DNA of 64,000 nucleotides from Saccharopolyspora soli (GTDB taxonomy: Bacteria > Actinomycetota > Actinomycetes > Mycobacteriales > Pseudonocardiaceae): contig NZ_JALBWV010000030.1 in the NCBI RefSeq assembly GCF_022678645.1, positions 1 to 64,000 of the forward strand, read 5' to 3'. Both the position numbers and the translations under genes were made by a program. Under the pieces are notes generated by a model. The model had not been told where the DNA came from, did no database searches, and was given only the letters and a program-made list of their open reading frames with translations. Positions 1 to 64,000 of this stretch are shown here, piece after piece; within the stretch, counting starts at the first letter, position 1, and every line of letters begins with the position of its first letter.

Positions 1-70
1 ACCGGCCCTCGCGGATCTCGAACACCACAACCCCTGAACAAATCAGGTGTTGCAACCACCCCTAGAACCC

Positions 71-104
71 AAGCAGTTACTTGGTAAAGGGTGCCCTTCA
101 CTCC
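71..104. repeat. Half copy of the GTGARGGGCACC intergenic palindrome
   Basis: The segment from CAGTTACTTGG through GGGTGCCCTTCACTCC matches the right arm and loop of the palindrome found complete near 48.84 kb. The left arm is missing or degenerate, so no strong hairpin forms. It lies downstream of the helicase gene (which ends at 164 on the minus strand) and may be a decayed terminator. Confidence 0.5.
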
Positions 105-163
105 GGTCCCCGTCACCCTGTGGCGCGACACGGTGCGGTTCGCGCGCTCCCGACCGTTGCAGG

Positions 164-2125
164 TCATCGCGCGATTACCCGTCCGATCCACAGGAAGTCT
201 CGGGCTCGGGTCACCGCCACCAGGCGTTGCCGGTGCAGCGCTTCGCGTTCCTCCCGGTAGCCGCCGGACAGCAGCGGTTCGTCGGGCAGGAACACCGTGC
301 GGAATTCGGTGCCCTTGGCGCGATGCACGGTGCCGACGTGGATCGGACCGGAGATCCGCCCGCTCCACCGCTCCAGCGGCCGCACCGCGAAACCGGCGGT
401 GCGCAGCACGTTCTCCCAATGTTCGGCAGCGCTGTTGGTGCGGGTGAGCACCGCCGCGTCAGAGTCGTCGTCGAGCCGCCGGAGCGCGGAAACCAGCGCC
501 TCCTCCTGGTCGTCGCCCTGCCACTCGACAACTCGCCCGCCGTGCAGCACCGGCAGCGCCGAGCGCAGCGCGACGGTCGGACCGCCGTCGAGGTCGTCGA
601 ACCGGTTGATCGCGTCGAACTCACCGGCCTGCTGGATGATCGCGGTCCGATTCCGGTAGTTGCGCCGCAGGATCTCGCCGCGGCCGTGCAACGAGATCCC
701 GGCCTCGGACAGCCGCCAGCCACCGGCGTACACCTGCTGCTGGCCGTCGCCGACCAGCAGCAACTGGTTCGGCTCGTCACCGCTGATCGCGTGCACCAGC
801 CGCAGCCCGATCAAGGTCAGGTCCTGGACTTCGTCGACGACCACCGCGGTGTACTGCCGGGGCAGCGGGCGGCGTTCCAGTTCCGCCAGCGCCCGCATGA
901 GGACGTCGTTGTGGTCGAACGCGCCGCGTTCGGACAACTCGCGTTCGTACTCGCAGTAGAACTGCCAGACGTGCGCCCGGAAATCGGGCGGCAGGTTCGC
1001 GCCCCGGCCCTTGCGCGGCACCGCTCGGTAGTTCTCCAGCGACCGGATCCCACGGCCTTTGATCACCCGGTCGATCTCGTCCTTCCAATAGGCGCGCGAG
1101 GTCCGGAAGTTCCGCAGCGGCGCGGTCAGCTCGGTGCGCTGCCACACCGCGTCGAAGGCCCGCTCCACCTGCCGCTCGTCGACCTCGGCGGCTCGCCCGC
1201 GCCCGGCCAGGAAGTCCCGTGCCCAGGCGTGCAGGTGGGTGAACTCGATGCGCTGCGCGAGCTGCGGGGCCAGCGATCGGAACTGTTCCTCGGCGATCAC
1301 CGGCAGATTGCGCAGATGCGTTGTGAACAGCAGTTTCCCGGTGGTCCGCCGCGCCAGGTAGGCCAATCGGTGCAGGGCCAGCACGGACTTGCCGGTGCCC
1401 GCCGGTCCGGTGATCCGCGCCGGTCCGGAGTAGTTCCGCCGCACCGCGCCCAGCTGGGTGTCGTCCAGGAAGATCCGCCAGTCCCGGAACGGCCGGTCCA
1501 GCGCGCGCTCGATCCGGTCCCGGCGCAGGTCGCGGACCTCGAACAGCTCGGCCGCGGCGCCCGTCTGGCCGGGGCTCCGCTGCTGCGGGATGCGCTGCGG
1601 ATTCCACATGATCGGCGCCAGGTCGAAGGTGCGGCTGTCCAGGTGGCGGGCGATGGCGAGCGCGTCAGCGGGCTCCAGCACCCGGTCGCCGCGCCGCAGG
1701 ATCCGGTCCAACTCGCCCTCGGTGACCGTGAGGTGCTCACCGCTGTGCCCCTTGCGGCCCCGGTAGTCGGCGGGGTGCACCACGACGGTCCGGGCCACGG
1801 CCTCGGTCAGCAGGCCCGCTTCGGTCGCCGCACCGGCCAGCAGTTCGGCGGTCCACACGAACGCCGCGCGCGTGGTCTCCCACTCGGGTTCGGTGTCGCG
1901 CAACAGGATCACCAGCACCCCGAGCGGCCCGGTGAGCACCGCGTCCGGGCGGTTCGGCGGGGTGTGCGGCGCGAACTGGTTGAGCAGCGGATACCAGCCG
2001 TTGTCGCACTCGACCGCGAACCGCTGCAAAACCCGGTTCTGCCAGGTCGGCAGCAGCCGGTCGCGCAGTTCGGCCTCGGCTTCGCGACGCAGTCGCTCCT
2101 GGCGGTGGTGGAAGGTCCCGGTCAC
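164..2125 (-). CDS. UvrD/Rep-like superfamily I DNA helicase with nuclease-related N-terminal region
   Basis: This protein of about 653 residues looks like an ATP-dependent superfamily I helicase that would unwind DNA in repair. A Walker A motif GPAGTGKSVLAL lies near residue 240, a Walker B/DEVQDLT motif near 430, and C-terminal helicase motifs include RNYRN and VHRAKGTEF. The first 200 residues resemble the NERD-type region found ahead of such helicases. I chose the GTG at 2125 because GGAGG sits five bases upstream; an alternative start 30 bases further out has no such site. It is transcribed away from the left edge and shows no obvious operon partner. The family call is secure; the exact repair role is not. 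Confidence 0.85.
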   Translation of the reverse strand: MTGTFHHRQERLRREAEAELRDRLLPTWQNRVLQRFAVECDNGWYPLLNQFAPHTPPNRPDAVLTGPLGVLVILLRDTEPEWETTRAAFVWTAELLAGAATEAGLLTEAVARTVVVHPADYRGRKGHSGEHLTVTEGELDRILRRGDRVLEPADALAIARHLDSRTFDLAPIMWNPQRIPQQRSPGQTGAAAELFEVRDLRRDRIERALDRPFRDWRIFLDDTQLGAVRRNYSGPARITGPAGTGKSVLALHRLAYLARRTTGKLLFTTHLRNLPVIAEEQFRSLAPQLAQRIEFTHLHAWARDFLAGRGRAAEVDERQVERAFDAVWQRTELTAPLRNFRTSRAYWKDEIDRVIKGRGIRSLENYRAVPRKGRGANLPPDFRAHVWQFYCEYERELSERGAFDHNDVLMRALAELERRPLPRQYTAVVVDEVQDLTLIGLRLVHAISGDEPNQLLLVGDGQQQVYAGGWRLSEAGISLHGRGEILRRNYRNRTAIIQQAGEFDAINRFDDLDGGPTVALRSALPVLHGGRVVEWQGDDQEEALVSALRRLDDDSDAAVLTRTNSAAEHWENVLRTAGFAVRPLERWSGRISGPIHVGTVHRAKGTEFRTVFLPDEPLLSGGYREEREALHRQRLVAVTRARDFLWIGRVIAR

Positions 2126-2328
2126 GGCGCCTCCGTATCCTCTGGACACCGGCACCGGTCGGCTCGCGCGAAATCGTCCGGTGCCAGGTGCGCAAAACCC
2201 GCCCCGGTCGGCGGCACCGCCGCCGCAGGGGTGACCACGGTTCGAACACGCTAGGTGTCGACCCTAATGCGTTCCGTGGCATTTTCGACCGCCGTCGCGG
2301 CGGATCACCTGGATGTCGCAGGAGGCGG

Positions 2329-3978
2329 TCAGTCCAGCTCTTCGGCCACCAGGACGTCCAATGTGGATAGTGGTAGGGCGCCGTGCCGGAGGATCATGTC
2401 GTGGAAGCGCCGGATGTCGAAGGCGGCCCCGAGCCGATCCTGGGCCGCGGCCCGGATCCGCTCGATCTCCAGCCGACCCACCAGGTACGAAAGCGCCTGG
2501 CCGGGCAGCGCGATGTAGCGGTCGACCTCGGCGGCGGCCTCGACCCGCGACAGCGTGGTGCGGCTGAGCAGGTGGTCCAGCGCGCGCTGTCGGCTCCAAC
2601 CGAACTGGTGCAGGCCGGTGTCGACCACCAGTCGCGCGGCGCGCAGCAGGTCCTGCACGACCATTCCCAGCCGTGCGAGGTCGTCGGAGTACAGCCCCAT
2701 CTCGTCGGCCAGCCGCTCGGTGTAGAGGCCCCAGCCCTCGGTGTAGGCGTTGATGCTGATCAACCTGCGCAGCATCGGCAGATCGGTGCGCTGTTGGGCC
2801 AGGCTCAGTTGCAGGTGGTGGCCGGGCACCACCTCGTGGAATGCGATCACCTCGGAGGCGTAGCGCGGCCGCTGCGCGGCCTGCCCGGTGTTGGCGAAGT
2901 ACACGCCGGGCCGCGAGCCGTCCAGCGCGGGCGACATGTAGAAGCCGATCGGCGTGGTGTCCGAGGCCGCTCCGGGGACCGGCCGCACCTCGCAGGGCTG
3001 GCTCGGCAGCCGGCCGAACCACTTCGGCGCCGCGGCTTGGGCCCGCGCGATCGCGCTGCGCGCGGAGGCCAGCAGCTCCTCGCCGTCGCGCCAGTACAGC
3101 GCCTGATCGGTGCGCAGGCGGTGCAGCACCGCATCCGGATCGCGTTCGCCCCAGATCTTCCCGCCGAGTTCGGCGACCTCGCCGCGCAGCGCGGCGAGGT
3201 GCGCGAGCCCGATCTCGTGCAGCTCCCGCGGGGTGTGGTCGGTGGTGATCTGGGCGCGAGCCAGCCGCAGGTAGATCTCGTGCCCACCCGGAAGCCAGCA
3301 CAGTCCGGGCTGTTCAGCGGCGCGGGCGCGCGGGGCGATCTCGTCGGCGAGCACGTCCCGGTACCGCCGCAACGCCGGATGCACCACGTCGGTCAACAGG
3401 CGTTCGCGCGTTCGGTCCAGCGCCGGGTCGTGCAGGTTCGGGATCAGCAACGAGTCGCCTTCCGGTGCCGCGAGATAACCGTCGAGGTGATCGATGGCGT
3501 TGTCGACGAGCGGCCGCACCGGCACCCGTCCGGCAGCGACCCCGGCGCGGTGCCGCTGTGCCGCGGCAGTGGTGAACTCGGGAATCCGCCGCAGCCGCCG
3601 CAGGAAGTCCTCGGCCTGCAAGGGGTCGGAGATCGGCACCTGCCCGAGGTGGAACAGCAGGCCCGCGACCGGCGCGAACAGGTTCCCGATCACGGTGTAC
3701 TCGGGCAACCGCGCGTCGCAGCGATCCACCAGCGCCTGCGCCTGGTGCACGACCACTGCGATGGTCAGTCGCTGCTCCAGATCGGCGTGCGCGGTGTCCA
3801 CCGCCATCGCGCGGATGCGGATGTCCTCGGCGCGCTCGCGCAACGCGTACTCGGCGTCGGCGGTGATGTCCGGCAGCCGGTGGTCGCGGTCCCGGTCACC
3901 GTAGAGCGAGGCGCTCACCGGGTCCGCGTCGAACAGGACGGCCAGCAGTTCATCAGCGAGTTGCGCGGGCGTGCTCAC
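2329..3978 (-). CDS. DUF885 family protein, probable zinc metallopeptidase-like
   Basis: The 549-residue protein matches the DUF885 family in length. Near residue 380 it carries FHEVVPGHHLQ, the HExxPGHH signature that resembles a zinc-metallopeptidase active site. No signal peptide or membrane segment is visible, so it is probably cytoplasmic. The GTG start (VSTPAQLADE) is preceded by a weak AGGA-type site. It stands alone, about 200 bases upstream of the helicase gene on the same strand and divergent from the acetyltransferase. Members are often annotated as carboxypeptidase-like, but the substrate is unknown. Confidence 0.8.
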   Translation of the reverse strand: MSTPAQLADELLAVLFDADPVSASLYGDRDRDHRLPDITADAEYALRERAEDIRIRAMAVDTAHADLEQRLTIAVVVHQAQALVDRCDARLPEYTVIGNLFAPVAGLLFHLGQVPISDPLQAEDFLRRLRRIPEFTTAAAQRHRAGVAAGRVPVRPLVDNAIDHLDGYLAAPEGDSLLIPNLHDPALDRTRERLLTDVVHPALRRYRDVLADEIAPRARAAEQPGLCWLPGGHEIYLRLARAQITTDHTPRELHEIGLAHLAALRGEVAELGGKIWGERDPDAVLHRLRTDQALYWRDGEELLASARSAIARAQAAAPKWFGRLPSQPCEVRPVPGAASDTTPIGFYMSPALDGSRPGVYFANTGQAAQRPRYASEVIAFHEVVPGHHLQLSLAQQRTDLPMLRRLISINAYTEGWGLYTERLADEMGLYSDDLARLGMVVQDLLRAARLVVDTGLHQFGWSRQRALDHLLSRTTLSRVEAAAEVDRYIALPGQALSYLVGRLEIERIRAAAQDRLGAAFDIRRFHDMILRHGALPLSTLDVLVAEELD

Positions 3979-4068
3979 AGCGTCCTATCGTGCCCCACCA
4001 ACACGTCTCCGGGCCTGTTCGCGGTCGGGCTCGAACGTTGCGCCGAATGGGCCAGGGACAATGGGAGC

Positions 4069-4890
4069 GTGGACCCGCTGCACGATCCCGACGACGAAGC
4101 CCTGCTCGACCCGAGGCAGGCCCGCGACCTCGCCGGATTGGTCGAGGCCGCGCGGCTGGCGTCGGCCGTGGTGCGCTACGGGCTGCGCGCTCGGGTCGGC
4201 GTGGCGACGGTCGCGCTCAACCAGGACAACCCGCTGCCCACTGCCAATCACGCCTGCGCGCTGTGGGGAACGCTCGCGGAGGTCGCCGGAACCCTGCTGG
4301 AGTTGGAGCAGATCTTCGCCGAGGCGGGGCGCTCGGAGGCCGTCGTCTACGCCTCGCCGACCACGGTCGCGGAGATCGAGGGCATCGCCGACGACGCGGG
4401 CTGGCGCGCGGTGGACGAGATCGTGGCGATGTTGCACCGGGTGCGCCGGGACTCCCGAGGACAGGCGCGACCAGCCGAGGACGGCGACCTGCCCGCGATC
4501 GTCGAGCTGATCGCGGACGACGCCGGGCTCTCCGAAGAAGGTGAACGGCGGCTGCAGCGCAACCTCGGACACCGGATCGACGACCCGCGCTGCGTGCTGC
4601 TGGTGATCGACGATCCGGGTGCGGAACGCGTCGCCGGTTTCGCGCAGGGCTTCGTCGAACGCGGCGTCGGCCTGGTCGAGCAGGTGATCGTGCGCCCCGG
4701 TCGGCGGCGTCGAGGGGTCGGCCGAGAGCTGGTCGCGGAGACCGTCGACGAGCTGCGCGAGCGCGGAGCGCTGCTGGTCGCGGCGCTCAGCGAAGAGGGC
4801 GGGACAGCGCAGCGGTTCGCGGAAGCCTGCGGATTCGAGGTGGCCTACGCGGTGACCTCCTACGCCCGCAACATCGACGACCTGCTGTAA
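4069..4890 (+). CDS. GNAT family N-acetyltransferase
   Basis: The C-terminal half contains the acetyl-CoA-binding signature VRPGRRRRGVGRELV near residue 210, followed by the usual helix and the ACGFEVAYAV end motif of GNAT acyltransferases. The N-terminal 140 residues are helical, acidic and not recognised; they may bind a partner or the substrate. I placed the start at GTG 4069, where the coding character begins; the open frame runs further upstream but only as an antisense shadow of the DUF885 gene. The gene diverges from DUF885. The substrate cannot be inferred. Confidence 0.75.
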   Translation: MDPLHDPDDEALLDPRQARDLAGLVEAARLASAVVRYGLRARVGVATVALNQDNPLPTANHACALWGTLAEVAGTLLELEQIFAEAGRSEAVVYASPTTVAEIEGIADDAGWRAVDEIVAMLHRVRRDSRGQARPAEDGDLPAIVELIADDAGLSEEGERRLQRNLGHRIDDPRCVLLVIDDPGAERVAGFAQGFVERGVGLVEQVIVRPGRRRRGVGRELVAETVDELRERGALLVAALSEEGGTAQRFAEACGFEVAYAVTSYARNIDDLL

Positions 4891-5020
4891 CGGCGGTATT
4901 GGGCCCGCAGTGGCGATAGCGCGCTGGGTCACGGGCAGCAGCGCTGCGACTCGGTAAGTCGATTGACCACCTCGCGGTCGCATGTTTCGCTTAGTTCGCC
5001 TAAATAGTTTGGGAGGACTG

Positions 5021-6280
5021 GTGTCGAGTGACTCGGCAATGGATGAGACCACCGAGAACTCGGGCATCAACTCCTTACCCCGCGAAATCTGGATCCTGGT
5101 CTTCGGCAGCTTCATCGTCGCCATCGGCATGGGCATCGTGGCGCCTGCGCTGCCGACCTTCGCGACGAGCTTCGACGTCGGGGTCACCGCGGCATCCTTC
5201 GTGATCAGCGCGTTCGCCCTGATGCGGCTGGCTTTCGCGCCGGTCAGCGGCCGACTGGTGTCGTTGTTCGGCGAGCGGTCGATCTACCTGTGCGGCATCA
5301 CCATCGTCGGGGTGAGCACCGCCGCCTGCGCGTTCGCCGGTTCCTACTGGCAACTGCTGATCTTCCGCGCCCTCGGCGGCACCGGCTCGACGATGTTCAC
5401 GGTGTCCGCGGTGGCGCTGCTGGTGCGCCTGGCCCCGCCGCACCTGCGCGGCCGCGCCTCCGGCATGTGGGCGACGAGTTTCCTGCTGGGCAACATCTCC
5501 GGGCCGATCATCGGCGGCTTCGTGATCGGGTACTCGCTGCGCCTGCCGTTCATCAGCTACGGCATCGTGCTGTTCGTCGCGGCCTTCATCGGCTGGCTGC
5601 TGCTGCGCAAGTCGACGCTGGCCGCGCGGCAGGCGGACCCCAGCGCGCCAGCGATGACGGTGCGCCAAGCGCTGCGGCACCGCGCCTACTGGGCCGCTCT
5701 GCTGTCGAACTTCAGCAACGGTTGGGCCGTCAATGGAGTTCGAGTCGCCCTGGTCCCGCTGTTCGTCATCGAGGTGCTGCACGCCGCGCAGTCGATGGCC
5801 GGTGCCGCGCTGTCCGTGTTCGCCGTGGGCAATGGCGCAGTGCTGCTGCTGTCCGGTCGAATCGCCGACCGGCGCGGCCGCAAACCGATGGTCCTGATCG
5901 GTCTCGCGATCTCCGGCGCGGCCACCGCAGCACTGGGCTTCGCCGACTCCGTCCCGTGGTTCCTCGGTACTTCGCTGGTCGCGGGCATCGGCGCCGGAAT
6001 CCTCAATCCGGCGCACAACGCGGCGGTCGCCGACATCGTCGGCGCGAGCGGCAAGGGCGGCCCGATGCTGGCGGTGTTCCAGATGTCCGCCGACTTCGGT
6101 GCGATCCTCGGCCCGCTGATCGCCGGGGTGCTCGCCGACACGATCTCCTACCGGGCGGCGTTCCTCGTCACCGGATTCACCGCGGCAGTCGGCCTGCTGG
6201 CCTGGAGCGGCGCCCCGGAGACCCGCCTGACCAGGGCGGTCAGCGTGCGCCGGACCGAAACCCTCGACGAGGCGGCCTAG
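5021..6280 (+). CDS. Major facilitator superfamily transporter
   Basis: This hydrophobic protein of 419 residues has about twelve predicted transmembrane helices, typical of the 12-TM drug:proton antiporter-like MFS branch. A motif-A-like loop GRIADRRGRKPMVLIG lies in the middle. The start is GTG 5021, placed by GGGAGGA four bases upstream; the ATG 39 bases earlier lacks a ribosome site. A short TTAG-N5-CTAA inverted repeat around 4991-5005 lies in the promoter region. The substrate is unknown. Confidence 0.85.
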   Translation: MSSDSAMDETTENSGINSLPREIWILVFGSFIVAIGMGIVAPALPTFATSFDVGVTAASFVISAFALMRLAFAPVSGRLVSLFGERSIYLCGITIVGVSTAACAFAGSYWQLLIFRALGGTGSTMFTVSAVALLVRLAPPHLRGRASGMWATSFLLGNISGPIIGGFVIGYSLRLPFISYGIVLFVAAFIGWLLLRKSTLAARQADPSAPAMTVRQALRHRAYWAALLSNFSNGWAVNGVRVALVPLFVIEVLHAAQSMAGAALSVFAVGNGAVLLLSGRIADRRGRKPMVLIGLAISGAATAALGFADSVPWFLGTSLVAGIGAGILNPAHNAAVADIVGASGKGGPMLAVFQMSADFGAILGPLIAGVLADTISYRAAFLVTGFTAAVGLLAWSGAPETRLTRAVSVRRTETLDEAA

Positions 6281-6379
6281 CGCGCCATTGGGCAGGTGTC
6301 CGCTCGCGTGCGGCGGGGTATCCCGGCACTGACGTCGTGCTGCCACGGCGTCACCGCTGCTGCCGATGTGGAGGACGAC

Positions 6380-6619
6380 ATGACCACGACCACCGGTATC
6401 CCCGGCAGCGAGCTAACCGACGAACTGCTGCTGCGGGAACTGCACCACCTGCACGAAACCCGCAACGAGACCTTCCTGCACGGCTCGGCGGACGCGCTGC
6501 GCGAGCACACGGCACGCACCTTCGAACTGGAGCAGGAGTACCTGCGGCGGTACCCCGAACGCGAGGTGGATCCCCGCCGCACCCGTTCCGGTGCGAGAGG
6601 AGGACCGCAACATGCCTGA
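6380..6619 (+). CDS. DUF6158 family small protein
   Basis: A 79-residue acidic, helical protein with the sequence ELTDELLLRELHHLHETRNET near its start and LRRYPEREVDP near its end, which I recognise as the actinobacterial DUF6158 family of unknown function. The ATG at 6380 follows GGAGGAC. Its stop overlaps the start of the NADH dehydrogenase gene by eight bases, so the two are probably co-transcribed and translationally coupled. Confidence 0.7.
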   Translation: MTTTTGIPGSELTDELLLRELHHLHETRNETFLHGSADALREHTARTFELEQEYLRRYPEREVDPRRTRSGARGGPQHA

Positions 6620-7955
6620 GCCACGCGTCGTGATCGTCGGCGGCGGACACGTCGGCCTGACCCTCGCACTGCGCCTGCAGTCGAAGTTGCGGCCGGGCGA
6701 AGCCAGGGTCACGGTGATCGACACCCAGCCGCACATGACCTACCAGCCGTTCCTGCCGGAGGCCGCGGCCGGTTCGCTGGAACCGCGGCACGTGGTGGTG
6801 CCGCTGCGCGAAGCGCTGCGCAAGTGCGAGGTGCTGACCGCGCAGGTGTCCGGCATCGACCACGCCCGGCAGCGGCTGACCGCGACGCTCGGGGACGGCA
6901 AGGTCGAGCATTTCGGCTACGACATCCTGGTGGTGGTCCCCGGTTCGATCTCGCGGGCGCTGCCGATCCCCGGCCTGGCCGAGCAGGGCGTCGGGTTCAA
7001 GACCATCGGCGAGGCGATCTTCCTGCGCAACCACGTGCTGTCCAGATTGGACATCGCGGCCAGTACCGGCGACGAGAAGCTGCGCCGCAGACTGCTGACG
7101 TTCGTGTTCGTCGGTGGCGGGTACGCGGGAATCGAGGCGATGGCCGAGCTGGAGAGCATGGCCCGCGACGCGATCCGCAGCTACCCGCAGGTCGCACCCC
7201 AGGACATGCGCTGGGTGCTGGTCGAGGCGATGGGCCGGATCATGCCCGAGGTCAGCCCGCCGATGAGCGAGTACACCAAGCGGCGGTTGGAAGAACGCGG
7301 CATCGAGGTGAAGCTGAACACCACCGCGAAATCCTTTGTGGACGGACACGCGGTGCTCTCCGACGGCGACGCGTTCGACACCGATACGGTGGTATGGACA
7401 GCCGGGGTCAAACCGCACCCGATGCTGGAGGAAAGCGACCTGCCCAGGGACTCCAAGGGCCGCGTCGAATGCACGGTGAAACTGCAGGTGCGCGGCACCC
7501 ACAACGTGTTCTCGGCGGGCGACTGCGCCGCGGTCCCGGACCTGACCAGCAGCGACCCGGACGCGCTGTGCAGTCCGTCGGCGCAACACGCGGTGCGCCA
7601 GGCCAAGGTGCTGGCCAACAACATCGTCGCGATGCTGCGCGGCGAACAACTCGTCGAGTACCGGCACAAGTACGCCGGATCGGTGGCCGGGCTCGGGCTG
7701 TTCCAGGGCGCTGCCGAGGTCTACGGGGTGAAGCTCAAGGGGCTCCCGGCCTGGTTGCTGCACCGCACCTACCACCTCGTGAGGATGCCGACCGCGTCCC
7801 ACAAGGCCCGCATCCTCGGCGACTGGCTGCTGGAGCTGCCGTTCCGCCGCCAGGTCGTGGCGCTCGGCGAATTGCACGACCCCCGCGCGGAGTTCATCAA
7901 AGCGGCCAACACCCGCGGCCTGCCGAGATCCCACCACGGCACCGCCGCTGGCTGA
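6612..7955 (+). CDS. ndh: Type II NADH dehydrogenase-like FAD/NAD(P) oxidoreductase
   Basis: The 447-residue flavoprotein has two dinucleotide-binding motifs: VVIVGGGHVGLTLALRL at the N-terminus for FAD, and VFVGGGYAGIEAMAELE near residue 165 for NADH. GDCAAVPD near residue 300 is the conserved FAD-ribityl contact. This arrangement fits non-proton-pumping NADH:quinone oxidoreductases, which pass electrons from NADH to quinone at the membrane surface. I chose ATG 6612, eight bases inside the previous gene, because AGAGGAGGA lies directly upstream. The C-terminal region is amphipathic, as in NDH-2 enzymes, with no clear transmembrane helix. A carotenoid- or other-substrate flavoprotein remains possible. 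Confidence 0.82.
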   Translation: MPEPRVVIVGGGHVGLTLALRLQSKLRPGEARVTVIDTQPHMTYQPFLPEAAAGSLEPRHVVVPLREALRKCEVLTAQVSGIDHARQRLTATLGDGKVEHFGYDILVVVPGSISRALPIPGLAEQGVGFKTIGEAIFLRNHVLSRLDIAASTGDEKLRRRLLTFVFVGGGYAGIEAMAELESMARDAIRSYPQVAPQDMRWVLVEAMGRIMPEVSPPMSEYTKRRLEERGIEVKLNTTAKSFVDGHAVLSDGDAFDTDTVVWTAGVKPHPMLEESDLPRDSKGRVECTVKLQVRGTHNVFSAGDCAAVPDLTSSDPDALCSPSAQHAVRQAKVLANNIVAMLRGEQLVEYRHKYAGSVAGLGLFQGAAEVYGVKLKGLPAWLLHRTYHLVRMPTASHKARILGDWLLELPFRRQVVALGELHDPRAEFIKAANTRGLPRSHHGTAAG

Positions 7956-7961
7956 CCGCGA

Positions 7962-9269
7962 TCACTCCAGGCCGGGCAGCGGCACGACCCCGTGCTCCCA
8001 ACGCACCAGCCGTTGCGCCTTGCCCGACTCGGTGCGCGGAATGTGGTCGGGAGGCAGCACCCGGACGATGCAGCCGAGCCCGAGCCGAGCGCGCAGCGCG
8101 GCGGTGAGCTCGCGCTCCAGGGCCTCGGCATCGCCGTGCGGATCACGCGGCTCGACGGCGATGCGCAACTCGGGCCGGGAACGATCCCGCAGGTCCTCGA
8201 CGATCAGGTAGTGCGGCGCCACCCGCGGATCGGCCAACAGCACGGCCTCGATCTCCGAGGGGAACACGTTGATACCGCGGATGATCAGCATGTCGTCGGT
8301 CCGCCCGAGCACCCGGCTCATCCGGCGCAGCGTCCGCGCCGAGCCGCGCGCGGGCCCGTGCAGCGACGCCACGTCACCGGTCCGGTAGCGCAACAGCGGA
8401 GTGCCGGTCTTGGTCAACGTCGTGAACACGAGTTCGCCGACCTCGCCATCGGGCAGCGGCGTGCCGTCCGGGCCGACCACCTCTGGGTAGAAGTGGTCCT
8501 CGGCGATGTTCAACAAGCCCCCGGAGTCCAGCGACTCGCACGCGACACCCGGCCCGATCACCTCGGTGAGCCCGTAGATGTTGAGCGCCCGCAACCCCAA
8601 CAACGCCTCAACGCTGTGCCGCATCGCCTCGGTCCAGGGCTCAGCGCCGAACAACCCCACGCGCAGCGACAGCTGGTCAGCGGTGATCCCGGTCGAGGCG
8701 AACGCCTCACCGAGGTAGATCGCGTACGACGGAGTGCAGCAGAGCGCGTCGGGCCGCAGGTCGAGCAGCAACCGGAGCTGCCGGTCGGTGGCGCCGCTGG
8801 ACGCTGGCAGCACGGTCGCGCCGAGCCGCATGGCGCCGTGGTGGACGCCGAGCCCACCGGTGAACAGCCCGTAGCCGTAAGCGCAGTGCACGAAACTGCG
8901 CCGCGTCACACCAGCACCACCCAGCGCACGAGCCATCACCTGTGCCCAAACGTCGACGTCGTGCGCGGTGTAGGCCACCAGCGTCGGCCGCCCCTTGGTG
9001 CCGGAGGAACCGTGCACGCAGACGATGTCGGCCTCGGGCGCGGTGCGCAGTCCGAACGGGTAGTTGTCCCAGAAGTCCTGCTTGGTGACCAACGGCAAGC
9101 GGTGCAACTCGTCGAGCCCGACGTCAGCCCCCTGCGAGACGCCGAAGTCCCGCAGCCGAGAGCCCTGCCACCCGTCGGCGGCCAGCAACCGGTCGATGAG
9201 CCGGTGCAATCGATGTTCCTGCAGTTCACGGCGTCTCTCGGGGTCGGCCCCCTCGTCCTCGGGAACCAC
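7962..9269 (-). CDS. Phenylacetate-CoA ligase family (ANL adenylating enzyme)
   Basis: The protein has the AMP-binding P-loop GSSGTKGRPT, the adenylation motif NIYGLTEVIGPG and the hinge region YRTGDV followed by GRTDDMLIIRGINVFP, diagnostic of PaaK-like aryl-CoA ligases. These activate an aromatic or short carboxylic acid as acyl-AMP and then as CoA thioester. The GTG at 9269 gives 435 residues, the family's usual length; GTG 9302 is also possible. The open frame extends through the tRNA gene, which is clearly non-coding in this sense. No other phenylacetate genes are nearby, so the substrate is open. The gene is convergent with the NADH dehydrogenase and only six bases away. Confidence 0.82.
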   Translation of the reverse strand: MVPEDEGADPERRRELQEHRLHRLIDRLLAADGWQGSRLRDFGVSQGADVGLDELHRLPLVTKQDFWDNYPFGLRTAPEADIVCVHGSSGTKGRPTLVAYTAHDVDVWAQVMARALGGAGVTRRSFVHCAYGYGLFTGGLGVHHGAMRLGATVLPASSGATDRQLRLLLDLRPDALCCTPSYAIYLGEAFASTGITADQLSLRVGLFGAEPWTEAMRHSVEALLGLRALNIYGLTEVIGPGVACESLDSGGLLNIAEDHFYPEVVGPDGTPLPDGEVGELVFTTLTKTGTPLLRYRTGDVASLHGPARGSARTLRRMSRVLGRTDDMLIIRGINVFPSEIEAVLLADPRVAPHYLIVEDLRDRSRPELRIAVEPRDPHGDAEALERELTAALRARLGLGCIVRVLPPDHIPRTESGKAQRLVRWEHGVVPLPGLE

Positions 9270-9446
9270 CAGCGAAGGACGCGCCCGCTGTGCTGTCGCC
9301 ACGCCCCAGGGTGTAGCAGCTCCAGGAGGCTGATGGGTAGATCCAAGAGGGGGGACCCCCGGAGGAAGCCGGGAACAACGCTGTTGTACTGTATCCACAC
9401 AAGAGATGAGCGGTGCGGAAACAAACCGAACACCTCGGAAGACCAA

Positions 9447-9519
9447 GGGGCTGTGGCGCAGCTGGTAGCGCACTTGACTGGCAGTCAAGGGGTCACGGGT
9501 TCGAATCCCGTCAGCTCCA
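9447..9519 (+). tRNA. tRNA-Ala, anticodon GGC
   Basis: A complete 73-base cloverleaf can be drawn: acceptor GGGGCTG with CAGCTCC (one G-U pair), D arm GCGC/GCGC, anticodon arm CTTGA/TCAAG with loop CTGGCAG giving anticodon GGC, five-base variable loop, and T arm ACGGG-TTCGAAT-CCCGT. The 3' CCA is not encoded. The 3' half is the integration site of the element that follows. Confidence 0.95.
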
Positions 9520-9520
9520 C
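9488..9520 (+). repeat. attL core: 33-bp direct repeat at the tRNA-Ala 3' end
   Basis: These 33 bases, covering the variable loop, T arm and acceptor end of the tRNA, recur exactly at 12937-12969. The match continues in register beyond the tRNA through a 16-base block at 9526-9541 (equal to 12975-12990) and the terminator, giving about 70 bp of imperfect duplication. This is the expected footprint of tyrosine-integrase insertion into a tRNA gene that keeps the tRNA functional. Confidence 0.85.
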
Positions 9521-9531
9521 TCCGCTGACCT

Positions 9532-9557
9532 GGGCCGATGCAAACTCGCATCGGCCC
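9532..9557 (+). terminator. Hairpin after tRNA-Ala
   Basis: GGGCCGATGC and GCATCGGCCC form a perfect 10-bp stem with the loop AAACTC, followed by TGGTTTCG. It is placed to end the tRNA transcript and, from the other side, the integrase transcript. A longer version of the same hairpin lies at the right end of the element. Confidence 0.7.
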
Positions 9558-9587
9558 TGGTTTCGTATTGCCTGTCTATTTGCCTGT

Positions 9588-10756
9588 CTAACGCTTCGGC
9601 TTCGGGTCTTTGAAGACGCCATCCATCACTGATGCTCCCTCGACGATGACTGGTTTGATCTGCTTCCGGTAGACCAGCTCGGTCACCCGCGTTCCTCCGT
9701 GGCCGACCAGGCGGGCGATGTCTTCCACCCGAACCCCGGAGGCTGACATCACCGAGACGAAGCTGTGTCGCATCTCGCGTGGTGTCCAGTCCTTCGGGTT
9801 CAGTCCTGCGGTCTTGATGACCCTCCGAAAGGAGCGGCGGACGTTGTGCGAGTCCAGCTCAGTCCCGGCCGCCGACGGGAAGACCAACCCTTGTGGATCC
9901 CAGACCCGTCCCTGCCTGTTTGCTTGTGCGCGTTGTCGAAGACGGTGCAGGCGAAGGGCTACGACGCAGCGCAAGGGGAGCGCGAGCGTGCGGCGTGACT
10001 TCTCCGTCTTTGTGTCGCCATCCTCGCGAACCGAATGCCACACCTCGATTGAGCGGGGCACTGGCGGGTCGGCGCTCGGGTCGCCGTGCAGGTCGACGTG
10101 GTCCCAGGTCAGGGGTCGAAGTTCTTCTTGGCGTGCGCCGATGAGCAGAGACAGCGCGATGTAGGCGTGCATCGTAGAGCTTTCAGATGCTTTCAACACG
10201 GCTTCTGCTTGGTCGAGGGTGAGCGACTTGGAAGGTCGGCCTTCCAGCCCCGTTGGGACTTCGCACAGGTCCACCACGTTGCGCATGACCTTGTCGCGTG
10301 CCTGTGCGTGCCGTATTGCGCGGTTGAGGATCGAATGCAGGAGTCGGAGCGTTCGGGTGCTGAGATGTGTTGCCCGGTCGGCAAGCCACTTCTCAACGTC
10401 CTCAGCGGACAGATCGCGCAGCTTCTTTTTGCCCAGGAAGGGGATGATGTGCTTGTCAACGTTGTGCCGGTAGTTCTGCCTTGTCGCATTGGTTCGGCCG
10501 TTGAGCCCGAAGGTGAACCAGCTTTCCACTGCATACGCAACGGTGTATGAGCCTGATGTTGCGGCGGGCTGCCCGCTGTCGCGATCGTTGATCAGATCCC
10601 GAAGCTTCTCTTTTGCCTCGGTTTGGTGACTCCGCTTGCACTTCGAGTCTTGCGCTTCCCCTGCGTGTCGAATCCGATTGTTACCCAGGCAATCCAGCGT
10701 TGCCGTCCCTCGTGCCAGTGCAGACCGCCATCGCCCCGGCTACGCCGCTTCGTCAT
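9588..10756 (-). pseudogene. int: Tyrosine site-specific integrase, pSAM2 type, with one frameshift
   Basis: The main part (9588-10529) holds the SAM-like arm-binding domain and the catalytic domain: Arg in GARQEELRPL, the PREMRHSFVS box, His in VGHGGTRVTE and the nucleophile Tyr in LVYRKQIKPV. These residues look intact. The natural N-terminus starts at ATG 10756 behind AGGAGGG and reads MTKRRSRGDGGLHWHEG through SGVTK. There the frame must shift by one base, at the run AAA around 10621-10624, to continue as TEAKEKLRDLIND. A single missing base explains it. Translation of the downstream part alone would need an internal GTG. It may be a true inactivating mutation or a sequencing error. It adjoins attL. 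Confidence 0.8.
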
Positions 10757-11141
10757 TGCCGCCCTCCTGTGCTTCTTTCTCCAGTAGTTCGATGTATTCG
10801 GCGAGTGCGGATGCGGGGATGAGCCGGGAGACTCCTTGGGTGACCGAACGGAGGCGGCCGGTGCGGAGTTGTTCGTAGATGGTCGATCGGCTCATCGAGA
10901 GTAGAACCATGGCTTCCTTGATCGGGTACAAGAGCCGGTTCGGAACCGCATCTGCGGTGAAGTGAGCAGCGGTCAGGCGCCCCCTTGGTGTTGGTGGGTG
11001 AGGGGTTGCCGTCCCAGCCGTCCCAAGCGTCCCGATGCTGGTCAGGCTGGTACGGCTTGTGGTGGTGGGACGGCTGTTGCCGTCCCAAACCGGCGAATCG
11101 GACGTTTCGGTGGTACGGCTAGAGCTGTCCCGGAGGGTCAA
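10740..11141 (-). CDS. xis: Xis-like helix-turn-helix DNA-binding protein
   Basis: The C-terminal 68 residues match excisionase/MerR-like proteins of actinomycete integrative elements: LLYPIKEAMVLLSMSRSTIY forms the helix-turn-helix, followed by RTGRLRSVTQGVSRLIPASAL as the wing. The stop at 10740 overlaps the integrase start by 17 bases, the classical xis-int arrangement. The start is unresolved. The frame opens at a TTG at 11141 inside the GGGACG repeat region, and the low-complexity N-terminal 65 residues may not be translated; no good GTG/ATG with a ribosome site exists before the helix-turn-helix. Confidence 0.65.
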   Translation of the reverse strand: MTLRDSSSRTTETSDSPVWDGNSRPTTTSRTSLTSIGTLGTAGTATPHPPTPRGRLTAAHFTADAVPNRLLYPIKEAMVLLSMSRSTIYEQLRTGRLRSVTQGVSRLIPASALAEYIELLEKEAQEGGNDEAA

Positions 11142-11188
11142 GCCGTCCCGCGCCGACCTGGGCTGGGACGCTTGGGACGGCTGGGACG
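11010..11188. repeat. Iteron-like array of GGGACGSYT repeats with a 24-bp inverted repeat
   Basis: A 24-bp perfect inverted repeat lies at 11010-11033 and 11165-11188. Each arm is three tandem 9-mers: GGGACGCTT, GGGACGGCT and GGGACGC. Between the arms are further copies, including a perfect hairpin GGGACGGC-TGTT-GCCGTCCC at 11067-11086 and GTCCC boxes at about 11127 and 11144. The array overlaps the uncertain start of the Xis-like gene and the end of a primase-like remnant. It could be an iteron-type origin or a multi-site operator for the element's regulator. Confidence 0.7.
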
Positions 11189-11204
11189 CCTCCCCCTCAG
11201 CGGT

Positions 11205-11425
11205 CGAGCACTGGGTACCTGGAGATCGTCAGCGCGGAAGTAGAGATGCCTCCCGTCCGACGGGGTAGCCACGGCAAGGGTGTCCGGCCACGGCACACCG
11301 TCAGGGCGCTGACCCGCTTCGAGATCGCCAACCGATCCTGCCGTGCCCACCTGGTGGTGACGCACCTCGTCTCCGAGCGCGCAGTGCGGGAGCGGTGAGG
11401 CCCGCCTGTCAGTGGCCAGTTCCAA
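11205..11425 (-). pseudogene. Remnant of a bifunctional primase/polymerase gene
   Basis: The frame reads GVPWPDTLAVATPSDGRHLY followed by FRADDLQVPS, closely resembling the Prim-Pol signature (W-TLTVxTPSGGRHLYF) found in replication proteins of actinomycete integrative elements. Only about 70 codons survive; the fragment ends in the GGGACG repeats and has no credible start or C-terminus. It supports an autonomous-replication ancestry for the element. Confidence 0.5.
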
Positions 11426-11581
11426 TTCCCCACTGACGCCAGTTGGTGGGGAGCTATTTGGCCGTAGCAGGGATACGTTGTGTAACGATGGGGACGAAAA
11501 TAGTGCGGTCCAATCGTCTTACCCGCCGACGCGCGTGCCAAGCTTCGAACACCTGCGAACGGGAACGTCGGTGGAGGATGG

Positions 11582-12082
11582 ATGATCGGTGACCGGTGGG
11601 GTGTGAGCGACAGCGAGATCGTGCGCTCCTACCCGTGCGACGACTTCGTCACCTCGCCCGCGCTGGAGGCATGGCGGGGCGTGAGCGTCCAGGCGCCTTC
11701 CGAGGCGGTATGGCCATGGGTCACACAAGTGAGGCTTGCGCCCTACTCGTACGACTGGATCGACAATCTGGGGCGCCGCTCACCTCGCGAGCTGGTAGAT
11801 CTTCCCGAGCCGCAGGTCGATGACAACTTCACGACCGCCTGCGGGCGCAGGCTGGGCCGCATCGTTTCGGTCGACCCGGGGAAACAGCTGACCGGCACCA
11901 TCCTAGGCGCCGTCATGTCCTACGTCCTCGTGCCCCAGGACCACGACACGACGCGTCTACTGTTCAAACTTGTCATGCAAACCAGCCGCTGGGTGGCGCT
12001 CGGGGTGTCCGTCGGCGATCTGATCATGGCTCGACGGCAGTTGTTGAACCTGAAGATGCTCGCCGAACGACACCAGCACTGA
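11582..12082 (+). CDS. SRPBCC/polyketide-cyclase-like protein
   Basis: This 166-residue protein has the alternating strand pattern of START/SRPBCC folds: VSVQAPSEAVWPWVTQVRLA near residue 35, PYSYDWIDNLGRR near 55 and a long C-terminal helix ending LLNLKMLAERHQH. Such domains bind small hydrophobic ligands. The ATG at 11582 is preceded by GGAGG. It is the only apparently intact gene within the element apart from the Xis-like gene, oriented opposite to int/xis, and is probably cargo. The ligand is unknown. Confidence 0.6.
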   Translation: MIGDRWGVSDSEIVRSYPCDDFVTSPALEAWRGVSVQAPSEAVWPWVTQVRLAPYSYDWIDNLGRRSPRELVDLPEPQVDDNFTTACGRRLGRIVSVDPGKQLTGTILGAVMSYVLVPQDHDTTRLLFKLVMQTSRWVALGVSVGDLIMARRQLLNLKMLAERHQH

Positions 12083-12437
12083 GCTGCGGCGCGGGTTGAG
12101 CGGCTTGACGCTGAGAACGCCGAGTTGACCGGTATAGGAACGCCGCCGATGACTCCCCGCAACGGATGGCGGCGTGACAGTCCGTGCAATTGGCCGCGAG
12201 CGGGGAACACATCTGGCCGCGATAACTGGCCGTCCACGGGGAATTCATGCTGGCCGCTGACACCCGCCAGTCATGTCTGCGGTGGTCTCAGTTGGGTCTC
12301 ATTCGTCGTCGTTCACGATCGGTCGAATGCTCTTCGATGTGTTCACCGCAGGTCGTTGACCTACGCCTTTGAGGTATCCGACTGCTGCTGAATAGGTGTT
12401 GGTAGACCTGAAAAGGCTGAATCCTGAACAACGTGCA
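12083..12437. other. Gene-poor stretch with a transposase-like scrap
   Basis: The first 50 bases can be read as AARVERLDAENAELTG, like the N-terminal coiled coil of several IS transposases, but the frame decays at once. Around 12215-12270 there are repeated CTGGCCG words. I see no gene, RNA or terminator. Confidence 0.35.
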
Positions 12438-12753
12438 TCAAAGACCGGACTCGCCGTCATTGAACTTGGCGCCGTCGAACCGAACGTTGACTCGAGGAAC
12501 GAAGCCCGGCCATGGAACTTGGCGTCATTGAACCGAGCTCCGCCGTGGAACTCGGCCTCGCCGAACGAAGCGGCCTTTTGGAATTCGGTGCGGCTGAACG
12601 AAGCGTCTCGCAACTCGGCGAAGTCGAACCAAACGTCGTGATGGCCAGGATGCCGATCGCGATGAGCAGCACCCACCACCAGCGAAGCGGCGTTACCTGC
12701 GGCCGGTCTGATGCACGCCTGCGCCGGGCGAGGCGAGAAACCCATCGCTTCAC
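12438..12753 (-). pseudogene. Membrane-anchored pentapeptide-repeat protein broken by two frameshifts
   Basis: From GTG 12753 the frame encodes a basic N-terminus and a transmembrane segment RWWWVLLIAIGILAITTF. At 12622-12635 the reading must shift by one base to continue into WFDFAELRDASFSRTEF and about 45 residues of pentapeptide repeats of the A(D/S)F type. At 12474-12487 a second one-base shift in the same direction is needed to reach FDGAKFNDGESGL and the stop at 12438. Both shifts fall in nearly the same sequence, ACGTTYGGTTCGAC. The protein would face one side of the membrane with a short right-handed beta-helix. Confidence 0.6.
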
Positions 12754-12936
12754 GCGAGCATGATCGCAGCTGCGATGCCTGCACATGCCCAGAACGACCG
12801 ATCAGCGCTTGCCTGTCTAACTGCCTGTCAATCGGTGCGGACTCCGGCGTACACCCGTGGACAGGTCGGGACTGATCGAGCTGGCCAGAGCGACACCCGC
12901 AGCAGGTAGATCAACCCCCCAAAGTGCCTGGCAGTC

Positions 12937-12969
12937 AGGGGTCACGGGTTCGAATCCCGTCAGCTCCAC
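12937..12969 (+). repeat. attR core: 33-bp copy of the tRNA-Ala 3' end
   Basis: Exact copy of 9488-9520. It is preceded by CTGGCAGTC with one A fewer than in the tRNA, so it covers the anticodon stem, T arm and acceptor strand, but no 5' tRNA half is present and it cannot form a tRNA. It marks the right end of the inserted element and the original chromosomal tRNA 3' end. Confidence 0.85.
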
Positions 12970-12972
12970 CCT

Positions 12973-13014
12973 TGTGACCTGGGCCGATGCGAGATCGCAT
13001 CGGCCCAGGTCACA
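12973..13014. terminator. 20-bp perfect hairpin beyond attR
   Basis: TGTGACCTGGGCCGATGCGA pairs perfectly with its reverse complement across a two-base spacer, giving a very strong stem. The shorter hairpin at 9532-9557 is its counterpart beside the tRNA. This is most simply the original terminator of the tRNA-Ala gene, now separated from it by the insertion. Confidence 0.7.
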
Positions 13015-13179
13015 TGCGGCGGTCGGTTCGTACCGGCTGGCCAGCCTTTACGAGCGGGTCGATCGTCCCCGGGACGAGGTGCGAGAACGGGCTGTCCTGA
13101 ATTCGACCTTGGCCCGACTCGACTGCCCCGAATGCGCAGCCACTGCCCGCCCCCGCCAGGATGGCCGTTCTCGTCCTCC

Positions 13180-13503
13180 TCATGCGGCGCCGGGAATGCA
13201 GATTGTCTGATTCGGATGGATGAGATCGGGGTTGGTGATGTGGTTGTAGTGCGCGAGCTTTTGCCAGGGCACGCCGTACCGCTGGCCGATCTGCGACAGT
13301 GTGTCACCGGACTTCACCGTGTAGGGCGTACACACGTTGGGATGCGCATTCGGATGCAGGTAGAGAAATTGATCCGGATAGATCTTGTTCGGATTCTGGA
13401 TACCGTTCATGCTGGCCAGCATGTCCATGTCCACCCCGAACCACTGGGCGATCTCCGAAAGCGTGTCGCCTCGCTGTACCGTGTAGGTTTCACAGTCCGT
13501 CAT
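13180..13503 (-). CDS. Leaderless protein with two LysM domains (paralog 1)
   Basis: The 107-residue protein consists almost only of two LysM domains: YTVQRGDTLSEIAQWFGV near residue 7 and YTVKSGDTLSQIGQRYGV near residue 61, each ending in an NP-x-x-I-x-P motif. LysM binds N-acetylglucosamine polymers such as peptidoglycan or chitin. There is no signal peptide or anchor. The ATG follows AAAGGAGAA. A paralog lies 75 bases upstream on the same strand, so they probably form an operon. It may be exported by a non-classical route or serve as a structural part of a larger assembly. Confidence 0.85.
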   Translation of the reverse strand: MTDCETYTVQRGDTLSEIAQWFGVDMDMLASMNGIQNPNKIYPDQFLYLHPNAHPNVCTPYTVKSGDTLSQIGQRYGVPWQKLAHYNHITNPDLIHPNQTICIPGAA

Positions 13504-13578
13504 CTTTCTTCTCCTTTAGTTCCTGTGGCACGTGCCCAACCGACTTGTGCGGCCTAGGGAACTCCTTAGAGCCACCTG

Positions 13579-13944
13579 TCAAGCGAAAGCGGGAACCTTG
13601 ACGGGAATGCAGATGCGCTGACCCGCCTGGATCACATTCGGGTTGGGGATGTGGTTGAAGTGGGCCAAGTCTTCCCATGATTTCTTGCCGGGGCGGGCGG
13701 CCTTGAGGTGGTTCTTCTCGGCGATCTCGGACAGGGTGTCCCCGCTCTTGATCTCGTAATGCTTGATCTCCTGGCCCTTCTTGCCGAAGAAGTTGATCTT
13801 CTGGCCGATCTGGATCAGGTTTGGATTCGGGATCTGGTTGTGCTTGGCGAGCTCCTGCACGGTGTAGCCGAACCACTTGCCGATGTTCGTGAGATTGTCG
13901 CCTGATTGCACCGTGTACGAGCTGCATGGCTGCGGTATTGGCAT
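13579..13944 (-). CDS. Leaderless protein with two LysM domains (paralog 2)
   Basis: The 121-residue protein has two LysM domains, YTVQSGDNLTNIGKWFGY near residue 10 and YEIKSGDTLSEIAEKNHL near residue 60, and ends ICIPVKVPAFA. I chose ATG 13944 (MPIPQPCSSYTV) because AAGGAG lies just upstream; the frame is open further out but without coding character. It has no signal peptide. A linker of 15-20 residues rich in Lys and Gly separates the domains. It is transcribed with the second LysM gene and lies directly outside the right end of the integrated element. Confidence 0.85.
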   Translation of the reverse strand: MPIPQPCSSYTVQSGDNLTNIGKWFGYTVQELAKHNQIPNPNLIQIGQKINFFGKKGQEIKHYEIKSGDTLSEIAEKNHLKAARPGKKSWEDLAHFNHIPNPNVIQAGQRICIPVKVPAFA

Positions 13945-14686
13945 CTGACTTCTCCTTCGGTTGGCCACCCTGCGGACCCGTTGCTCTCGAGGAGTGGCGA
14001 CTGACTCCCAGTCCGGCACAGATGACGTACCCCAGCAATGGGCCTTCAGGGCCATTGAGGATTCTTTTCGGCAGGATCTCCTTGAACCGCTGAGGTCCAT
14101 TTCTCCCAGGCGGGGAGAACCGGATGATGAGGAGTGTGGGTGACCGCACCGACGACCTGGTTCATCACCGAGGACACAGCAAGTGCGGCCTCATGGAAGG
14201 CACGTTTCTCGACGAGCTTGATGAACATCGTCGGCTCGACCTCGGCACCCGCAACGAGGTGCAGATTGCGGAAGTCCTTTGGTGCGGTTCCTAGTGGCCT
14301 TACTGGCAAGCGAATTACGCAAGTCAGTTCTTCGCAGGCGTTGCCGATTGGCCGTTGCCGAATTCTTCCGCTCTGTCGGTGTACGAACCGGCTTCGAGGT
14401 TCGGCGGCGGTCGGTTCGCGGCCGCGTCAACGACGTTGTGCGACCACGGTTCTGGTTGGACAGCGCGCCGAGCAGAACGCCAAGGTCGTATCGCGATACC
14501 ACGTCGAGTGACTGCTCAGTCCCCCCGGCCAAGCGTGGCACCGCAGCGACTCCCGCGTCCGAGTCGTGCACCCTCAATCAACTCAACATCCCTTTCCTGG
14601 AACGCTGCCGAGGTTCCCACCCGCGATCGGTCGAAGTTGAACTAACGGGCTGATCCGAATGTCGACGCGGCGGGGTGCGGATCGGC
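13945..14686. other. Stretch without a recognisable gene
   Basis: Base composition is less GC-rich than the neighbours. A minus-strand frame of 87 codons (14046-14309, including KDFRNLHLVAGAEVEPTMFI) has somewhat protein-like character, but I cannot assign it and it lacks a clear ribosome site. No hairpin, tRNA or known repeat was seen. It may contain decayed material adjoining the LysM genes. Confidence 0.3.
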
Positions 14687-15379
14687 CTACCTCGCCGTCA
14701 GTGCGGTGACCAGTTCTTCCAGTCCGTTGAACCGCCAGTCGAAGACGTCGGAGCTCGTTGGCGGATCTTCGACCGGTCGGTGGACGTAGGCGGTTCGCAT
14801 GCCCTTCGCCTGCGCTCCCCGGAGGTCCCAGGCGTGGGCCGCCACCATCAGCACGCGTTCTGGTGGACATCCGGCCGTGTCGATGGCGAGTTGGTAGACC
14901 TCCGGCGCTGGTTTGTAGGCCAGGGCGGCTTCGGCGGACAGGGCTTGGTGCCAGCGCAGCCCGGCATGTGCGTTGAGTCGCAGCAGAGCCGTGCGGCTGG
15001 CGTTGGAGAGCCCAATCACGGGGAACCGCTGCGCGAGCCGTTCCAGAGCGGCGACGGAGTCGTCCCAGGGAGGCAGGCGCTGACCCGCTGTGGCCAGCCG
15101 GGCGATGGTCGCCGGATCGGTGAGTCCGGCGTGGTCGGCCACCAGACCGGCAGCCTCTACGTCGATGATCTCGGTGTTGACGTACGCGCGGTGCCCTTGC
15201 CCGATGCGTTGCTGCTCAAGCTCGACATGCCGCTGCCACGAGATGAGCAGCTCTTCGACAGTCGCATCGTCGGACTCGGGCACCGCGTCGCGAATTGCCG
15301 CTCGAAGCCCGCTGGATTCGTCGACCAGTGTTCCGAGGACGTCGAAGACGACGACCTCGATGTCGCGGATCTCGGCCAT
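14687..15379 (-). CDS. HAD superfamily hydrolase, haloacid dehalogenase type II-like
   Basis: The 230-residue protein has the four HAD motifs in order: nucleophile Asp in VVVFDVLGTLVDE (residue 13), Ser in VIGLSNASRT, Lys in LAYKPAPEVYQLA, and Asp in AAHAWDLRGAQAKGM. This order and the length fit (S)-2-haloacid dehalogenase type II, although many members are phosphatases. The ATG at 15379 follows CAGGAG. It diverges from the CGNR regulator with an 82-base intergenic region full of GTCACC half-sites, which suggests control by that regulator. Confidence 0.82.
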   Translation of the reverse strand: MAEIRDIEVVVFDVLGTLVDESSGLRAAIRDAVPESDDATVEELLISWQRHVELEQQRIGQGHRAYVNTEIIDVEAAGLVADHAGLTDPATIARLATAGQRLPPWDDSVAALERLAQRFPVIGLSNASRTALLRLNAHAGLRWHQALSAEAALAYKPAPEVYQLAIDTAGCPPERVLMVAAHAWDLRGAQAKGMRTAYVHRPVEDPPTSSDVFDWRFNGLEELVTALTAR

Positions 15380-15401
15380 GCGTGCTCCTGTTCGCGCTGG
15401 T

Positions 15402-15461
15402 GTCACTGGTCTAACCGGTGACGATGTTGTCACCAGTCCCGTCACCGGTCAAGATGGTGAC
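15402..15461. promoter_or_regulatory. Cluster of GTCACC/GGTGAC half-sites between divergent genes
   Basis: GGTGAC occurs at 15417 and 15456 and GTCACC at 15429 and 15441, with a GTCAC at 15402. They form two inverted repeats, GGTGAC-N6-GTCACC (15417-15434) and GTCACC-N9-GGTGAC (15441-15461). The last site touches the GTG start of the CGNR gene. This looks like an operator through which the CGNR protein could control itself and the HAD gene. Confidence 0.6.
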
Positions 15462-16031
15462 GTGGATTTCGCGTTCGTGAGCGGCAACTCGGCCCTCGAT
15501 CTGGCTGCCACCGTGGGGTCTCGTCGAGACGAGCCCATCGACGTCCTGGCCTCGCCCGCAGACCTCGAACGGTGGGTGGCCGAATGTGACGAGCTTCCCG
15601 ACCGTGTTACCGCCGACTTCGAAACCTTCGAGTCCGCGCTGTCACTGCGAGAAGCGATCTACCAACTTGCGCTCGATCGCGTGTTTGATCGGCCGTTCGA
15701 TCGGGGCAGCCTCAAGATCGTCAACAACACGGCCGCCGGGCCGGTGCCCACGATCAAGCTCAGCGACACGGGGCTGCACATGTCGGGAGACCTCCTCGCA
15801 GTGCTTTCCCAAATAGCCAGAAGCGGTATCGCAGTGCTCGCCGATCCTCATGCCTGCCTCAAGGAGTGCGGTCGCGCTGGCTGCACTCGCATCTATCTCG
15901 ACCGCTCGCGCGGCGCCCGGCGTACCTGGTGCGGGATGGACGAGTGCGGCAACCGCGTCAAGGCCGCGGCTTATCGGGCTCGCAAACGAGCTTCGACGGC
16001 ACCCGAGGGTCGCGGAGGTTTCCGGCATTGA
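15462..16031 (+). CDS. CGNR zinc-finger transcriptional regulator
   Basis: The 189-residue protein has an N-terminal ABATE-like helical domain starting FVSGNSALDLAATVGSR and a C-terminal zinc ribbon: CGRAGCTRIYLDRSRGARR followed by TWCGMDECGNRVKAAAYRAR. This is the C-x4-C...C-x4-C-GNR signature of the CGNR family, presumed DNA-binding. The GTG start at 15462 has no Shine-Dalgarno sequence and lies against the operator-like repeats, so the mRNA may be leaderless. It converges with the methyltransferase gene, eight bases away. Confidence 0.82.
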   Translation: MDFAFVSGNSALDLAATVGSRRDEPIDVLASPADLERWVAECDELPDRVTADFETFESALSLREAIYQLALDRVFDRPFDRGSLKIVNNTAAGPVPTIKLSDTGLHMSGDLLAVLSQIARSGIAVLADPHACLKECGRAGCTRIYLDRSRGARRTWCGMDECGNRVKAAAYRARKRASTAPEGRGGFRH

Positions 16032-16038
16032 CCGTCGG

Positions 16039-16833
16039 CTAGCTCAATCCGCTCCCGTGGGAAGTCGGGACCCTTGCGGTCAGGATCGGTTGGAAGAAGC
16101 CGGTGTCTTCTGGTGCGTGCCACTCGGCGTCCTGGAAGCCCGTGCCGATGACGAAGCCCATGAGCTGGTCTTGGGTCAGCGCCCAGTACGTCGTGCGGCG
16201 GACCCGCACCGACCAGGATTCCGCGTGCGGGATGAGCTGGAAGTGCTCGATTTCGTAGTGCTCCGCGTCGTTGTGCCAGTCCCAGAGCTGGAAGGTGATC
16301 GTTCGGCCGGTCGGAGTATCGGCGACCTGGGGCGGCGTGGAGCGTGGACGGGTCTTGCGAATCGAGTCGTAGAGGCGAGTCGTGATCAGCAGTAGGCCGC
16401 CAGGTCTGAGAAGACGTCGCATGCCGGTAAGTGCACTCTGAAGATCGTCAGGTGTGAGCAGGTGCGGAAGCGCATTGTCAGCGCAGACGATGACATCGAA
16501 GGATGCGGAGCGGAACGGCAGGGCGCGCATATCCGCTGCGGCGGCTGGCAGGAGCAGTTGACGTGCGCGTGCTTCGCGGGCCGCGCGGGTGATGGCGACA
16601 GGGCTGATGTCGGTGCCGATAACGCGATGCCCAAGCGCGGCAAGACCGAGTGCCTGGGTGCCGATCCCGCAGGCGCAGTCGAGGATGCTCTGCGGTCCTG
16701 GGCCGTGTTCGCGGCGGATAAGTCCATCGAGGGCGTGGGCTTGCCGAGCGCTGCTGGTTTCCCAGTCGGGATAGATCCGGTGGTAATCCTCAGCAAGCTC
16801 GTCGTAGAAGTGGCGTGCCGAGCCTTCGTCCAT
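16039..16833 (-). CDS. Class I SAM-dependent methyltransferase
   Basis: The 264-residue protein carries motif I ILDCACGIGTQALGLAALG near residue 45, an acidic motif II region VIGTDISPVAITRAARE and DVIVCADNALPHLL as motif IV, typical of small-molecule methyltransferases of the UbiE/YcgJ type. The ATG 16833 (MDEGSARHFYDELAEDYH) fits the family's N-terminus; its ribosome site is weak. The substrate is not indicated by the neighbours. Confidence 0.8.
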   Translation of the reverse strand: MDEGSARHFYDELAEDYHRIYPDWETSSARQAHALDGLIRREHGPGPQSILDCACGIGTQALGLAALGHRVIGTDISPVAITRAAREARARQLLLPAAAADMRALPFRSASFDVIVCADNALPHLLTPDDLQSALTGMRRLLRPGGLLLITTRLYDSIRKTRPRSTPPQVADTPTGRTITFQLWDWHNDAEHYEIEHFQLIPHAESWSVRVRRTTYWALTQDQLMGFVIGTGFQDAEWHAPEDTGFFQPILTARVPTSHGSGLS

Positions 16834-16959
16834 GCGGTCACGGTAGGCGGCCCCGACGAGCCGTGTCGGGTTCGCCCGTTCCCTGGGTTTCCAGCGGCCC
16901 CGAGCGCACCGTAAGAGGTTGCGCGAATTGGCTTTCGTGGCGGTGCGGGTAGCGGGACC

Positions 16960-17005
16960 GTCGTGAGTGGTAGTGGTCGCCACAACGGCCATTACCACTC
17001 ACGAC
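16960..17005. terminator. Palindrome with CGTGAGTGGT core
   Basis: GTCGTGAGTGGTA at 16960-16972 pairs perfectly with 16993-17005; the 20-base loop holds a smaller GTGG-TCG-CCAC stem. It lies just after the stop of the DUF1080 gene and so probably terminates that operon. A second palindrome with the same core lies at 42971-43012. Confidence 0.6.
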
Positions 17006-17035
17006 TGAGGAGCGAGCGAGTTCCTGCCGATCGGC

Positions 17036-17698
17036 TCAGTTGGTGGTTAGCAGTTGGATTCGGATGTCGCGGAATTCGACTCGGCTGTCCGGGTCGTGGT
17101 TCTGCAGGCCGACGAAGCCTTCCGGGCCGCGTGCCGGGTCGGTGCTGGTGAAGTCGTTGACCAGCACGTCGTTCAGCCACACCTCGTAGCGTTGGCCGGT
17201 TACCCTCAGCCGGTAGGTGTTCCACTCGCCGACCGGGTTGGACGCCTGCCGCAGTGGCGGCTGGAAGTTGTAGATCGTGCCCGTTTTCTGCGGATCTCCA
17301 CCGGGATTGTCGTTGATCTGCACCTCGTAGCCGTGGTCCACCGCCACCCACGGGTCGTCACCGGGGTCGGGGAAGCGCAGGAACACACCGGAATTGTTGG
17401 TCTCGGCGGTGACCCGCCACTGCAACCGCAACTCGTAGTCGGCAAAGCTCCGGTCCGAGTACCACAGCAGGCCCATGCCGCCGTGGCTGACCAGCTTCCG
17501 GTCGACGATGTCGAAGCCGCCGGGGCCTGCCTGCGACCACCCGTCCAGACTGCTCCCGTCGAACAACGTGATCGGCGGCCCGCACGGCCGATACGCCGCC
17601 GACCCTGCTGAGGGGGCCGCCTGCGAGGCACCGGCCACGCCCGTGGACATCACCGCCAACATCGCCAGCATGGCGAGCAGCGCACTACGAACACGCAT
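17036..17698 (-). CDS. Secreted DUF1080 (3-keto-disaccharide hydrolase-like) protein
   Basis: A signal peptide (MRVRSALLAMLAMLAVMSTG, cleavage likely after ASQA) precedes one DUF1080 domain of about 180 residues: ITLFDGSSLDGWSQAGPGGF, LLWYSDRSFADYELRLQWRV, NNSGVFLRFPDPG, WNTYRLRVTGQRYEVWLNDV and FVGLQNHDPDSRVEFRDIRI. This fold is a concanavalin-like jelly roll; some members hydrolyse 3-keto-glucosides. Its gene follows a much larger gene ending in the same domain, 24 bases downstream with AAGGAGGA between, so they form an operon. Enzymatic activity is not proven by the sequence. Confidence 0.85.
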   Translation of the reverse strand: MRVRSALLAMLAMLAVMSTGVAGASQAAPSAGSAAYRPCGPPITLFDGSSLDGWSQAGPGGFDIVDRKLVSHGGMGLLWYSDRSFADYELRLQWRVTAETNNSGVFLRFPDPGDDPWVAVDHGYEVQINDNPGGDPQKTGTIYNFQPPLRQASNPVGEWNTYRLRVTGQRYEVWLNDVLVNDFTSTDPARGPEGFVGLQNHDPDSRVEFRDIRIQLLTTN

Positions 17699-17722
17699 CC
17701 CTGTCCTCCTTGTCAGTGGAGC

Positions 17723-20700
17723 TCACAGCGGTCGAACCCGGATGTCGCGGAACCTCAGCTGGTTGTCGGCGTTCTCCAGCCCGATGAACGGCCCTTGGCC
17801 GCGACTGGCATCGCCGGTGTACTCGGTGACGACCTGGTCGTTGAGCCGGACCACGTAGGTGTTGCCGCGCACTTCGATGGAGAACCGGTTCCACCCGCCC
17901 AGCGGCGGCTTGGCGGCCAGGAACTCGGCGGCCTTGACCCCGCGCAGCGAACCCGTCCGCTGGTCGACGGACTCCACCCGATCCAGGATCGCCACCTCGT
18001 AGCCTTCGCGACCCGGCAGCGTGGCATCGCCACCGGGATCACCGAAGCGCAGCATCAGTCCGGAATCCGCGCTGACGTTGAACGTCTCGTACTCGGCCTC
18101 CAGCACGAAATCACCGAACTGCTGCTGGGAGTACCACAGCACGCCACGACCCGATGCCGTTGGCTGCAGCATCCCGTCGGCGACGGTGAACCCGCCTTGG
18201 CCGACATGGCTGAATCCGGCCAAGGTGCTCCCGTCGAACAACCGCAGCCATCCCTCGGCATCCGGGGCCGGATGCCACAACACCTGGCCCCGCCCGGTCG
18301 GCACGTCATCGCGCACGTTCACCGGCACGCCGTCCACCACGACCAAGCGCCCGTCACCGCGGCTGCACGAGTCCTGCAGCGCCGCGCACGCCAACACGAC
18401 CTCCGAGGCCGCAACCGGACTGCTGTAGGAAAGCCGTGCGAGACCGCCCTGATCGGTGTTGACCACCTGCCGATCGGCCAGCATGAACGGCACACCCGCC
18501 GAGTGGCCGGGCGGCAGCCCCGCAGCGGGTGCCCGCCGGTAGACCTCGAAGGTGATCGGCGCTCCGGCGCGGTTCGGCCCGCTCAACGTCGCAGTCACTT
18601 CATGCGGCTGTCCGGCGTCCAGTTCCGCAGAACCGGGCGACACCGCCAGCGCACCTCGCACCGGCTCGGTAGCAGTGACCACAGTGGACGCCGATCCGCG
18701 TTCGAAGCCCTGCGGATCCACCACCGTCACGGTCGCGGTGTACTCGCCGAGTTCGGTGTAGGTGTGGCCGACCCGCGCTCCGACACCGGTGGTGCCGTCG
18801 CCGAAGTCCCACTGGTACTGCGACCCGGCCGGGGCGCTGTCGGCGGTGGCGGACAGCGTCACCTCCAGCGGCGCCGGGCCGCGCGCGAGGTCGCTGGCGG
18901 CCGACACGTTGAGCGGACCCGCCGCGCCCAGCCCGGTGAACCGCATCGCGTCGAGCCGGAACAGATCGGATCCCTGGCCACCGAACACCGCGAACAGCTC
19001 GTGACTGCCGCCCGGATCAACCACCGGCACCGCAGGAAGATCCACATATCCAGGGACACCTCCGGGTACCGGTGCGGTCGCCACCAGCGGCCCATCCGGA
19101 GCGCCTGCCCGCAGCTCGATCGTGCCGCCCGCGCCCGGTGCGGCCACCCGGAACGCTGCGGACTGCACGGATTCCAGGCTCATCGGCCGCCACGACACGG
19201 CGTCACCGGGATCGATGTCGCCGATCGCCGCATCGCCCTGGGCCCCATCGTCGGAAACCACCGACGCCCCGTGCAGTGCGGTGGCGTGCTCGGCCTGTTT
19301 GTTCTTGGGCTGCAAGCGGATCTCGTGGCTGCCTTCGGCTGGCGGCACGTTCGGCCCACCCCGGTCGGTGTAGGTGGCCCGCAGGACGATGAACAGGTTC
19401 GCATCCGAGCCATGCCCGTCGTCCTGCTGGATCTGGATCCGCCCCGAACAGCCCTGGACTTCGGTCTGCGGGTGCGCGTGCTCGTCGTGCCCCAGCGCCA
19501 CCTGCACCCGCACGTCCGCGCAACTGATGCCCTGTCCGATCACGCCGTCCTCGGTGTCGGAAACCCCGACCCGGTAGGAGATTTCGTCGCCGAAGTCGAT
19601 CATGGAGCCGTCCGGCGGCAACTCTAGGTTCACCACCGGTTCGTGATTGCCCACCGAGATCGGTACTCGGGCCACCGTGACCCGGCCGGTGGCGTCGGTG
19701 AGGATCAACTTCGCGTCGTAAGCGGCATTCTCGGCGTAGGTGTGCTGAACCTGCGGGCCTTCGGTGTCGATGGTCCCGTCTCCGTCGAGATCCCACTGGA
19801 ACCGCAGCTCGTCCCCGTCCGGGTCCGACGATTCCGACGCGTCGAAGGAGACCTCCAGCGGCGCGTTGCCGGAACGCGGGGTGGCGGTCACCTGGGCGGT
19901 CGGCGAACGCTGGCCGTTGGTGTGGTCGATGCGGTACAGCCCCGCGTTCGGGCCCGGGGTGAAGAATCCGCCGCCGTACTCCAGCACGTACAGCGATCCT
20001 TCCGGCCCGAACTCCATGTCCATCGGCTGGTCGAAGTCGGCGTTCGGCATGAACGGGGAGATCGACACCAGCTGCCCCTGGCCGTCGCCCCGGACATCCT
20101 TGACGAACCCGCGGGAGTACTCGTAGAAGAACGCCGCCCCGTCGTACTCGGCTGGGAACTTCGTCGGCGACGCCAGATCGGGGTCGAACCGGTACACTGG
20201 ACCGCCCATCGCGGTCCCCCCACCGGGGCAGTCGATCTGCGGGAAGACGTCGAAGCACTCGTACGGGTACCAGATCAACGGAGTTTGTGCTGGCGGCAAC
20301 TCTGTCAGTCCGGTGTTGTTCGGTGAATCGTTCGTGAGATTCGCGCAGTCGAACGGCGGGCCCGAGACACCGGTGGCGAAATCGTAGTCGCGGTAAGGGA
20401 TGTTGTCGGCGATGCAGTACGGCCAACCACCATTGCCCGGTCCTTTGACCAGGTCCAGCTCGTCGTACTGCCGCGGCCCCCGCTCCGGGTCGTCCTCACT
20501 CGCGTCCGGGCCCACAACGCCCACGTACACCCAGTCGGTCGCGCGGTCCACGCTGAACCGGAACGGGTTGCGCAGCCCCATGAAGTAGATCTCCGGTCGG
20601 GTCGACGGCGTGCCCGGCGGGAACAGGTTCCCCTCCGGAATCGTGTAGGAGCCATCCGGCTGCACGGTGATCCGCAACAGCTTGCCGCGCAGATCGTTCG

Positions 20701-21376
20701 TGTTCGCCGAGGACTTCTGGGCGTCGAACGGGGCTCGCCCCGGCCGCTCGTCGATCGGCGAGTAGCCGTCGGAAGCCCACGAGTTCGTGTTGTCCCCTGT
20801 GGACAGCAGCAGGTTGCCCTTCGAGTCGAAGTCGATGTCGCCTCCCACGTGGCAGCACAGGTCGCGCTGCGTGGGTACTTCCAGGATCACCTGCTCTTCG
20901 GCCAAGTTCAGCTGAGCGCCGTCGAGCTGAAAACGCGACAACCGGTTCTTCGGCTCCGGGCCTGCGGGGGAGTAGTAGGTGTAAACCCAGCCGTTCTGCG
21001 CGAAGTTCGGGTCCAGCGCGATGCCCTGCAACCCGTCTTCTTCCCCGGTGTAGACCGGAATCCGGCCTGCCTCGGTGACGTTGTAGGTGACCGGGTCGAA
21101 CAACCGCACGACACCACGCCGGTCGGTCATCAGCACCCGTCCGTCCGGTGCCACCGCCAACGCCATCGGCTCCCCGACATCATCGGTGAGCTTGATCTTC
21201 TCGAAGTTCTCTTCCGGCGCGCCGCTGACGTTTCCGGCCAGCACCCGCACGGAATCGGTCGGCGGGGGAGGCGGCGCGGGACTGGCGTTGACGGGACCGA
21301 TCAGCGCGGCGAGCACCGCGAGGACCACGCCGATCACGAGCAACGGACTCCGGACAGCACGAGGTGACACCGACAT
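17723..21376 (-). CDS. Large secreted PQQ-type sugar dehydrogenase-like / PKD / DUF1080 multidomain protein
   Basis: The 1217-residue exported protein starts with a signal peptide (SPLLVIGVVLAVLAALIGPV). Residues about 45-440 form a soluble glucose/sorbosone-dehydrogenase-like propeller (DGLQGIALDPNFAQNGWVYT, RGKLLRITVQPDGS, MDMEFGPEGSLYVLEYGGG). A PKD domain follows near 460-540 (FDASESSDPDGDELRFQWDL), then a carbohydrate-binding-like region near 690-830, a second PKD domain near 850-920 (YQWDFGDGTTGVGARVGHTY), and a C-terminal DUF1080 domain from about 1040 to the end. The ATG follows GAAAGAGG. It probably acts on an extracellular polysaccharide or glycoside together with the small DUF1080 protein encoded next to it. 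Confidence 0.85.
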   Translation of the reverse strand: MSVSPRAVRSPLLVIGVVLAVLAALIGPVNASPAPPPPPTDSVRVLAGNVSGAPEENFEKIKLTDDVGEPMALAVAPDGRVLMTDRRGVVRLFDPVTYNVTEAGRIPVYTGEEDGLQGIALDPNFAQNGWVYTYYSPAGPEPKNRLSRFQLDGAQLNLAEEQVILEVPTQRDLCCHVGGDIDFDSKGNLLLSTGDNTNSWASDGYSPIDERPGRAPFDAQKSSANTNDLRGKLLRITVQPDGSYTIPEGNLFPPGTPSTRPEIYFMGLRNPFRFSVDRATDWVYVGVVGPDASEDDPERGPRQYDELDLVKGPGNGGWPYCIADNIPYRDYDFATGVSGPPFDCANLTNDSPNNTGLTELPPAQTPLIWYPYECFDVFPQIDCPGGGTAMGGPVYRFDPDLASPTKFPAEYDGAAFFYEYSRGFVKDVRGDGQGQLVSISPFMPNADFDQPMDMEFGPEGSLYVLEYGGGFFTPGPNAGLYRIDHTNGQRSPTAQVTATPRSGNAPLEVSFDASESSDPDGDELRFQWDLDGDGTIDTEGPQVQHTYAENAAYDAKLILTDATGRVTVARVPISVGNHEPVVNLELPPDGSMIDFGDEISYRVGVSDTEDGVIGQGISCADVRVQVALGHDEHAHPQTEVQGCSGRIQIQQDDGHGSDANLFIVLRATYTDRGGPNVPPAEGSHEIRLQPKNKQAEHATALHGASVVSDDGAQGDAAIGDIDPGDAVSWRPMSLESVQSAAFRVAAPGAGGTIELRAGAPDGPLVATAPVPGGVPGYVDLPAVPVVDPGGSHELFAVFGGQGSDLFRLDAMRFTGLGAAGPLNVSAASDLARGPAPLEVTLSATADSAPAGSQYQWDFGDGTTGVGARVGHTYTELGEYTATVTVVDPQGFERGSASTVVTATEPVRGALAVSPGSAELDAGQPHEVTATLSGPNRAGAPITFEVYRRAPAAGLPPGHSAGVPFMLADRQVVNTDQGGLARLSYSSPVAASEVVLACAALQDSCSRGDGRLVVVDGVPVNVRDDVPTGRGQVLWHPAPDAEGWLRLFDGSTLAGFSHVGQGGFTVADGMLQPTASGRGVLWYSQQQFGDFVLEAEYETFNVSADSGLMLRFGDPGGDATLPGREGYEVAILDRVESVDQRTGSLRGVKAAEFLAAKPPLGGWNRFSIEVRGNTYVVRLNDQVVTEYTGDASRGQGPFIGLENADNQLRFRDIRVRPL

Positions 21377-21986
21377 CGTGGCCTCTTTCGGAAAGCACCA
21401 AACCCAGGTAAATAGAAGATAAAGGCAGGCGGTGCGGCTGAGTCGAAATCTGTCCGGTCCTGTCATTGAATTGCGGCACACGACGCAGAATTCACCCGGC
21501 GATCGGACGACCGGCCACCGCACAATGCCCGATCAAGACCCAACCTCGATGATCCTTTTCGCAGCGGGGAAAGATCGCGGACCTTTGGCGGTCCTGCGGT
21601 GACGGGGCGAGCACGATCGACGAGCGGCATCTGCCAGCACCTTCGATCTCGCGGTGGCAGTTCGGGACAGCGGTCGCGGGAGCAGCAGCAGGGCTCGGCG
21701 CCGCGAAGGCGCCAGCTGCCATCGGCAACTGGGTGAGCCTCTTCCCTCGGTATGACGTGGAAATCCTCTCCCAGGTGCTGGGTTTCGCCTGGTTTTGGAT
21801 CAGCAGCGAGGAGTTCTGATTTCGCTGCGTCACGTCCGTTCCAGGCGTGCGGGTAGCTGTGTTCGCCGGAGCATCGGCCTCGCTGGTTGAATTGGAATTT
21901 CGGATTCGAATCGAATTGGACCTTTTGGGGTGCCGCTTTGTGGGGGATTCTTGGGGAGCCGCCTACGACGGATGAGGATCGCCCTG
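21377..21986. other. Intergenic stretch between divergent genes, mostly unexplained
   Basis: This 610-base stretch contains the promoter side of the large secreted-protein gene and the leader of the PaiB-like gene. One plus-strand frame ends with a protein-like segment, WQFGTAVAGAAAGLGAAKAP through FAWFWISSEEF, and a stop at about 21820, but it has no start codon and is probably a scrap or chance. No RNA, repeat or clear terminator was seen. Confidence 0.35.
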
Positions 21987-22599
21987 ATGTACGTTCCCGC
22001 TCACTTCGCACCAGACGACGAAGCGGTGCACGAGCTGCTGACCAACCACGGAGCCGCTGACCTTGTCACCGCCACCCCGGACGGTCTGATCGCGACAATG
22101 CTGCCGTTCATCTACGACCGGGAGCGCGGCACTCTGCTGGGCCACCTCGCGCGCAACAACGACCACTGGCGCCAAACGGTGATCGGTGACGCGTTGGTCA
22201 TCGTGCGCGGCCCTGACTCCTACATCACGCCGTCCTGGTACGCCGGCGAAGGCCGAACACGGACGCGTGGTTCCCACGTGGAACTACATGACCGCCCACG
22301 TGTACGGGACCATGACTGTGCACGATGATCCCGACTGGGTGGCGGGCGTCGTCCGCCGACTCACCGATCACCACGAAGCCGGTCGGCCCATGCCGTGGTC
22401 GGTCGACGACGCACCGGAGAAGTTCTTCCACGGCCAACTTCGAGCCATCGTGGGCGTGCAGGTGGCCGTCAAGCGGATCGAGGCCAAGTTCAAGCTCAGC
22501 CAGAACCGCCCGGCAGCCGATGTCGACGGAGTGATCGACGGGCTCCGGAAGTCCGGCGACGAGGCTAGCGCGAAAGCGGTCGAGAACCACCGCGCCTGA
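21987..22599 (+). pseudogene. PaiB-like FMN-binding protein with a frameshift
   Basis: The first part reads MYVPAHFAPDDEAVHELLTN and continues to DSYITPSWYAGE, as in PaiB/FMN-binding negative regulators. At about 22245-22255 one base is missing or extra; the neighbouring frame then gives AKAEHGRVVPTWNYMTAHVY and the complete C-terminal half to RKSGDEASAKAVENHRA. All conserved blocks are present if the shift is repaired, so the break is recent or a sequencing error. The start at 21987 fits the family and follows GAGGA by eight bases. Confidence 0.75.
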
Positions 22600-22707
22600 G
22601 CAAACCGCAGACGGAGTGCTGACAGTGCTGAGCGCCCGTGATCGCGACCGACCACGGTGAACTGCCGCCCGCGGCTGACCCGCAACACGCTGAAGGGACG
22701 TCCCGCC

Positions 22708-23097
22708 ATGTTCACCGGCCTCAGCGCCTTTCCACTGACCCCGACCAGCGAGTCGGGCATCGACGAGCACGCATACGCCCAACTGGTCTCCCGCCTCGCG
22801 GCTGCTGGCGTGGACTCGATCGGCGCGCTGGGCTCCACCGGCGGCTACCCCTATTTCTCGCGCCAGCAGCGCGCTCGTGCGGCGCGGATCGCCGTTCAGG
22901 CCGCCGAGGGCACCCCGGTCATGGTCGGCATCGGCGCGCTGCGCACCTCGCAGGTCCTCGCGCTGGCCGAGGATGCCCAGGAGGCGGGTGCGGCGGCGGT
23001 GCTGCTGGCCGCGATGACGTACCACCCGCTCACCGACCGCGCTGGAAGCCCTGCGACTGGGAACCTCCGCATGAGCACCGCTCGGTCGGGCAACTGA
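22708..23097 (+). pseudogene. Truncated dihydrodipicolinate synthase-family gene
   Basis: MFTGLSAFPLTPTSESGIDE and LVSRLAAAGVDSIGALGSTG with VMVGIGALRTSQVLALAEDAQ clearly match the N-terminal third of the DapA/KDPG-aldolase-like TIM barrel (about 300 residues when whole). After MTYHPLTD the similarity ends and the frame runs out at 23097, so the Schiff-base lysine region is missing. The start follows GAAGGGA. It is a 3'-truncated remnant and cannot be catalytic. Confidence 0.7.
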
Positions 23098-23297
23098 CGA
23101 GTCAGGCTCGCCGCAGGCCCGGCTGATCCGGATCGCTGACGAACGATGCCACCGTCGATGAGGGCGACGAGGTGGACAGGATCGTTGCCCTGGTGCGATG
23201 TGGTTCGGGTGCGCATGACGGGTACCCGCTGCGTGGCAGCTTTCGACCGGGCGGCCGGTCGAGCTTCCGCGAGTCCGGCGGGGTGCAGGGGGATCCG

Positions 23298-24140
23298 ATG
23301 GACATCGAACACAATCGCGTTGAGACCAATGGAGTTCGGCTCCACTACGTCACCGCTGGATCCGGACCGGTCGTGCTCTGCCTGCACGGCTGGCCGGAAA
23401 CGCATCGCGAATACCTGTGCATCATCGAGCGGTTGGGCCGCGGATATCGCTTCATCGCTCCGGATCTGCGGGGATTCGCCGACAGCGAGAAGCCGTTCAG
23501 CGGCTACGAGCCGAAGACGATCGCGGCCGACGTGCTGGGCTTGCTCGACGTCGAAGAGGTCGAGCGATTTCACGTCCTGAGCCATGATCTCGGCGGACCG
23601 GCTTCGGTTGCGCTCGCTTATCTCGCGACGGGTCGCGCCTTGTCGCTCTCGACGATCGAAACGCCGTTCTTCGGCCTCGATTACCCCGGATACGTAGACC
23701 CGCGAGTCGCGTATTGGCACCTCGGGATGCACATGAACATGGACATCACGCGCTTCCTGGTCGAGGGACGAGAAGAGCAGTACCTGCGGCACTTCTTCCG
23801 AGACTTCGCCTACGACCCGACCGCGGTGCCAGAATCCGAAATCCAGGCATATGCCATGCAGATGCGCCAGCCGGGCAACCTCCGCGCCAGTCTCAACCTC
23901 TACGGCTACATCCCGCAAATGGCCGAGCAGACGAGGGAGTTGACCGCGGAGAAGCTGACCGTGCCGATGATGGCGTGGGGCGGCCGATCGTCCTTCGGAT
24001 CGCACTGCATCGAAAGCGCGAAGGCCATCGCGACCGAGGCGCAAGGCGGTGTGATCGAGCGGTGCGGTCACTGGGTGTTCCAGGAGAGGACTGACTTCAT
24101 CTGCGACGAGTTGGACCGCTTCTGGGCCGGAAAGACTTGA
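23298..24140 (+). CDS. Alpha/beta hydrolase, epoxide hydrolase-like
   Basis: The 280-residue protein has the oxyanion motif LHGWPETHREY (HGWP), a nucleophile elbow at SHDLGGPASVALAY with Asp as nucleophile, and a catalytic His in ERCGHWVFQER. Asp rather than Ser in the elbow points to the epoxide hydrolase/haloalkane dehalogenase branch, and the HGWP motif favours epoxide hydrolase. The elbow reads SHDLGG where GHDxGG is usual, a small deviation. The ATG at 23298 follows AGGGGG. Flanking genes are remnants, so the physiological substrate is open. Confidence 0.82.
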   Translation: MDIEHNRVETNGVRLHYVTAGSGPVVLCLHGWPETHREYLCIIERLGRGYRFIAPDLRGFADSEKPFSGYEPKTIAADVLGLLDVEEVERFHVLSHDLGGPASVALAYLATGRALSLSTIETPFFGLDYPGYVDPRVAYWHLGMHMNMDITRFLVEGREEQYLRHFFRDFAYDPTAVPESEIQAYAMQMRQPGNLRASLNLYGYIPQMAEQTRELTAEKLTVPMMAWGGRSSFGSHCIESAKAIATEAQGGVIERCGHWVFQERTDFICDELDRFWAGKT

Positions 24141-24237
24141 TCTCCGCACGACGCGCTGCTGGTCGACATGCCGAGCGGGTCCGCTGGGCTCACACTTCGA
24201 CTGTCCGGTTTGGAGTTCGGCCCACGAGGAGCGAAAC

Positions 24238-24447
24238 GTGCGTTTGTCCACCAGGAACCAGCTTCGGGGAACGGTCGCCGAGGTCGATCGTGGTGACGTG
24301 ATGACCGTTGTCAAAGTGACATTGGAAGGCGGACAGCAGGTCATCTCCTCGATCACGAAGGATGCTGCTGACGATCTCAACCTCCAGCCAGGGACGTCGG
24401 TCACGGTTCTGGTCAAGTCCACCGAAGTCATGCTCGCGGTCGAATGA
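24238..24447 (+). CDS. Molybdopterin/molybdate-binding TOBE (Mop) domain protein
   Basis: The 69-residue protein is a single Mop/TOBE domain: STRNQLRGTVAEVDRGDVMT, VVKVTLEGGQQVISSITKDA and GTSVTVLVKSTEVMLAVE. Free-standing molbindins of this size bind molybdate in the cytoplasm for storage or supply. The GTG start is preceded by CGAGGAGCGAAAC. A molybdenum hydroxylase is encoded in the same window at 57.8-61.4 kb, but not in the same operon. Confidence 0.88.
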   Translation: MRLSTRNQLRGTVAEVDRGDVMTVVKVTLEGGQQVISSITKDAADDLNLQPGTSVTVLVKSTEVMLAVE

Positions 24448-24450
24448 TCG

Positions 24451-24924
24451 TCATCGGATCGGGATTCTCCTGGGCTGGCGCGGATTCAACGTGGTGAGCA
24501 GGTGGCTGGCGGCTTGTTCGCTGGATTTGAGGCTGCCGATCGTGGTCGAGTGGCCGAACAGGTCGCCGCCCGCGAGGTGCACCCTCCGCGATGTCGGTTG
24601 GCTCGCAGCGAACGCCGCATCTCGGTACGCGCCGGGGCGACGGATGAGGACGCTCGGCCAGCGGCGGTCGACGTGCACGGCTCGGCAGTTTCGGTCTATT
24701 TCTGGGAAAACGCCGAGCTTGCGAATGCCGGAGGCAGTTCTGCCCACGATTGCGTCGTCGGCTTTATCCCACACCGCACGCGATACCGACGCGCGCAGGT
24801 ACGCCGTCACCAGTCCGCGCCCCGCCGGGACTCGGTGCGGGTGCAGGTTGTGCTGCAACGCCGTTGCTGCTATGTCCGGCAGGTCGCCGCGCCCCGTGTA
24901 GAGCACCACCGAGTTCTCCCGCAC
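24451..24924 (-). pseudogene. C-terminal remnant of an FAD-dependent oxidoreductase-like gene
   Basis: The end of this 157-codon frame reads RRVHLAGGDLFGHSTTIGSL followed by KSSEQAASHLL, which resembles the C-terminal FAD-contact motif of amine-oxidase/protoporphyrinogen-oxidase-like flavoproteins (VHLAGD...S...A..SG..AA). Upstream WPSVLIRRPGAYRD fits the same family. No N-terminal dinucleotide fold is present, and a protein-like segment (VDADALEMAHVLLTLISPTG) lies in another frame near 25.0-25.1 kb, joined by an apparent frameshift at about 24925. I interpret this as the tail of a deleted gene. Confidence 0.45.
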
Positions 24925-25209
24925 ATCCCGTTACGCCTGGTGGTGAACTCCTTCATCTTCGTTCCGGCGGAGTCGAGCACGGCCGACATGGCGCCGAATG
25001 CCTGGATCGCTTTGCGGTCGCGGTCCGACGGGCCCGTCGGTGAGATCAACGTCAGCAGCACGTGCGCCATCTCCAGCGCGTCCGCGTCGACCTCGGGCGA
25101 CACGTGGTGCGGAGATGTTGAACCTGCGGCGATGTTGAACGCTGCGCGCCCTCGTGCGTTGGCTGGCGGGTCAGGCGTGCCGCACGTTCGGGCGGTTAGT
25201 CTGGCCGTC

Positions 25210-26037
25210 ATGCCCGACACATCCACGAACAAGCTCGGGGAGTTCCTCCGAGCCCATCGCGCGCGTGTTGCGCCCGCGGATGTGGGGTTGTCAGGCGGAG
25301 GTGACCGCCGGGTCGCGGGACTTCGCCGCGAGGAGGTCGCGGTGCTCGCCGGGGTGAGCATCGACTACTACACCCGCCTCGAACAGGGACGCGAACGCAA
25401 CCCTTCCGCGCAGGTCCTGGACGCGATCGGGCGGGCGCTGAAACTCAACGCCGATGCCTGCGGCTACCTCTTCCGGCTCGCCGGGCTCAATCCGAACCCG
25501 ACATCGGGCAGCGCGCGAGACCTGGTCCACCCGGCGCTGCTGCAACTGCTGGACTCCTTTCCGAGTGCGGCCGCGTATGTGCTCAGCCCGGCGTTCGACG
25601 TGCTCGCCACCAACACCATCGCCGCCGCGCTGCTTTCGCCCTTCGACGGCATGACCAACATGGTTCGGGTCCTGTTCCAGCACCCGCAGGCGCGCGCCGT
25701 GTTCGTCGAATGGCCCACCCTGGTCGAGCAGACCGTCCACGCCCTGCGCCTCAACGCGGGCTACTACCCGGACGACCCGGAGATCCGGGCGCTCGTCAAC
25801 GAGTTCCTGCGGACCTCGCCCCGGTTCCGGGACCTGTGGCAGGACCAGACCGTGACCGGACTCACCCGGATGTTCAAGGTCTTCGTCCACCCCGCGGTGG
25901 GTCGAGTCGAGTTGACCTACCAGACCTTCGACGTCCGCGACGCCCCCGGCCAGCAGTTGCTCGTCGGTACGCCGGAACCCGGTAGCCGCAGCGCCGACGC
26001 GATCGCCTACCTGGGCTCCGTGCACGCCAACACCTGA
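25210..26037 (+). CDS. XRE-family regulator with MmyB-like ligand domain
   Basis: The N-terminal 90 residues form an XRE helix-turn-helix with the characteristic RVAGLRREEVAVLAGVSIDY and YTRLEQGRERNPSAQVLDAI motifs; the rest (residues 105-270) is the MmyB-like PAS domain containing YVLSPAFDVLATN and LTYQTFDVRDAPGQQLLVGT. Such proteins usually regulate a neighbouring short-chain dehydrogenase, and one lies 143 bases downstream on the same strand. The start at 25210 gives the family's standard N-terminus; a ribosome site is weak. Confidence 0.87.
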   Translation: MPDTSTNKLGEFLRAHRARVAPADVGLSGGGDRRVAGLRREEVAVLAGVSIDYYTRLEQGRERNPSAQVLDAIGRALKLNADACGYLFRLAGLNPNPTSGSARDLVHPALLQLLDSFPSAAAYVLSPAFDVLATNTIAAALLSPFDGMTNMVRVLFQHPQARAVFVEWPTLVEQTVHALRLNAGYYPDDPEIRALVNEFLRTSPRFRDLWQDQTVTGLTRMFKVFVHPAVGRVELTYQTFDVRDAPGQQLLVGTPEPGSRSADAIAYLGSVHANT

Positions 26038-26179
26038 GCGTCGCATCGCGTTGCACCAACCTGCCTTCCTGGGTGCGGCACACCCAGGAAGCCACGACCT
26101 TCTCCCGGCGCGGCGGCTGCCGGACGCTTGGTCCTGCGGCGCTTCCTGCCGCAAGCCCAGCGTCTTCGAAGGAGTTCCC

Positions 26180-26911
26180 ATGACCACGGACGGCAAGATC
26201 GTTCTGATCACCGGAGCCAGCAGCGGCATCGGTGCGGCGACCGCCCGCCGTTTGGCCGCCGATGGCCACCACGTCGTTCTCGGCGCACGGCGCGTGGACC
26301 GGCTAGCGGCACTCGCCGACGAGATCCGCAACGCTGGTGGCCGAGCCGACCACCAGGAGCTCGACGTGGCGAACCTCGACAGCGTGCGCGGTTTCGTCGA
26401 GGCCGCCCACGAGCGGCACGGCCGCATCGACGTCTTGGTCAACAACGCGGGCGTGATGCCGCTGTCGCGCGTCGACTCGCTGCGGATCGACGAGTGGAAC
26501 CAGATGATCGATGTGAACCTGCGCGGCACCCTGCACGGGATCGCGGCGGTGCTACCGCTGATGCGGGCTCGCGGTGGCGGCCACATCGTGAACGTGGCCT
26601 CGACGGCGGCGCACCGGGTCGATCCGACGGCGGCCGTCTACTGCGCCACCAAGTACGCGGTTCGGGCCCTGTCTGAAGGATTGCGCCAGGAGAGCCAGGA
26701 CGTCCGCGTCACCGTCGTGAGTCCGGGCTTCACCCGCACCGAACTCACCGACCGCGGTGGCGATCCGGAAGTGCAGGCCGCCGCGCATGCGGCGATGGAA
26801 CAGTTCGCCATCCCGGCAGGTGCCGTCGCTGACGCCATCGGTTACGCGGTCGCCCAGCCCGATGACGTCGATGTGAACGAAGTCCTGATCCGTTCGACCA
26901 GGCAGGGCTGA
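26180..26911 (+). CDS. Short-chain dehydrogenase/reductase (SDR)
   Basis: A 243-residue classical SDR: cofactor motif TGASSGIGAA at residue 12, NNAGVMPLS, catalytic Ser in VASTAAHRV and YCATK as the Tyr-x3-Lys pair. ARR following the second strand suggests NADPH preference. It follows GAAGGAG. It lies downstream of the XRE regulator, its probable regulator, and is similar to the SDR at 28601-29338. The substrate is unknown. Confidence 0.87.
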   Translation: MTTDGKIVLITGASSGIGAATARRLAADGHHVVLGARRVDRLAALADEIRNAGGRADHQELDVANLDSVRGFVEAAHERHGRIDVLVNNAGVMPLSRVDSLRIDEWNQMIDVNLRGTLHGIAAVLPLMRARGGGHIVNVASTAAHRVDPTAAVYCATKYAVRALSEGLRQESQDVRVTVVSPGFTRTELTDRGGDPEVQAAAHAAMEQFAIPAGAVADAIGYAVAQPDDVDVNEVLIRSTRQG

Positions 26912-26934
26912 TCTGTCGTGCCGTTCGCCCGGTT

Positions 26935-27396
26935 CTAGCGGTCGAGGGTCAGTTCGAAGACGACGTCGGTGTGGGGGATTTCTCGGCCGGTTTCGTTCGA
27001 TATGAAGCCGACGTGGACCGGCTTTCCGGTGGTGCGTTCTCGCCGCGCCGCTGATGGTCCTGATGGGCGCGGGCAGTGGCGGTCGCCCCACTGCTGGAGT
27101 GCTCCGAAGATCACTTGAAGTTCTTGTCCGGCCTCGGTCAAGTGGTAGCTGTCCCGGTGTCGGCTGCCCGGTTCCTGGTACGTGCGCTTGCGCACCACAC
27201 CCGCGTCGACCAGCGTCTTCAGCCGGGTGCTGAGCAGGTTCGGCGCGATTCCCAGCGACGTCTGGATTTCCGCGAACCGGTGCTTCCCGCGGTTGATCTC
27301 GCGCAGGACCAGCAGCGACCAGCGCTCGCCCAACACCAGCAGGCTCCGTTCGATCGAGCAAACCGGATCGTCGGAAGCCGCTCCCGCTCTGGCCAT
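26935..27396 (-). CDS. HxlR-family winged-helix regulator
   Basis: The 153-residue protein contains the HxlR domain with the Cys found at its N-terminus (DDPVCSIERSLLVLGERWSL) and the wing RKRTYQEPGSRHRDSYHLTE. About 45 residues follow the domain. HxlR proteins sense reactive electrophiles or redox change in several bacteria. The ATG at 27396 has GGGAGGTGG upstream. It diverges from the SDR at 27638, the likely target. Confidence 0.87.
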   Translation of the reverse strand: MARAGAASDDPVCSIERSLLVLGERWSLLVLREINRGKHRFAEIQTSLGIAPNLLSTRLKTLVDAGVVRKRTYQEPGSRHRDSYHLTEAGQELQVIFGALQQWGDRHCPRPSGPSAARRERTTGKPVHVGFISNETGREIPHTDVVFELTLDR

Positions 27397-27444
27397 CGCA
27401 GCCACCTCCCACTGATCCGCAGCACATCCGCGCAGGCCAGTCTA

Positions 27445-27568
27445 TCTGAGTCTCATTTCAGAATCCACGTGGCGGACTGACTGGCCGCTGGATGGGTCGG
27501 ACCGTGGCCGTGGTGGCTGTCGTCGGCTGTCCATCGATCGAAGTCTGAGTTGAAAAACTAAAGTCAGA
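27445..27568. promoter_or_regulatory. Divergent promoter region with TCTGA/TCAGA inverted repeats
   Basis: TCTGA-N8-TCAGA lies at 27445-27462, close to the HxlR gene, and TCTGAGT with AGTCAGA at 27544-27568, close to the SDR start. The same half-site on both sides of the divergent promoters is what a shared HxlR operator would look like. This short region is also locally AT-rich. Confidence 0.45.
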
Positions 27569-27637
27569 ACTCTATGGTTGGGTGCCGTGCTGGTCGGCAT
27601 CGGCTCGCACTCCTTTGGAGCAGATGGGGAAGCAATC

Positions 27638-28333
27638 ATGGAGATTCGAGGCAAGTCCGCCTTCGTGACCGGCGCCAACCGGGGGATCGGCCGGGAGTTC
27701 GCCCGCGCACTCGTCGCCAACGGCGCCAAGGTGTACGCGGCGGCCCGGCGACCGGAGACGATCACCGATCCCGACGTGATCCCCGTTCGCCTGGACGTCA
27801 CCGAGCCGGACAGCATCGCAAAGGCCGCAGAGCTGGCCGCGGACACCTCGATCCTGATCAACAACGCGGGAGTCGCGTTCAGAACATTGGCGCTGACGGA
27901 CTCGTTGGACAACGCCCGGCGTGAGATGGAGGTCAACTACTTCGGTACCTGGGCGACGACGCAGGCATTCGCGCCAGTGCTAGCGGCGAACGGCGGCGGA
28001 GCCGTGGTCAACATGCTCTCCGCCGGGTCCTGGTTCGCGCTGGAGCAGGTGCCGGGCTACACGGCCAGCAAGTCGGCCCAGTGGTCGTTGTCCAACGCGC
28101 TGCGCATGGCGCTGCGCCCACAAGGCACGCTCGTGGTCGGGGTGCACTGCTGGTTCGTCGACACCGACCTGGCCGCGCAGGTCGAAGAGTCCAAGATCAA
28201 ACCCGAGGAAGTCGCCCGCGCGACGATGGAGGGCCTGCGCGCAGACGAGGAAGAGGTGCTCGTCGACGAGAAGTCCAAGCAGATCAAGTCAGCGCTACCC
28301 AACGACCTCAAGCAGTTCTACCCGGCCAAGTGA
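27638..28333 (+). CDS. Short-chain dehydrogenase/reductase under HxlR control
   Basis: The 231-residue SDR has TGANRGIGREFARAL as cofactor motif, NNAGVAFRTL, Ser in MLSAGSWFAL and YTASK as the catalytic pair. It belongs to the SDR subgroup commonly found divergent from HxlR or TetR regulators. The ATG at 27638 follows GGGGAAG. A strong hairpin at 28398 ends the transcript. The substrate is unknown. Confidence 0.87.
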   Translation: MEIRGKSAFVTGANRGIGREFARALVANGAKVYAAARRPETITDPDVIPVRLDVTEPDSIAKAAELAADTSILINNAGVAFRTLALTDSLDNARREMEVNYFGTWATTQAFAPVLAANGGGAVVNMLSAGSWFALEQVPGYTASKSAQWSLSNALRMALRPQGTLVVGVHCWFVDTDLAAQVEESKIKPEEVARATMEGLRADEEEVLVDEKSKQIKSALPNDLKQFYPAK

Positions 28334-28397
28334 CCGGCGAGCTCGTGGTGGGGGAGACATCGGGTCCCCGCCACGAACCGAGCGCTCGGCGGAAAGG

Positions 28398-28434
28398 AAG
28401 GCGCCCCGCCCCGGAACGTCCGGCGGGGCGCCTT
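28398..28434. terminator. Strong intrinsic-type hairpin
   Basis: AAGGCGCCCCGCC at 28398-28410 pairs perfectly with 28422-28434 across an 11-base loop. It lies 65 bases after the SDR stop and ahead of the convergent SDR gene, so it can end transcripts from the left. Confidence 0.75.
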
Positions 28435-28600
28435 CGCGTGCCGTCAGCTGTCGAGCTGCCCGAATACCACCAGGTAACCGCAACGATCGAAGCGAACACG
28501 CCCGACAGTGAGTGGGAATCCCGGTTCTTACCGGCAAAATCACCGCGAGCCGCCCCGTCGGCACGCCAAGACGCGCCGCGTGGCCGACGGCGCGTTGGGG

Positions 28601-29338
28601 TCAATGCGTCTGGTCGGTCGGGCGGACCAGGATCTCGTTGACCGCCACGTGGTCGGGTTGCGCGATGGCGTAGCAGACCGCTGCGGCGATGTCCTCGGGT
28701 TGGAGGGTTCGCATCGCACTGGCCATTTGCTTCGCGGCGGCCTGCATCGTCGGGTCGGTGATGTGGCTGGCCAGTTCGGTGGCGACGAAGCCGGGCTCGA
28801 TGACGACGACGCGCAAACCGTTCGCGGTTAGCTCCTGGCGCAGCGATTCGGAGAATGCGTTGATGCCGAACTTGGTCGCGGCGTAGACGCCGCCACCGGC
28901 GGACGCGGTGCGGCCGGAGGTCGAGGAGATCTGCACCACGGCGCCCTTGCTCTCCAAGAGGTGCGGCAGGGCGGCGTGGACCGTGTACATCGAGCCGAGC
29001 AGGTTCGTCTCGACCATCCGCGTCCACTCGGCGGTGTCCGCACCCATGATCGGACCGCTGAGCATGAGCCCGGCGTTGTTCACCAGAACGTCCAACGCGC
29101 CGAAGCGCTCGACGGTCGCTTCGATCGCGGCGCGCACCGATTCCTGGTCGGTCACATCGAGTTCGAGGGTCAGCACCTCGCCGGGGGCTTTCTGGGCGAG
29201 CGTCGCCAGCCGGTCGGTGCGCCGGGCGCCGACCGCGACATGCGCGCCCTCCTGCGAGAGCGCGAGGGCGGTCGCTTCTCCGATGCCGGACGAGGCTCCG
29301 GTGACGAGGACGACTTTTCCATCCAACGTGTTGCTCAC
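28601..29338 (-). CDS. Short-chain dehydrogenase/reductase under TetR control
   Basis: The 245-residue SDR reads VLVTGASSGIGEATALALSQ, NNAGLMLSGPIM, Ser in QISSTSGRTAS and YAATK as Tyr-x3-Lys, with GARRTDR at the end of the second strand (NADPH-type). It starts at GTG 29338 behind GAAGGGAAG and diverges from the TetR gene. It is a paralog of the SDR at 26180, sharing the VNE(I/V)L(I/V)R C-terminal motif. Confidence 0.87.
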   Translation of the reverse strand: MSNTLDGKVVLVTGASSGIGEATALALSQEGAHVAVGARRTDRLATLAQKAPGEVLTLELDVTDQESVRAAIEATVERFGALDVLVNNAGLMLSGPIMGADTAEWTRMVETNLLGSMYTVHAALPHLLESKGAVVQISSTSGRTASAGGGVYAATKFGINAFSESLRQELTANGLRVVVIEPGFVATELASHITDPTMQAAAKQMASAMRTLQPEDIAAAVCYAIAQPDHVAVNEILVRPTDQTH

Positions 29339-29432
29339 GTGCTTCCCTTCGGTGGGTTTTCGGGGCCGCGATCTGCGCGTATGCGCCGTCCGCCACAAGC
29401 GGACCGGGCGGTCACCTTAACCGTAGCACGGT

Positions 29433-29443
29433 ACCGGACCGGT
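29433..29443. promoter_or_regulatory. ACCGGACCGGT palindrome, candidate TetR operator
   Basis: A perfect ACCGG-A-CCGGT palindrome within a wider stretch of alternating ACCG/CGGT words lies midway between the divergent SDR and TetR starts. TetR-family regulators commonly bind such sites in shared promoters. Confidence 0.45.
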
Positions 29444-29485
29444 CGGTCATGTTAGGCGTAGACTGCGAGTTGCAAGGAGGTGTGC

Positions 29486-30109
29486 ATGACCGGAACGACG
29501 CCAGCCTCCCCGTCGCGGGCGGATGCGGTTCGCAATCGGCGGCTGCTGCTGGACGCCGCCGCCGAGGCGTTCGCCGAGGGCGGCATCGACGTGTCGATCG
29601 GCGAGATCGCCCAGCGCTCCGGGATCGGCAAGGGGACGGTCTTCCGGCACTTCGCGTCGAAGGCGGAACTGCTGGCGGCGATCATGCTGCGGATGCTCGA
29701 CGAACTCGTGGACACCGGGAATCGGCTGCTGGAAGCGGATGATCCGGCCGGTGCGGTGCGGGAGTTCATGGCGGCAGGCATCGAGATCCTCGTACGGGAT
29801 CGGGCGTTCTGCGAGGTCATTGGTCGTCCGTCGCTGCAGCATTCCGATGTGCGCGAAGGAATCGACCGCCTCAGCGACGTCGCGGAAGCCCTCGCGGCCC
29901 GCGCGCGGGATCGGCGCGCCATCCGCCCGGACATAACCGGGACGGACATCGTCCTGCTGCTCGCGGGTATCCAGCAGACGGCCGCCCCGCTGATGGCCGC
30001 CGAGCCGGAAGCATGGCGCCGCTACCTGGAATTGGCGTTCGACGGCATGCGCACCACCGCAGGACAAGCACTCCCGCACCCGCCCCCGAAACACCTGCGG
30101 CTCAACTGA
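29486..30109 (+). CDS. TetR-family transcriptional regulator
   Basis: The 207-residue protein starts at ATG 29486 behind AAGGAGG. The N-terminal helix-turn-helix reads VSIGEIAQRSGIGKGTVFRH followed by FASKAELL; the rest is an all-helical ligand domain of the type seen in SCO-like TetR regulators. It diverges from the SDR gene and probably represses it and itself through the palindrome between them. Confidence 0.88.
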   Translation: MTGTTPASPSRADAVRNRRLLLDAAAEAFAEGGIDVSIGEIAQRSGIGKGTVFRHFASKAELLAAIMLRMLDELVDTGNRLLEADDPAGAVREFMAAGIEILVRDRAFCEVIGRPSLQHSDVREGIDRLSDVAEALAARARDRRAIRPDITGTDIVLLLAGIQQTAAPLMAAEPEAWRRYLELAFDGMRTTAGQALPHPPPKHLRLN

Positions 30110-30161
30110 TCCATCGGCCAGATCCGCACCGCTATGGGCCGCCGGAAGGGTGGAGCCGAAG

Positions 30162-30581
30162 ATGCCGAACATTCATGATGGATGGTGGACGGGCCGTCCG
30201 GGAGAGTTCGGAGATCTCGGCCCCTTCACGTTTGAGCGGACTGAATACTCGATCCGCTCCGAAACGCCTGTCCGCTGCGTCCCGGTGACTCTGCAACGCC
30301 GGGTGATCGGCTACCTGTGGGCCTCCGAGACGGAAGACGCCGCTGACTTCTATGCCAAGCGGGGCGCCGGAGTTGCCGGTTACAACGCCGGTGGACGTTG
30401 GCGGGCCCGGTTGATGGAAGCACGGAAAGCTGGCTTCACCGCGTGGGAAGCCGTTCAGCTGTGGCTGGGCGAGCCGGAGGATCCGGTCGCCGGAGCTGTG
30501 CCCGCCGAGACGTGGGTCCTGCCGAATTCGTGGGCTGTTCGGCAACTTTTGCGGCAACTCTACGAAGAGGAGCAGCGATAG
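30162..30581 (+). CDS. Hypothetical protein
   Basis: The 139-residue protein, soluble and Trp-rich (GWWTGRPGEFGDLGPFTF, GRWRARLMEARKAGFTAWEA), has strong GC3 coding character but no family I recognise. It starts at ATG 30162 (GTG 30150 also possible) with GGAG eight bases before. It follows the TetR gene on the same strand and converges with the MFS gene 23 bases away. Confidence 0.6.
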   Translation: MPNIHDGWWTGRPGEFGDLGPFTFERTEYSIRSETPVRCVPVTLQRRVIGYLWASETEDAADFYAKRGAGVAGYNAGGRWRARLMEARKAGFTAWEAVQLWLGEPEDPVAGAVPAETWVLPNSWAVRQLLRQLYEEEQR

Positions 30582-30604
30582 GACGCCACTGCGCGTCGGG
30601 ATTT

Positions 30605-31981
30605 TCACTCACGAGGATCCGTTGCTCGGGTTGGGCGGGCGAACCAGGCGCTGGCTGCGAGGCATGCTGCGGCCGAGAGGAGCAGGGCGTACGCCGATCC
30701 GATGCCGGTGACGGAGCCCATGGTGGCGACGCCGAGTGTTGCGCCGGTTTGGCGGACGGCGTTGAGCAGGCCACTGGCGGCTCCGGCGGTTCCTTGCGGG
30801 GCGGCGTTGATGATGGCCGTCGTCAGGGCGGGCAGGGCGAACGACACCCCGAATCCGGTGAGCAGCAGTCCGAGCGCGAGCCAGCCGTAGTGGGCCTTCG
30901 CCCAGGCCGCGCAGCCGAGCGCGATACCTCCCCCGGTGAGCAGCGCCAACCCCGTCACAATGGGTGGGCGGGGGCCGAAACGTGCCACGATTCGGCCGGT
31001 TACCGGCGGGTTGAGCACGAACGGCAAGGTGAGCGGCAGGAAAGCCAGGCCGGTGACCACCGCGGTCAGGTGGTGGTCCTGCTGGAGCAGCAGCGGCAGC
31101 ACGAACAGGTTTCCGTTGAGGGCGAAGTTCACCGCCGCACCGGCTGCCAGCCCAGCCCGCACGCCACCACTGCGCAGCACTGCCCGGTTCAGCACGGGTG
31201 TCGCGCTGCGCCGCTCCAACACGGCGAAGACGATCACCACGAGCACCGTGCCGATCCCCGACCCAGCCGCGTGCACCCAGGAACCCGCGCCCGCCGCGAC
31301 CAGTGCGTCGGTCAGCAGTGCCAGCGCCGCGCAGGCCGCGAGTTGCGCGATCCAGTCGATCCGTCGGTCGCTGCTCGGGCACTGGGCCGCCCGCCCTGCG
31401 GTCAGGGCGAGCACCAGTACGGCGATCGGCACGTTGATCAGGAAGATCGCCCGCCAACCCGCCAGATCGACCAAAGCACCGCCGACGATCGGGCCCGCGG
31501 CCACCGCTGCGCCGCTGGTGGCGGCCCACGCCGCGACGGCACGGGTGCGCTCGGCCTGGTCCGGGTAGAGCCGCGCGATCATCGCCATCGAAGCGGGTAC
31601 GCACGCGGCCCCGGCAGCGCCCAGCACCGCTCGGAGCGCGATCAGCAATCCCAGCGCAGGGGCAACGGCGGATAGCAGCGAGCCGAGCCCGAACACCGCG
31701 ACGCCCAGCCGGAAGACCCGGTGCGCTCCGTACCGATCGGTGACCGCACCGGCGGACAACAGCAACGCGCCGAACACCACCGTGTAGGCCGTGGTCGTCC
31801 ACTGCAGACCGGAGATCGAGGTGTGCAGCGAAGCGGCCAAATCCGGCTCCGCGATCGAGAGCACGGTCATGTCCAGCAGCACCATGAAGTACCCGAGCGA
31901 GATGCCCAGCAGCACGATCCGACGGCTACCGGCCCGCTGACGTGCGCGTGCGCGGGGCGAAGAAGTGGGGGAAGTGGTCAC
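30605..31981 (-). CDS. MFS transporter, DHA2-like
   Basis: The 458-residue membrane protein begins with RIVLLGISLGYFMVLLDMTV followed by LSIAEPDLAASL, the TM1 motif C-like signature of DHA2 drug exporters, and has DRYGAHRVFRLG as motif A. About 14 hydrophobic segments are present. The GTG start at 31981 was chosen because it precedes a short cytoplasmic tail before TM1. It diverges from the LysR gene across a perfect operator-like palindrome, so LysR probably controls it. Confidence 0.85.
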   Translation of the reverse strand: MTTSPTSSPRARARQRAGSRRIVLLGISLGYFMVLLDMTVLSIAEPDLAASLHTSISGLQWTTTAYTVVFGALLLSAGAVTDRYGAHRVFRLGVAVFGLGSLLSAVAPALGLLIALRAVLGAAGAACVPASMAMIARLYPDQAERTRAVAAWAATSGAAVAAGPIVGGALVDLAGWRAIFLINVPIAVLVLALTAGRAAQCPSSDRRIDWIAQLAACAALALLTDALVAAGAGSWVHAAGSGIGTVLVVIVFAVLERRSATPVLNRAVLRSGGVRAGLAAGAAVNFALNGNLFVLPLLLQQDHHLTAVVTGLAFLPLTLPFVLNPPVTGRIVARFGPRPPIVTGLALLTGGGIALGCAAWAKAHYGWLALGLLLTGFGVSFALPALTTAIINAAPQGTAGAASGLLNAVRQTGATLGVATMGSVTGIGSAYALLLSAAACLAASAWFARPTRATDPRE

Positions 31982-32035
31982 GCTCCCACAGTCGGGGCCG
32001 GGCGCGGCCGCTTCCACCGGCAGACCCGGACCCCC

Positions 32036-32052
32036 ATTCGGAATTTCCGAAT
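32036..32052. promoter_or_regulatory. ATTCGGAA-T-TTCCGAAT palindrome, candidate LysR site
   Basis: A perfect 17-base palindrome sits in the 94-base region between the divergent MFS and LysR starts. It contains the T-N11-A spacing expected of a LysR recognition site. Confidence 0.6.
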
Positions 32053-32075
32053 GCCCGCCGTGGTTGCACACCGGC

Positions 32076-32954
32076 ATGGAACTGCGCCAGCTGCGAACCT
32101 TCGAGGCCGTGGTGCGGCACCGGACGGTGACCGAAGCCGCCGTCGCCCTGGAAATGGCCCCCTCCAGCGTCTCCGAGCAGATTCGCACCCTGGAGAAGTC
32201 GCTCGGTGTGGCGTTGTTCGACCGGACCAGCAAGGGCATGCGCCTGACCACGGCGGGAGAACGCCTGCTGAGCTGGGCCCGCTGCCTCCTCGACCAGGCT
32301 GAACAGGCTCGACGTGACGTGACCGGGCAGCACCTGGCACTGCGGCTCGGTGCGCTGGAGACCATCACCGCGACGTACGTGCCGCGAGTGCTGGGCAGGC
32401 TCACCGAACGCCGTCCGGGCGTCCGCGTCGACGTGCGCCCTGCCGCCAGTCGGGACGACCTGCTCGCCGACGTGATCGCCGGGCGGCTGGAGGCCGCATT
32501 GCTCCTGGACACCGGTGATGTCCTGGGGGATCTCGGCTTTCAGGCCCCGGCCGAACCAATGGCGTTCGTCGACGTCGACGCGGTCCCGCTCGCCCTGGTC
32601 GCGGACCCCGGCCACCGGCTGCGCGGCCGTCCTCGCCTGGATCCTGCCGACTTGTCCGGCGAACGGCTTCTGGTCAACGCGCCGAACTGCTCCTTCTTGA
32701 TGGTGGCCGACAAGATCATCGGTACTGGTCCGGAACGGGTCCACGCCGGATCGGTCCCGGTGATGCGCGCCTGGGCCGAACAAGGCATGGGGATAGCACT
32801 GCTCCCGGAGTTCGCGGTGGCCACCGCGCTCGGGTCGGGGACCCTGGTCAAACTCGACTTCCCCGCACCGGAGCTGAACTTGCGGCTCGTCTGGCGCAGC
32901 GACCGGGAGGACCTGCCCGGCCTGCGCGACGTCCTCTACGCCACCAGCGCATAA
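32076..32954 (+). CDS. LysR-family transcriptional regulator
   Basis: The 292-residue protein has an N-terminal LysR helix-turn-helix (LRQLRTFEAVVRHRTVTEAA, SSVSEQIRTLEKSLGVALFD) and a periplasmic-binding-fold effector domain. The ATG at 32076 is the standard family start. It diverges from the MFS transporter and is followed by a bidirectional terminator. Confidence 0.9.
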   Translation: MELRQLRTFEAVVRHRTVTEAAVALEMAPSSVSEQIRTLEKSLGVALFDRTSKGMRLTTAGERLLSWARCLLDQAEQARRDVTGQHLALRLGALETITATYVPRVLGRLTERRPGVRVDVRPAASRDDLLADVIAGRLEAALLLDTGDVLGDLGFQAPAEPMAFVDVDAVPLALVADPGHRLRGRPRLDPADLSGERLLVNAPNCSFLMVADKIIGTGPERVHAGSVPVMRAWAEQGMGIALLPEFAVATALGSGTLVKLDFPAPELNLRLVWRSDREDLPGLRDVLYATSA

Positions 32955-32968
32955 CGCATTTGGGGACG

Positions 32969-33017
32969 AGTGAAGGGCACCTTTGACCGAGTATGCCGGT
33001 CGAAGGTGCCCTTCACT
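32969..33017. terminator. GTGAAGGGCACC-family palindrome, bidirectional terminator
   Basis: AGTGAAGGGCACCTT at 32969 pairs perfectly with 33003-33017, and an inner GACCG/CGGTC extends the stem. It lies between the convergent LysR and phosphoesterase genes. Confidence 0.75.
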
Positions 33018-33029
33018 CAGAAAGGGCGG

Positions 33030-35615
33030 TTACTGCTTCGCGGTGAAGGCGTAGAGGTTGCCGTCCCAGGCACCTGTGATCATCGTGTTGCCCGAGATCG
33101 CCGGGGACGATGCGACCCAGGTGCCGATCTCGTAGTTCCACACCGTGGCGCCCGTCAACCGGTCGAGGCCGTAGAGGTGGCCGTCATTGGATCCTATGTA
33201 GACGGTGTCACCGCTGACCGCGGGCGACGACAGGACACCGCCGAGGTACGGCTTGCCCGGTAGGCGCACGCTCCACACGACCGCACCGGTCGCCGCGTTG
33301 AGCGCGGTGACCCGTCCGTCCGGGAAGCCCATGTACATGGTGTCGCCCACGACTGCGGGGGCCGAGGCGGTGGCGTTGCCGGGCAGCCACGACGCGTCCG
33401 GGCTGGTGTAGGACCACAGGTCCGCACCCGTCGTACCGTCCCGGGCGATCACCTTCTTGTTCGATCCGATGAAGACTCGTCCGCCGACCGCGGTGGGTGC
33501 CGCGTCCTGCCAGCCGCCGAGCGCGTTGGAGGACTGCCAGAGCTGGCTGCCGGTGTTCGCGTCGTAGGCCACGATCCGGTCCGCGGTCTCGTTGCCGACG
33601 TAGACCTTCCCGTCGGCAACGGCGGGCGTGCCGTCGCTCATGGTCGCCCCGGTCATCGGCGATTCCCAAAGCGTGGCACCGGTTTTCGGGTCCAACGCGG
33701 CGAGCAGGCCACGGCTGGCCTTGCCGTAACGGGTCTGGTAGGGCCAGAACACCTTGCCCTCGGCGACTGTCGGCGAGTAGTAGGAGTACGAGCGCTGCCT
33801 CGGGTCGCTCGGCTCCGGGTCGCGCCGCCAGCGCTCAGCGCCGGTTGCCGTGTCGAAGGCGTGCAGGGTGCCGTGGATCGTCGGGGCGAACACCACGCCG
33901 TCGGACACGGCCAGCGAACCGTGCACCGAGGACTCGGTCTTCGTCGACCACAGCAGCTTGCCCGTGGTCATTTCGACCGCGTGCACAGCGCTGTTGCCTT
34001 CCCCGTTCTCGTCGCGGGTGCCGACGTACGCGACGCCGCCCACGATGGCGGGTGACCCGGTGAGGATCGAGCCCGGCGTCCGCAGCGTCCAAGCCAGATC
34101 CAGGTTGGGGCGCACCAAGTCGCCGGTGGTGCCGCTGTGCTGGGCATCGCCGTGGAACTGCGGCCAGTCAGCACCGGTGCGGACGGCCGTGGGCGCCGAG
34201 TCGGTCAGCTGGAACTTCGAGGACTTCTGCCACTCGATGTCCTTGCCCGCCGTGGCGACCACGTCGAGGGTGTGCTCGCCGGGTGCCCGCGACGCGCTCG
34301 TCGGATAGCCGTCGAACCAGGTGAAATCGCCGGATTTCGTCATGTCGCGCCATTGGCCGCCGTCGATGCGGTAACGCACCTTGGTGACCTCGTCCGACGT
34401 GCGGTAGGCGTTCACCTGTACCTCGCGCAGCCCGTCGGCGGACACCGACGCGCCGGGCGCGGGGCTGGTCACCGACAGCGCTTGGTCCACCCCGTACATC
34501 CGGAACGGGTTGTCGAAGCCGTCGCCCCACATGTGCACGTAGCGGAAGCCGCGCGGGCTGTGGTCGATGGTGTAGGAGCTGGAGTTGGTCTGGATGTGCT
34601 TGGCACCCTTCACCCACTCCGTGTCGACGTCGTTGGAGTGCTCGTGCCCGACCAGCACCAGTTCGGTCCGGTACTTCGAGAGCAGTTCGGAGAACGAGTC
34701 GTAGGTGGACGGCGAGCCGAACGGGACGTTCATCGGCATGTGCATCAGGACGACCACGTGCTTGCCCGGCGCGTTGGCCGCCAGGTCCTGGGCCGCCCAC
34801 TCGCGCTGCTCCTCCAGCGGTGCGCCGCCGATGTTCTCCAGCACGAGGAAGTGGCGGTCGCCGTAGTCGAACGAGTACCACTCGGGGCCGACGTAGCGCC
34901 GGTAGTTGTCGATGCGCTCGGCGTAGGTCGCGCCAGCTCGGTATTCGTGGTTGCCCACCGCGGGCCACACCGGCAGCTTCGAGGCTGCGGTGGACGCGCG
35001 GTAGCGCTGGAACTCCGCGTCCGTCGCGTTGTTCGTGAGGTCACCACTGACCTGCACGAACGCGAGGTCCTGCTCGGTGGAGTTGATCTGCCGCAGCTGG
35101 TCGGCCAGATCGGGGGTGACGTGCGGGTCGGCGATGTTGGCGAAGGTGAAGTTGCCGCTGTTCACCTTCGGGTTGGGCAGCAGCGCGAAGTCCGCGGTGG
35201 CCTGCGCGCCGTCTACCAGCTGCCCGAGCGGCTGGTAGAAGCGCGGCGTCATGGCCTCGTCGGTGGGGACGTCGAAGCCTGCTGGCTTGGTGATGAAGAC
35301 GATGTCGGTGGCCCTGCGGTTGATGTCGACGGACAGCGCGTAGCGGCCGGAGTCGTCCGTCCGCACCGTTTTCGCGCCATCGGAGACGTTGACCCCGGCG
35401 ACACCGGGCTCACCGCTGTCTTGCTTGCCGTCGCGGTTCTTGTCCTGGTAGACGACCCCGGAAATGGTCGCCAGCGCCGGATCGAGAGCTGCCGCGACCC
35501 TGGGCACCAGGGGGTTTATCAGCACGACGCCAGCCAGGCTGGCCATCGTGATCGTCAGGGCCCGGCGTACCGGCGGCGAAACCGGCCGTGCGCCAAGCCT
35601 GTTCGGCGAATCCAT
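33030..35615 (-). CDS. Secreted calcineurin-like phosphoesterase fused to a PQQ-like beta-propeller (copy 1)
   Basis: This 861-residue protein carries an N-terminal export signal (RRALTITMASLAGVVLINPL). A Cna/SdrD-like B-type domain follows near 48-130 (VVYQDKNRDGKQDSGEPGVA), then a metallophosphoesterase domain with IADPHVT, VSGDLTNNA, AVGNHEY and LVGHEHSND, the metal-binding motifs in normal order. A middle beta domain leads to seven or eight PQQ-like repeats (residues 490-860; e.g. VVWSVRLPGKPYLGGVLSSP and YIGSNDGHLYGLDRLTGATV). It probably hydrolyses extracellular phosphoesters. A closely similar gene lies directly upstream. Confidence 0.88.
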   Translation of the reverse strand: MDSPNRLGARPVSPPVRRALTITMASLAGVVLINPLVPRVAAALDPALATISGVVYQDKNRDGKQDSGEPGVAGVNVSDGAKTVRTDDSGRYALSVDINRRATDIVFITKPAGFDVPTDEAMTPRFYQPLGQLVDGAQATADFALLPNPKVNSGNFTFANIADPHVTPDLADQLRQINSTEQDLAFVQVSGDLTNNATDAEFQRYRASTAASKLPVWPAVGNHEYRAGATYAERIDNYRRYVGPEWYSFDYGDRHFLVLENIGGAPLEEQREWAAQDLAANAPGKHVVVLMHMPMNVPFGSPSTYDSFSELLSKYRTELVLVGHEHSNDVDTEWVKGAKHIQTNSSSYTIDHSPRGFRYVHMWGDGFDNPFRMYGVDQALSVTSPAPGASVSADGLREVQVNAYRTSDEVTKVRYRIDGGQWRDMTKSGDFTWFDGYPTSASRAPGEHTLDVVATAGKDIEWQKSSKFQLTDSAPTAVRTGADWPQFHGDAQHSGTTGDLVRPNLDLAWTLRTPGSILTGSPAIVGGVAYVGTRDENGEGNSAVHAVEMTTGKLLWSTKTESSVHGSLAVSDGVVFAPTIHGTLHAFDTATGAERWRRDPEPSDPRQRSYSYYSPTVAEGKVFWPYQTRYGKASRGLLAALDPKTGATLWESPMTGATMSDGTPAVADGKVYVGNETADRIVAYDANTGSQLWQSSNALGGWQDAAPTAVGGRVFIGSNKKVIARDGTTGADLWSYTSPDASWLPGNATASAPAVVGDTMYMGFPDGRVTALNAATGAVVWSVRLPGKPYLGGVLSSPAVSGDTVYIGSNDGHLYGLDRLTGATVWNYEIGTWVASSPAISGNTMITGAWDGNLYAFTAKQ

Positions 35616-35759
35616 TCGTCGTGATCCCTTCTCGGCGAACCCGGAGGGGCCGCCAAAATGTCCACGATGGACATCGATGGATGGGACACCGCCGCCTGCT
35701 AGTGCGACGGAGCTGGAAGCACCTGGCGGGACCTGTCCGCCAGGAGCGGAATCGGGCGC

Positions 35760-38357
35760 CTAGGCCCGGCCGGTGAAGGCGTAGAGGTTGCCGTCCCAAG
35801 CGCCCGCCAGAAGCGCGTTGCCGGAGATCGCCGGGCCGGAGGCCACTCGGGTGCCGATCTCGTAGCTGAACCGCTGAGCGCCCGTCGTGCGGTCGAGCCC
35901 GTACAGGTGGCCGTCGTTGGCGCCGACGTACACCGTGTTGCCGCTGACCGCAGGCGAGGAGGACACGCCACCGTGGTAGGGGCGTCCGGGCAGGCGGACG
36001 CTCCAGACCACTGTGCCGGTGCTGACGTCCAACGCCGTCACGCGGCCGTCCGGAAAGCCCATGTACAGGGTGTTTCCGGCGACGGCCGGGGCTGCCGACG
36101 TGGAGTCGCCGAAGCCCGAATCGGGGCTCTGGTAGGTCCACAACCGGGTGCCGGTCGTGGCGTCACGGGCGATCACGGCGTTGCCGTAGCCGATGAACAC
36201 CCGCCCACCGGCCGCGGCGGGCGCGGCGTCCTGCGAGCCGCCGTCGGGGTTGGTGTCCGATGTCCACAGCCGCGCTCCGGTGGCCGCGTCGTAGGCGATG
36301 ACCCGGTCGGTGAGCTGTTCGCCGACGTAGATCCGGCCGTCGGCGACGGCCGGGGTGCCGTCGCTCATCCGGTTGCCGGTCATCGGCGTTTCCCAGATCG
36401 CCGCACCGGTTTTCGGGTCCAGGGCGGTCAGCAGCCCGGTCGCGGCCTTGCCGTGTCGGGTCTGGTACGCCCAGTAGACCCGGCCGTCGGCGATCGACGG
36501 CGAGTAGTAGGAGACCGACCGGCGCTCCAGCGGCGGGTCGGGGCGCTCGGCCTCCCGCTTCCACTTGAGCTGACCGGTGGCGGTGTCGAGTGCGTAGAGG
36601 GTGCCCCGCACGGACGGGACGTACACCATGCCGTCGTGGACCGCTGGCGTGCCGTGCACCGAGGAGTCGGTCCCGAAGTGCCAAAGCGTGCGGCCGGTGC
36701 CCATTTCGACGGCGTCGATGCCGCTGTTGTCGATGCCGTTCTCGTCCCGGATGCCGATGTAGGCCACGCCGCCGACGACCACGGGCGAGCCGGTGGCGAT
36801 CGTGCCGGGCGTGCGGTGGGTCCAAGCCAGCGCGAGGTCGGGTTTCAGCTCGTCCGCGGCGACACCGGTGTGCGCGGCGTTGCCGTGGAACTGGGCCCAG
36901 TCCGCACCGGGGCGCACCGTCGGTGGTTCGGCATCGGTAACACGGAAGGTGGCCGACTTCGTCCACACCTCGTCGCGGTTGACGCTGGCCTCGACGTCGA
37001 CGGTGTGGGTACCGATCGAACGAGCCGCATCGGGGATCTTCGGGTCGAACCAGGTGAAATCGCCCGAGCGCCGCATTGGCTTCCACGCCGAACCGTCGAT
37101 GCGGTACCGAACCTCCCGCACTTCGTCGGACGTGTGATACGCGCTGACCTGCACCTCGCGCAAACCCTTCGCGGAAACCTGGCCGTCCGGTGCCGGACTC
37201 GTGATGGTGAGCGCGTGTTGCACGCCGTACATCCGGAACGGGTTGTCGAAGCCCGCGCCGCGCATGTGCACGAAGCGGAAACCCTTGGGGCTGTGGTCGA
37301 TGGTGTTGGCACCCGAGTTGGTCTGGATGTGCTTTGCACCCGGCAGCCAGTTCGGGTCGACGTCGTTGGAGTGCTCGTGGCCTACCAGGACCAGTTCGGC
37401 CCGGTACTGCTCGAACAGCGCCTTGTACCGGTCGTAGGTCGATGAGGACCCGAACGGAACGTTCATCGGCTGGTGGGTGAGCACGACCAGGTGCTTGCCG
37501 ACCGCGTTTTCCGCCAGATCTCGCGCCGCCCACGCGAACTGCTCGTCGAACGGTGCCGCGCCGTTGTTCTCCAGCACGATGAAGTGGCGGTCGCCGTGGT
37601 CGAACGAGTACCACTCGGGGCCGAGGTAACGCCGGTAGTTCTCGATCACCTCGGGATATGTCGTGCCGCCACCCCGGTAGTACTCGTGGTTCCCGACCGC
37701 TGGCCAGACCGGCACCGTCGATCTGGCGGTGGCGGCGCGGTAGTAGTCGTACTCGGCGTCCGTGGCATTGTTGGTGAGATCGCCGCTGATCTGCACGAAG
37801 GCCAGCCCCTGCGAGGTGGAGTTGATCTCCGCGATCTGGTTGGCCAGGTCGGCGTTTACGTGCGGATCAGCCACGTTGGCGAAGGTGAAGTTGCCGCTGT
37901 GCGACTGCGGGTCGGGCAGCAACGCGAAGTCGGCGCGCGCCTGCGCGCCATCGGTCAGTTGTCCCAACTGGCGGTAGAACTGCGGAGTTCTGTACTGGTC
38001 GGTCGGGACCGCGAACCCGGCGGGCTTGTTGATGAACACCAGGTCGCTGATCCGACGATCAGCGCCGATCTCGATGGTGTAGCGGCCTGCTTCGTCGGTC
38101 CTGGCGACCGAGGTGCCGTCGGACACGCTCACGTCGGCGATGCCCGGTTCGCCGCTGTCCTGCTCGCCGTTGTTGTTCTGGTCCTGGTAGACGACGCCCG
38201 CGACCGTCGCGGTGGATGCGGCCAGCGCCTTGGCAACCGCCGGTACCAGGGGGTTGATCAGCACGACGCCGGTCAGACCGGCCATCGTGATCGTCAGGGC
38301 GCGGCGTGCGGACGGGGATACCCGCCACGCGCCGAGCCTGTTCGCCGATTCCATCAT
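35760..38357 (-). CDS. Secreted calcineurin-like phosphoesterase fused to a PQQ-like beta-propeller (copy 2)
   Basis: The 865-residue protein has the same order as its downstream neighbour: export signal RRALTITMAGLTGVVLINPL, B-type domain VVYQDQNNNGEQDSGEPGIA, phosphoesterase motifs VADPHVN, ISGDLTNNA, AVGNHEY and LVGHEHSND, and a C-terminal PQQ-like propeller ending NLYAFTGRA. The two are clearly paralogs from tandem duplication. I chose ATG 38357, behind GGAAAGGAA; a second ATG follows at once. The gap of about 140 bases to copy 1 may hold a separate promoter. Confidence 0.88.
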   Translation of the reverse strand: MMESANRLGAWRVSPSARRALTITMAGLTGVVLINPLVPAVAKALAASTATVAGVVYQDQNNNGEQDSGEPGIADVSVSDGTSVARTDEAGRYTIEIGADRRISDLVFINKPAGFAVPTDQYRTPQFYRQLGQLTDGAQARADFALLPDPQSHSGNFTFANVADPHVNADLANQIAEINSTSQGLAFVQISGDLTNNATDAEYDYYRAATARSTVPVWPAVGNHEYYRGGGTTYPEVIENYRRYLGPEWYSFDHGDRHFIVLENNGAAPFDEQFAWAARDLAENAVGKHLVVLTHQPMNVPFGSSSTYDRYKALFEQYRAELVLVGHEHSNDVDPNWLPGAKHIQTNSGANTIDHSPKGFRFVHMRGAGFDNPFRMYGVQHALTITSPAPDGQVSAKGLREVQVSAYHTSDEVREVRYRIDGSAWKPMRRSGDFTWFDPKIPDAARSIGTHTVDVEASVNRDEVWTKSATFRVTDAEPPTVRPGADWAQFHGNAAHTGVAADELKPDLALAWTHRTPGTIATGSPVVVGGVAYIGIRDENGIDNSGIDAVEMGTGRTLWHFGTDSSVHGTPAVHDGMVYVPSVRGTLYALDTATGQLKWKREAERPDPPLERRSVSYYSPSIADGRVYWAYQTRHGKAATGLLTALDPKTGAAIWETPMTGNRMSDGTPAVADGRIYVGEQLTDRVIAYDAATGARLWTSDTNPDGGSQDAAPAAAGGRVFIGYGNAVIARDATTGTRLWTYQSPDSGFGDSTSAAPAVAGNTLYMGFPDGRVTALDVSTGTVVWSVRLPGRPYHGGVSSSPAVSGNTVYVGANDGHLYGLDRTTGAQRFSYEIGTRVASGPAISGNALLAGAWDGNLYAFTGRA

Positions 38358-38416
38358 CAGTGTTCCTTTCCCTCTTGCACGGGAAGGCACGTCCTCCCGA
38401 ACGGGAGCTGCGGGCG

Positions 38417-39562
38417 TCACGCCAGGAAGCGTTGGAAGAACCAGACGAGCCCGAAGGCACCGGCCACGGCAGCTGCCGCGGTGTGCCAGTAGGCGGACCA
38501 TTGGTACCGGCGGATGAACAGCAGTACCGGGAAGAGCACCACGACGATCAGCAACTGGCCGAGCTCGATACCGACGTTGAAGCTCAGCAGCGCGCCGAGC
38601 AGTCGACCGCTGAGCCCGTCGGTGAAGCTGAGCGCGCTGGCGAAACCGAGTCCGTGCAGCAGGCCGAAACCGAAGACCACGAAGGTCCGGTGCCGCGATT
38701 CACCACCGATGATGTTCTCCACCGCGACGTACACGATGGACAGTGCGATCAACGGCTCGACGATCGCGGAAGGCACCGCGACCCAGCCGAGCGCACCGAG
38801 GCCGAGCGTTACGCTGTGCGCGACCGTGAACGCGGACGCCAGTCGCACCACGCTGCGCCAGTCGCGGGCACCGAGCAGCAGGGTGACGAGGAACAGGATG
38901 TGGTCGATTCCGGCGAGGATGTGTTCGCCGCCCATGACCGCGAAGCGGGCCACCGCAGAGAAGAAACCGGTCTTGCCCGCCTCGAATTCGTGGTGGGCGG
39001 TGTCGAAGACGAACGTTCCGGTGCTGCCGCCGAGTTGGTAATCGGCGACGTTGATCTGGTCGTCGACCACTGCATCGGTTTCGGAGAAGACGCCGTAGCG
39101 CACGGTGAACGCGCCGGAAGGCGAGCCGGGGCAGGAGTAGACGAGCGAGCTGTGCGCGTAGCGCAGCCCTTGGCGGTCCTCAACTCCGGTGCCAACCAGC
39201 TCAGCCTCGCACTGGACCCCGTCCACCGACACCGTGACGCGCTCGGTCAGGTAGGACGCGAGCCGGTCGTGCTGGCGTTCGAGCAGCCGTTGCAGGCCCT
39301 CGGCTGCGTCCGGTGAACCGAGGCCCGCAGCGGCGGCCAGTAGGTCGTACTCCACGCTCAGCTCGTAACGCACCGTCGAGCCGTCCTGCCGGATCTGCGA
39401 AGTGCCTTCCGTGGACCGCACGTGCGCGGAGGCGAACGACCCGAGCATGGCGAGCAGCGCCGCCGTGAGCACAGCGACGGTCGCCCCCCAGCGCGCCCAC
39501 GTCGTTGCCGTTGCGGGCGAGATGCGCTGGTGCGCAAGTAGTTCCTCGGTCACGGGCGGCAA
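38417..39562 (-). CDS. HupE/UreJ-type membrane protein
   Basis: The 381-residue protein has an N-terminal signal region ending GSFASAHVRST, a beta-rich exported domain of about 150 residues, then six or seven helices carrying the HupE/UreJ motifs GGEHILAGIDHILFLVTLLL, FTVAHSVTLGLGAL and GFGLLHGLGFASAL with conserved His and Asp. Members are thought to transport nickel, cobalt or another metal, possibly supplying metalloenzymes. The gene is upstream of two secreted metallophosphoesterases on the same strand, 59 bases apart, so it may belong to their transcription unit. Confidence 0.82.
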   Translation of the reverse strand: MPPVTEELLAHQRISPATATTWARWGATVAVLTAALLAMLGSFASAHVRSTEGTSQIRQDGSTVRYELSVEYDLLAAAAGLGSPDAAEGLQRLLERQHDRLASYLTERVTVSVDGVQCEAELVGTGVEDRQGLRYAHSSLVYSCPGSPSGAFTVRYGVFSETDAVVDDQINVADYQLGGSTGTFVFDTAHHEFEAGKTGFFSAVARFAVMGGEHILAGIDHILFLVTLLLGARDWRSVVRLASAFTVAHSVTLGLGALGWVAVPSAIVEPLIALSIVYVAVENIIGGESRHRTFVVFGFGLLHGLGFASALSFTDGLSGRLLGALLSFNVGIELGQLLIVVVLFPVLLFIRRYQWSAYWHTAAAAVAGAFGLVWFFQRFLA

Positions 39563-39700
39563 TGCTTGGCTCGCAGGGCAACCAGTGCGCAGATTTCCGG
39601 TTTTGCTGAGATGAACAGTTCGCGCTGCTCACGGCTTTCGGCGCAAATGTCCGGTCAACTTCCGCGAAGTGCGTTGTTCCGCAACGACTTCCTGCGGGAT

Positions 39701-40810
39701 TCAGCCGGTTGGCAGCAAGGTGAAGTCGGCCCGGCCGGTGGTCGTGCCGTTGAGCTGGAGTTCTATCGCGTGCGCGCCGGGGTAGTAGCGCCGGGTGGTG
39801 ATCTCGCGGAAGGAGTGTTCTCGGGATATTTGTCGCTTTTCGCCTGGGGCGAGCGTTGTGGTGGTCAGCTTGAAGGTCTTGCCGCGTTGGGAGCCGTTCG
39901 CCTTCATGTGGTGGACGATGTAGTCGATCACGAGTGTTGCTGGCACGGCCGCGGTGTTGGTGATCGTCGCGGTGAAGGTGATGGTTCCGCCGAACGGGAT
40001 CTGCGCCGCGCTGAGGTTCGGTCCGACGACGTCGATGTTCGTGGGGCGGGTGAAGCCCAGCAGTTCGAGCGCTCCGGAGTGGCCTTTCTTGACGAGCGTG
40101 CGGAGCCCGTTCTTGACCAGGCGCGCGGTGTTGTCGTCCGGATCGGCCAGCCAGGCCGCCGCGGTCTCGACGACGAGTTCCGGCTGTTGCCTGCTCAGGT
40201 CGTTCAGGTGGTTGGCGACGGAGCGGCGGACGTACTCGCTCTCGTCGCGGTACAGGGCGTTGACGACGGGCAGCGTTGCCCTGGGGTTGGCCAGGATCGC
40301 GGGAACGCGTTTCGCCCAGGGCAGGAACGGGCGGGTGCCCTCGGATGCCAGTCGGCGGACGTGTTCGTCGGGCGAATCGGTCCAGGTTCGGACCGTGGCG
40401 AGGGCGCGGTCCAAATCGCGGTCCAGCAGCGGGCGGATGGCGAACTCGGAGGTGAGGCGGGAGGTGAGCGCGGCGAGCACGTCCATGGCGTCGTCGAAGG
40501 CGTCGCTGCCGCCGTCGTCGATCGCCTTCGCCGCGATCGCGCTGGTGACCGGCCAGATCAGCCACCCGCTGAAGGGCAGTTCTCCGTGCTGCGCGGCGCG
40601 GATGGTGCGGGCGAAGGTCGCGTAGTCGCCGGGCAGGTCCCGCAGGAGCGCGTCTCGGAGGAGGTCGCTGCGTTCGCGCAGCGACCGGGTTGCCAGCTCG
40701 CCGACAGCGCTGTCGAGCGCGGTGAGCGGTGTGCCGGGCACGATCGCGGCGATCGCGTTGATCAGCGCCTTGGCGGCGTCGTCACCGATGAGTTCGTCGG
40801 CGAAAGGCAT
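39701..40810 (-). CDS. DNA alkylation repair (AlkD/HEAT-like) protein with C-terminal beta domain
   Basis: Residues 1-230 are HEAT-like helical repeats resembling AlkD DNA glycosylase (LIWPVTSAIAAKAI, SEYVRRSVANHLNDLSRQQP, KNGLRTLVKKGHSGALELLG). About 130 further residues form an Ig-like/late-embryogenesis-like beta domain (GGTITFTATITNTAAVPATL), which AlkD itself lacks. The ATG 40810 follows AGGAGAACC. It would excise alkylated bases if the AlkD assignment is right; a scaffold role for the HEAT array cannot be excluded. Confidence 0.75.
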   Translation of the reverse strand: MPFADELIGDDAAKALINAIAAIVPGTPLTALDSAVGELATRSLRERSDLLRDALLRDLPGDYATFARTIRAAQHGELPFSGWLIWPVTSAIAAKAIDDGGSDAFDDAMDVLAALTSRLTSEFAIRPLLDRDLDRALATVRTWTDSPDEHVRRLASEGTRPFLPWAKRVPAILANPRATLPVVNALYRDESEYVRRSVANHLNDLSRQQPELVVETAAAWLADPDDNTARLVKNGLRTLVKKGHSGALELLGFTRPTNIDVVGPNLSAAQIPFGGTITFTATITNTAAVPATLVIDYIVHHMKANGSQRGKTFKLTTTTLAPGEKRQISREHSFREITTRRYYPGAHAIELQLNGTTTGRADFTLLPTG

Positions 40811-40921
40811 TGGTTCTCCTGGGCATTGCGTCGACATCCGGCTGGTGCCGCCCCAGTCTGACCGCCATGCCTGACAGATCCACGCTTACCTGTTGCTTTG
40901 TCGAACCGGTGCCATTTTGAG

Positions 40922-40962
40922 CCATGATGGGTTGTGTTGGTGCCAATGTGATGCCATCATGG
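40922..40962. promoter_or_regulatory. Inverted pair CCATGATGG / CCATCATGG
   Basis: The two 9-mers at 40922-40930 and 40954-40962 are reverse complements, with two GGTGCCA words beside them. They directly precede a truncated antitoxin-like reading frame and look like a self-regulatory operator of a lost toxin-antitoxin module. Confidence 0.4.
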
Positions 40963-40966
40963 TGTC

Positions 40967-41062
40967 ATGAATCTCGCGTCGTATGTCGGCAGTCGCCGCC
41001 AGGAGCTCGCGGTGGCCGCCGAGGTTGGCGGTGAGGATGCTCGGGCGCTTGGACACACGTAA
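40967..41062 (+). pseudogene. Truncated HicB-like antitoxin remnant
   Basis: The 31-codon frame MNLASYVGSRRQELAVAAEV followed by GGEDARALGHT matches the start of an actinobacterial HicB/Arc-type antitoxin family, then stops at TAA. Intact relatives run for about 75-80 residues. No toxin partner is present. It follows the paired operator-like repeats. Confidence 0.5.
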
Positions 41063-41238
41063 GTCGGGGATCCCGGAGTCGAGAATGCCTCCGAGGTTCC
41101 GCAACTCGCACCGCTACGCAAACCAACCAGCGCATTCCTAAAAACAACGGGATTTACCTGGCACGTCGGTGGATGTCGGCGTGGGGCTGGATCCTGCCCG
41201 GATTCGCGCTGGAAATCCCATCGGAAAGGGGAAATTCG

Positions 41239-42432
41239 ATGAACGCTCACGTCGATCGCTGGGAGAGCCACCCGCAGCATTTCTGGCTGCGCGGGCAAAA
41301 GCCGGAACAGCCGGTGCGATTCGACGAAGAACTCGGCGTGTGGAACGTCTACGGTCACCAGGAGGCGGTCGAGATCCTCAGCGACCCGAAGACCTTCTCC
41401 TCCAACGTCGGGCGGTTGCTGCCGATCGAGATCGACGAGTCCTTCGTCGAAGGCGACCTGACCCAGCTCGACCCGCCGGACCACCGCAAGCTGCGCAGGC
41501 TGGTCAGCCACGCGTTCACCCCGAAGATCGTGGCCGACCTGGAACCCCGGATCGCCGACCTCACGTACGAACTGCTCGACGCGGTGGCCGACCGGGAACG
41601 GTTCGAACTGGTTTCGGACCTCGCCTACCCGCTGCCGGTGATCGTCATCGCCGATCTGCTGGGCGTGCCCAGCAGCGACCGCGAGCTGTTCCGGAAATGG
41701 GCGGAGGAACAGCTCAGCGGTGGCCGCCAGCTCTCGGTGGTCGAGCCGGACGAGCAGCAGTGGGGCGAGCTCGACGCCAAGCTGCAGAGCTTCCAGCAGA
41801 TCGTCGACTACCTGCGCGAACACGCCGCCGAGCGCAGGCGGCGACCCCGGCAGGACCTGCTGACCCAGCTCGTGCAGGCCGAGGTCGACGGCGATCGGCT
41901 GACCGACAACGAGGTGGTCAACTTCGCCAACCTCCTGCTGGTCGCCGGGCACATCACCACCACCATGCTGCTGGGCAACACGGTGCTCTGCCTGGACGCC
42001 AACCCGGAGCAGGCGGCACGGGTGCGCGCGGATCGCGCGCTGCTGCCGAGTGCGATCGAGGAATCGCTGCGAATGCTGACTCCGTTCGCGCTCACCTACC
42101 GGGCCACGACCGCTGAAGCAGAGCTCGACGGTCACCGGGTGCCTGCGGACCAAATCCTTTCGGTGTGGCTGGGGGCGGCGAACCGGGACGGCCGCCAGTT
42201 CGCCGATCCGCACGTCTTCGACCCGACCCGCGACCCCAACCCGCACCTCGGATTCGGCCGCGGCATCCACTTCTGCCTGGGCGCGCCGCTGGCCCGGCTC
42301 GAAGGCCGCATCGCGTTGAACATCCTGCTGGACCGCTTTCCCCAGCTGCGCACCGATCCGGACAACGCGCCGACGTTCATGCCGGGCACCGACATGATCG
42401 GCGCCAGTTCGCTGCCGCTGCTCACCCGGTAA
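41239..42432 (+). CDS. Cytochrome P450, bacterial class I type
   Basis: The 397-residue soluble P450 has LLVAGHITTTMLL as the I-helix oxygen-activating motif, EESLRM as ExxR and FGRGIHFCLGAPLARLEG with the heme-ligating Cys. The overall pattern resembles CYP107-like macrolide or steroid hydroxylases. It starts at ATG 41239 behind GGGGAAA. No ferredoxin or biosynthetic neighbour is present, so its substrate is unknown and redox partners must come from elsewhere. Confidence 0.9.
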   Translation: MNAHVDRWESHPQHFWLRGQKPEQPVRFDEELGVWNVYGHQEAVEILSDPKTFSSNVGRLLPIEIDESFVEGDLTQLDPPDHRKLRRLVSHAFTPKIVADLEPRIADLTYELLDAVADRERFELVSDLAYPLPVIVIADLLGVPSSDRELFRKWAEEQLSGGRQLSVVEPDEQQWGELDAKLQSFQQIVDYLREHAAERRRRPRQDLLTQLVQAEVDGDRLTDNEVVNFANLLLVAGHITTTMLLGNTVLCLDANPEQAARVRADRALLPSAIEESLRMLTPFALTYRATTAEAELDGHRVPADQILSVWLGAANRDGRQFADPHVFDPTRDPNPHLGFGRGIHFCLGAPLARLEGRIALNILLDRFPQLRTDPDNAPTFMPGTDMIGASSLPLLTR

Positions 42433-42527
42433 CTCCTCCGGTCGCTACCGCTGGAAATTCCGCTGGTGTCCTCCAGTGTCGTGGCAAGATCCGCGTTGGC
42501 CGGATTTGCCGATGGCTGGGAGGAATC

Positions 42528-42965
42528 GTGGCGGCGTGGGAAGACCTGCTCGCTTTTGTCCGGTCCGAGTACCGGCTCGTCGAGGACGGTGACGTCGAGG
42601 ACGAGGAGATCGAGTACCGGATCATCGAGGACAGCGATGACGAGGTCCGGATCCTCGTGGAGTACGACGACGACCGCAGCCAGATCGTCATCATCTACCA
42701 CGAAAGGCTCGACGGTCGCGAAGACTGGGTGCAGGTCGTCTCGGTGTGCGGCCGCGTCGCCGACGTCGATCTGCGGCGGCTCCTGGAAGAGCTCGGACAG
42801 ACCTCGGTGGTGTGCGGCGCGGTGATCATGGGGGAGCACGTCGTGCTCCGCCACTCGTTGCCGTTGCTGAACCTGGACATCAACGAGTTCACCGATCCGC
42901 TGAACTTCGTCGCCGAAACCGCGGACCACCTGGAAGAACTCTTCTCCCGCGAAGACGACTACTGA
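42528..42965 (+). CDS. YbjN / type III chaperone-like domain protein
   Basis: A 145-residue acidic protein with alternating strands and helices (EIEYRIIEDSDDEVRILVEY, WVQVVSVCGRVADVDLRRLL, MGEHVVLRHSLPLLNLDINE), which resembles the actinobacterial YbjN/T3SS-chaperone-like family. GTG 42528 follows GGGAGGA. Family members are cytoplasmic with unclear roles. It ends close to a strong hairpin. Confidence 0.65.
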   Translation: MAAWEDLLAFVRSEYRLVEDGDVEDEEIEYRIIEDSDDEVRILVEYDDDRSQIVIIYHERLDGREDWVQVVSVCGRVADVDLRRLLEELGQTSVVCGAVIMGEHVVLRHSLPLLNLDINEFTDPLNFVAETADHLEELFSREDDY

Positions 42966-42970
42966 GTGGT

Positions 42971-43012
42971 CGTGAGTGGTGGTGGCCGCTCCAGCAGCCA
43001 CCACCACTCACG
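42971..43012. terminator. 16-bp perfect hairpin with CGTGAGTGGT core
   Basis: CGTGAGTGGTGGTGGC at 42971-42986 pairs perfectly with 42997-43012, loop ten bases. It lies six bases after the YbjN-like gene stop and shares its core with the palindrome at 16960. Confidence 0.75.
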
Positions 43013-43131
43013 AGGCTCAGGCGACCGGAGTCGGGACCGGCTCGGTCGGAGCGCGAGGGCGATCAGTGCTACGGGCATGCCCGTAACTCCTCAAGCGGTA
43101 GATGCGCGAGTAGATACAAGGCGCTAGCAGT

Positions 43132-43160
43132 TAGTTGCAGGCGTCGGATAAATAGTTGCA
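43132..43160. promoter_or_regulatory. Two TAGTTGCA boxes 21 bases apart, candidate MarR operator
   Basis: TAGTTGCA occurs at 43132-43139 and again at 43153-43160 within an imperfect 21-base direct repeat, and a TATGCAA lies at about 43174. The two-helical-turn spacing upstream of a MarR gene suggests autoregulation. A TATAGT at about 43186 could be a -10 element. Confidence 0.5.
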
Positions 43161-43227
43161 CGCGCTGGATACCTATGCAAGCTGCTATAGTTGAGAGCGG
43201 TACAGGTCACGTCAGGGGAGGTGCGCG

Positions 43228-43683
43228 GTGGGGATCGCTGACGACGCCGTCGAGATTCGGGCCCACGGCTGGCGCACGCTCGCGGCCCTGCACGGGACGC
43301 TCGACGTGGCACTGGAGAAGGCGCTGCAGGCGGAGCACGGGCTCTCGGTCGTCGAGTACACCGTCCTCGACGCGCTGAACAGGCAGGACGGCTGGCACAT
43401 GCGGATGCAGCAGCTCAGCCGGGCTACCGCGCTCAGCGGCAGCGCGACGACGCGGCTGGTCAGCCGACTGGAAGATCGCGAGCTGCTGGTGCGAATCCTG
43501 TGCAAGGAGGATCGCCGCGGCATCTACACCGAGCTGACCGACGCGGGACGAGCCCTGCTGGAGAAGGCCCGCCCGACCCACGACGAAGCGCTGGAGAAGG
43601 CGTTGGCCGAGGCCGAGCGGCTCCCGGAGCTGGCGCCGCTGGTCGAGGCGCTGCACGAGCTGCCACCGCATCCTGGCGGTTGA
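43228..43683 (+). CDS. MarR-family transcriptional regulator
   Basis: The 151-residue protein shows the MarR winged helix: LSVVEYTVLDALNRQDGWHM, LSRATALSGSATTRLVSRLE and the wing KEDRRGIYTELTDAGRALLE. The GTG start follows GGGGAGG. It ends four bases before the start of the PP2C-like gene and is probably in an operon with it. The ligand is unknown. Confidence 0.88.
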   Translation: MGIADDAVEIRAHGWRTLAALHGTLDVALEKALQAEHGLSVVEYTVLDALNRQDGWHMRMQQLSRATALSGSATTRLVSRLEDRELLVRILCKEDRRGIYTELTDAGRALLEKARPTHDEALEKALAEAERLPELAPLVEALHELPPHPGG

Positions 43684-43687
43684 CCGG

Positions 43688-44440
43688 GTGCAGGTGAGCT
43701 GCGCGACGATCGCCACTCCGGGCCGAGTGAACGAGGACTACGCGGTCACCGGACCGGACTGGGCATTCGTCCTGGACGGCGCCACCGCTGCGTCCGGTGT
43801 GGACAGTGGCTGCGTGCACGACGTGCGCTGGCTGGTGCGCCGACTGGGCGGCGAGCTCGCGCAGCGGCTGGCCGTGTCGGATGAAACGGCGCCGGATGTG
43901 CTTGCCGAAGCGATCCAGGCGACCGGCGCGGCGCATGCGGACACCTGCGACCTGCGGAATCCCTCCAGCCCGTCGACAACGGTGGCGCTGCTCCGGCTGC
44001 GCGGCGACGACCTGGAGTACCTGGTGCTGGCCGACAGCCCGATCGTGCTCGACGTGGCGGGCGAGATCAGACCGATCATCGACGACCGGCTGGAGCACCT
44101 GCCGAGTTACACCGTCGAGGCCGTGCGCGAACTCCGGAACCGGCCTGGCGGGTTCTGGGTCGCGAGCACGGAACCGGCGGCCGCCTACCAGTCCGTGCGC
44201 GATGTGGTTCCGGTCGGTGAGGTGCGCCGAGCGGCGCTGCTCAGCGACGGCGCATCGCGCTACGTCGAAAGGTTCGGACTGGCGGACTGGGCAGGGCTGA
44301 TGGACCTCGTCGACCAAGCTGGCCCAGCCGAGCTGCTGCGCCGCGTGCGCGCGGCGGAGCAGACGGAGACGCCCGAAGAACGCAGCCGACACCGAGGAAA
44401 ACCCCACGACGACGCAACAGCGCTGTTCGTCCGGTTCTAG
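43688..44440 (+). CDS. PP2C-family serine/threonine phosphatase-like protein
   Basis: The 250-residue protein keeps PP2C metal-binding landmarks: ATPGRVNEDYAV near residue 9, FVLDGAT near 27, ALLSDGASRY near 182 and KPHDDATALFVRF at the C-terminus. Such enzymes remove phosphate from Ser/Thr. It is single-domain with no membrane segment. It is encoded directly after the MarR gene, with which it is probably co-regulated. Confidence 0.78.
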   Translation: MQVSCATIATPGRVNEDYAVTGPDWAFVLDGATAASGVDSGCVHDVRWLVRRLGGELAQRLAVSDETAPDVLAEAIQATGAAHADTCDLRNPSSPSTTVALLRLRGDDLEYLVLADSPIVLDVAGEIRPIIDDRLEHLPSYTVEAVRELRNRPGGFWVASTEPAAAYQSVRDVVPVGEVRRAALLSDGASRYVERFGLADWAGLMDLVDQAGPAELLRRVRAAEQTETPEERSRHRGKPHDDATALFVRF

Positions 44441-44555
44441 GCCGCGACGCACTGCGCGGTTCTGCTCTGTTCGAGCGGAAAATCCGCTTGACCGGTTCCG
44501 TCGCGCCGGACACCCGGTACTGAATGGGGTGAGCCGGTGTGGGGAGGGACGTTCG

Positions 44556-45602
44556 ATGAATCGTGAGCAGCGTGGTGTCGTGCAGGCCGTGTCGGTGATC
44601 GCGGCGTTGCTCTGGGTCGGGCTCGGATTGCGGTTCGGCTGGCCGGTCTGGTTGTGCATCGCATTGGTGATCGCGACGATCGTGGCTCCGTGGTTGGTGA
44701 TCTGGCGATATCGGCGATGGCGGGCACCGAAACGCGTTCCGCCCCAGCCGGTAGAGCCCGCCCAGCGTCCGGAACCACCGCGGACGAACGAGCGGTCCGT
44801 ATCGGGCGTGTCGCTGCGCAGCGCGCATCCCGATTACCGATTCCTGTTCTCCGGCAAGGTGATCTGGTACGCACAGCCGAACGCGCCGGGGTTGCCGCAC
44901 GCCGATCCGGGCGGGCTCGCAGTCGATCTGATCCTGGCGCAGGCGGCGCAGTTCGTCGCGGAAGTCGCCCCGGACGAGGGAGAACTCGCGCGGCACCGGT
45001 TGACCGCCGCGCTGGGCGCGCAACGCTCGGACCCCGCCGGGCAGATTTCTGCTTGGGCCAGCGAGGTTCGGCTCGAACTGCCCGAAGCCGACGCGGAGCG
45101 AATACGGCGGCTGGTGGATGCCCGCAAGGACGCCGAACTCTGGGAGCGGGCCCGCGACCACGAGCGCGAGAAGCGGGCGTACCTGGCCGATGACGTGCTG
45201 AAAAACCCCGGTAGCGCGTTGGTTTGGTGGTTGGCGCGAGGGGACGGCGACGTCGACGAGGCGGTTCGGCAGATCGGCAACCTGCGGAGACTGACCGCGG
45301 CGGCGCACGACACCCGGATCCCGGACCCGGACTTCAACGCTCCACATTGGATCGGACCGGTGCCCAACGGGATGCATTCGTTCCTGTTGGAGGAGTTCGA
45401 GTTCAACGGCAGCGGCATGGGCGCCTCGCAACACGTGTTGGCCGCGATCGAAGGACTGGCCGCCGGAGAGGAACGCGCGGCGCTGAGCCGCCGGTTGGCC
45501 GAGGTGCTGGCCGCACACGGCCACCACGAGCTGGCCGAACTGGTCCGGGACCGCTTCGACGCATCCGACCGGCAGCAGCTGCCCGATTCGGAAGCGTCCT
45601 GA
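44556..45602 (+). CDS. Membrane protein with large cytoplasmic helical domain
   Basis: The 348-residue protein has two N-terminal transmembrane helices (VSVIAALLWVGLGLRFGW and IALVIATIVAPWLVIW), a Pro-rich linker and about 270 residues of mostly helical charged sequence with NGSGMGASQHVLAAIEGLAA near the end. I do not recognise a family. The ATG 44556 is preceded by GGGGAGGGA. The C-terminal domain is probably cytoplasmic. Confidence 0.65.
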   Translation: MNREQRGVVQAVSVIAALLWVGLGLRFGWPVWLCIALVIATIVAPWLVIWRYRRWRAPKRVPPQPVEPAQRPEPPRTNERSVSGVSLRSAHPDYRFLFSGKVIWYAQPNAPGLPHADPGGLAVDLILAQAAQFVAEVAPDEGELARHRLTAALGAQRSDPAGQISAWASEVRLELPEADAERIRRLVDARKDAELWERARDHEREKRAYLADDVLKNPGSALVWWLARGDGDVDEAVRQIGNLRRLTAAAHDTRIPDPDFNAPHWIGPVPNGMHSFLLEEFEFNGSGMGASQHVLAAIEGLAAGEERAALSRRLAEVLAAHGHHELAELVRDRFDASDRQQLPDSEAS

Positions 45603-45612
45603 GCACCCTGTG

Positions 45613-45633
45613 CAATTCCTCGCGAAATTGCGC
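45613..45633. repeat. CGCGAAATT palindromic repeat, copy 1
   Basis: A 21-base sequence containing AATTcCTCGCGAAATT, ten bases after the membrane-protein gene and ahead of the convergent DUF72 gene. It matches 56865-56885 with a single difference. It may be a terminator or regulatory palindrome. Confidence 0.5.
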
Positions 45634-45637
45634 GCGT

Positions 45638-46522
45638 TCACCCGGCGGTGCGTTTGGCGAGGGCTATCGCGTCGTGGGGGGCGTGGGCCTTCACGTCGTT
45701 GTCGAAGTAGGCGTAGACGTCGCGGCCCTTGGTCGTCGGGGCTGGTTCGGCCACCGTGTGCTCGGTCTCGGGGCACTCGCCCGCGTGCCAGGCGAGCATC
45801 AGTTTCGCCCAGCGGTCCAGGTCCTTCGCCGTGTAGCCGCTGGCGTACAGCTCCTCCGCACCGTGCAGTCGGACGTAGACGAAGTCGCTCGTGACGTCTT
45901 CGAGGTGCGGCCAGTCGCCCGCCGCGTCCGCGACGACCAGGCCGATGTCGTGGCTGCGGAGCAGCTCGACCACCTCGGGCGCGGCGAAGTCCGGGTGGCG
46001 GACTTCGAGCGCGTGGCGCAGCGGGCGGTCCGCATCGGTCTTGGTGAGCGCACGGCCCGACAAGCGGTCGTCGTGCCGCGAGGCCAGCGCAGCGGCCGCA
46101 GCGGTGCTGCGGGGGAGGAGGCGGAAGAACGCCGTCAGGCGTTCGACGTCGACGCCCAGCGACGGCGGGAGCTGCCAGAGCAGCGGCCCGAGCTTGGCGC
46201 CGAGGGCGAGGACGCCGGAGGCGAAGAAGTTCGCCAGCGGCGTTTCGACGTCGCGGAGCTTCTTCATGTGGGTGATGTAGCGGCTTCCCTTGACCGCGAA
46301 CAGGAAATCGTCCGGGGTCTGCTCGGCCCAGCGGCGGTAGTGCTCCGGTCGTTGCAGCGAGTAGAACGATGCGTTGATCTCGGTGGAGCCGAGCCGGTGC
46401 GACAGGTATTCGAGCTCACCACCGCGTCGCAGATCGTGCGGGTAGAACGGACCGTGCCAAGGGCCGTACACCCAGCCGGAAGTGCCGATCCGGATCCTGC
46501 GCGACGTCGACCGAGCTCGCAT
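45638..46522 (-). CDS. DUF72 (YecE-like) TIM-barrel protein
   Basis: The 294-residue protein begins RIRIGTSGWVYGPWHGPFYP, the DUF72 signature, with EINASFYSLQRPEHYRRWAE, FLFAVKGSRYITH and YAYFDNDVKAHAPHDAIAL following in the standard order. DUF72 proteins are TIM-barrel proteins of unknown function. The start ATG 46522 is the usual N-terminus. Convergent with the membrane-protein gene. Confidence 0.88.
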   Translation of the reverse strand: MRARSTSRRIRIGTSGWVYGPWHGPFYPHDLRRGGELEYLSHRLGSTEINASFYSLQRPEHYRRWAEQTPDDFLFAVKGSRYITHMKKLRDVETPLANFFASGVLALGAKLGPLLWQLPPSLGVDVERLTAFFRLLPRSTAAAAALASRHDDRLSGRALTKTDADRPLRHALEVRHPDFAAPEVVELLRSHDIGLVVADAAGDWPHLEDVTSDFVYVRLHGAEELYASGYTAKDLDRWAKLMLAWHAGECPETEHTVAEPAPTTKGRDVYAYFDNDVKAHAPHDAIALAKRTAG

Positions 46523-46576
46523 GACCCTTCCAACGGTACCCGCCCGCCGAGCTGTCGGTTCGCCGTCGCCGACTCC

Positions 46577-47740
46577 TCAGCGGAGGGTGACAGGCAGAGT
46601 CCGCAGGCCGCGGTTGCGGAACGAGTTCCGCCACTGGAGCTCTTCCTCGGGCACCGCCAGCGCCAGGTGCGGGAACCTGCCCAGCAGGGTGCCGAGGGCG
46701 ACCTCCGCCTCCATCCGCGCCAGCGAGGCTCCGAGGCAGTAGTGCGGTCCGTGGCCGAAGGCGAGGTGCGGGTTGTCCTCGCGGCCGGGGTCGAGGCGGC
46801 TCGGATCGACGTACTGGTCCGGGTCGTGGTGCGCCGAGACCACGGAGAGCAGCACCGTTTCCCCGGCCGGGATGGACACGCCGCCGATCTCGACGTCGGT
46901 CACCGGGAAGCGGCGGATCGCCAGCTGCGGGGGCGGGTCGAACCGCAGCAGTTCGTCCACAGTGGTCGTTGAAACTCCTTGGCGCGCCTTTGCGAGCGCC
47001 GCTGGCCGGGCCAACAGCGCCGCAAGACCGTTGCCCAGCAGGTTCACCGTGTTCTCGTAGCCCGCGAACAGCACCAGGAAGGTCGCGGAGGTCAACTCGT
47101 CCTCGGTCAGCCGATCCTCCTCGTCGCGCAGTTCGATGAGCGCGCTCAGGAAGTCGGTGCCGGGCTTGGCGCGTTTCGCCGCGATCAGGTCGAGCAGGTA
47201 GCGGTGCAGCGAGCCGAGCGCCTCGGTCGCCTGCTGCGGGGTTTCGGGCGCGAGCAGGCCGTCCGTCCAGGATCGGAAGTCCGGCCGGTCGGCGGTGTCC
47301 ACGCCGAGCAGTTCGCAGATCGCCGTGATCGGCAGTGGCGCGCAGTAGGCGGGCAGCAGATCCGCTTCTTCCTGCCCGTCCAGGGCGTCCAGCAGTTCGT
47401 CGGCGATCTGCTGGATCCGCGGCCGCAGCGGTTCGATCCGGCGCGGCGCGAACGCCTTGCCGATCAGGCGGCGCAGCCTGGTGTGCTCGGGTGCGTCCAT
47501 GTTCAGCAGGTTGGCGTCCAGCGCGGGCGGCAGCGAGAAGTCGCGGTAGCCGCCGTTGGAGTGCTTCTTGTCCAGCGACAGCCGCGGGTCGGCCAGCGCC
47601 GCGCGCACGTCGGCATAGCGGGTGACCAACCAGATCGACGTGCCGTCCGGGGCGGTGGCGCGGTGCACCGGACCTTGTTCGCGCAGGCGCGCGTAAGTGG
47701 CTCGGGGCGCGGTGATGAATGCGGAGTCGATCTCGATCAC
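46577..47740 (-). CDS. Cytochrome P450, second type
   Basis: The 387-residue P450 has the I-helix LVLFAGYENTVNLLG, an EELLRF-like ExxR (VDELLRF) and FGHGPHYCLGASLARMEA with the heme Cys. Only about 30-40% of residues appear shared with the P450 at 41.2 kb, so they are not a recent duplication. GTG 47740 was chosen by family length; no clear ribosome site is visible. It diverges from phnD across 140 bases. The substrate is unknown. Confidence 0.88.
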   Translation of the reverse strand: MIEIDSAFITAPRATYARLREQGPVHRATAPDGTSIWLVTRYADVRAALADPRLSLDKKHSNGGYRDFSLPPALDANLLNMDAPEHTRLRRLIGKAFAPRRIEPLRPRIQQIADELLDALDGQEEADLLPAYCAPLPITAICELLGVDTADRPDFRSWTDGLLAPETPQQATEALGSLHRYLLDLIAAKRAKPGTDFLSALIELRDEEDRLTEDELTSATFLVLFAGYENTVNLLGNGLAALLARPAALAKARQGVSTTTVDELLRFDPPPQLAIRRFPVTDVEIGGVSIPAGETVLLSVVSAHHDPDQYVDPSRLDPGREDNPHLAFGHGPHYCLGASLARMEAEVALGTLLGRFPHLALAVPEEELQWRNSFRNRGLRTLPVTLR

Positions 47741-47880
47741 GACATTGAACCTACGCGAGATGTCAGGGCAGATGCGTTGGAACGTCCCCGAGCGTTCGAT
47801 TGCGCGTAACCCGGAACCGACGGCCGCTCCATCTGCCTTCCGCACGCTGGCGGCGCACGTTAGCTATGGAAGGACCTGGC

Positions 47881-48819
47881 ATGTTCAACGTATCCCGGCG
47901 GTTGCTCACCGTGCTGGCCTGTGTGGCGCTGCCGTTGGGCCTGGCCGCCTGCGGCCCGAGCGCGGCGACCGATCAGAGCAGCACGCGCAACCCCGACGAG
48001 CTGGTGTTCGCGTCCATCCCGTCCGAGGAGTCCACCAGCCTGGAGCAGGAGTTCAAGCCGCTCATCGACATGCTGTCGAAGGAGACCGGCAAGAAGATCC
48101 GCATCGAGAAGGCCACCGACTACGCGGCGGTCATCGAGGGCCAGCGCACCGGCAAGGTCGATATCGCGATGTACGGACCGCTGTCCTACGTGGTGGCGCG
48201 CAACAGCGGGGTCCGGATCACCCCGCTCGGTGCGCAGGTCGAGACCCCGGGCTCCGTACCCGGATACCGGTCGTACGGGCTGGTCAAGGCCGATTCCCCG
48301 ATCCAGCGTCTGGAGGATTTCCGGGGCAAGCAGGTCTGCTTCGTGGACCCCAACTCGACCTCCGGCTACCTGTACCCGAAGGCGGCGCTGCAGACCGCTG
48401 GTATCGACGTCGCACGGGACATCAAGCCGGTGATGGCTGGTGGTCACGACGCATCCGCGCTGGCGATTAACAGCGGCCAGTGCGACGCCGGATTCGCCTA
48501 CGACACCATGGTCGACAAGCAGCTGCCGGAGAAGGGCAGCCTCAAGCCGGGCGACCTGCGGGTGGTGTGGCGTTCGGACGTGATCCCAGGTTCACCGGCA
48601 GCGGTCTCCGACGACCTGGACCCGGCGCTGAAGGGCAAGATCGTCGAGGCGTTCAAGACCAAGGCGAACGCCGACTACCTCAAGGCCAACGGTTTCTGCA
48701 CCGACAAGTGCGACATCGGCGGCTACTGGGGCTTCGTCCCGGCTGACGACGCGACGTTCAACAGCGTCCGCGACGTATGCAACATCACCCGCGAAAAGCA
48801 GTGCACCGAGGGCAGCTGA
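47881..48819 (+). CDS. phnD: Phosphonate ABC transporter substrate-binding lipoprotein PhnD
   Basis: The 312-residue lipoprotein has a signal sequence with the lipobox LAAC at residues 20-23 and the PhnD-type fold: DYAAVIEGQRTGKVDIAMYG, FRGKQVCFVDPNSTSGYLYP and WRSDVIPGSPAAVSDDLDPA. It would capture phosphonates or phosphite at the outer membrane face of the cell membrane. GGAAGGA lies eight bases before the ATG. Unusually, no phnC (ATPase) or phnE (permease) gene follows; the next gene, after a strong terminator, is phnF. A transporter encoded elsewhere must complete it. Confidence 0.9.
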   Translation: MFNVSRRLLTVLACVALPLGLAACGPSAATDQSSTRNPDELVFASIPSEESTSLEQEFKPLIDMLSKETGKKIRIEKATDYAAVIEGQRTGKVDIAMYGPLSYVVARNSGVRITPLGAQVETPGSVPGYRSYGLVKADSPIQRLEDFRGKQVCFVDPNSTSGYLYPKAALQTAGIDVARDIKPVMAGGHDASALAINSGQCDAGFAYDTMVDKQLPEKGSLKPGDLRVVWRSDVIPGSPAAVSDDLDPALKGKIVEAFKTKANADYLKANGFCTDKCDIGGYWGFVPADDATFNSVRDVCNITREKQCTEGS

Positions 48820-48835
48820 CGCGATTGGGTGATGA

Positions 48836-48882
48836 GTGAGGGGCACCTGTGACCCAGTTACTTGGTCACGGGTGCCCTTCAC
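48836..48882. terminator. GTGARGGGCACC-family palindrome after phnD
   Basis: GTGAGGGGCACCTGTGACC at 48836 pairs with GGTCACGGGTGCCCTTCAC at 48864-48882 apart from two G-T or mismatch positions. It separates phnD from the phnF-M unit, so these are probably separate transcripts. Confidence 0.7.
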
Positions 48883-48908
48883 TCCGAAAAACCCACACGC
48901 GTTGGTGA

Positions 48909-48931
48909 CAAGTGTTCGGGTTGTTCACTTG
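48909..48931. promoter_or_regulatory. CAAGTG-N11-CACTTG inverted repeat upstream of phnF
   Basis: A six-base inverted repeat lies about 65 bases before phnF. Overlapping it, GTTCACTTGC at 48923 matches a single actinomycete PHO-box unit at nine of ten positions, but the required second unit eleven bases away is poor. It could be a PhnF operator or a degenerate PhoP site. Confidence 0.4.
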
Positions 48932-48995
48932 CGCGGTTCTGGGCGTTGGGGCTTGGGAAGTTGTTCGGACAAGGTCGTCGCGCAGGCTTCCGGAC

Positions 48996-49727
48996 GTGGT
49001 CAGAAGCCGGTATGTGGAGATAGCCGACACGCTCGCCGCCGAGCTGGCCGAGCTCCCCGCGGGGAGCCGGATCGCCGGTGAGCACGAGATCGCCGCGCGT
49101 TTCCAGGTGGGGCGGGCCGCGGCCCGCGCCGCGATGCAGGAACTGGAACAACGGCTGCTGGTGCGCCGGGTGCGCGGCGCCGGAACGTTCGTGAACCGGC
49201 GCATCGACTACGTGATCTCCCAGCGCCGGGTTCCGTCGTGGCACCAGACCGTGCGCGAGGCCGGTGCCGTGCCGCGGTCGGTCGTGCGCGATGTGCGGCG
49301 CGTGCCGCTGCCCGCGGCCGAGGCCGCGCGGCTGGAGCGGCCCGCCGGTAACCCGGCGAGCCTGCTGATCCGCCAGTACTACGTCGACGACCTGCTGTAC
49401 GGCTGGGCCAACGAGTGGATCCCGGTCGACGTGCTGGCCGACATCGACATCGCGGTGCACGCCGTCGAGTCGGTCGACTCGATCCTGCGCCAGATGAGCA
49501 AGGTGCAGCCGGTCCGGGCCTGGTGCCGGGTCAGCTACGCGCTGCCGGAACCCGAGGTCGTGGCCGGACTGGAGACCGAGTCCGGCCGACCGGTGTGGCT
49601 GGTGGAAAGCGTCAGCCGGGACGCCGCGAGCGGCGTCCCGGTGCTGTGCAGCCGGACGTGGTCGCGCCCAGATTCCGCCCGGATCGTCGTCGAGATGGAC
49701 GGGCCGTACCAACCGGAGGACGAGTGA
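48996..49727 (+). CDS. phnF: PhnF-like GntR/UTRA regulator of phosphonate metabolism
   Basis: The 243-residue protein has an N-terminal GntR winged helix (RIAGEHEIAARFQVGRAAAR followed by RRVRGAGTFVN) and a UTRA effector domain (PSWHQTVREAGAVPRSVVRD). Together with its place at the head of the phn operon this identifies PhnF. The GTG at 48996 was chosen because it starts the conserved region; GTG/ATG codons upstream are possible and no good ribosome site is seen. Its end overlaps phnG by four bases (GTGA). Confidence 0.88.
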   Translation: MVRSRYVEIADTLAAELAELPAGSRIAGEHEIAARFQVGRAAARAAMQELEQRLLVRRVRGAGTFVNRRIDYVISQRRVPSWHQTVREAGAVPRSVVRDVRRVPLPAAEAARLERPAGNPASLLIRQYYVDDLLYGWANEWIPVDVLADIDIAVHAVESVDSILRQMSKVQPVRAWCRVSYALPEPEVVAGLETESGRPVWLVESVSRDAASGVPVLCSRTWSRPDSARIVVEMDGPYQPEDE

Positions 49728-50140
49728 ACAGGGAACAGCGGGTTGCGCTGCTCGCCGTGGCCGAACCGGCCGAGGTGATCGAGTTGGCCGACGGCTGCCT
49801 CGCGGCCGGGCCGCCGCCGACCGTACTGGTGGGACCGGAGATCGGCACCGTGTCGGTGCAGGTGCGGGAACCGATCGTGCGGGACCGGTTCCTGCTCGGC
49901 GATGTGCTCGCCTGCCGGGCCGAGGTGGAGTTGGACGGGGCGCGCGGCTGGGCGATGCGGCTGGGCGACGACCGGGCCGCCACGCTCGCCGCCGCGATCC
50001 TGGACGCCGCGGTGGAGTCCGGGCGGGCGCGGGCCGAGGTCGACCAGCTCTGCGCGCGGGTCCAAGAGCGGCAGCAGTTGGCCGAGGACACCGAATGGGC
50101 CGAGTTGGCACCGACGATCGTCGAGTTCGAGGAATTGTGA
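49724..50140 (+). CDS. phnG: PhnG, subunit of the C-P lyase core complex
   Basis: The 138-residue protein aligns with PhnG along its length (REQRVALLAVAEPAEVIELA, VRDRFLLGDVLACRAEVELD, GDDRAATLAAAILDAAVESG). With PhnH, PhnI and PhnL it catalyses displacement of adenine from ATP by phosphonate to form 5-triphosphoribosyl-alpha-1-phosphonate. GTG start overlaps the phnF stop; the stop overlaps phnH (TGATG). Confidence 0.9.
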   Translation: MNREQRVALLAVAEPAEVIELADGCLAAGPPPTVLVGPEIGTVSVQVREPIVRDRFLLGDVLACRAEVELDGARGWAMRLGDDRAATLAAAILDAAVESGRARAEVDQLCARVQERQQLAEDTEWAELAPTIVEFEEL

Positions 50141-50673
50141 TGACCGCTTCCCTGTCGCCTGAGAAGGCACAACTGGTCTTCCGCGCGGTGCTGGACGCGC
50201 TGGCCAGGCCGGGCGAGGTGCTGCGCTTGCCGGAGAGCCCGGTGCCCGCACCGCTGCTGCCGGTGCTGGCGCTGGCGGATCTGGACACCCCGGTGCACGT
50301 CGACGACTGGGCCGATGTCGTCCGCACGCAGACCGCCGCGCCGATCGTCGACCGCTCCGGTGCGCGGCTGGCGGCGCTGCTCAAGCCGTTCGGCGAGTTG
50401 TCCGGTTTCCGCGTCGGCAGTGCCGCCGCGCCGGAAGAGGCAGCGTTGGTTTCCGTTGCGGTGCAAGGCTTCGGCGCGGGTCCGGCGCTGCGGCTGAGCG
50501 GCCCCGGTGTGCCTGGGCAGCGCGAATTGCGGGTGTCCGGCCTGCCCGCGGACTTCGTCGCGCAGCGGCGGAACCTGATCGCCTTCCCGGCCGGTCCCGA
50601 CCTGCTGCTGGTCGACCCCGCTGGCGAACTGGTCGGGCTGCCGCGCTCCACCCGAGTCGAGGAAGGTGCCTGA
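50140..50673 (+). CDS. phnH: PhnH, subunit of the C-P lyase core complex
   Basis: The 177-residue protein shows the PhnH pattern: SPEKAQLVFRAVLDALARPG near its start, then LALADLDTPVHVDDW, and NLIAFPAGPDLLLVDPAGEL near the C-terminus. PhnH folds like a PLP-dependent transferase domain but lacks PLP and forms part of PhnGHIJ. It overlaps phnG and phnI by one base each, so translation is probably coupled. Confidence 0.9.
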   Translation: MTASLSPEKAQLVFRAVLDALARPGEVLRLPESPVPAPLLPVLALADLDTPVHVDDWADVVRTQTAAPIVDRSGARLAALLKPFGELSGFRVGSAAAPEEAALVSVAVQGFGAGPALRLSGPGVPGQRELRVSGLPADFVAQRRNLIAFPAGPDLLLVDPAGELVGLPRSTRVEEGA

Positions 50674-51782
50674 TGGGATATTCCGGAGTTCGCGGCGGGA
50701 TGAGCGCCATCCTGGCCGCCGAGCGGCTGGTGCGCCGGTCGCGGGATCACGCCCCGGCGGGCTGGGCGAGCACCGAGCAGATCGTGCTGCGGTTCCGCCT
50801 GGCCGTCGATCGGATCATGGGTGAGGCCGGGCTCTACGACCCGCCGACCGCCGCCGATGCTTTCCGGCAGGCCGAAGGGGATGTGCTGGAGGCGGCGCAC
50901 TTGGTCCGGGCGCACCGGTCGACGCTGCCGAGGTTGGCGGTCACCGAGCCGGTCGATCCGGACGAGATGGTGGTGCTGCGCCGCATCGTCCCGGCCAACC
51001 GCACCCCGGACGGCCCGCAGTTGCTCGGCCGCACCACCGACTACACCGGCCGACTCCTGGAACGCCCGGACGGCGCGCCGGAACCCACCGAGTCCACAGT
51101 GGATGAACAGGTCGAGCGCACCGCGGAACAGCGCCACCCACGTCGCTTCTACCAACTGCTCCGCGACCTCGACCTGGTCGTGGAGCACGGCGAGCGGGTC
51201 GAGGACCCCGAGCCGTTCGACATCACCCGGCGGGCCGCCCGCCCACCGGCACCGCGCTCGGCGGTGCTGTCCAGCATGGCTCGCGCGGAAACCGGTGCGC
51301 TGGTCGGGCTTTGGTACCGGTCCGTCCTCGGCCCGGACGGCGACGTCCACGAGATCACCCTCGGCGACACCCGGCACGGCCGCGTCCCGCTGCGGGTCGT
51401 CCACCCGCACACCGGAAAACAGGTGCGGATCGGGCAGATCCGGGTGACCGAGGTGGAGGGCATCGAGGACCTCGACGGCGCCGACGAGGACCGCACCCGT
51501 TTCGACGTCGGCTACGGGCTGTGCTTCGGGCACAACGAGCGCAAGGCGATCGCGATGGCGAACCTGGACATCGCCTGGCGCCGGGCCGCACCGGACAGCC
51601 CGCTGGAGCAGTTGCTGCTGCTCACCACCGACGGCCTGGACTCCGGGGGTTTCCTGGAGCACCTCAAGCTGCCGCACTACGTGACGTTCCGGTCCATGGT
51701 GGACCGCAAGATCGCCCGGCGGAAAGCGCGGAACTCGACCGAGCCGCGCGTGCCAGAGCCGTTCGGGAAGGAGTGCCGATGA
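50673..51782 (+). CDS. phnI: PhnI, nucleosidase-like subunit of the C-P lyase core complex
   Basis: The 369-residue protein begins MGYSGVRGGMSAILAAERLV, the conserved PhnI N-terminus, and continues through LPRLAVTEPVDPDEMVVLRR and VGYGLCFGHNERKAIAMANL to LPHYVTFRSMVDRKIARRKA. PhnI carries the nucleosidase activity of the complex. Normal length. Its stop overlaps the start of the first small peptide-coding cassette (ATGA), and AAGGAG near its end serves that start. Confidence 0.92.
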   Translation: MGYSGVRGGMSAILAAERLVRRSRDHAPAGWASTEQIVLRFRLAVDRIMGEAGLYDPPTAADAFRQAEGDVLEAAHLVRAHRSTLPRLAVTEPVDPDEMVVLRRIVPANRTPDGPQLLGRTTDYTGRLLERPDGAPEPTESTVDEQVERTAEQRHPRRFYQLLRDLDLVVEHGERVEDPEPFDITRRAARPPAPRSAVLSSMARAETGALVGLWYRSVLGPDGDVHEITLGDTRHGRVPLRVVHPHTGKQVRIGQIRVTEVEGIEDLDGADEDRTRFDVGYGLCFGHNERKAIAMANLDIAWRRAAPDSPLEQLLLLTTDGLDSGGFLEHLKLPHYVTFRSMVDRKIARRKARNSTEPRVPEPFGKECR

Positions 51783-51922
51783 CGCCCCCTGTGTCAACCT
51801 CAGTCGTCCCGAACCGCACCTCAGGGGAACGTGACGCAAACCAGCCACGAGAAACCATGAAACGCCGAGAACGGCTGGGCGCGACCACAACTGTGAAATG
51901 CGGAGAGGCGGAACAGCGATGA
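51779..51922 (+). CDS. sORF1: 47-residue peptide cassette between phnI and phnJK
   Basis: A short gene starting MTPPVSTSVVPNRTSGERDA and ending in VKCGEAEQR. It starts on ATGA overlapping the phnI stop, behind AAGGAG, and its own stop overlaps the start of phnJK (ATGA). It ends with GGAGAGG, the ribosome site for phnJK. It matches the three cassettes at 54.46-54.87 kb in length and frame while differing at many bases. The product is polar, lacks hydrophobic segments and resembles no family I know. It could be a real peptide or merely the translated part of a repeat that preserves coupling. Confidence 0.55.
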   Translation: MTPPVSTSVVPNRTSGERDANQPRETMKRRERLGATTTVKCGEAEQR

Positions 51923-53709
51923 CCACGTCGACCGTGGTGTCCGTTCGGGATCTGGTGGCGGATGTCGAGGACCGCGCCGGCATCCTCGACGAGGGCGCGA
52001 AGCGGGAGATCCGCCGCGCCGCGCTGGTCGCGGTGTGCGTGCCGGGCTACCAGGTGCCGTTCGGTTCCCGCGAGATGCCGGTGGCCCGCGGCTGGGGATC
52101 CGGCGGGTTGCAGGTGACGTTGGCGGTCATCGGTGCGCAGGACGTCGTGAAGGTGATCGACCAGGGCGACGACGGCGGTGTCAACGCCGTCAACCTGCGC
52201 CGCATGATCGCGGACACCACCGGCTGCGCCGCCAGCACCGACACCCGTCGGGCGACGGTCATCCAGACCCGGCACCGGATTCCCGAGGAGAAGTTGGGCA
52301 GGCAGCAAGTCCTCGTCTACCAGGTGCCGGTGCCGGAGCCGCTGCGCGGCGTGCAGAAGTCAGTCGTCGAATGCGCCCGGATGCACGCCGAGAACGACTA
52401 CTCGGCGATGTGGGTCAGCCTGTACGAGGACCTGGTCCGCAACGGGGTGATCACCAAGTCGACCGGCTACCCGGTGCTGGTGAACGGCCGCTACGTGTTG
52501 GCGACCAGCCCGGTGCCGCGCTGGGACGTGCCGAAGCTGCACCAGTGCGAGCACCTGAACCTCTACGGCGCGGGCCGCGAGAAGCGGATCTACGCCATCC
52601 CACCGCACACCGATGTGCTGCCGTTGACCTTCGACGACATCCCGTTCGAGGTGGAGCAGGTGCCCGGTGCGCGCTGCAAGTACTGCGGCTCGCGGACCAG
52701 CTTCCTGGTCGAGGGCGGGGCAGGCGAGTACGTGTGCAGCGACTCCGATTGGTGTTCGCGGGTCGAGGCCGGTGACGCCGACGTGGCGGGGCACCTGTTG
52801 CCGATGACGATGTTGCCGGAGGTCGATCGCCGTCCGGTCGAGGTCGTCGAGGCGCCGAGGCCGGTGGGCGGTCCGGAGTGGGCGCTGCGGGTCGAGGGCA
52901 TCGGCAAGGTGTACGGCTCGGGCGGCGCGGACGCCGTCGCGGGAACCGGCCCCGAGCACGGCACCGCGATAAGTCCCGGAACCGGCGCGGTGGTCGCGGC
53001 CTGGGACATCTCCTTCGACGTGGCGCCCGGTGAAGCGCTCGGGATCATCGGCGAATCGGGCTCCGGCAAGTCGACGGCGCTGCGCTGCTTGATCGGCGAC
53101 GAGGCGGCCACCAGCGGCAGCGTCCATCTCTCCAGTGTGGATGGTGGAAGTACCGACCTGCTGCGGATGGATTCCGCGCGGCGTCGGCGGCTTCGCGTGG
53201 ACACCATGGCGGTCGTGCACCAGGACCCGGCGGCGGGCCTGGACCTGCGGGTGACCGCCGGTGGCAACGTCGCGGAGCGGTTGACCGCTGCCGGATGGCG
53301 CGGCTACCACGCGATCCGCAAGCGCGCGGCCGAACTGCTCGACCGCGTCGAGGTCCCGCTGTCCAGAATGGACGATCCGGTGAGCACCTTCTCCGGCGGG
53401 ATGCGGCAGCGCGTCCAGATCGCCAAGGCCCTGGCCACCGAGCCACCGGTGCTGCTGCTCGACGAGCCCACCACCGGGCTCGACGCATCCGTCGCGGCGG
53501 GCGTGCTCGACCTGTTGCGCGGACTGCTCAGCGAACGCGACATCGCGGCGGTGGTGGTCAGCCACGACTTCGCGGTGATCGAGGCGTTGACCGACCGCAG
53601 CGTGGTCATGCAACTCGGCCGGATCGTCGAACGCGGCCTCACCGACCAGCTGTTCGCCGACCCGCACCACCCCTACACCCAGCGGCTCGTGGCCGCCGCC
53701 CGAAGGTGA
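51919..53709 (+). CDS. phnJK: PhnJ-PhnK fusion: C-P lyase radical-SAM subunit joined to ABC-type ATPase
   Basis: One 596-residue frame covers PhnJ (about 1-300) and PhnK (about 318-596). The PhnJ part has CKYCGSRTSFLVEGG and EYVCSDSDWCSRVE, holding the three cluster cysteines and the catalytic Cys in the same pattern as E. coli PhnJ. The PhnK part has Walker A IIGESGSGKST, signature STFSGGMRQRVQIAKALATE and Walker B VLLLDEPTTGLDA. PhnJ breaks the C-P bond by radical chemistry, and separate PhnK docks on PhnJ as a dimer. The junction (VEVVEAPRPVGGPEWALRVE) shows no stop or alternative start. The start ATG 51919 follows GGAGAGG of the small cassette. Confidence 0.9.
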   Translation: MTTSTVVSVRDLVADVEDRAGILDEGAKREIRRAALVAVCVPGYQVPFGSREMPVARGWGSGGLQVTLAVIGAQDVVKVIDQGDDGGVNAVNLRRMIADTTGCAASTDTRRATVIQTRHRIPEEKLGRQQVLVYQVPVPEPLRGVQKSVVECARMHAENDYSAMWVSLYEDLVRNGVITKSTGYPVLVNGRYVLATSPVPRWDVPKLHQCEHLNLYGAGREKRIYAIPPHTDVLPLTFDDIPFEVEQVPGARCKYCGSRTSFLVEGGAGEYVCSDSDWCSRVEAGDADVAGHLLPMTMLPEVDRRPVEVVEAPRPVGGPEWALRVEGIGKVYGSGGADAVAGTGPEHGTAISPGTGAVVAAWDISFDVAPGEALGIIGESGSGKSTALRCLIGDEAATSGSVHLSSVDGGSTDLLRMDSARRRRLRVDTMAVVHQDPAAGLDLRVTAGGNVAERLTAAGWRGYHAIRKRAAELLDRVEVPLSRMDDPVSTFSGGMRQRVQIAKALATEPPVLLLDEPTTGLDASVAAGVLDLLRGLLSERDIAAVVVSHDFAVIEALTDRSVVMQLGRIVERGLTDQLFADPHHPYTQRLVAAARR

Positions 53710-53717
53710 GGTCATCA

Positions 53718-54461
53718 GTGTCCACAGTGGATGACACGCCCGTGCTGACGGTGCGCGGGCTGCGCAAGACGTTCACCCTGCACACCATCGACGGCCGGAC
53801 GGTCGTCTCGCTGCGCGGCGTCGACCTCGACGTTTCCGCGGGTGAGCACGTTGCGATCGCCGGGCCGAGCGGCGCTGGCAAATCGAGCCTGCTGCGCTGC
53901 ACGCAGCGCAGCTACCTGCCGGATTCGGGCTCGGTCGTCCTGCACACCGACGACGGGCCGGTCGATCTGGCCGCGCTGCCGGACCGGGCGCTCGCCCGGC
54001 TCCGGGGTCGCCAGCTCGGCTACGTCTCGCAGTTCCTCGCCACGCCGCCGCGCACTGGGCCGCTGGAGGTCGTCGCGGCGGCGGCCCGGCGACGCGGGTT
54101 GGACCGCGCCGAGGCGCGGGACGCTGCGGCGGAGTCGTTGCGGCGGCTGGCATTGGACGAGGCGTTGTGGGACGTCGACTGCGGGGTGCTCTCCGGCGGG
54201 GAGCGGCAGCGGGTCAACCTCGCGGCCGGGACCGTTCGGCCGCCGCGACTGTTGCTGCTCGACGAGCCAGTTTCGGCGCTGGACCCGGAGAACCGGGAGC
54301 GCGCCTTGGCGCTGATCGCGTCGCTGACCAGCCAAGGCGTGGCGGTGCTGGCGGTGTTCCACGACCTCGACGCGATCCGGCGGCTGGCGACGCGGGTGGT
54401 CGAGATGGCCGATGGGCGGATCGTCCGGTCAGGCACGGCAGAGGAGGTGCTTGCGGCATGA
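53718..54461 (+). CDS. phnL: PhnL, ABC-type ATPase of the C-P lyase pathway
   Basis: The 247-residue protein has Walker A IAGPSGAGKSSLLRC, signature GVLSGGERQRVNLA, Walker B LLLLDEPVSALD and VFHD, as in PhnL. It takes part with PhnG, PhnH and PhnI in the first step. Start is GTG 53718, eight bases after phnJK with AAGGTGAGG upstream. It contains the palindrome TCCACAGTGGA in its third to sixth codons. Its stop overlaps the next cassette start (ATGA). Confidence 0.9.
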   Translation: MSTVDDTPVLTVRGLRKTFTLHTIDGRTVVSLRGVDLDVSAGEHVAIAGPSGAGKSSLLRCTQRSYLPDSGSVVLHTDDGPVDLAALPDRALARLRGRQLGYVSQFLATPPRTGPLEVVAAAARRRGLDRAEARDAAAESLRRLALDEALWDVDCGVLSGGERQRVNLAAGTVRPPRLLLLDEPVSALDPENRERALALIASLTSQGVAVLAVFHDLDAIRRLATRVVEMADGRIVRSGTAEEVLAA

Positions 54462-54601
54462 CCAGTCCTGTATCAACCGCAGTCCTCCTCAACTGCACCT
54501 CAGGGGACCGTGAAGCAAGCCAGCCACAAGAAACGAGGCAACGCGAGATTGGGCTGGGCGTAACCACCACTGTGAATCGCGGAGAGGCGGACCATGAGTA
54601 G
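54458..54601 (+). CDS. sORF2: 47-residue peptide cassette after phnL
   Basis: The frame starts MTSPVSTAVLLNCTSGDREA and ends TTTVNRGEADHE. The ATG overlaps the phnL stop; the TAG overlaps the start of the next copy by eight bases. It shares with sORF1 the skeleton VST-x-V-x2-N-x-TSG-x-R-x-A-x-QP-x-ET and a GEA ending. GGAGAGGCGG near its end is placed to start the following copy. Function unknown. Confidence 0.5.
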   Translation: MTSPVSTAVLLNCTSGDREASQPQETRQREIGLGVTTTVNRGEADHE

Positions 54602-54737
54602 TCCTGTATCAACCGCAGTCCTCCTCAACTGCACCTCAGGGGACCGTGAAGCAAGCCAGCCACAAGAAACGAGGCAACGCGAGATTGGGCTGGGCGTAAC
54701 CACCACTGTGAATCGCGGAGAGGCGGACCATGAGTAG
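54594..54737 (+). CDS. sORF3: tandem copy of the peptide cassette
   Basis: Its unit is identical to sORF2 except in the second codon, so it arose from a very recent duplication with a 136-base period. The product starts MSSPVSTAVLLNCTSGDREA. Start and stop both overlap the neighbouring copies by eight bases, and the GGAGAGG site is repeated. Confidence 0.5.
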   Translation: MSSPVSTAVLLNCTSGDREASQPQETRQREIGLGVTTTVNRGEADHE

Positions 54738-54870
54738 TCCTGTATCAACCGCAGTCCTCCTCAACTGCACCTCAGGGGACCGTGAAGCAAGCCAGCCACA
54801 AGAAACGACGCAACGCGAGATTCGACGGGACGCGACCACCACTGCAAATCGCGGAGAGGCGGAACAGTGA
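54730..54870 (+). CDS. sORF4: last, diverged copy of the peptide cassette, before phnM
   Basis: The first 26 codons equal sORF3; the last part differs (TTQREIRRDATTTANRGEAE) and, at its end, resembles sORF1 (GEAEQ). The 46-residue frame ends in TGA overlapping the GTG start of phnM, with GGAGAGG seven bases upstream of that GTG. Confidence 0.5.
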   Translation: MSSPVSTAVLLNCTSGDREASQPQETTQREIRRDATTTANRGEAEQ

Positions 54871-56030
54871 GTTGGCCGTTGGCGGCGACGCCGGAGGATT
54901 ACGTGCTCGGGCACGTGCGGGCCGTGCTGCCGGACCGGGTCACCGACGACAGCCGGATCGTGGTGCGTGCCGGGCGGATCGAGGCGGTCGAGGACCACCC
55001 GGCGGGGTCGTCCTGCGACCTCGACGGTGGCGGACTGCTGTGCATTCCGGGTCTGATCGACGTGCACAGCGACGCCCTGGAACGCGAGCGGGCACCGCGG
55101 CCGTCGGCCGTGCTGCTGTGGGATTTCGCCCTGTTGTCGCTGGAAGGCAAACTCACCGCGGCGGCCGTCACGACGGTGTTCCACGGCGCGGGGTTCCAGC
55201 ACAAGACCTCGCACGGCACGCAGCGCACCGTGGGCAACGCGGCGGAGCTGTGCGAAACCGTGCGCGCCAGGGGAGCCGGACCCGTGGATCACCGGGTGCT
55301 GCACCGGCTGGACGTGCGGTCCGCCGAGGGAGCCGAGGCCCTGCGCGCGGAACTGGCCACTGTGGACGAAGGTGCGCTGGTTTCGCACGAGGACCACACG
55401 CCCGGCATCGGCCAGTACGCCGACCGGCGGCAGATGGAGCGCTACCTCGTCGGCGCGGACCAGATGACACCGGAGCAAGCCGAGCAGCACGTCACCGAGA
55501 TGATCGCCGAGCGCGGCGAACTGCTCGACGTGCGGGAGGCGAACCTGGCCTGGCTGGGCGATCTCGCGCGGTCCGGCCGGATCCGGCTGCTCGGCCACGA
55601 CCCGGAGTCGGCGGAGGAGATCGCCGCGCTGTGCACCAGGGGCGGGGCGGTCGCGGAGTTCCCCACCACGATGGCGGCGGCCGTCGCGGCCCGCGAGCAC
55701 GGGCTACCTATCGTCGCGGGAGCCCCGAACGTCCTGCGCGGCCACTCGCACGCGGGCAACGTGTCGGCCCGAGAGCTCGCGTCGCGCGGGCTGGTCACCG
55801 CGCTGGCCTCGGATTACCTGCCGTCCGGTCTGCTGGCCGCGGTGTTCGGGCTCGTCGACGAGATCGGGTTGCCCGCCGCGATTGGATTGGTGACTTCCGG
55901 TCCGGCCGCGGTTGCCGGGATTTCCGATCGGGGTCGGCTGGAACCCGGTCTGCGCGCGGATCTGGCGTTGGTGCAGCGGGGTTCGAGGTGGCCGCTGGTG
56001 CGCGCGGTGTTGTCGGGAGGTGCGGCATGA
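54867..56030 (+). CDS. phnM: PhnM, ribosyl triphosphate phosphonate diphosphatase
   Basis: The 387-residue amidohydrolase-fold protein has CIPGLIDVHSDALERERAPR, VSHEDHTPGIGQY and LASDYLPSGLLAAVFGLVDE, which match PhnM. It removes pyrophosphate from 5-triphosphoribosyl-1-phosphonate to give the PhnJ substrate. GTG start overlaps the last small cassette; the stop overlaps the next gene (ATGA). Confidence 0.92.
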   Translation: MSWPLAATPEDYVLGHVRAVLPDRVTDDSRIVVRAGRIEAVEDHPAGSSCDLDGGGLLCIPGLIDVHSDALERERAPRPSAVLLWDFALLSLEGKLTAAAVTTVFHGAGFQHKTSHGTQRTVGNAAELCETVRARGAGPVDHRVLHRLDVRSAEGAEALRAELATVDEGALVSHEDHTPGIGQYADRRQMERYLVGADQMTPEQAEQHVTEMIAERGELLDVREANLAWLGDLARSGRIRLLGHDPESAEEIAALCTRGGAVAEFPTTMAAAVAAREHGLPIVAGAPNVLRGHSHAGNVSARELASRGLVTALASDYLPSGLLAAVFGLVDEIGLPAAIGLVTSGPAAVAGISDRGRLEPGLRADLALVQRGSRWPLVRAVLSGGAA

Positions 56031-56836
56031 TCGGATGGTCGGTTCCGGACCCGCAGATCCCATCCGCCACGCACGCGGTGCTGGCCGAGGCCGCCAAGGC
56101 GGCGTCCGCGGCGTTCCGCGACGCTCGGGCCCGCTACGACCGGACGGAACTCGCCGAGACGTCCTCGATGGGCGCGGACGGCACGGCGTCGATGCGGCTG
56201 GATCTGCTGGTCGAGGCGGGAATCGCCGAGGTCGCCGAGGCGCACCGGATCAACCTGCTCAGCGAGGAGGTCGGGTTCGTCGACAACGGCTCGGCGGTGA
56301 CGCTGGTCGCCGACCCGGTGGACGGCACGGCGAACGCCGCCGCCGGGGTGCCGCTTTCGGCCTTCGCCGGGGCGATCGTGGTCGACGGGACGCCGATCGA
56401 GGCGTTGACCTGCTGGCTGGACACCGGACGGTGCTGGCACGCGGTAGCCGGGCAGGCGGCGGAGTTCCGCACCAGCGGCCGACGCGCGCTGGACGGTGCG
56501 GCGGTCAGCCTGCTGCGCCCGCACGAGCGCAGCGCGGATGCGTGGTGGCGAGTGGCGAAGCGAGCGGCGCGAGTGCGGATCCTGTCCACGAGCTGCCTGG
56601 AGGCGATGCTGGTGGCGGAGGGCTCGACGGACGCGTTCGCCGACGCGGCCTCGGACACCCACCGAATCGTCGACCTGGTTGCGGCGATGGTGGCGCTCCC
56701 GGCGGCGGGCGGAGCGGTCCTGGACGTCCACGGCAGACCGCTGGAAATCACCCCGGACCTGCACCGCCGCTGGTCGGGAGTGGTCGCGGCAACCCAGGAG
56801 CTGGCCGAAGAACTAGCCACCACCATCCGAGGCTGA
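56027..56836 (+). CDS. Inositol monophosphatase-family phosphatase in the phn operon
   Basis: The 269-residue protein keeps the lithium-sensitive phosphatase residues: Glu in NLLSEEVGFVD, the metal site VADPVDGTANAAAG, and Asp in DAASDTHRIVDLVAAM. It overlaps phnM by four bases, so it belongs to the operon. E. coli completes the pathway with PhnP and PhnN, which are absent here; this enzyme may dephosphorylate a ribose phosphate made after C-P cleavage. That role is an inference, since the cyclic phosphate of the lyase product would still need a phosphodiesterase. Confidence 0.82.
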   Translation: MIGWSVPDPQIPSATHAVLAEAAKAASAAFRDARARYDRTELAETSSMGADGTASMRLDLLVEAGIAEVAEAHRINLLSEEVGFVDNGSAVTLVADPVDGTANAAAGVPLSAFAGAIVVDGTPIEALTCWLDTGRCWHAVAGQAAEFRTSGRRALDGAAVSLLRPHERSADAWWRVAKRAARVRILSTSCLEAMLVAEGSTDAFADAASDTHRIVDLVAAMVALPAAGGAVLDVHGRPLEITPDLHRRWSGVVAATQELAEELATTIRG

Positions 56837-56864
56837 AAGCTCTCGCCTTCCCCGGTGGGACGGT

Positions 56865-56885
56865 CAATTTCTCGCGAAATTGCGC
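56865..56885. repeat. CGCGAAATT palindromic repeat, copy 2
   Basis: CAATTTCTCGCGAAATTGCG with a final C matches 45613-45633 at 20 of 21 bases. As there, it lies shortly after a gene stop (29 bases after the phosphatase gene), ahead of a convergent gene. Confidence 0.5.
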
Positions 56886-56917
56886 AGCTTCCATGTGGGT
56901 GCACGATCGGGGGCTAG

Positions 56918-56964
56918 GTGAAGGGCACCTTTTCCCAACTATGTTGGTAAAAGGTGCCCCTCAC
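56918..56964. terminator. GTGARGGGCACC-family palindrome ending the phn operon
   Basis: GTGAAGGGCACCTTTT at 56918 pairs with AAAAGGTGCCCCTCAC ending at 56964, apart from one G-T-type position, with inner CCAA/TTGG. It lies between the convergent phn operon and RraA gene and can serve both. Confidence 0.75.
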
Positions 56965-56986
56965 CCGGAACGGATCGCGTGGTGGG

Positions 56987-57661
56987 TCAGTGGCGGAGGC
57001 GGCCGATCATGTTGTCGTCCGGGTCGAAGTCGGGGGATTTGACCCAGTTCAGGAACTTCTGCTCGCGTTCTACGACCTTGTCGGCGGCGGCCGGGAGTTC
57101 GGCGGCGATCTCCTTCGGAATGAGCAGGACGCCGTGCTTGTCGGCGTGCAGCAGGTCGCCGGGGGAGACCCGGAGGCCGCCGACCGTGACCGGGATGCCG
57201 ACCTCTTCGGTGCGCACGTACGCGTGCGAGACGCCGACGGCGCTGGCGAAGAAGCGGAAGCCGATCGCGTGCGCCTCGTCGAGGTCGCGGACGCAGCCGT
57301 TGGTCACCACGCCCTCGCAGCCCAGCGCGTCGAAGGTGGTCGCCATGACCTCGCCCCAGAAGGCGCCGTGCGCGGGCGGGTCGTCGAGGTCCTGGAGCAC
57401 CACCACGCGCGGGCCCGGCACCTCGCGCACGTGGTTCCACACGAGATCCGGTCCGTGGCCGGGCCCGGTGCCACGAGCGCGGATCGTGCCGGTGGCCGCG
57501 TAGCCGACCAGCACCGGCAGATCCGGGAAGATGCAGCGGATTTCGTGGCTGGCGTAGCCGGTGTCGCGTGGGCGGATGTCGAAGGTTTCGATCGCGTTGG
57601 CCATCGTCGGAGTGTCGTAGCGCCGCAGCGCGGCTAGCACGGTCGACTCCAGTTCCTCCAC
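56987..57661 (-). CDS. RraA-family protein (aldolase/decarboxylase-like)
   Basis: The 224-residue protein has the RraA/HMG-aldolase fold: TPTMANAIETFDIRP, GPDLVWNHVREVPG, WGEVMATTFDALGCEGVVTN, GCVRDLDEA with the catalytic Arg-Asp pair and GDLLHADKHGVLLIP. Family members include RNase E inhibitors and metal-dependent 4-hydroxy-4-methyl-2-oxoglutarate aldolases; the neighbouring sugar-acid genes favour an aldolase or oxaloacetate-decarboxylase role. It follows the molybdenum hydroxylase genes on the same strand but a palindrome separates them. Confidence 0.85.
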   Translation of the reverse strand: MEELESTVLAALRRYDTPTMANAIETFDIRPRDTGYASHEIRCIFPDLPVLVGYAATGTIRARGTGPGHGPDLVWNHVREVPGPRVVVLQDLDDPPAHGAFWGEVMATTFDALGCEGVVTNGCVRDLDEAHAIGFRFFASAVGVSHAYVRTEEVGIPVTVGGLRVSPGDLLHADKHGVLLIPKEIAAELPAAADKVVEREQKFLNWVKSPDFDPDDNMIGRLRH

Positions 57662-57739
57662 AGTGGACTCCTCGCTCGTCTGATCACCTGCCAGCTGAGC
57701 CGGTCTGGTCGCTCAGCCCACGCATGTCGCCCGAGATGA

Positions 57740-57786
57740 GTGAGGGGCACCCGTGACCAACTAACTGGGTCACGGGTGCCCCTCAC
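57740..57786. terminator. GTGARGGGCACC-family palindrome, perfect copy
   Basis: GTGAGGGGCACCCGTGACC at 57740-57758 is perfectly complementary to 57768-57786 (19-bp stem, nine-base loop). It follows the stop of the medium subunit gene and precedes the RraA gene on the same strand. Confidence 0.8.
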
Positions 57787-57799
57787 CTCGGCGAAACCG

Positions 57800-58617
57800 C
57801 TACGCGCCGCGTGCCGCGGCCGCTTCCAGCGCCCGGCGCACCAGGACCTTCGCCAGGTGCCTCCGGTAGTCGGCACTGGCGCTGGCCTGGTCCGGAGGCG
57901 ACGTGTCCTCCGCCGCCCGCTCCGCTGCTTCGGCGGCGCTCGCTCCGCTCGCCAGCGCCTCCTCCACGCCGCGGGCCCGCATCGGCGTCGGGCCCATGTT
58001 CACCAGCGCGACGCGCTGACCGGCGACGGCTACGCCGACCATCGCCCAGTCGATGGCCCGCTTGGTGAACTTCTGGAAGTCCCAGCCCTGCGTCGGGTTC
58101 TTCGCCACCCGGATCTCGACGAGCAGTTCGTCCTCGCCGAGCGCGGTCTCGAAGAAGTCGGTGAAGAACTCCGTCGCCGGGATCTCCCGCGACCCCGACG
58201 GACCCTGCGCGACCAGCACGGCGTCCAGCGCCAGCGCCACCGCGGGCAGGTCCGAGGCCGGGTCGCCGTGCACCAGCGAACCGCCGATGGTGCCGCGGTG
58301 CCGCACCTGCGGGTCGCCGATGGTGCCCGCCGCGTGCGCCAGCAGCGGCGCCTCGCGGGCCAGCAGTTCGGAGTTCTCCAGGTCGTGGTGCCTGGTCAAC
58401 GCACCGATCCGGATCTCCGAGCCGTCCTCGCGGATGTAGGACAGGTCGCGCAGCCCGCCGAGGTCGATCAGCACCTCCGGCACCGACAACCGCAGCTTCA
58501 TCAGCGGCAGCAGCGAGTGCCCACCGGCGAGCAGCTTCGCGTCGTCGCCGTGCTCGGCGAGCAGGCTCAGCGCCTCCTCGACGGTGTTCGCCTTCTTGTA
58601 GGTGAACGCGGCAGGGA

Positions 58618-58621
<4 letters not shown>
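57800..58621 (-). CDS. Molybdenum hydroxylase, FAD-binding medium subunit
   Basis: The 273-residue protein has the CO dehydrogenase/xanthine oxidase medium-subunit motifs AGGHSLLPLMKLRL near residue 32 and TIGGSLVHGDPASDLP near 100, which bind FAD. It relays electrons from the iron-sulfur subunit to the acceptor. It overlaps the small-subunit stop by four bases and its C-terminus is slightly Ala-rich. Confidence 0.9.
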
Positions 58622-59091
<470 letters not shown>

Positions 59092-59178
59092 GAAACGGAC
59101 TCCTAAGTACTCATCGGGCGAGCACCGCCCTCGGCGCGAGGGCGGATCTCACCTACCCAAACCAACTCCACCGGTTTT

Positions 59179-61437
59179 CTATGCCTGGTTGATCGCTTTC
59201 CACACCCGCTCGGGCGTGGTCGGCATGTCGATGTGCCGGACCCCGAGGTGGGCCACCGCGTCCACCACGGCGTTCTGCACCGCCGGAGTGGCGCCGATCG
59301 TGCCCGCCTCGCCGATTCCCTTGGCGCCCAACGGGTTGAGCGTGGTCGGGGTCTCCATCGTGAGCAACTCGAAGCTGGGCAGCTCGGCCGCCGTGATGAA
59401 GGCGTAGTCGGCGAGGTTGGCGTTCTGCGGGTTGCCGTCGGCGTCGTAGGAGACCTCTTCCAGCAGGGCCTGGGCCGCCCCCTGCGCGATGCCGCCGTGC
59501 CGCTGCCCTTCGGTGAGGATCGGGTTGATGATCACACCGGCGTCGTCGACGGTCACGTGTCGAAGATAGTTCACCTTCCCGGTTTCGGTGTCCACCTCGA
59601 CCACCGCCAGGTGCGTGCCGAACGGGAAGGTGGGCCGGTCCTCGACGAAGTGCACGTCGGCGGCCAACCCGTCCTCGGCCCGCTGGGCCAGCTCGGCCCA
59701 GGACAGCGTCACGTTCGGCGTGCCGCGCACCTGCCACTTGCCCTCGGACAGTTCGAGGTCGGCCTCGTCGATCTCGATCAGCTCCGCGGCCAGCTTGCGG
59801 CCCTTCTCCAGGACGTCCACCGCGGCCCGGTGCACCGCCGACCCGCCCAGTTGCAGCGAACGCGAGCCCATGGTGCCCACGCCGTTGGGGATCAGGTCGG
59901 TGTCGCCGTGCACGACCTCGATCTTGTCCAGGTCGATGCCGAGCTGGTCGGACACCAGCATCGCGTAGGAGGTCCAGTGGCCCTGCCCGTGCGGGGAACT
60001 GCCGGTGAGCACCAGGACGCTGCCGTCCGGGCGGATCTCGACGTGCCCGGTCTCGCCCTCGGTGTTGTTCGGCGCGGTGATCTCGACGTAGCTGGACACC
60101 CCGATGCCGAGCTGGTGGGTGGCGCCCTCCGCGCGGCGTTTGGCCTGCTCCTCGCGCAGCGCCCGGTAGTCGGCGGCTTCCAGCACGGCGTCCAGGCCCT
60201 TGATGTACTCGCCGGTGTCGTAGGTCATGCCACCCGGCGTCTTGTACGGGAACTGCTCCGGGCGCACCAGGTTGCGGCGCCGCACCTCGGCCGGGTCGAC
60301 CTCGATCTCCGCGGCGAACAGGTCCATCGCGCGCTCCACGGCGGCGGTCGCCTCCGGCCGCCCGGCACCTCGGTAGGCACCGATCGGCGTGGTGTTGGTG
60401 ACCACGCCGCGGGCGATGGACTCCACCTTCGGGATGTCGTAGACGCCGCTGACCATGAACCTGGTGAACAACGGGAGGAACCCGCCCATCCGAGGATAGG
60501 CGCCGACGTCCTGGGTGATCTCCAGCCGGTAGGCCAGCACGGTGCCGTCGCGACGCCCGCCGATGGTCACCACGTGCCGCTGCGCGCGGCCGTGGGTCAT
60601 CCCGACCAGGTTCTCGCTGCGGCTTTCCACCCACTTCACCGGGCGGCCGACCCGCTTGGCCAGGAAGGCCAGCAGCACGGCCTCCTGATCGACGCCGATC
60701 TTGGCGCCGAAGCCGCCGCCGACGTCCGGGGTGATCACCCGGACCTGCTCCTGCGGCAACCCGAGGTTTTCCATCACGGCGTCCCGGCAGCCCTGCGCGT
60801 TCTGGTTGGACAGCCACAAGGTCACCTTGTCGCCTTCCCAGGCGCAGGCGGCGGTGCGCACCTCCAACGGAGCCGCGGCGAGGCGCTGGTTCTCGATCTG
60901 CCTGCTGACCACGACCTCGCAGTCGGCGAACAGCGACTCGTCCAGCTCGCCGCTGATACCGGTGACGTTGGTTTCGGCCTCCGGGAACAGCAAGGTCTCG
61001 CCGCGGAGGGCCTCGTCGACGTCGATCACCGGGTGCAGCGGGTCGTAGTCGATGGAGATGAGTTCGGCGGCGTCCTCGCCCTGCGCGCTGGTCTCGGTGA
61101 CCACCACGGCGACCGGCTCGCCGACGTAGCGGACCGTGCCGTCGGCCAGGTGCGGCCGCAGCATCGCCGCTGGCGGCGGGCCGCTCATGCCGTCGTTCGG
61201 CGGGAACGGCGGGAGGTCCACGTCCTGGGCGGTGAACACGCCGTGCACGCCGGGCAGGTCGCGGGCCTGCTCGACGTCGATTTCAGTGATCTTGGCGTGC
61301 GCCATCGGGCTGCGCACGTAGGTGACGTGCAACGCCCCTGCCAACGCGGGATCGCGCAGATCGTCCACGTAGGTGCCGCCGACGGTGAGAAGGCGCGGGT
61401 CTTCGCGGCGTTCGACCCGGGTGCCGAGAATGCTCAA
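59179..61437 (-). CDS. Molybdenum hydroxylase, molybdopterin large subunit (form II-like)
   Basis: The 752-residue protein has the aldehyde-oxidase hammerhead ([20 protein letters not shown]) and molybdopterin domains with [17 protein letters not shown] and [18 protein letters not shown], including the catalytic Glu in GEAG. The active-site loop AYRGAGR, instead of the AYRCSFR of true CO dehydrogenase, marks form II or other hydroxylases; CO is therefore an unlikely substrate. With the aldolase and dehydratase genes upstream, oxidation of an aldehyde such as lactaldehyde or glyceraldehyde is plausible. Full length. Confidence 0.9.
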
Positions 61438-61538
61438 TGCTGCCTCGCAGTCAACACGATCAGAATCGGGAACTGACCCGTGCGCATCCCGGGGGCCTTC
61501 GCGCCCCCGCGCACACGGGTCGTGACCTGGCGGTTCGC

Positions 61539-62327
61539 TCAGGCGTAGTTGTTCGAGCCGGTGGCCTCCTCTGCTTGCCCGGTCAGCTGGCGCACCGCGG
61601 TGGTGGCCGTCCCGCGCAGCAGGGCGGCATCGGAGGCCAGCGTCGTCATGCCGAAGCCCAGGTCCTGCCAGCGTTGCACGGTTTGAACGCCGTCACAATG
61701 GATGCCCGCGACGACTTCATTCCGCTTGCAACTGTCCAAAATGGACCGAATGAGCTGTTCGTGGGCGGCCTCGCGGACCGCCAGGGTCGGCGTCATGCCG
61801 TGTCCGAGGGCCAGGTCGGACGGCCCGATGTAGGCGGCGTCGATGCCCGGTGTGGACAGGATCTCGTCGACGTTCTCGACACCGGCCGGGGTTTCGATCA
61901 TCGCGGCGAGCACGGTGCGTCGGTTGCCGACCTCCGGGCTGTAGTCCTCGACGTCGAAAGCCGCCCGGATCGGTCCCCAGCTGCGCGTGCCCAGCGGCGG
62001 GTACTTCGCGGCCTCGACCGCGCGGCGGGCGTCCTCGGCGGTGTTGACCATCGGCACGATGATGCCCTGCGCGCCCGCGTCCAGCGCCTTCATGATGTGG
62101 TCCGGCTGGTTCCACGGCACCCGCACGAAGGTCGGCGTCCCGGTGATCGCCAACGCCTGCAACATGGGCACCAGCTGGTCGTATCCGATGAGCCCGTGCT
62201 GGGTGTCCACGCACACCCAGTCGAACCCGCAGCGCCCCATCAGCTCGGCGGTGAACGGGCTCGGGATCGAGCACCAGCCGCCGACCGTCGGGCGGCCGGA
62301 TTCCAGGGTTTCTCGCAGCGTTGCCAT
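61539..62327 (-). CDS. HpcH/HpaI-family aldolase (2-keto-3-deoxy-sugar acid type)
   Basis: The 262-residue TIM-barrel protein has FDWVCVDTQHGLIGYDQLVP, FVRVPWN, AMIETPAGVENVDEIL with the metal-binding Glu and YIGPSDLALGHG with the metal-binding Asp. These class II pyruvate aldolases cleave 2-keto-3-deoxy acids to pyruvate and an aldehyde. AAGGAGAATG precedes the ATG at 62327; an ATG directly before is also possible. It lies 16 bases after the hydroxyacid dehydrogenase stop in an operon with the dehydratase. Confidence 0.88.
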   Translation of the reverse strand: MATLRETLESGRPTVGGWCSIPSPFTAELMGRCGFDWVCVDTQHGLIGYDQLVPMLQALAITGTPTFVRVPWNQPDHIMKALDAGAQGIIVPMVNTAEDARRAVEAAKYPPLGTRSWGPIRAAFDVEDYSPEVGNRRTVLAAMIETPAGVENVDEILSTPGIDAAYIGPSDLALGHGMTPTLAVREAAHEQLIRSILDSCKRNEVVAGIHCDGVQTVQRWQDLGFGMTTLASDAALLRGTATTAVRQLTGQAEEATGSNNYA

Positions 62328-62342
62328 CATTCTCCTTCGAAC

Positions 62343-63296
62343 CTACCGCCGACTGGTTGAGTTGTTGACCACATTCAGCGGATCTCGCCTGGCGAGTGCG
62401 CGACGGATGTTGGTGGCGACCGCGTCGCGCAACCGCACCTGCGCCTCCTCGGTATCGCCGCCGATGTGCGGGGTCAAGAACACGTTGTCCATCCGCCGCA
62501 GCGGCGAGTCGGCGGCCAGCGGCTCGACCTCGAACACGTCCAGCGCCGCGCCGCCGAGTCGGCCGGACTGCAGGGCCGCGACCAGCGCCGCCTCGTCCAC
62601 GACCGGGCCCCGACTGGTGTTGACCAGCAGCGCACCCGGCTTGATCCGGTCGAATTCGGGCGTGCTGAGCAGACCGCGGGTGGTCTCGTCCAGCGGCGTG
62701 TGCACGGTGACCGCGTCGGAGCGCGCCAGCAGTTCCCCGAGCGGAACCGCCTGCGCGCCGGAGACCCCGCGAACCGCGATGTCGTGGAACAAGATCCGGC
62801 AACCGAACGCCCGCAGCCGGGTGAGCACCGCGCTGCCGATGTTGCCCATGCCGACGATGCCGACGGTCAGCGAACCCAGCTCCCGGCCGGTCCGCCGCGA
62901 CCAGCCGCCGGTGCGCATGTCGCGGTCGCCCGCCGCGGCGTGCCGCAGCAGGTTGAGCAGCCCGAGGATGGCCAGGTCCGCGACCGCTTCGCGGTTGTAG
63001 CTGGTGGCGTTGGCCACCGGGATGCCGCACTCCGCGGCCGCGCGGTGGTCGATCGCGTTGAACCCGACCGCGGGCTGCTGGATCAACCGGCAGCGGTTCA
63101 TCTTCTCCAGCATCGAGCGGTCCAACCTGTGCCGCTGGCGCGTGTCGGCGATGACGATGTCGGCCTCGGCGACGGCGTCGGCGACCGCCTCCGGAGCAGG
63201 CGGCTCCGGCACCAGCAGGACCGTCACGTCATCGGTTCCGGCCAGCTCGCGCACGTACTGCTCGGTGTACGGGCTGAGGCAGGCGATCGTGCTCAC
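62343..63296 (-). CDS. D-2-hydroxyacid dehydrogenase, NAD-binding
   Basis: The 317-residue protein has the NAD motif VGIVGMGNIGSAVLTRL, the catalytic Arg in VNTSRGPVVDE, Glu in DVFEVEPL and His in LTPHIGG. Such enzymes reduce 2-keto acids or oxidise 2-hydroxyacids. It is 19 bases downstream of the dehydratase gene with GGAGG between, so it belongs to the sugar-acid operon; it may act on a pathway product such as lactate/pyruvate or an oxidised sugar acid. Confidence 0.9.
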   Translation of the reverse strand: MSTIACLSPYTEQYVRELAGTDDVTVLLVPEPPAPEAVADAVAEADIVIADTRQRHRLDRSMLEKMNRCRLIQQPAVGFNAIDHRAAAECGIPVANATSYNREAVADLAILGLLNLLRHAAAGDRDMRTGGWSRRTGRELGSLTVGIVGMGNIGSAVLTRLRAFGCRILFHDIAVRGVSGAQAVPLGELLARSDAVTVHTPLDETTRGLLSTPEFDRIKPGALLVNTSRGPVVDEAALVAALQSGRLGGAALDVFEVEPLAADSPLRRMDNVFLTPHIGGDTEEAQVRLRDAVATNIRRALARRDPLNVVNNSTSRR

Positions 63297-63314
63297 CGGC
63301 GACCTCCTCGGTTC

Positions 63315-64000
63315 TCAGGCGGGGTGCAATTCCCGACGGCCCTCGATCTTGTCCTCGTCCAGGTCCATACCAAGGCCCGGTCGCGTCGGCGGGGTCACCA
63401 CGCCGCCGACCGGATGCACCGGGTGTGCCAGGAAGAACTGGTGCAGCGCGTTCCACTTCACCAGGTACTCCAACATCGGCGTCAAAGCCACCGGCAGCGC
63501 GAAGCTCAGGTTCGCGTTCGCCGGAACCGAATGACCGTGCGGGATGAGCTTGACGTCGTAGGTGCTGGCCAGTGCCGCGATCTTGAGCAGTTCGGAGATC
63601 CCGCCCGCCCAGTAGGTGTCCGGCTGGGTGAGGTGCAGCGCGCGGGACCGCATCAGCTGGTGCTGGCCCCAGCGGGTGTACTCGTGCTCGCCTCCGGTGA
63701 TCATGATGCGGTTGTCGATCTGTGCGGTGATCTGCGCGTAGGAGTCGATCCGGTCCGGCTGGACGGGTTCTTCGATCCAGTGCGGGGCGTAGTCGACCAG
63801 TCGCTGCGCCATCCGCAGCGTGTACGGCACGTCCCAGGACATCCAGGCGTCCACCATGATGTCCACGTCCGGACCGACGGTTTCGCGCAGCGTGCGGACG
63901 AGTTCTTCGTTCTTGGCCATGCCGCCGCGGCCATCGGCCGGGCCGTGCCGGGGGAACCACTTCATCGCGGTGTACCCCTCGCCGACCAGTTGCGCGGCGC
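63315..64000 (-). CDS. rhmD: L-rhamnonate dehydratase-like enolase-superfamily enzyme (partial)
   Basis: The gene runs off the right edge; about 228 C-terminal residues are visible. KWFPRHGPADGRGGMAKNEE, DIMVDAWMSWDVPYT, HWIEEPVQPDRIDSYAQI, GGEHEYTRWG and LIPHGHS match RhmD, with the metal-binding Asp, Glu and Glu and the His of PHGHS present. RhmD dehydrates L-rhamnonate to 2-keto-3-deoxy-L-rhamnonate. It is the first visible gene of the operon that continues with a dehydrogenase and an aldolase. Confidence 0.85.
   Translation of the reverse strand, partial: AAQLVGEGYTAMKWFPRHGPADGRGGMAKNEELVRTLRETVGPDVDIMVDAWMSWDVPYTLRMAQRLVDYAPHWIEEPVQPDRIDSYAQITAQIDNRIMITGGEHEYTRWGQHQLMRSRALHLTQPDTYWAGGISELLKIAALASTYDVKLIPHGHSVPANANLSFALPVALTPMLEYLVKWNALHQFFLAHPVHPVGGVVTPPTRPGLGMDLDEDKIEGRRELHPA

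Follow-up and report, generated by a model that had tools for sequence, protein, structure and literature searches.

The phn operon of Saccharopolyspora soli, located in the 64,000-nucleotide stretch of DNA analysed here (the window), carries a dispersed repeat, four copies of which lie on the same strand and span positions 51779-54870. Each copy contains a short open frame fitted between its neighbours, which raises the question whether these frames encode a family of small proteins or belong to an inserted element that leaves translation of the operon undisturbed. The genes, copies and frames are arranged as follows.

50673-51782, plus strand: phnI, upstream of copy 1 (PF05861, E 1.8e-90)
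51777-51783, plus strand: presumed target duplicate at copy 1, left arm, CGATGAC
51778-51919, plus strand: repeat copy 1
51779-51922, plus strand: copy 1 frame, 47 aa, between phnI and phnJK; its ATGA start overlaps the phnI stop
51902-51912, plus strand: ribosome-binding site GGAGAGGCGGA of copy 1, placed by eye and conserved in two family alignments
51917-51923, plus strand: presumed target duplicate at copy 1, right arm, CGATGAC
51919-53709, plus strand: phnJK, a fusion of phnJ with an ABC domain, lying between copies 1 and 2 (PF06007, E 2e-117; PF00005)
53718-54461, plus strand: phnL, encoding an ABC ATPase, just before copy 2 (PF00005)
54457-54592, plus strand: repeat copy 2
54458-54601, plus strand: copy 2 frame, 47 aa; its ATGA start overlaps the stop of phnL, the second ABC gene
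54593-54728, plus strand: repeat copy 3
54594-54737, plus strand: copy 3 frame, 47 aa, tandem
54729-54870, plus strand: repeat copy 4
54730-54870, plus strand: copy 4 frame, 46 aa, tandem; its stop overlaps the downstream GTGA start at 54867
54867-56030, plus strand: open reading frame downstream of copy 4, named phnM by the sequence-only reading

The start-to-start spacings of copies 1 to 4 are 2679, 136 and 136, and GGAGAGGCGG is common to all four. The stop of copy 1 overlaps the start of the next gene (ATGA at 51919), and copies 2 and 3 each end in an eight-base overlap with the following copy. The sequence-only reading had described four units in the same orientation at two phn junctions, with frames of 46-47 residues running from the upstream stop to the downstream start through ATGA-type or eight-base overlaps; the coordinates and the 136-base spacings of the tandem copies agree with this description, and all four frames fit it. 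The statement that copy 1 differs widely in bases has to be withdrawn, since identity to copy 2 is 77% for copy 1, compared with 99% for copy 3 and 91% for copy 4. Pfam supports the gene names for phnI, for phnJ with its ABC domain and for the ABC domain of phnL; the fourth gene has no Pfam match at 1e-10, so that the name phnM is that reader's own.

The repeat is not confined to this operon. There are 86 matches in the own genome of S. soli with a best E of 7.5e-40, which excludes a chance origin. The search in Saccharopolyspora and relatives that had been proposed with the first reading revealed a dispersed family, with matches in 19 of 22 Saccharopolyspora genomes (copy number ranging from 0 to at least 142) and in 56 of 297 Pseudonocardiaceae genomes, representing 15 of the 46 sampled genera. 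When a broad family model was applied to 397 genomes of the order, with seven candidates scored per genome, 15 were matched and 14 of these belong to the own family; the single match outside looks like chance, as judged by eye. The downstream gene is on the same strand in 62 of 65 own non-tandem copies, and nine of ten sampled downstream genes have Pfam matches, to different families, and one has none. The phn junctions are only a small part of a far wider setting.

Comparison of filled and bare sites shows how the repeat behaves. First, the phnI/phnJ junction is a bare ATGA without the element in all nine relatives in which phnI was found, where CGATGA has C, G or A as the next base, and several junctions that hold a copy in the own genome are element-free in the relative genomes G008 and G017. 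Second, purS/purQ is filled in the own genome, and of the 30 family loci taken from 60 matched genomes the remaining 29 lack the element; the loci L175 and L252 (another genus) and L207 and L214 (same genus) are filled. Third, the pyrB/pyrC site is filled in 11 of 22 species and bare in 11, and its occupancy on the tree needs nine changes, of which at least eight are forced. We conclude that the repeat behaves as a mobile insertion and not as a peptide gene. Nearest neighbours among the own non-tandem copies are at most 0.96 identical, and recent movement is therefore not seen among the copies compared.

The bases around NTGA at the left and right ends of the element agree with each other beyond all 1000 permutations (344 matches at n=114, where 263.8 were expected), in a test whose position set was picked post hoc and which includes related or orthologous copies; in three subsets 0, 0 and 13 of 1000 permutations were as high. 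This agreement, a statistical signal for a duplicated target of about 7-8 bases around NTGA, seems to fit target duplication at insertion. A duplication signal, together with an element that has no room for a transposase, is also what could be expected from an ordinary MITE that inserts at random, without target preference, and is removed by selection from all but the harmless operon junctions. Survivors of such random insertion should be found between convergent genes and in antisense orientation too, which is at odds with the same-strand downstream genes of the 62 copies mentioned above, and the fact that one and the same NTGA has changed state repeatedly argues for target preference, leaving random insertion an unlikely explanation. 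As for the enzyme, no transposase for the repeat was found among the candidates tried; both Y1 transposases (PF01797) and reverse transcriptases are absent from the high-copy genomes G014, G002 and G004; PF01797 is represented by one fragment in G012 and one copy in the own genome. The repeat differs in this respect from REP/RAYT or IS200/IS605-type systems, for which a matching Y1 transposase would be found in high-copy genomes.

We then asked whether the short frame is kept. At operon junctions the frame runs to the next gene in 34 of 40 copies of the own genome, 46 of 53 copies of other Saccharopolyspora and 26 of 30 copies of other genera, the failures being premature stops in 1, 6 and 3 copies and other failures in 5, 1 and 1. 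These counts and the strand counts, in which genes were scored by codon usage and related or orthologous copies are included, cover non-tandem copies that have a clear gene on the needed side, lie away from locus ends and have a core and ribosome-binding site recognised by the patterns; the length test is further restricted to distances below 220 and to copies other than in-frame fusions. Among copies of non-modal length the frame is kept in 5 of 8, 1 of 5 and 1 of 1. At pyrB/pyrC, all 11 filled lengths equal 2 modulo 3, with an exact 4-base overlap in 9 of the 11. At gene starts without upstream coding, 25 of 44 copies reach the next gene and 11 of 44 lack NTGA where it was sought. A TAG lies inside one phnL/phnM copy of G008 and inside that of G017.

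Of the canonical-length own copies, 47 of 48 are open against a mean of 38.3 in a simulation, a comparison that takes related copies as independent and so overstates the case, and a test on private substitutions was not significant (0 stops against 1.3 expected, P 0.27). A strict chain count found 46 of 60, 63 of 91 and 29 of 46 copies connected, where shuffles gave about 18, 29 and 16; it is probably conservative, because it calls the upstream frame by third-position GC, which mis-assigned some loci. The loci L207, L214 and L248 were mis-assigned in this way and are regular on inspection. The first reading had taken frame conservation as a sign of selection on translation and had named, as a check, whether copies genome-wide mostly break the frame. 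Most junction copies keep it, and the idea holds for the open frame, on the evidence of related copies, but not for the amino acids.

A real small-protein family, translated and functional and encoded between operon genes, would be consistent with a frame of about 45-59 codons that is open in most copies, including the 47 canonical-length own copies. However, the conserved DNA core yields NRTSGERD or TAPQGNVTQ depending on the copy, and even at the one orthologous pyrB/pyrC site it lies in one frame in five copies and in another in four. The dN/dS of the short frame is 0.80, higher than in one of the other frames (0.71) and lower than in the second (1.01), so nothing marks the short frame. Codon-position bias is absent (range 0.037, P 0.60), the short-frame peptides have no match in Pfam or NCBIfam, and presence flips at least eight times at pyrB/pyrC. 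The small-protein explanation, one of the two originally proposed, is thus already largely refuted and we consider it highly improbable; translatability is kept and the peptide is not. The other proposal, a repeat that evolved to be translation-neutral inside operons, agrees with the precise insertions, the target-duplication signal and the frame kept in most junction copies.

Based on these observations, we suggest, with a probability of roughly 85%, that the repeat, about 136-160 bp long, is a mobile but non-autonomous element which targets NTGA start codons and remains near-neutral through its short coupled frame. The element would insert mostly where the stop of one gene overlaps the start of the next, and insertion, traced here statistically and not observed directly, would duplicate about 7-8 bases holding NTGA. 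In the left duplicate, the upstream stop would overlap the start codon of the element, and in the right duplicate the stop of the element would overlap the downstream start. The element brings, as can be read from the DNA, an open frame of fitting length modulo 3 and, ahead of the downstream gene, the strong ribosome-binding site GGAGAGGCGGA. Ribosomes leaving the upstream gene are probably relayed to the downstream gene by way of the short frame, which would make the insertion nearly neutral. Selection on the operon would then keep the frame open and not the peptide sequence, as the frame and peptide comparisons support, and the moving enzyme presumably acts in trans.

Here, we need to consider that copies might be kept for a benefit, as a portable translation booster or regulatory RNA that raises or regulates downstream expression. 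The strong ribosome-binding site, the nucleotide core conserved regardless of frame and the copies at gene starts without an upstream gene would fit such a role. In the broad fold, CCGCACCTC in the core is proposed to pair with GAGGCGG of the ribosome-binding site, and in a thermodynamic test on 40 copies per set the mean pairing probability was 0.02 in the own genome, 0.11 in other Saccharopolyspora and 0.19 in other genera, against 0.05 in shuffles, so that two of the three sets lie above shuffles; the probability exceeded 0.3 in 1, 6 and 12 of the 40 copies, respectively. The own-genome value is below shuffles. We did not adopt this pairing as a general mechanism, and it hints weakly at a possible role outside the own genome. 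Overall pairing of the ribosome-binding site resembled that of shuffles in each of the three sets (0.65/0.68, 0.68/0.67 and 0.77/0.74). RNAalifold gave no covarying pairs on 29 own rows and 21 broad rows, where never-varying pairs are beyond judgement, and Rfam gave six matches in 48000-58000, all of them off the copies and short of a gathering score. The mixed functions of the ten sampled downstream genes and the lack of the element in half of the species at pyrB/pyrC also speak against a benefit, and we regard this explanation as possible but rather doubtful.

The near-neutral mobile element can be compared with known systems, and none of the papers listed in a literature search deals with this repeat family. 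Mycobacterial interspersed repetitive units (MIRU), reportedly treated by Supply et al. in 1997, are 40-100 bp long and are transcribed in the same direction as their neighbours. The present repeat shares this orientation in the 62 of 65 own copies, and differs in its host family and its greater length. In a published review, MIRU are short, apparently mobile mycobacterial repeats that insert at start codons and whose internal frame is coupled to the gene by a 4-base overlap (PMC12548453), and the Saccharopolyspora repeat has these features as well. By this description the repeat appears to work like MIRU, a comparison made on the mode of working and not on sequence. Rickettsia palindromic elements are likewise about 150 bp and many keep frames open, but according to the review PMC10969869 nearly half lie inside genes as in-frame fusions, each with a conserved peptide, whereas our repeat mostly forms separate intergenic cistrons without a conserved peptide. 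The Chunjie MITE, to judge from the title of its paper, lies in an operon that it leaves undisturbed, and MITEs have terminal inverted repeats (PMC10969869). The repeat resembles such elements in being non-autonomous and, statistically, in target-site duplication; among the 25 listed of 31 inverted pairs of at least 25 bases, none joins the element ends. In ATGA gene pairs the stop-start overlap couples translation of neighbours by termination-reinitiation, as PMC6728339 describes, an ordinary host arrangement that the repeat apparently exploits.

A way of working like that of MIRU, in terms of description, would be seen in a large antibiotic-producing family, with filled and bare sites in sister species, a signal of target duplication, and a frame that persists when the length changes although the peptide drifts. 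Such operons are natural pairs with and without the element for gauging the weight of translational coupling. Annotators should be aware that short ORFs of this kind are probably not genes. The evidence also points to an enzyme with a taste for start codons. More speculatively, Pseudonocardiaceae might have an NTGA-aiming transposition system whose non-autonomous element has evolved towards relaying ribosomes in a frame-tolerant way, an extension to which we give only limited credence. With the exception of a TAG close to the 5' end, most internal stops take the form of GTGA stop-start overlaps, and GTGA occurs 64 times against 14.9 in shuffles (29 copies, other genera), CTGA 14 times against 47.4 (65 own copies); under this extension, ribosomes in more than one frame would therefore be passed on. 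An upstream gene stopping at an internal GTGA proved an artefact in several inspected loci, and L237 does read so. Third-frame entry is passed on in 13 of 65 own copies against 5.1 in shuffles, and in 14 of 35 against 3.1 and 9 of 29 against 2.9 in the further sets, counts that are not independent because copies share ancestry; in the own genome such entry mostly dies (37 of 65, against 22.6 in shuffles).

The four copies of the element in the window lie at two junctions of the phn operon.

Copy 1, 51778-51919, same strand as the other three; frame of 47 codons from the ATGA at 51779
Copy 2, 54457-54592, same strand as the other three; frame of 47 codons from the ATGA at 54458
Copy 3, 54593-54728, same strand as the other three; frame of 47 codons from the ATGA at 54594
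Copy 4, 54729-54870, same strand as the other three; frame of 46 codons from the ATGA at 54730

These coordinates and frames bear out the sequence-only reading, which had described four copies in one orientation with frames of 46-47 residues. When the neighbouring genes were assigned by Pfam, copy 1 was placed between phnI and phnJK, and copies 2-4 formed a tandem array between the second ABC gene (phnL) and the following gene (called phnM), which had no Pfam match at 1e-10. Copies 1, 3 and 4 are 77%, 99% and 91% identical to copy 2, respectively. The window also holds three hairpin-like palindromes related to one another (GTGAGGGGCACC...GGTGCCCCTCAC), at 48836-48884, 56918-56964 and 57738-57786, which may be terminators or a further repeat family.

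The element is widespread in the genus. BLAST gave at least 47 matches in the genome of the window (79 candidates, 40 scored), and a sequence model made from 29 copies gave 86 (148 candidates scored). With this model, 19 of the 22 Saccharopolyspora genomes had matches: at least 142 in G014, at least 141 in G012 and 117 in G002 (148 candidates scored in each, so that at least the first two counts are probably lower bounds), 91 in G004, 36 in G013, 21 in G008, 19 in G017 and 0-5 in the remaining genomes. Of the 297 genomes sampled from the family, 56 had matches, spread over 15 of 46 genera (best 10 candidates scored per genome), and a broader model matched 15 of 397 genomes of the order, 14 of them inside the family (best 7 candidates scored per genome). 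The sole match outside the family (L396, E 1.2e-4) and the weakest one inside it (L397, E 7.1e-4) by eye resemble the ordinary ribosome-binding sites seen between housekeeping genes. The relatives proposed earlier for searching included Amycolatopsis, and this genus was among the matches listed in a pattern scan, together with Actinophytocola, Actinosynnema, Kibdelosporangium and Labedaea, and with Saccharopolyspora indica, hirsuta, oryzae, shandongensis and elongata. On three contigs of the genome of the window (C133, C163, C173) copies lie no more than about 330 bases from contig ends; thus the assembly may break at the element and the true copy number may be higher.

The sequence-only reading had asked whether other copies also sit at ATGA-type junctions, and most do: 74 of the 80 analysed copies of this genome begin with ATGA, GTGA or TTGA (NTGA, overlap of a stop with a start codon), and the upstream frame ends exactly on this overlap in 55. 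Codon-usage scoring was applied to 73 copies caught by patterns, 65 of them non-tandem. Of these 65, 62 have a same-strand gene downstream, and 45 were flanked by two genes on the strand of the copy, with the upstream stop forming NTGA with a start codon in 40; the equivalent counts were 53 of 63 for loci of other Saccharopolyspora and 30 of 36 for those of other genera. A minority lies at gene starts without upstream coding sequence (16, 25 and 3 copies in the three sets). At three loci (L097, L098, L121) the junction has no obvious start codon and the frame continues into the gene downstream, so that the element looks as though it had turned into a new N-terminus of that gene.

At junctions inside operons, the frame extends to the next gene, either overlapping its start or running into it in frame, in 34 of 40 own copies, in 46 of 53 copies of other Saccharopolyspora and in 26 of 30 from other genera; of these, 6, 17 and 8, respectively, are in-frame runs (distance 0 mod 3). 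The start-to-start distance was 2, 0 and 1 mod 3 in 30, 6 and 4 own copies, in 31, 15 and 4 of other Saccharopolyspora, and in 20, 7 and 2 of other genera. Among non-modal lengths, in-frame runs excluded, it was 2 mod 3 in 18/22, 11/15 and 15/17, or 44/54 when pooled and 24/34 when each length was counted once per set, compared with one third by chance. At gene starts without upstream coding sequence the length rule was weaker (5/8, 1/5 and 1/1 of the non-modal copies at 2 mod 3), which would be expected if operon coupling is what selection acts on, but these copies are few. Frames connect more often than in shuffled interiors, and some own copies with a +1 or +2 shift restore the frame further on, by a repeated 3' end (L005, L015, L019, L119) or by two indels flanking the conserved core (L108, L121 and one copy of L010). 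In the former four loci and others, the 3' end including the ribosome-binding site is repeated in 12- or 23-base units. At pyrB/pyrC all 11 species carrying the element have a length of 2 mod 3 (140 six times, 152, 155, 158, 236, and a shortened G011 copy of 95 by script or 98 by eye); the 4-base overlap is exact in nine, the stop lies 11 bases early in G008 and the overlap is longer in G011. In a neutral simulation that ignored shared ancestry, a mean of 38.3 of 48 frames stayed open vs 47 seen; a private-substitution test for the open frame was not significant.

The peptide behaves differently from the frame. Coupled copies differ in how the core is read, some giving NRTSGERD and others TAPQGNVTQ; coupled junction copies of other genera use one core frame in 18 cases, a second in 7 and a third in 1, and at pyrB/pyrC five species use one and four another, with no core found in two. 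The dN/dS for 48 canonical copies, a comparison proposed earlier, was 0.80 in frame, which lies between the 1.01 and 0.71 of the other two frames. Frame conservation had been taken to favour selection on translation; this holds for the frame at junctions, but not for the peptide. Judged from the sequences, the frame is kept and the peptide is not.

When we compared the surroundings of the left and right NTGA in 114 copies, orthologous copies included, matches exceeded the permuted values at -2 (65 vs 36.0), -1 (70 vs 57.3), 0 (83 vs 68.3), +4 (72 vs 50.6) and +5 (49 vs 41.4), while +1 to +3 are set by the overlap and hence carry no information on duplication. Position -3 was marginal (56 vs 49.8), -7 showed an isolated excess (45 vs 31.0), and no excess was seen at -6 to -4 or +6 to +9. 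Summed over -4 to -1, +4 and +5, positions picked after an earlier own-genome version, the matches were 344 vs 263.8, which was reached by 0 of 1000 permutations (0, 0 and 13 of 1000 in three subsets). Such a pattern is consistent with insertion duplicating about 7-8 bases that include the stop-start overlap, a duplication that alone would yield both overlaps that keep the operon coupled.

Junctions without the element (bare) were found at many orthologous places. All nine relatives where phnI was located have a bare ATGA overlap at phnI/phnJ, and phnL/phnM is bare in G010 and G006, with two copies in G008, one each in G017, G002 and G012, and one plus another repeat in G004. When the joined flanks of 20 own copies were used as queries against G008 and G017, bare ATGA sites emerged for L012, L014, L005, L018, L004 and L095 (the last in G008 only; G017 has another repeat upstream), bare sites with local changes for L113, L107 and L093, and an orthologous but filled site for L088; no information came from L109, and nine further copies had no usable match. 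The purS/purQ junction is filled in the genome of the window (L089 and L254 are one site), and the element is absent from the other 29 of 30 family loci examined (60 genomes matched, 30 loci taken); elsewhere it is filled at L207 and L214 of the same genus and at L175 and L252 of another. Across the 22 genus genomes, pyrB/pyrC is filled in 11 and bare in 11, nine being called filled by pattern and G007 and G011 by length and ribosome-binding site, places also matched by models or BLAST. On the flanking-gene tree this state changes 9 times, and well-supported branches force at least 8 of these changes, gain being indistinguishable from exact loss; the state differs between sisters such as G002 and G014. 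No compared own non-tandem pair is more than 0.96 identical, so that nothing points to very recent movement among them. Some of the genomes richest in the element lack Y1 transposases, and some lack reverse transcriptases.

The element thus combines an NTGA location, matching bases at both ends, an open frame and a ribosome-binding site before the downstream start. Based on these features, we suggest that it probably works by relaying ribosomes: after terminating on the upstream gene they would reinitiate on the short frame, and on terminating at the downstream start they would begin again there. Such overlaps are reported to support termination-reinitiation in other gene pairs (PMC6728339). 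Among the papers listed in our literature searches, none dealt with this repeat family. According to a 2025 review citing Supply et al. 1997, MIRUs appear mobile and insert at start codons, and the MIRU ORF becomes coupled with a 4-base overlap (PMC12548453); the working mode as described is the same, and no membership is claimed. Rickettsia palindromic elements and Chunjie, as outlined in another paper (PMC10969869), are looser parallels.

A different repeat occupies phnL/phnM in G014 and G013, an unrelated palindrome GTGAGTGC...GCACTCAC (loci L074 and L077; also L073). Its frame, which starts at ATGA or GTGA, stays open up to the downstream ATGA, over 29 codons in G014 and 45 codons with two copies in G013, and the same open-frame rule may apply to other junction repeats.
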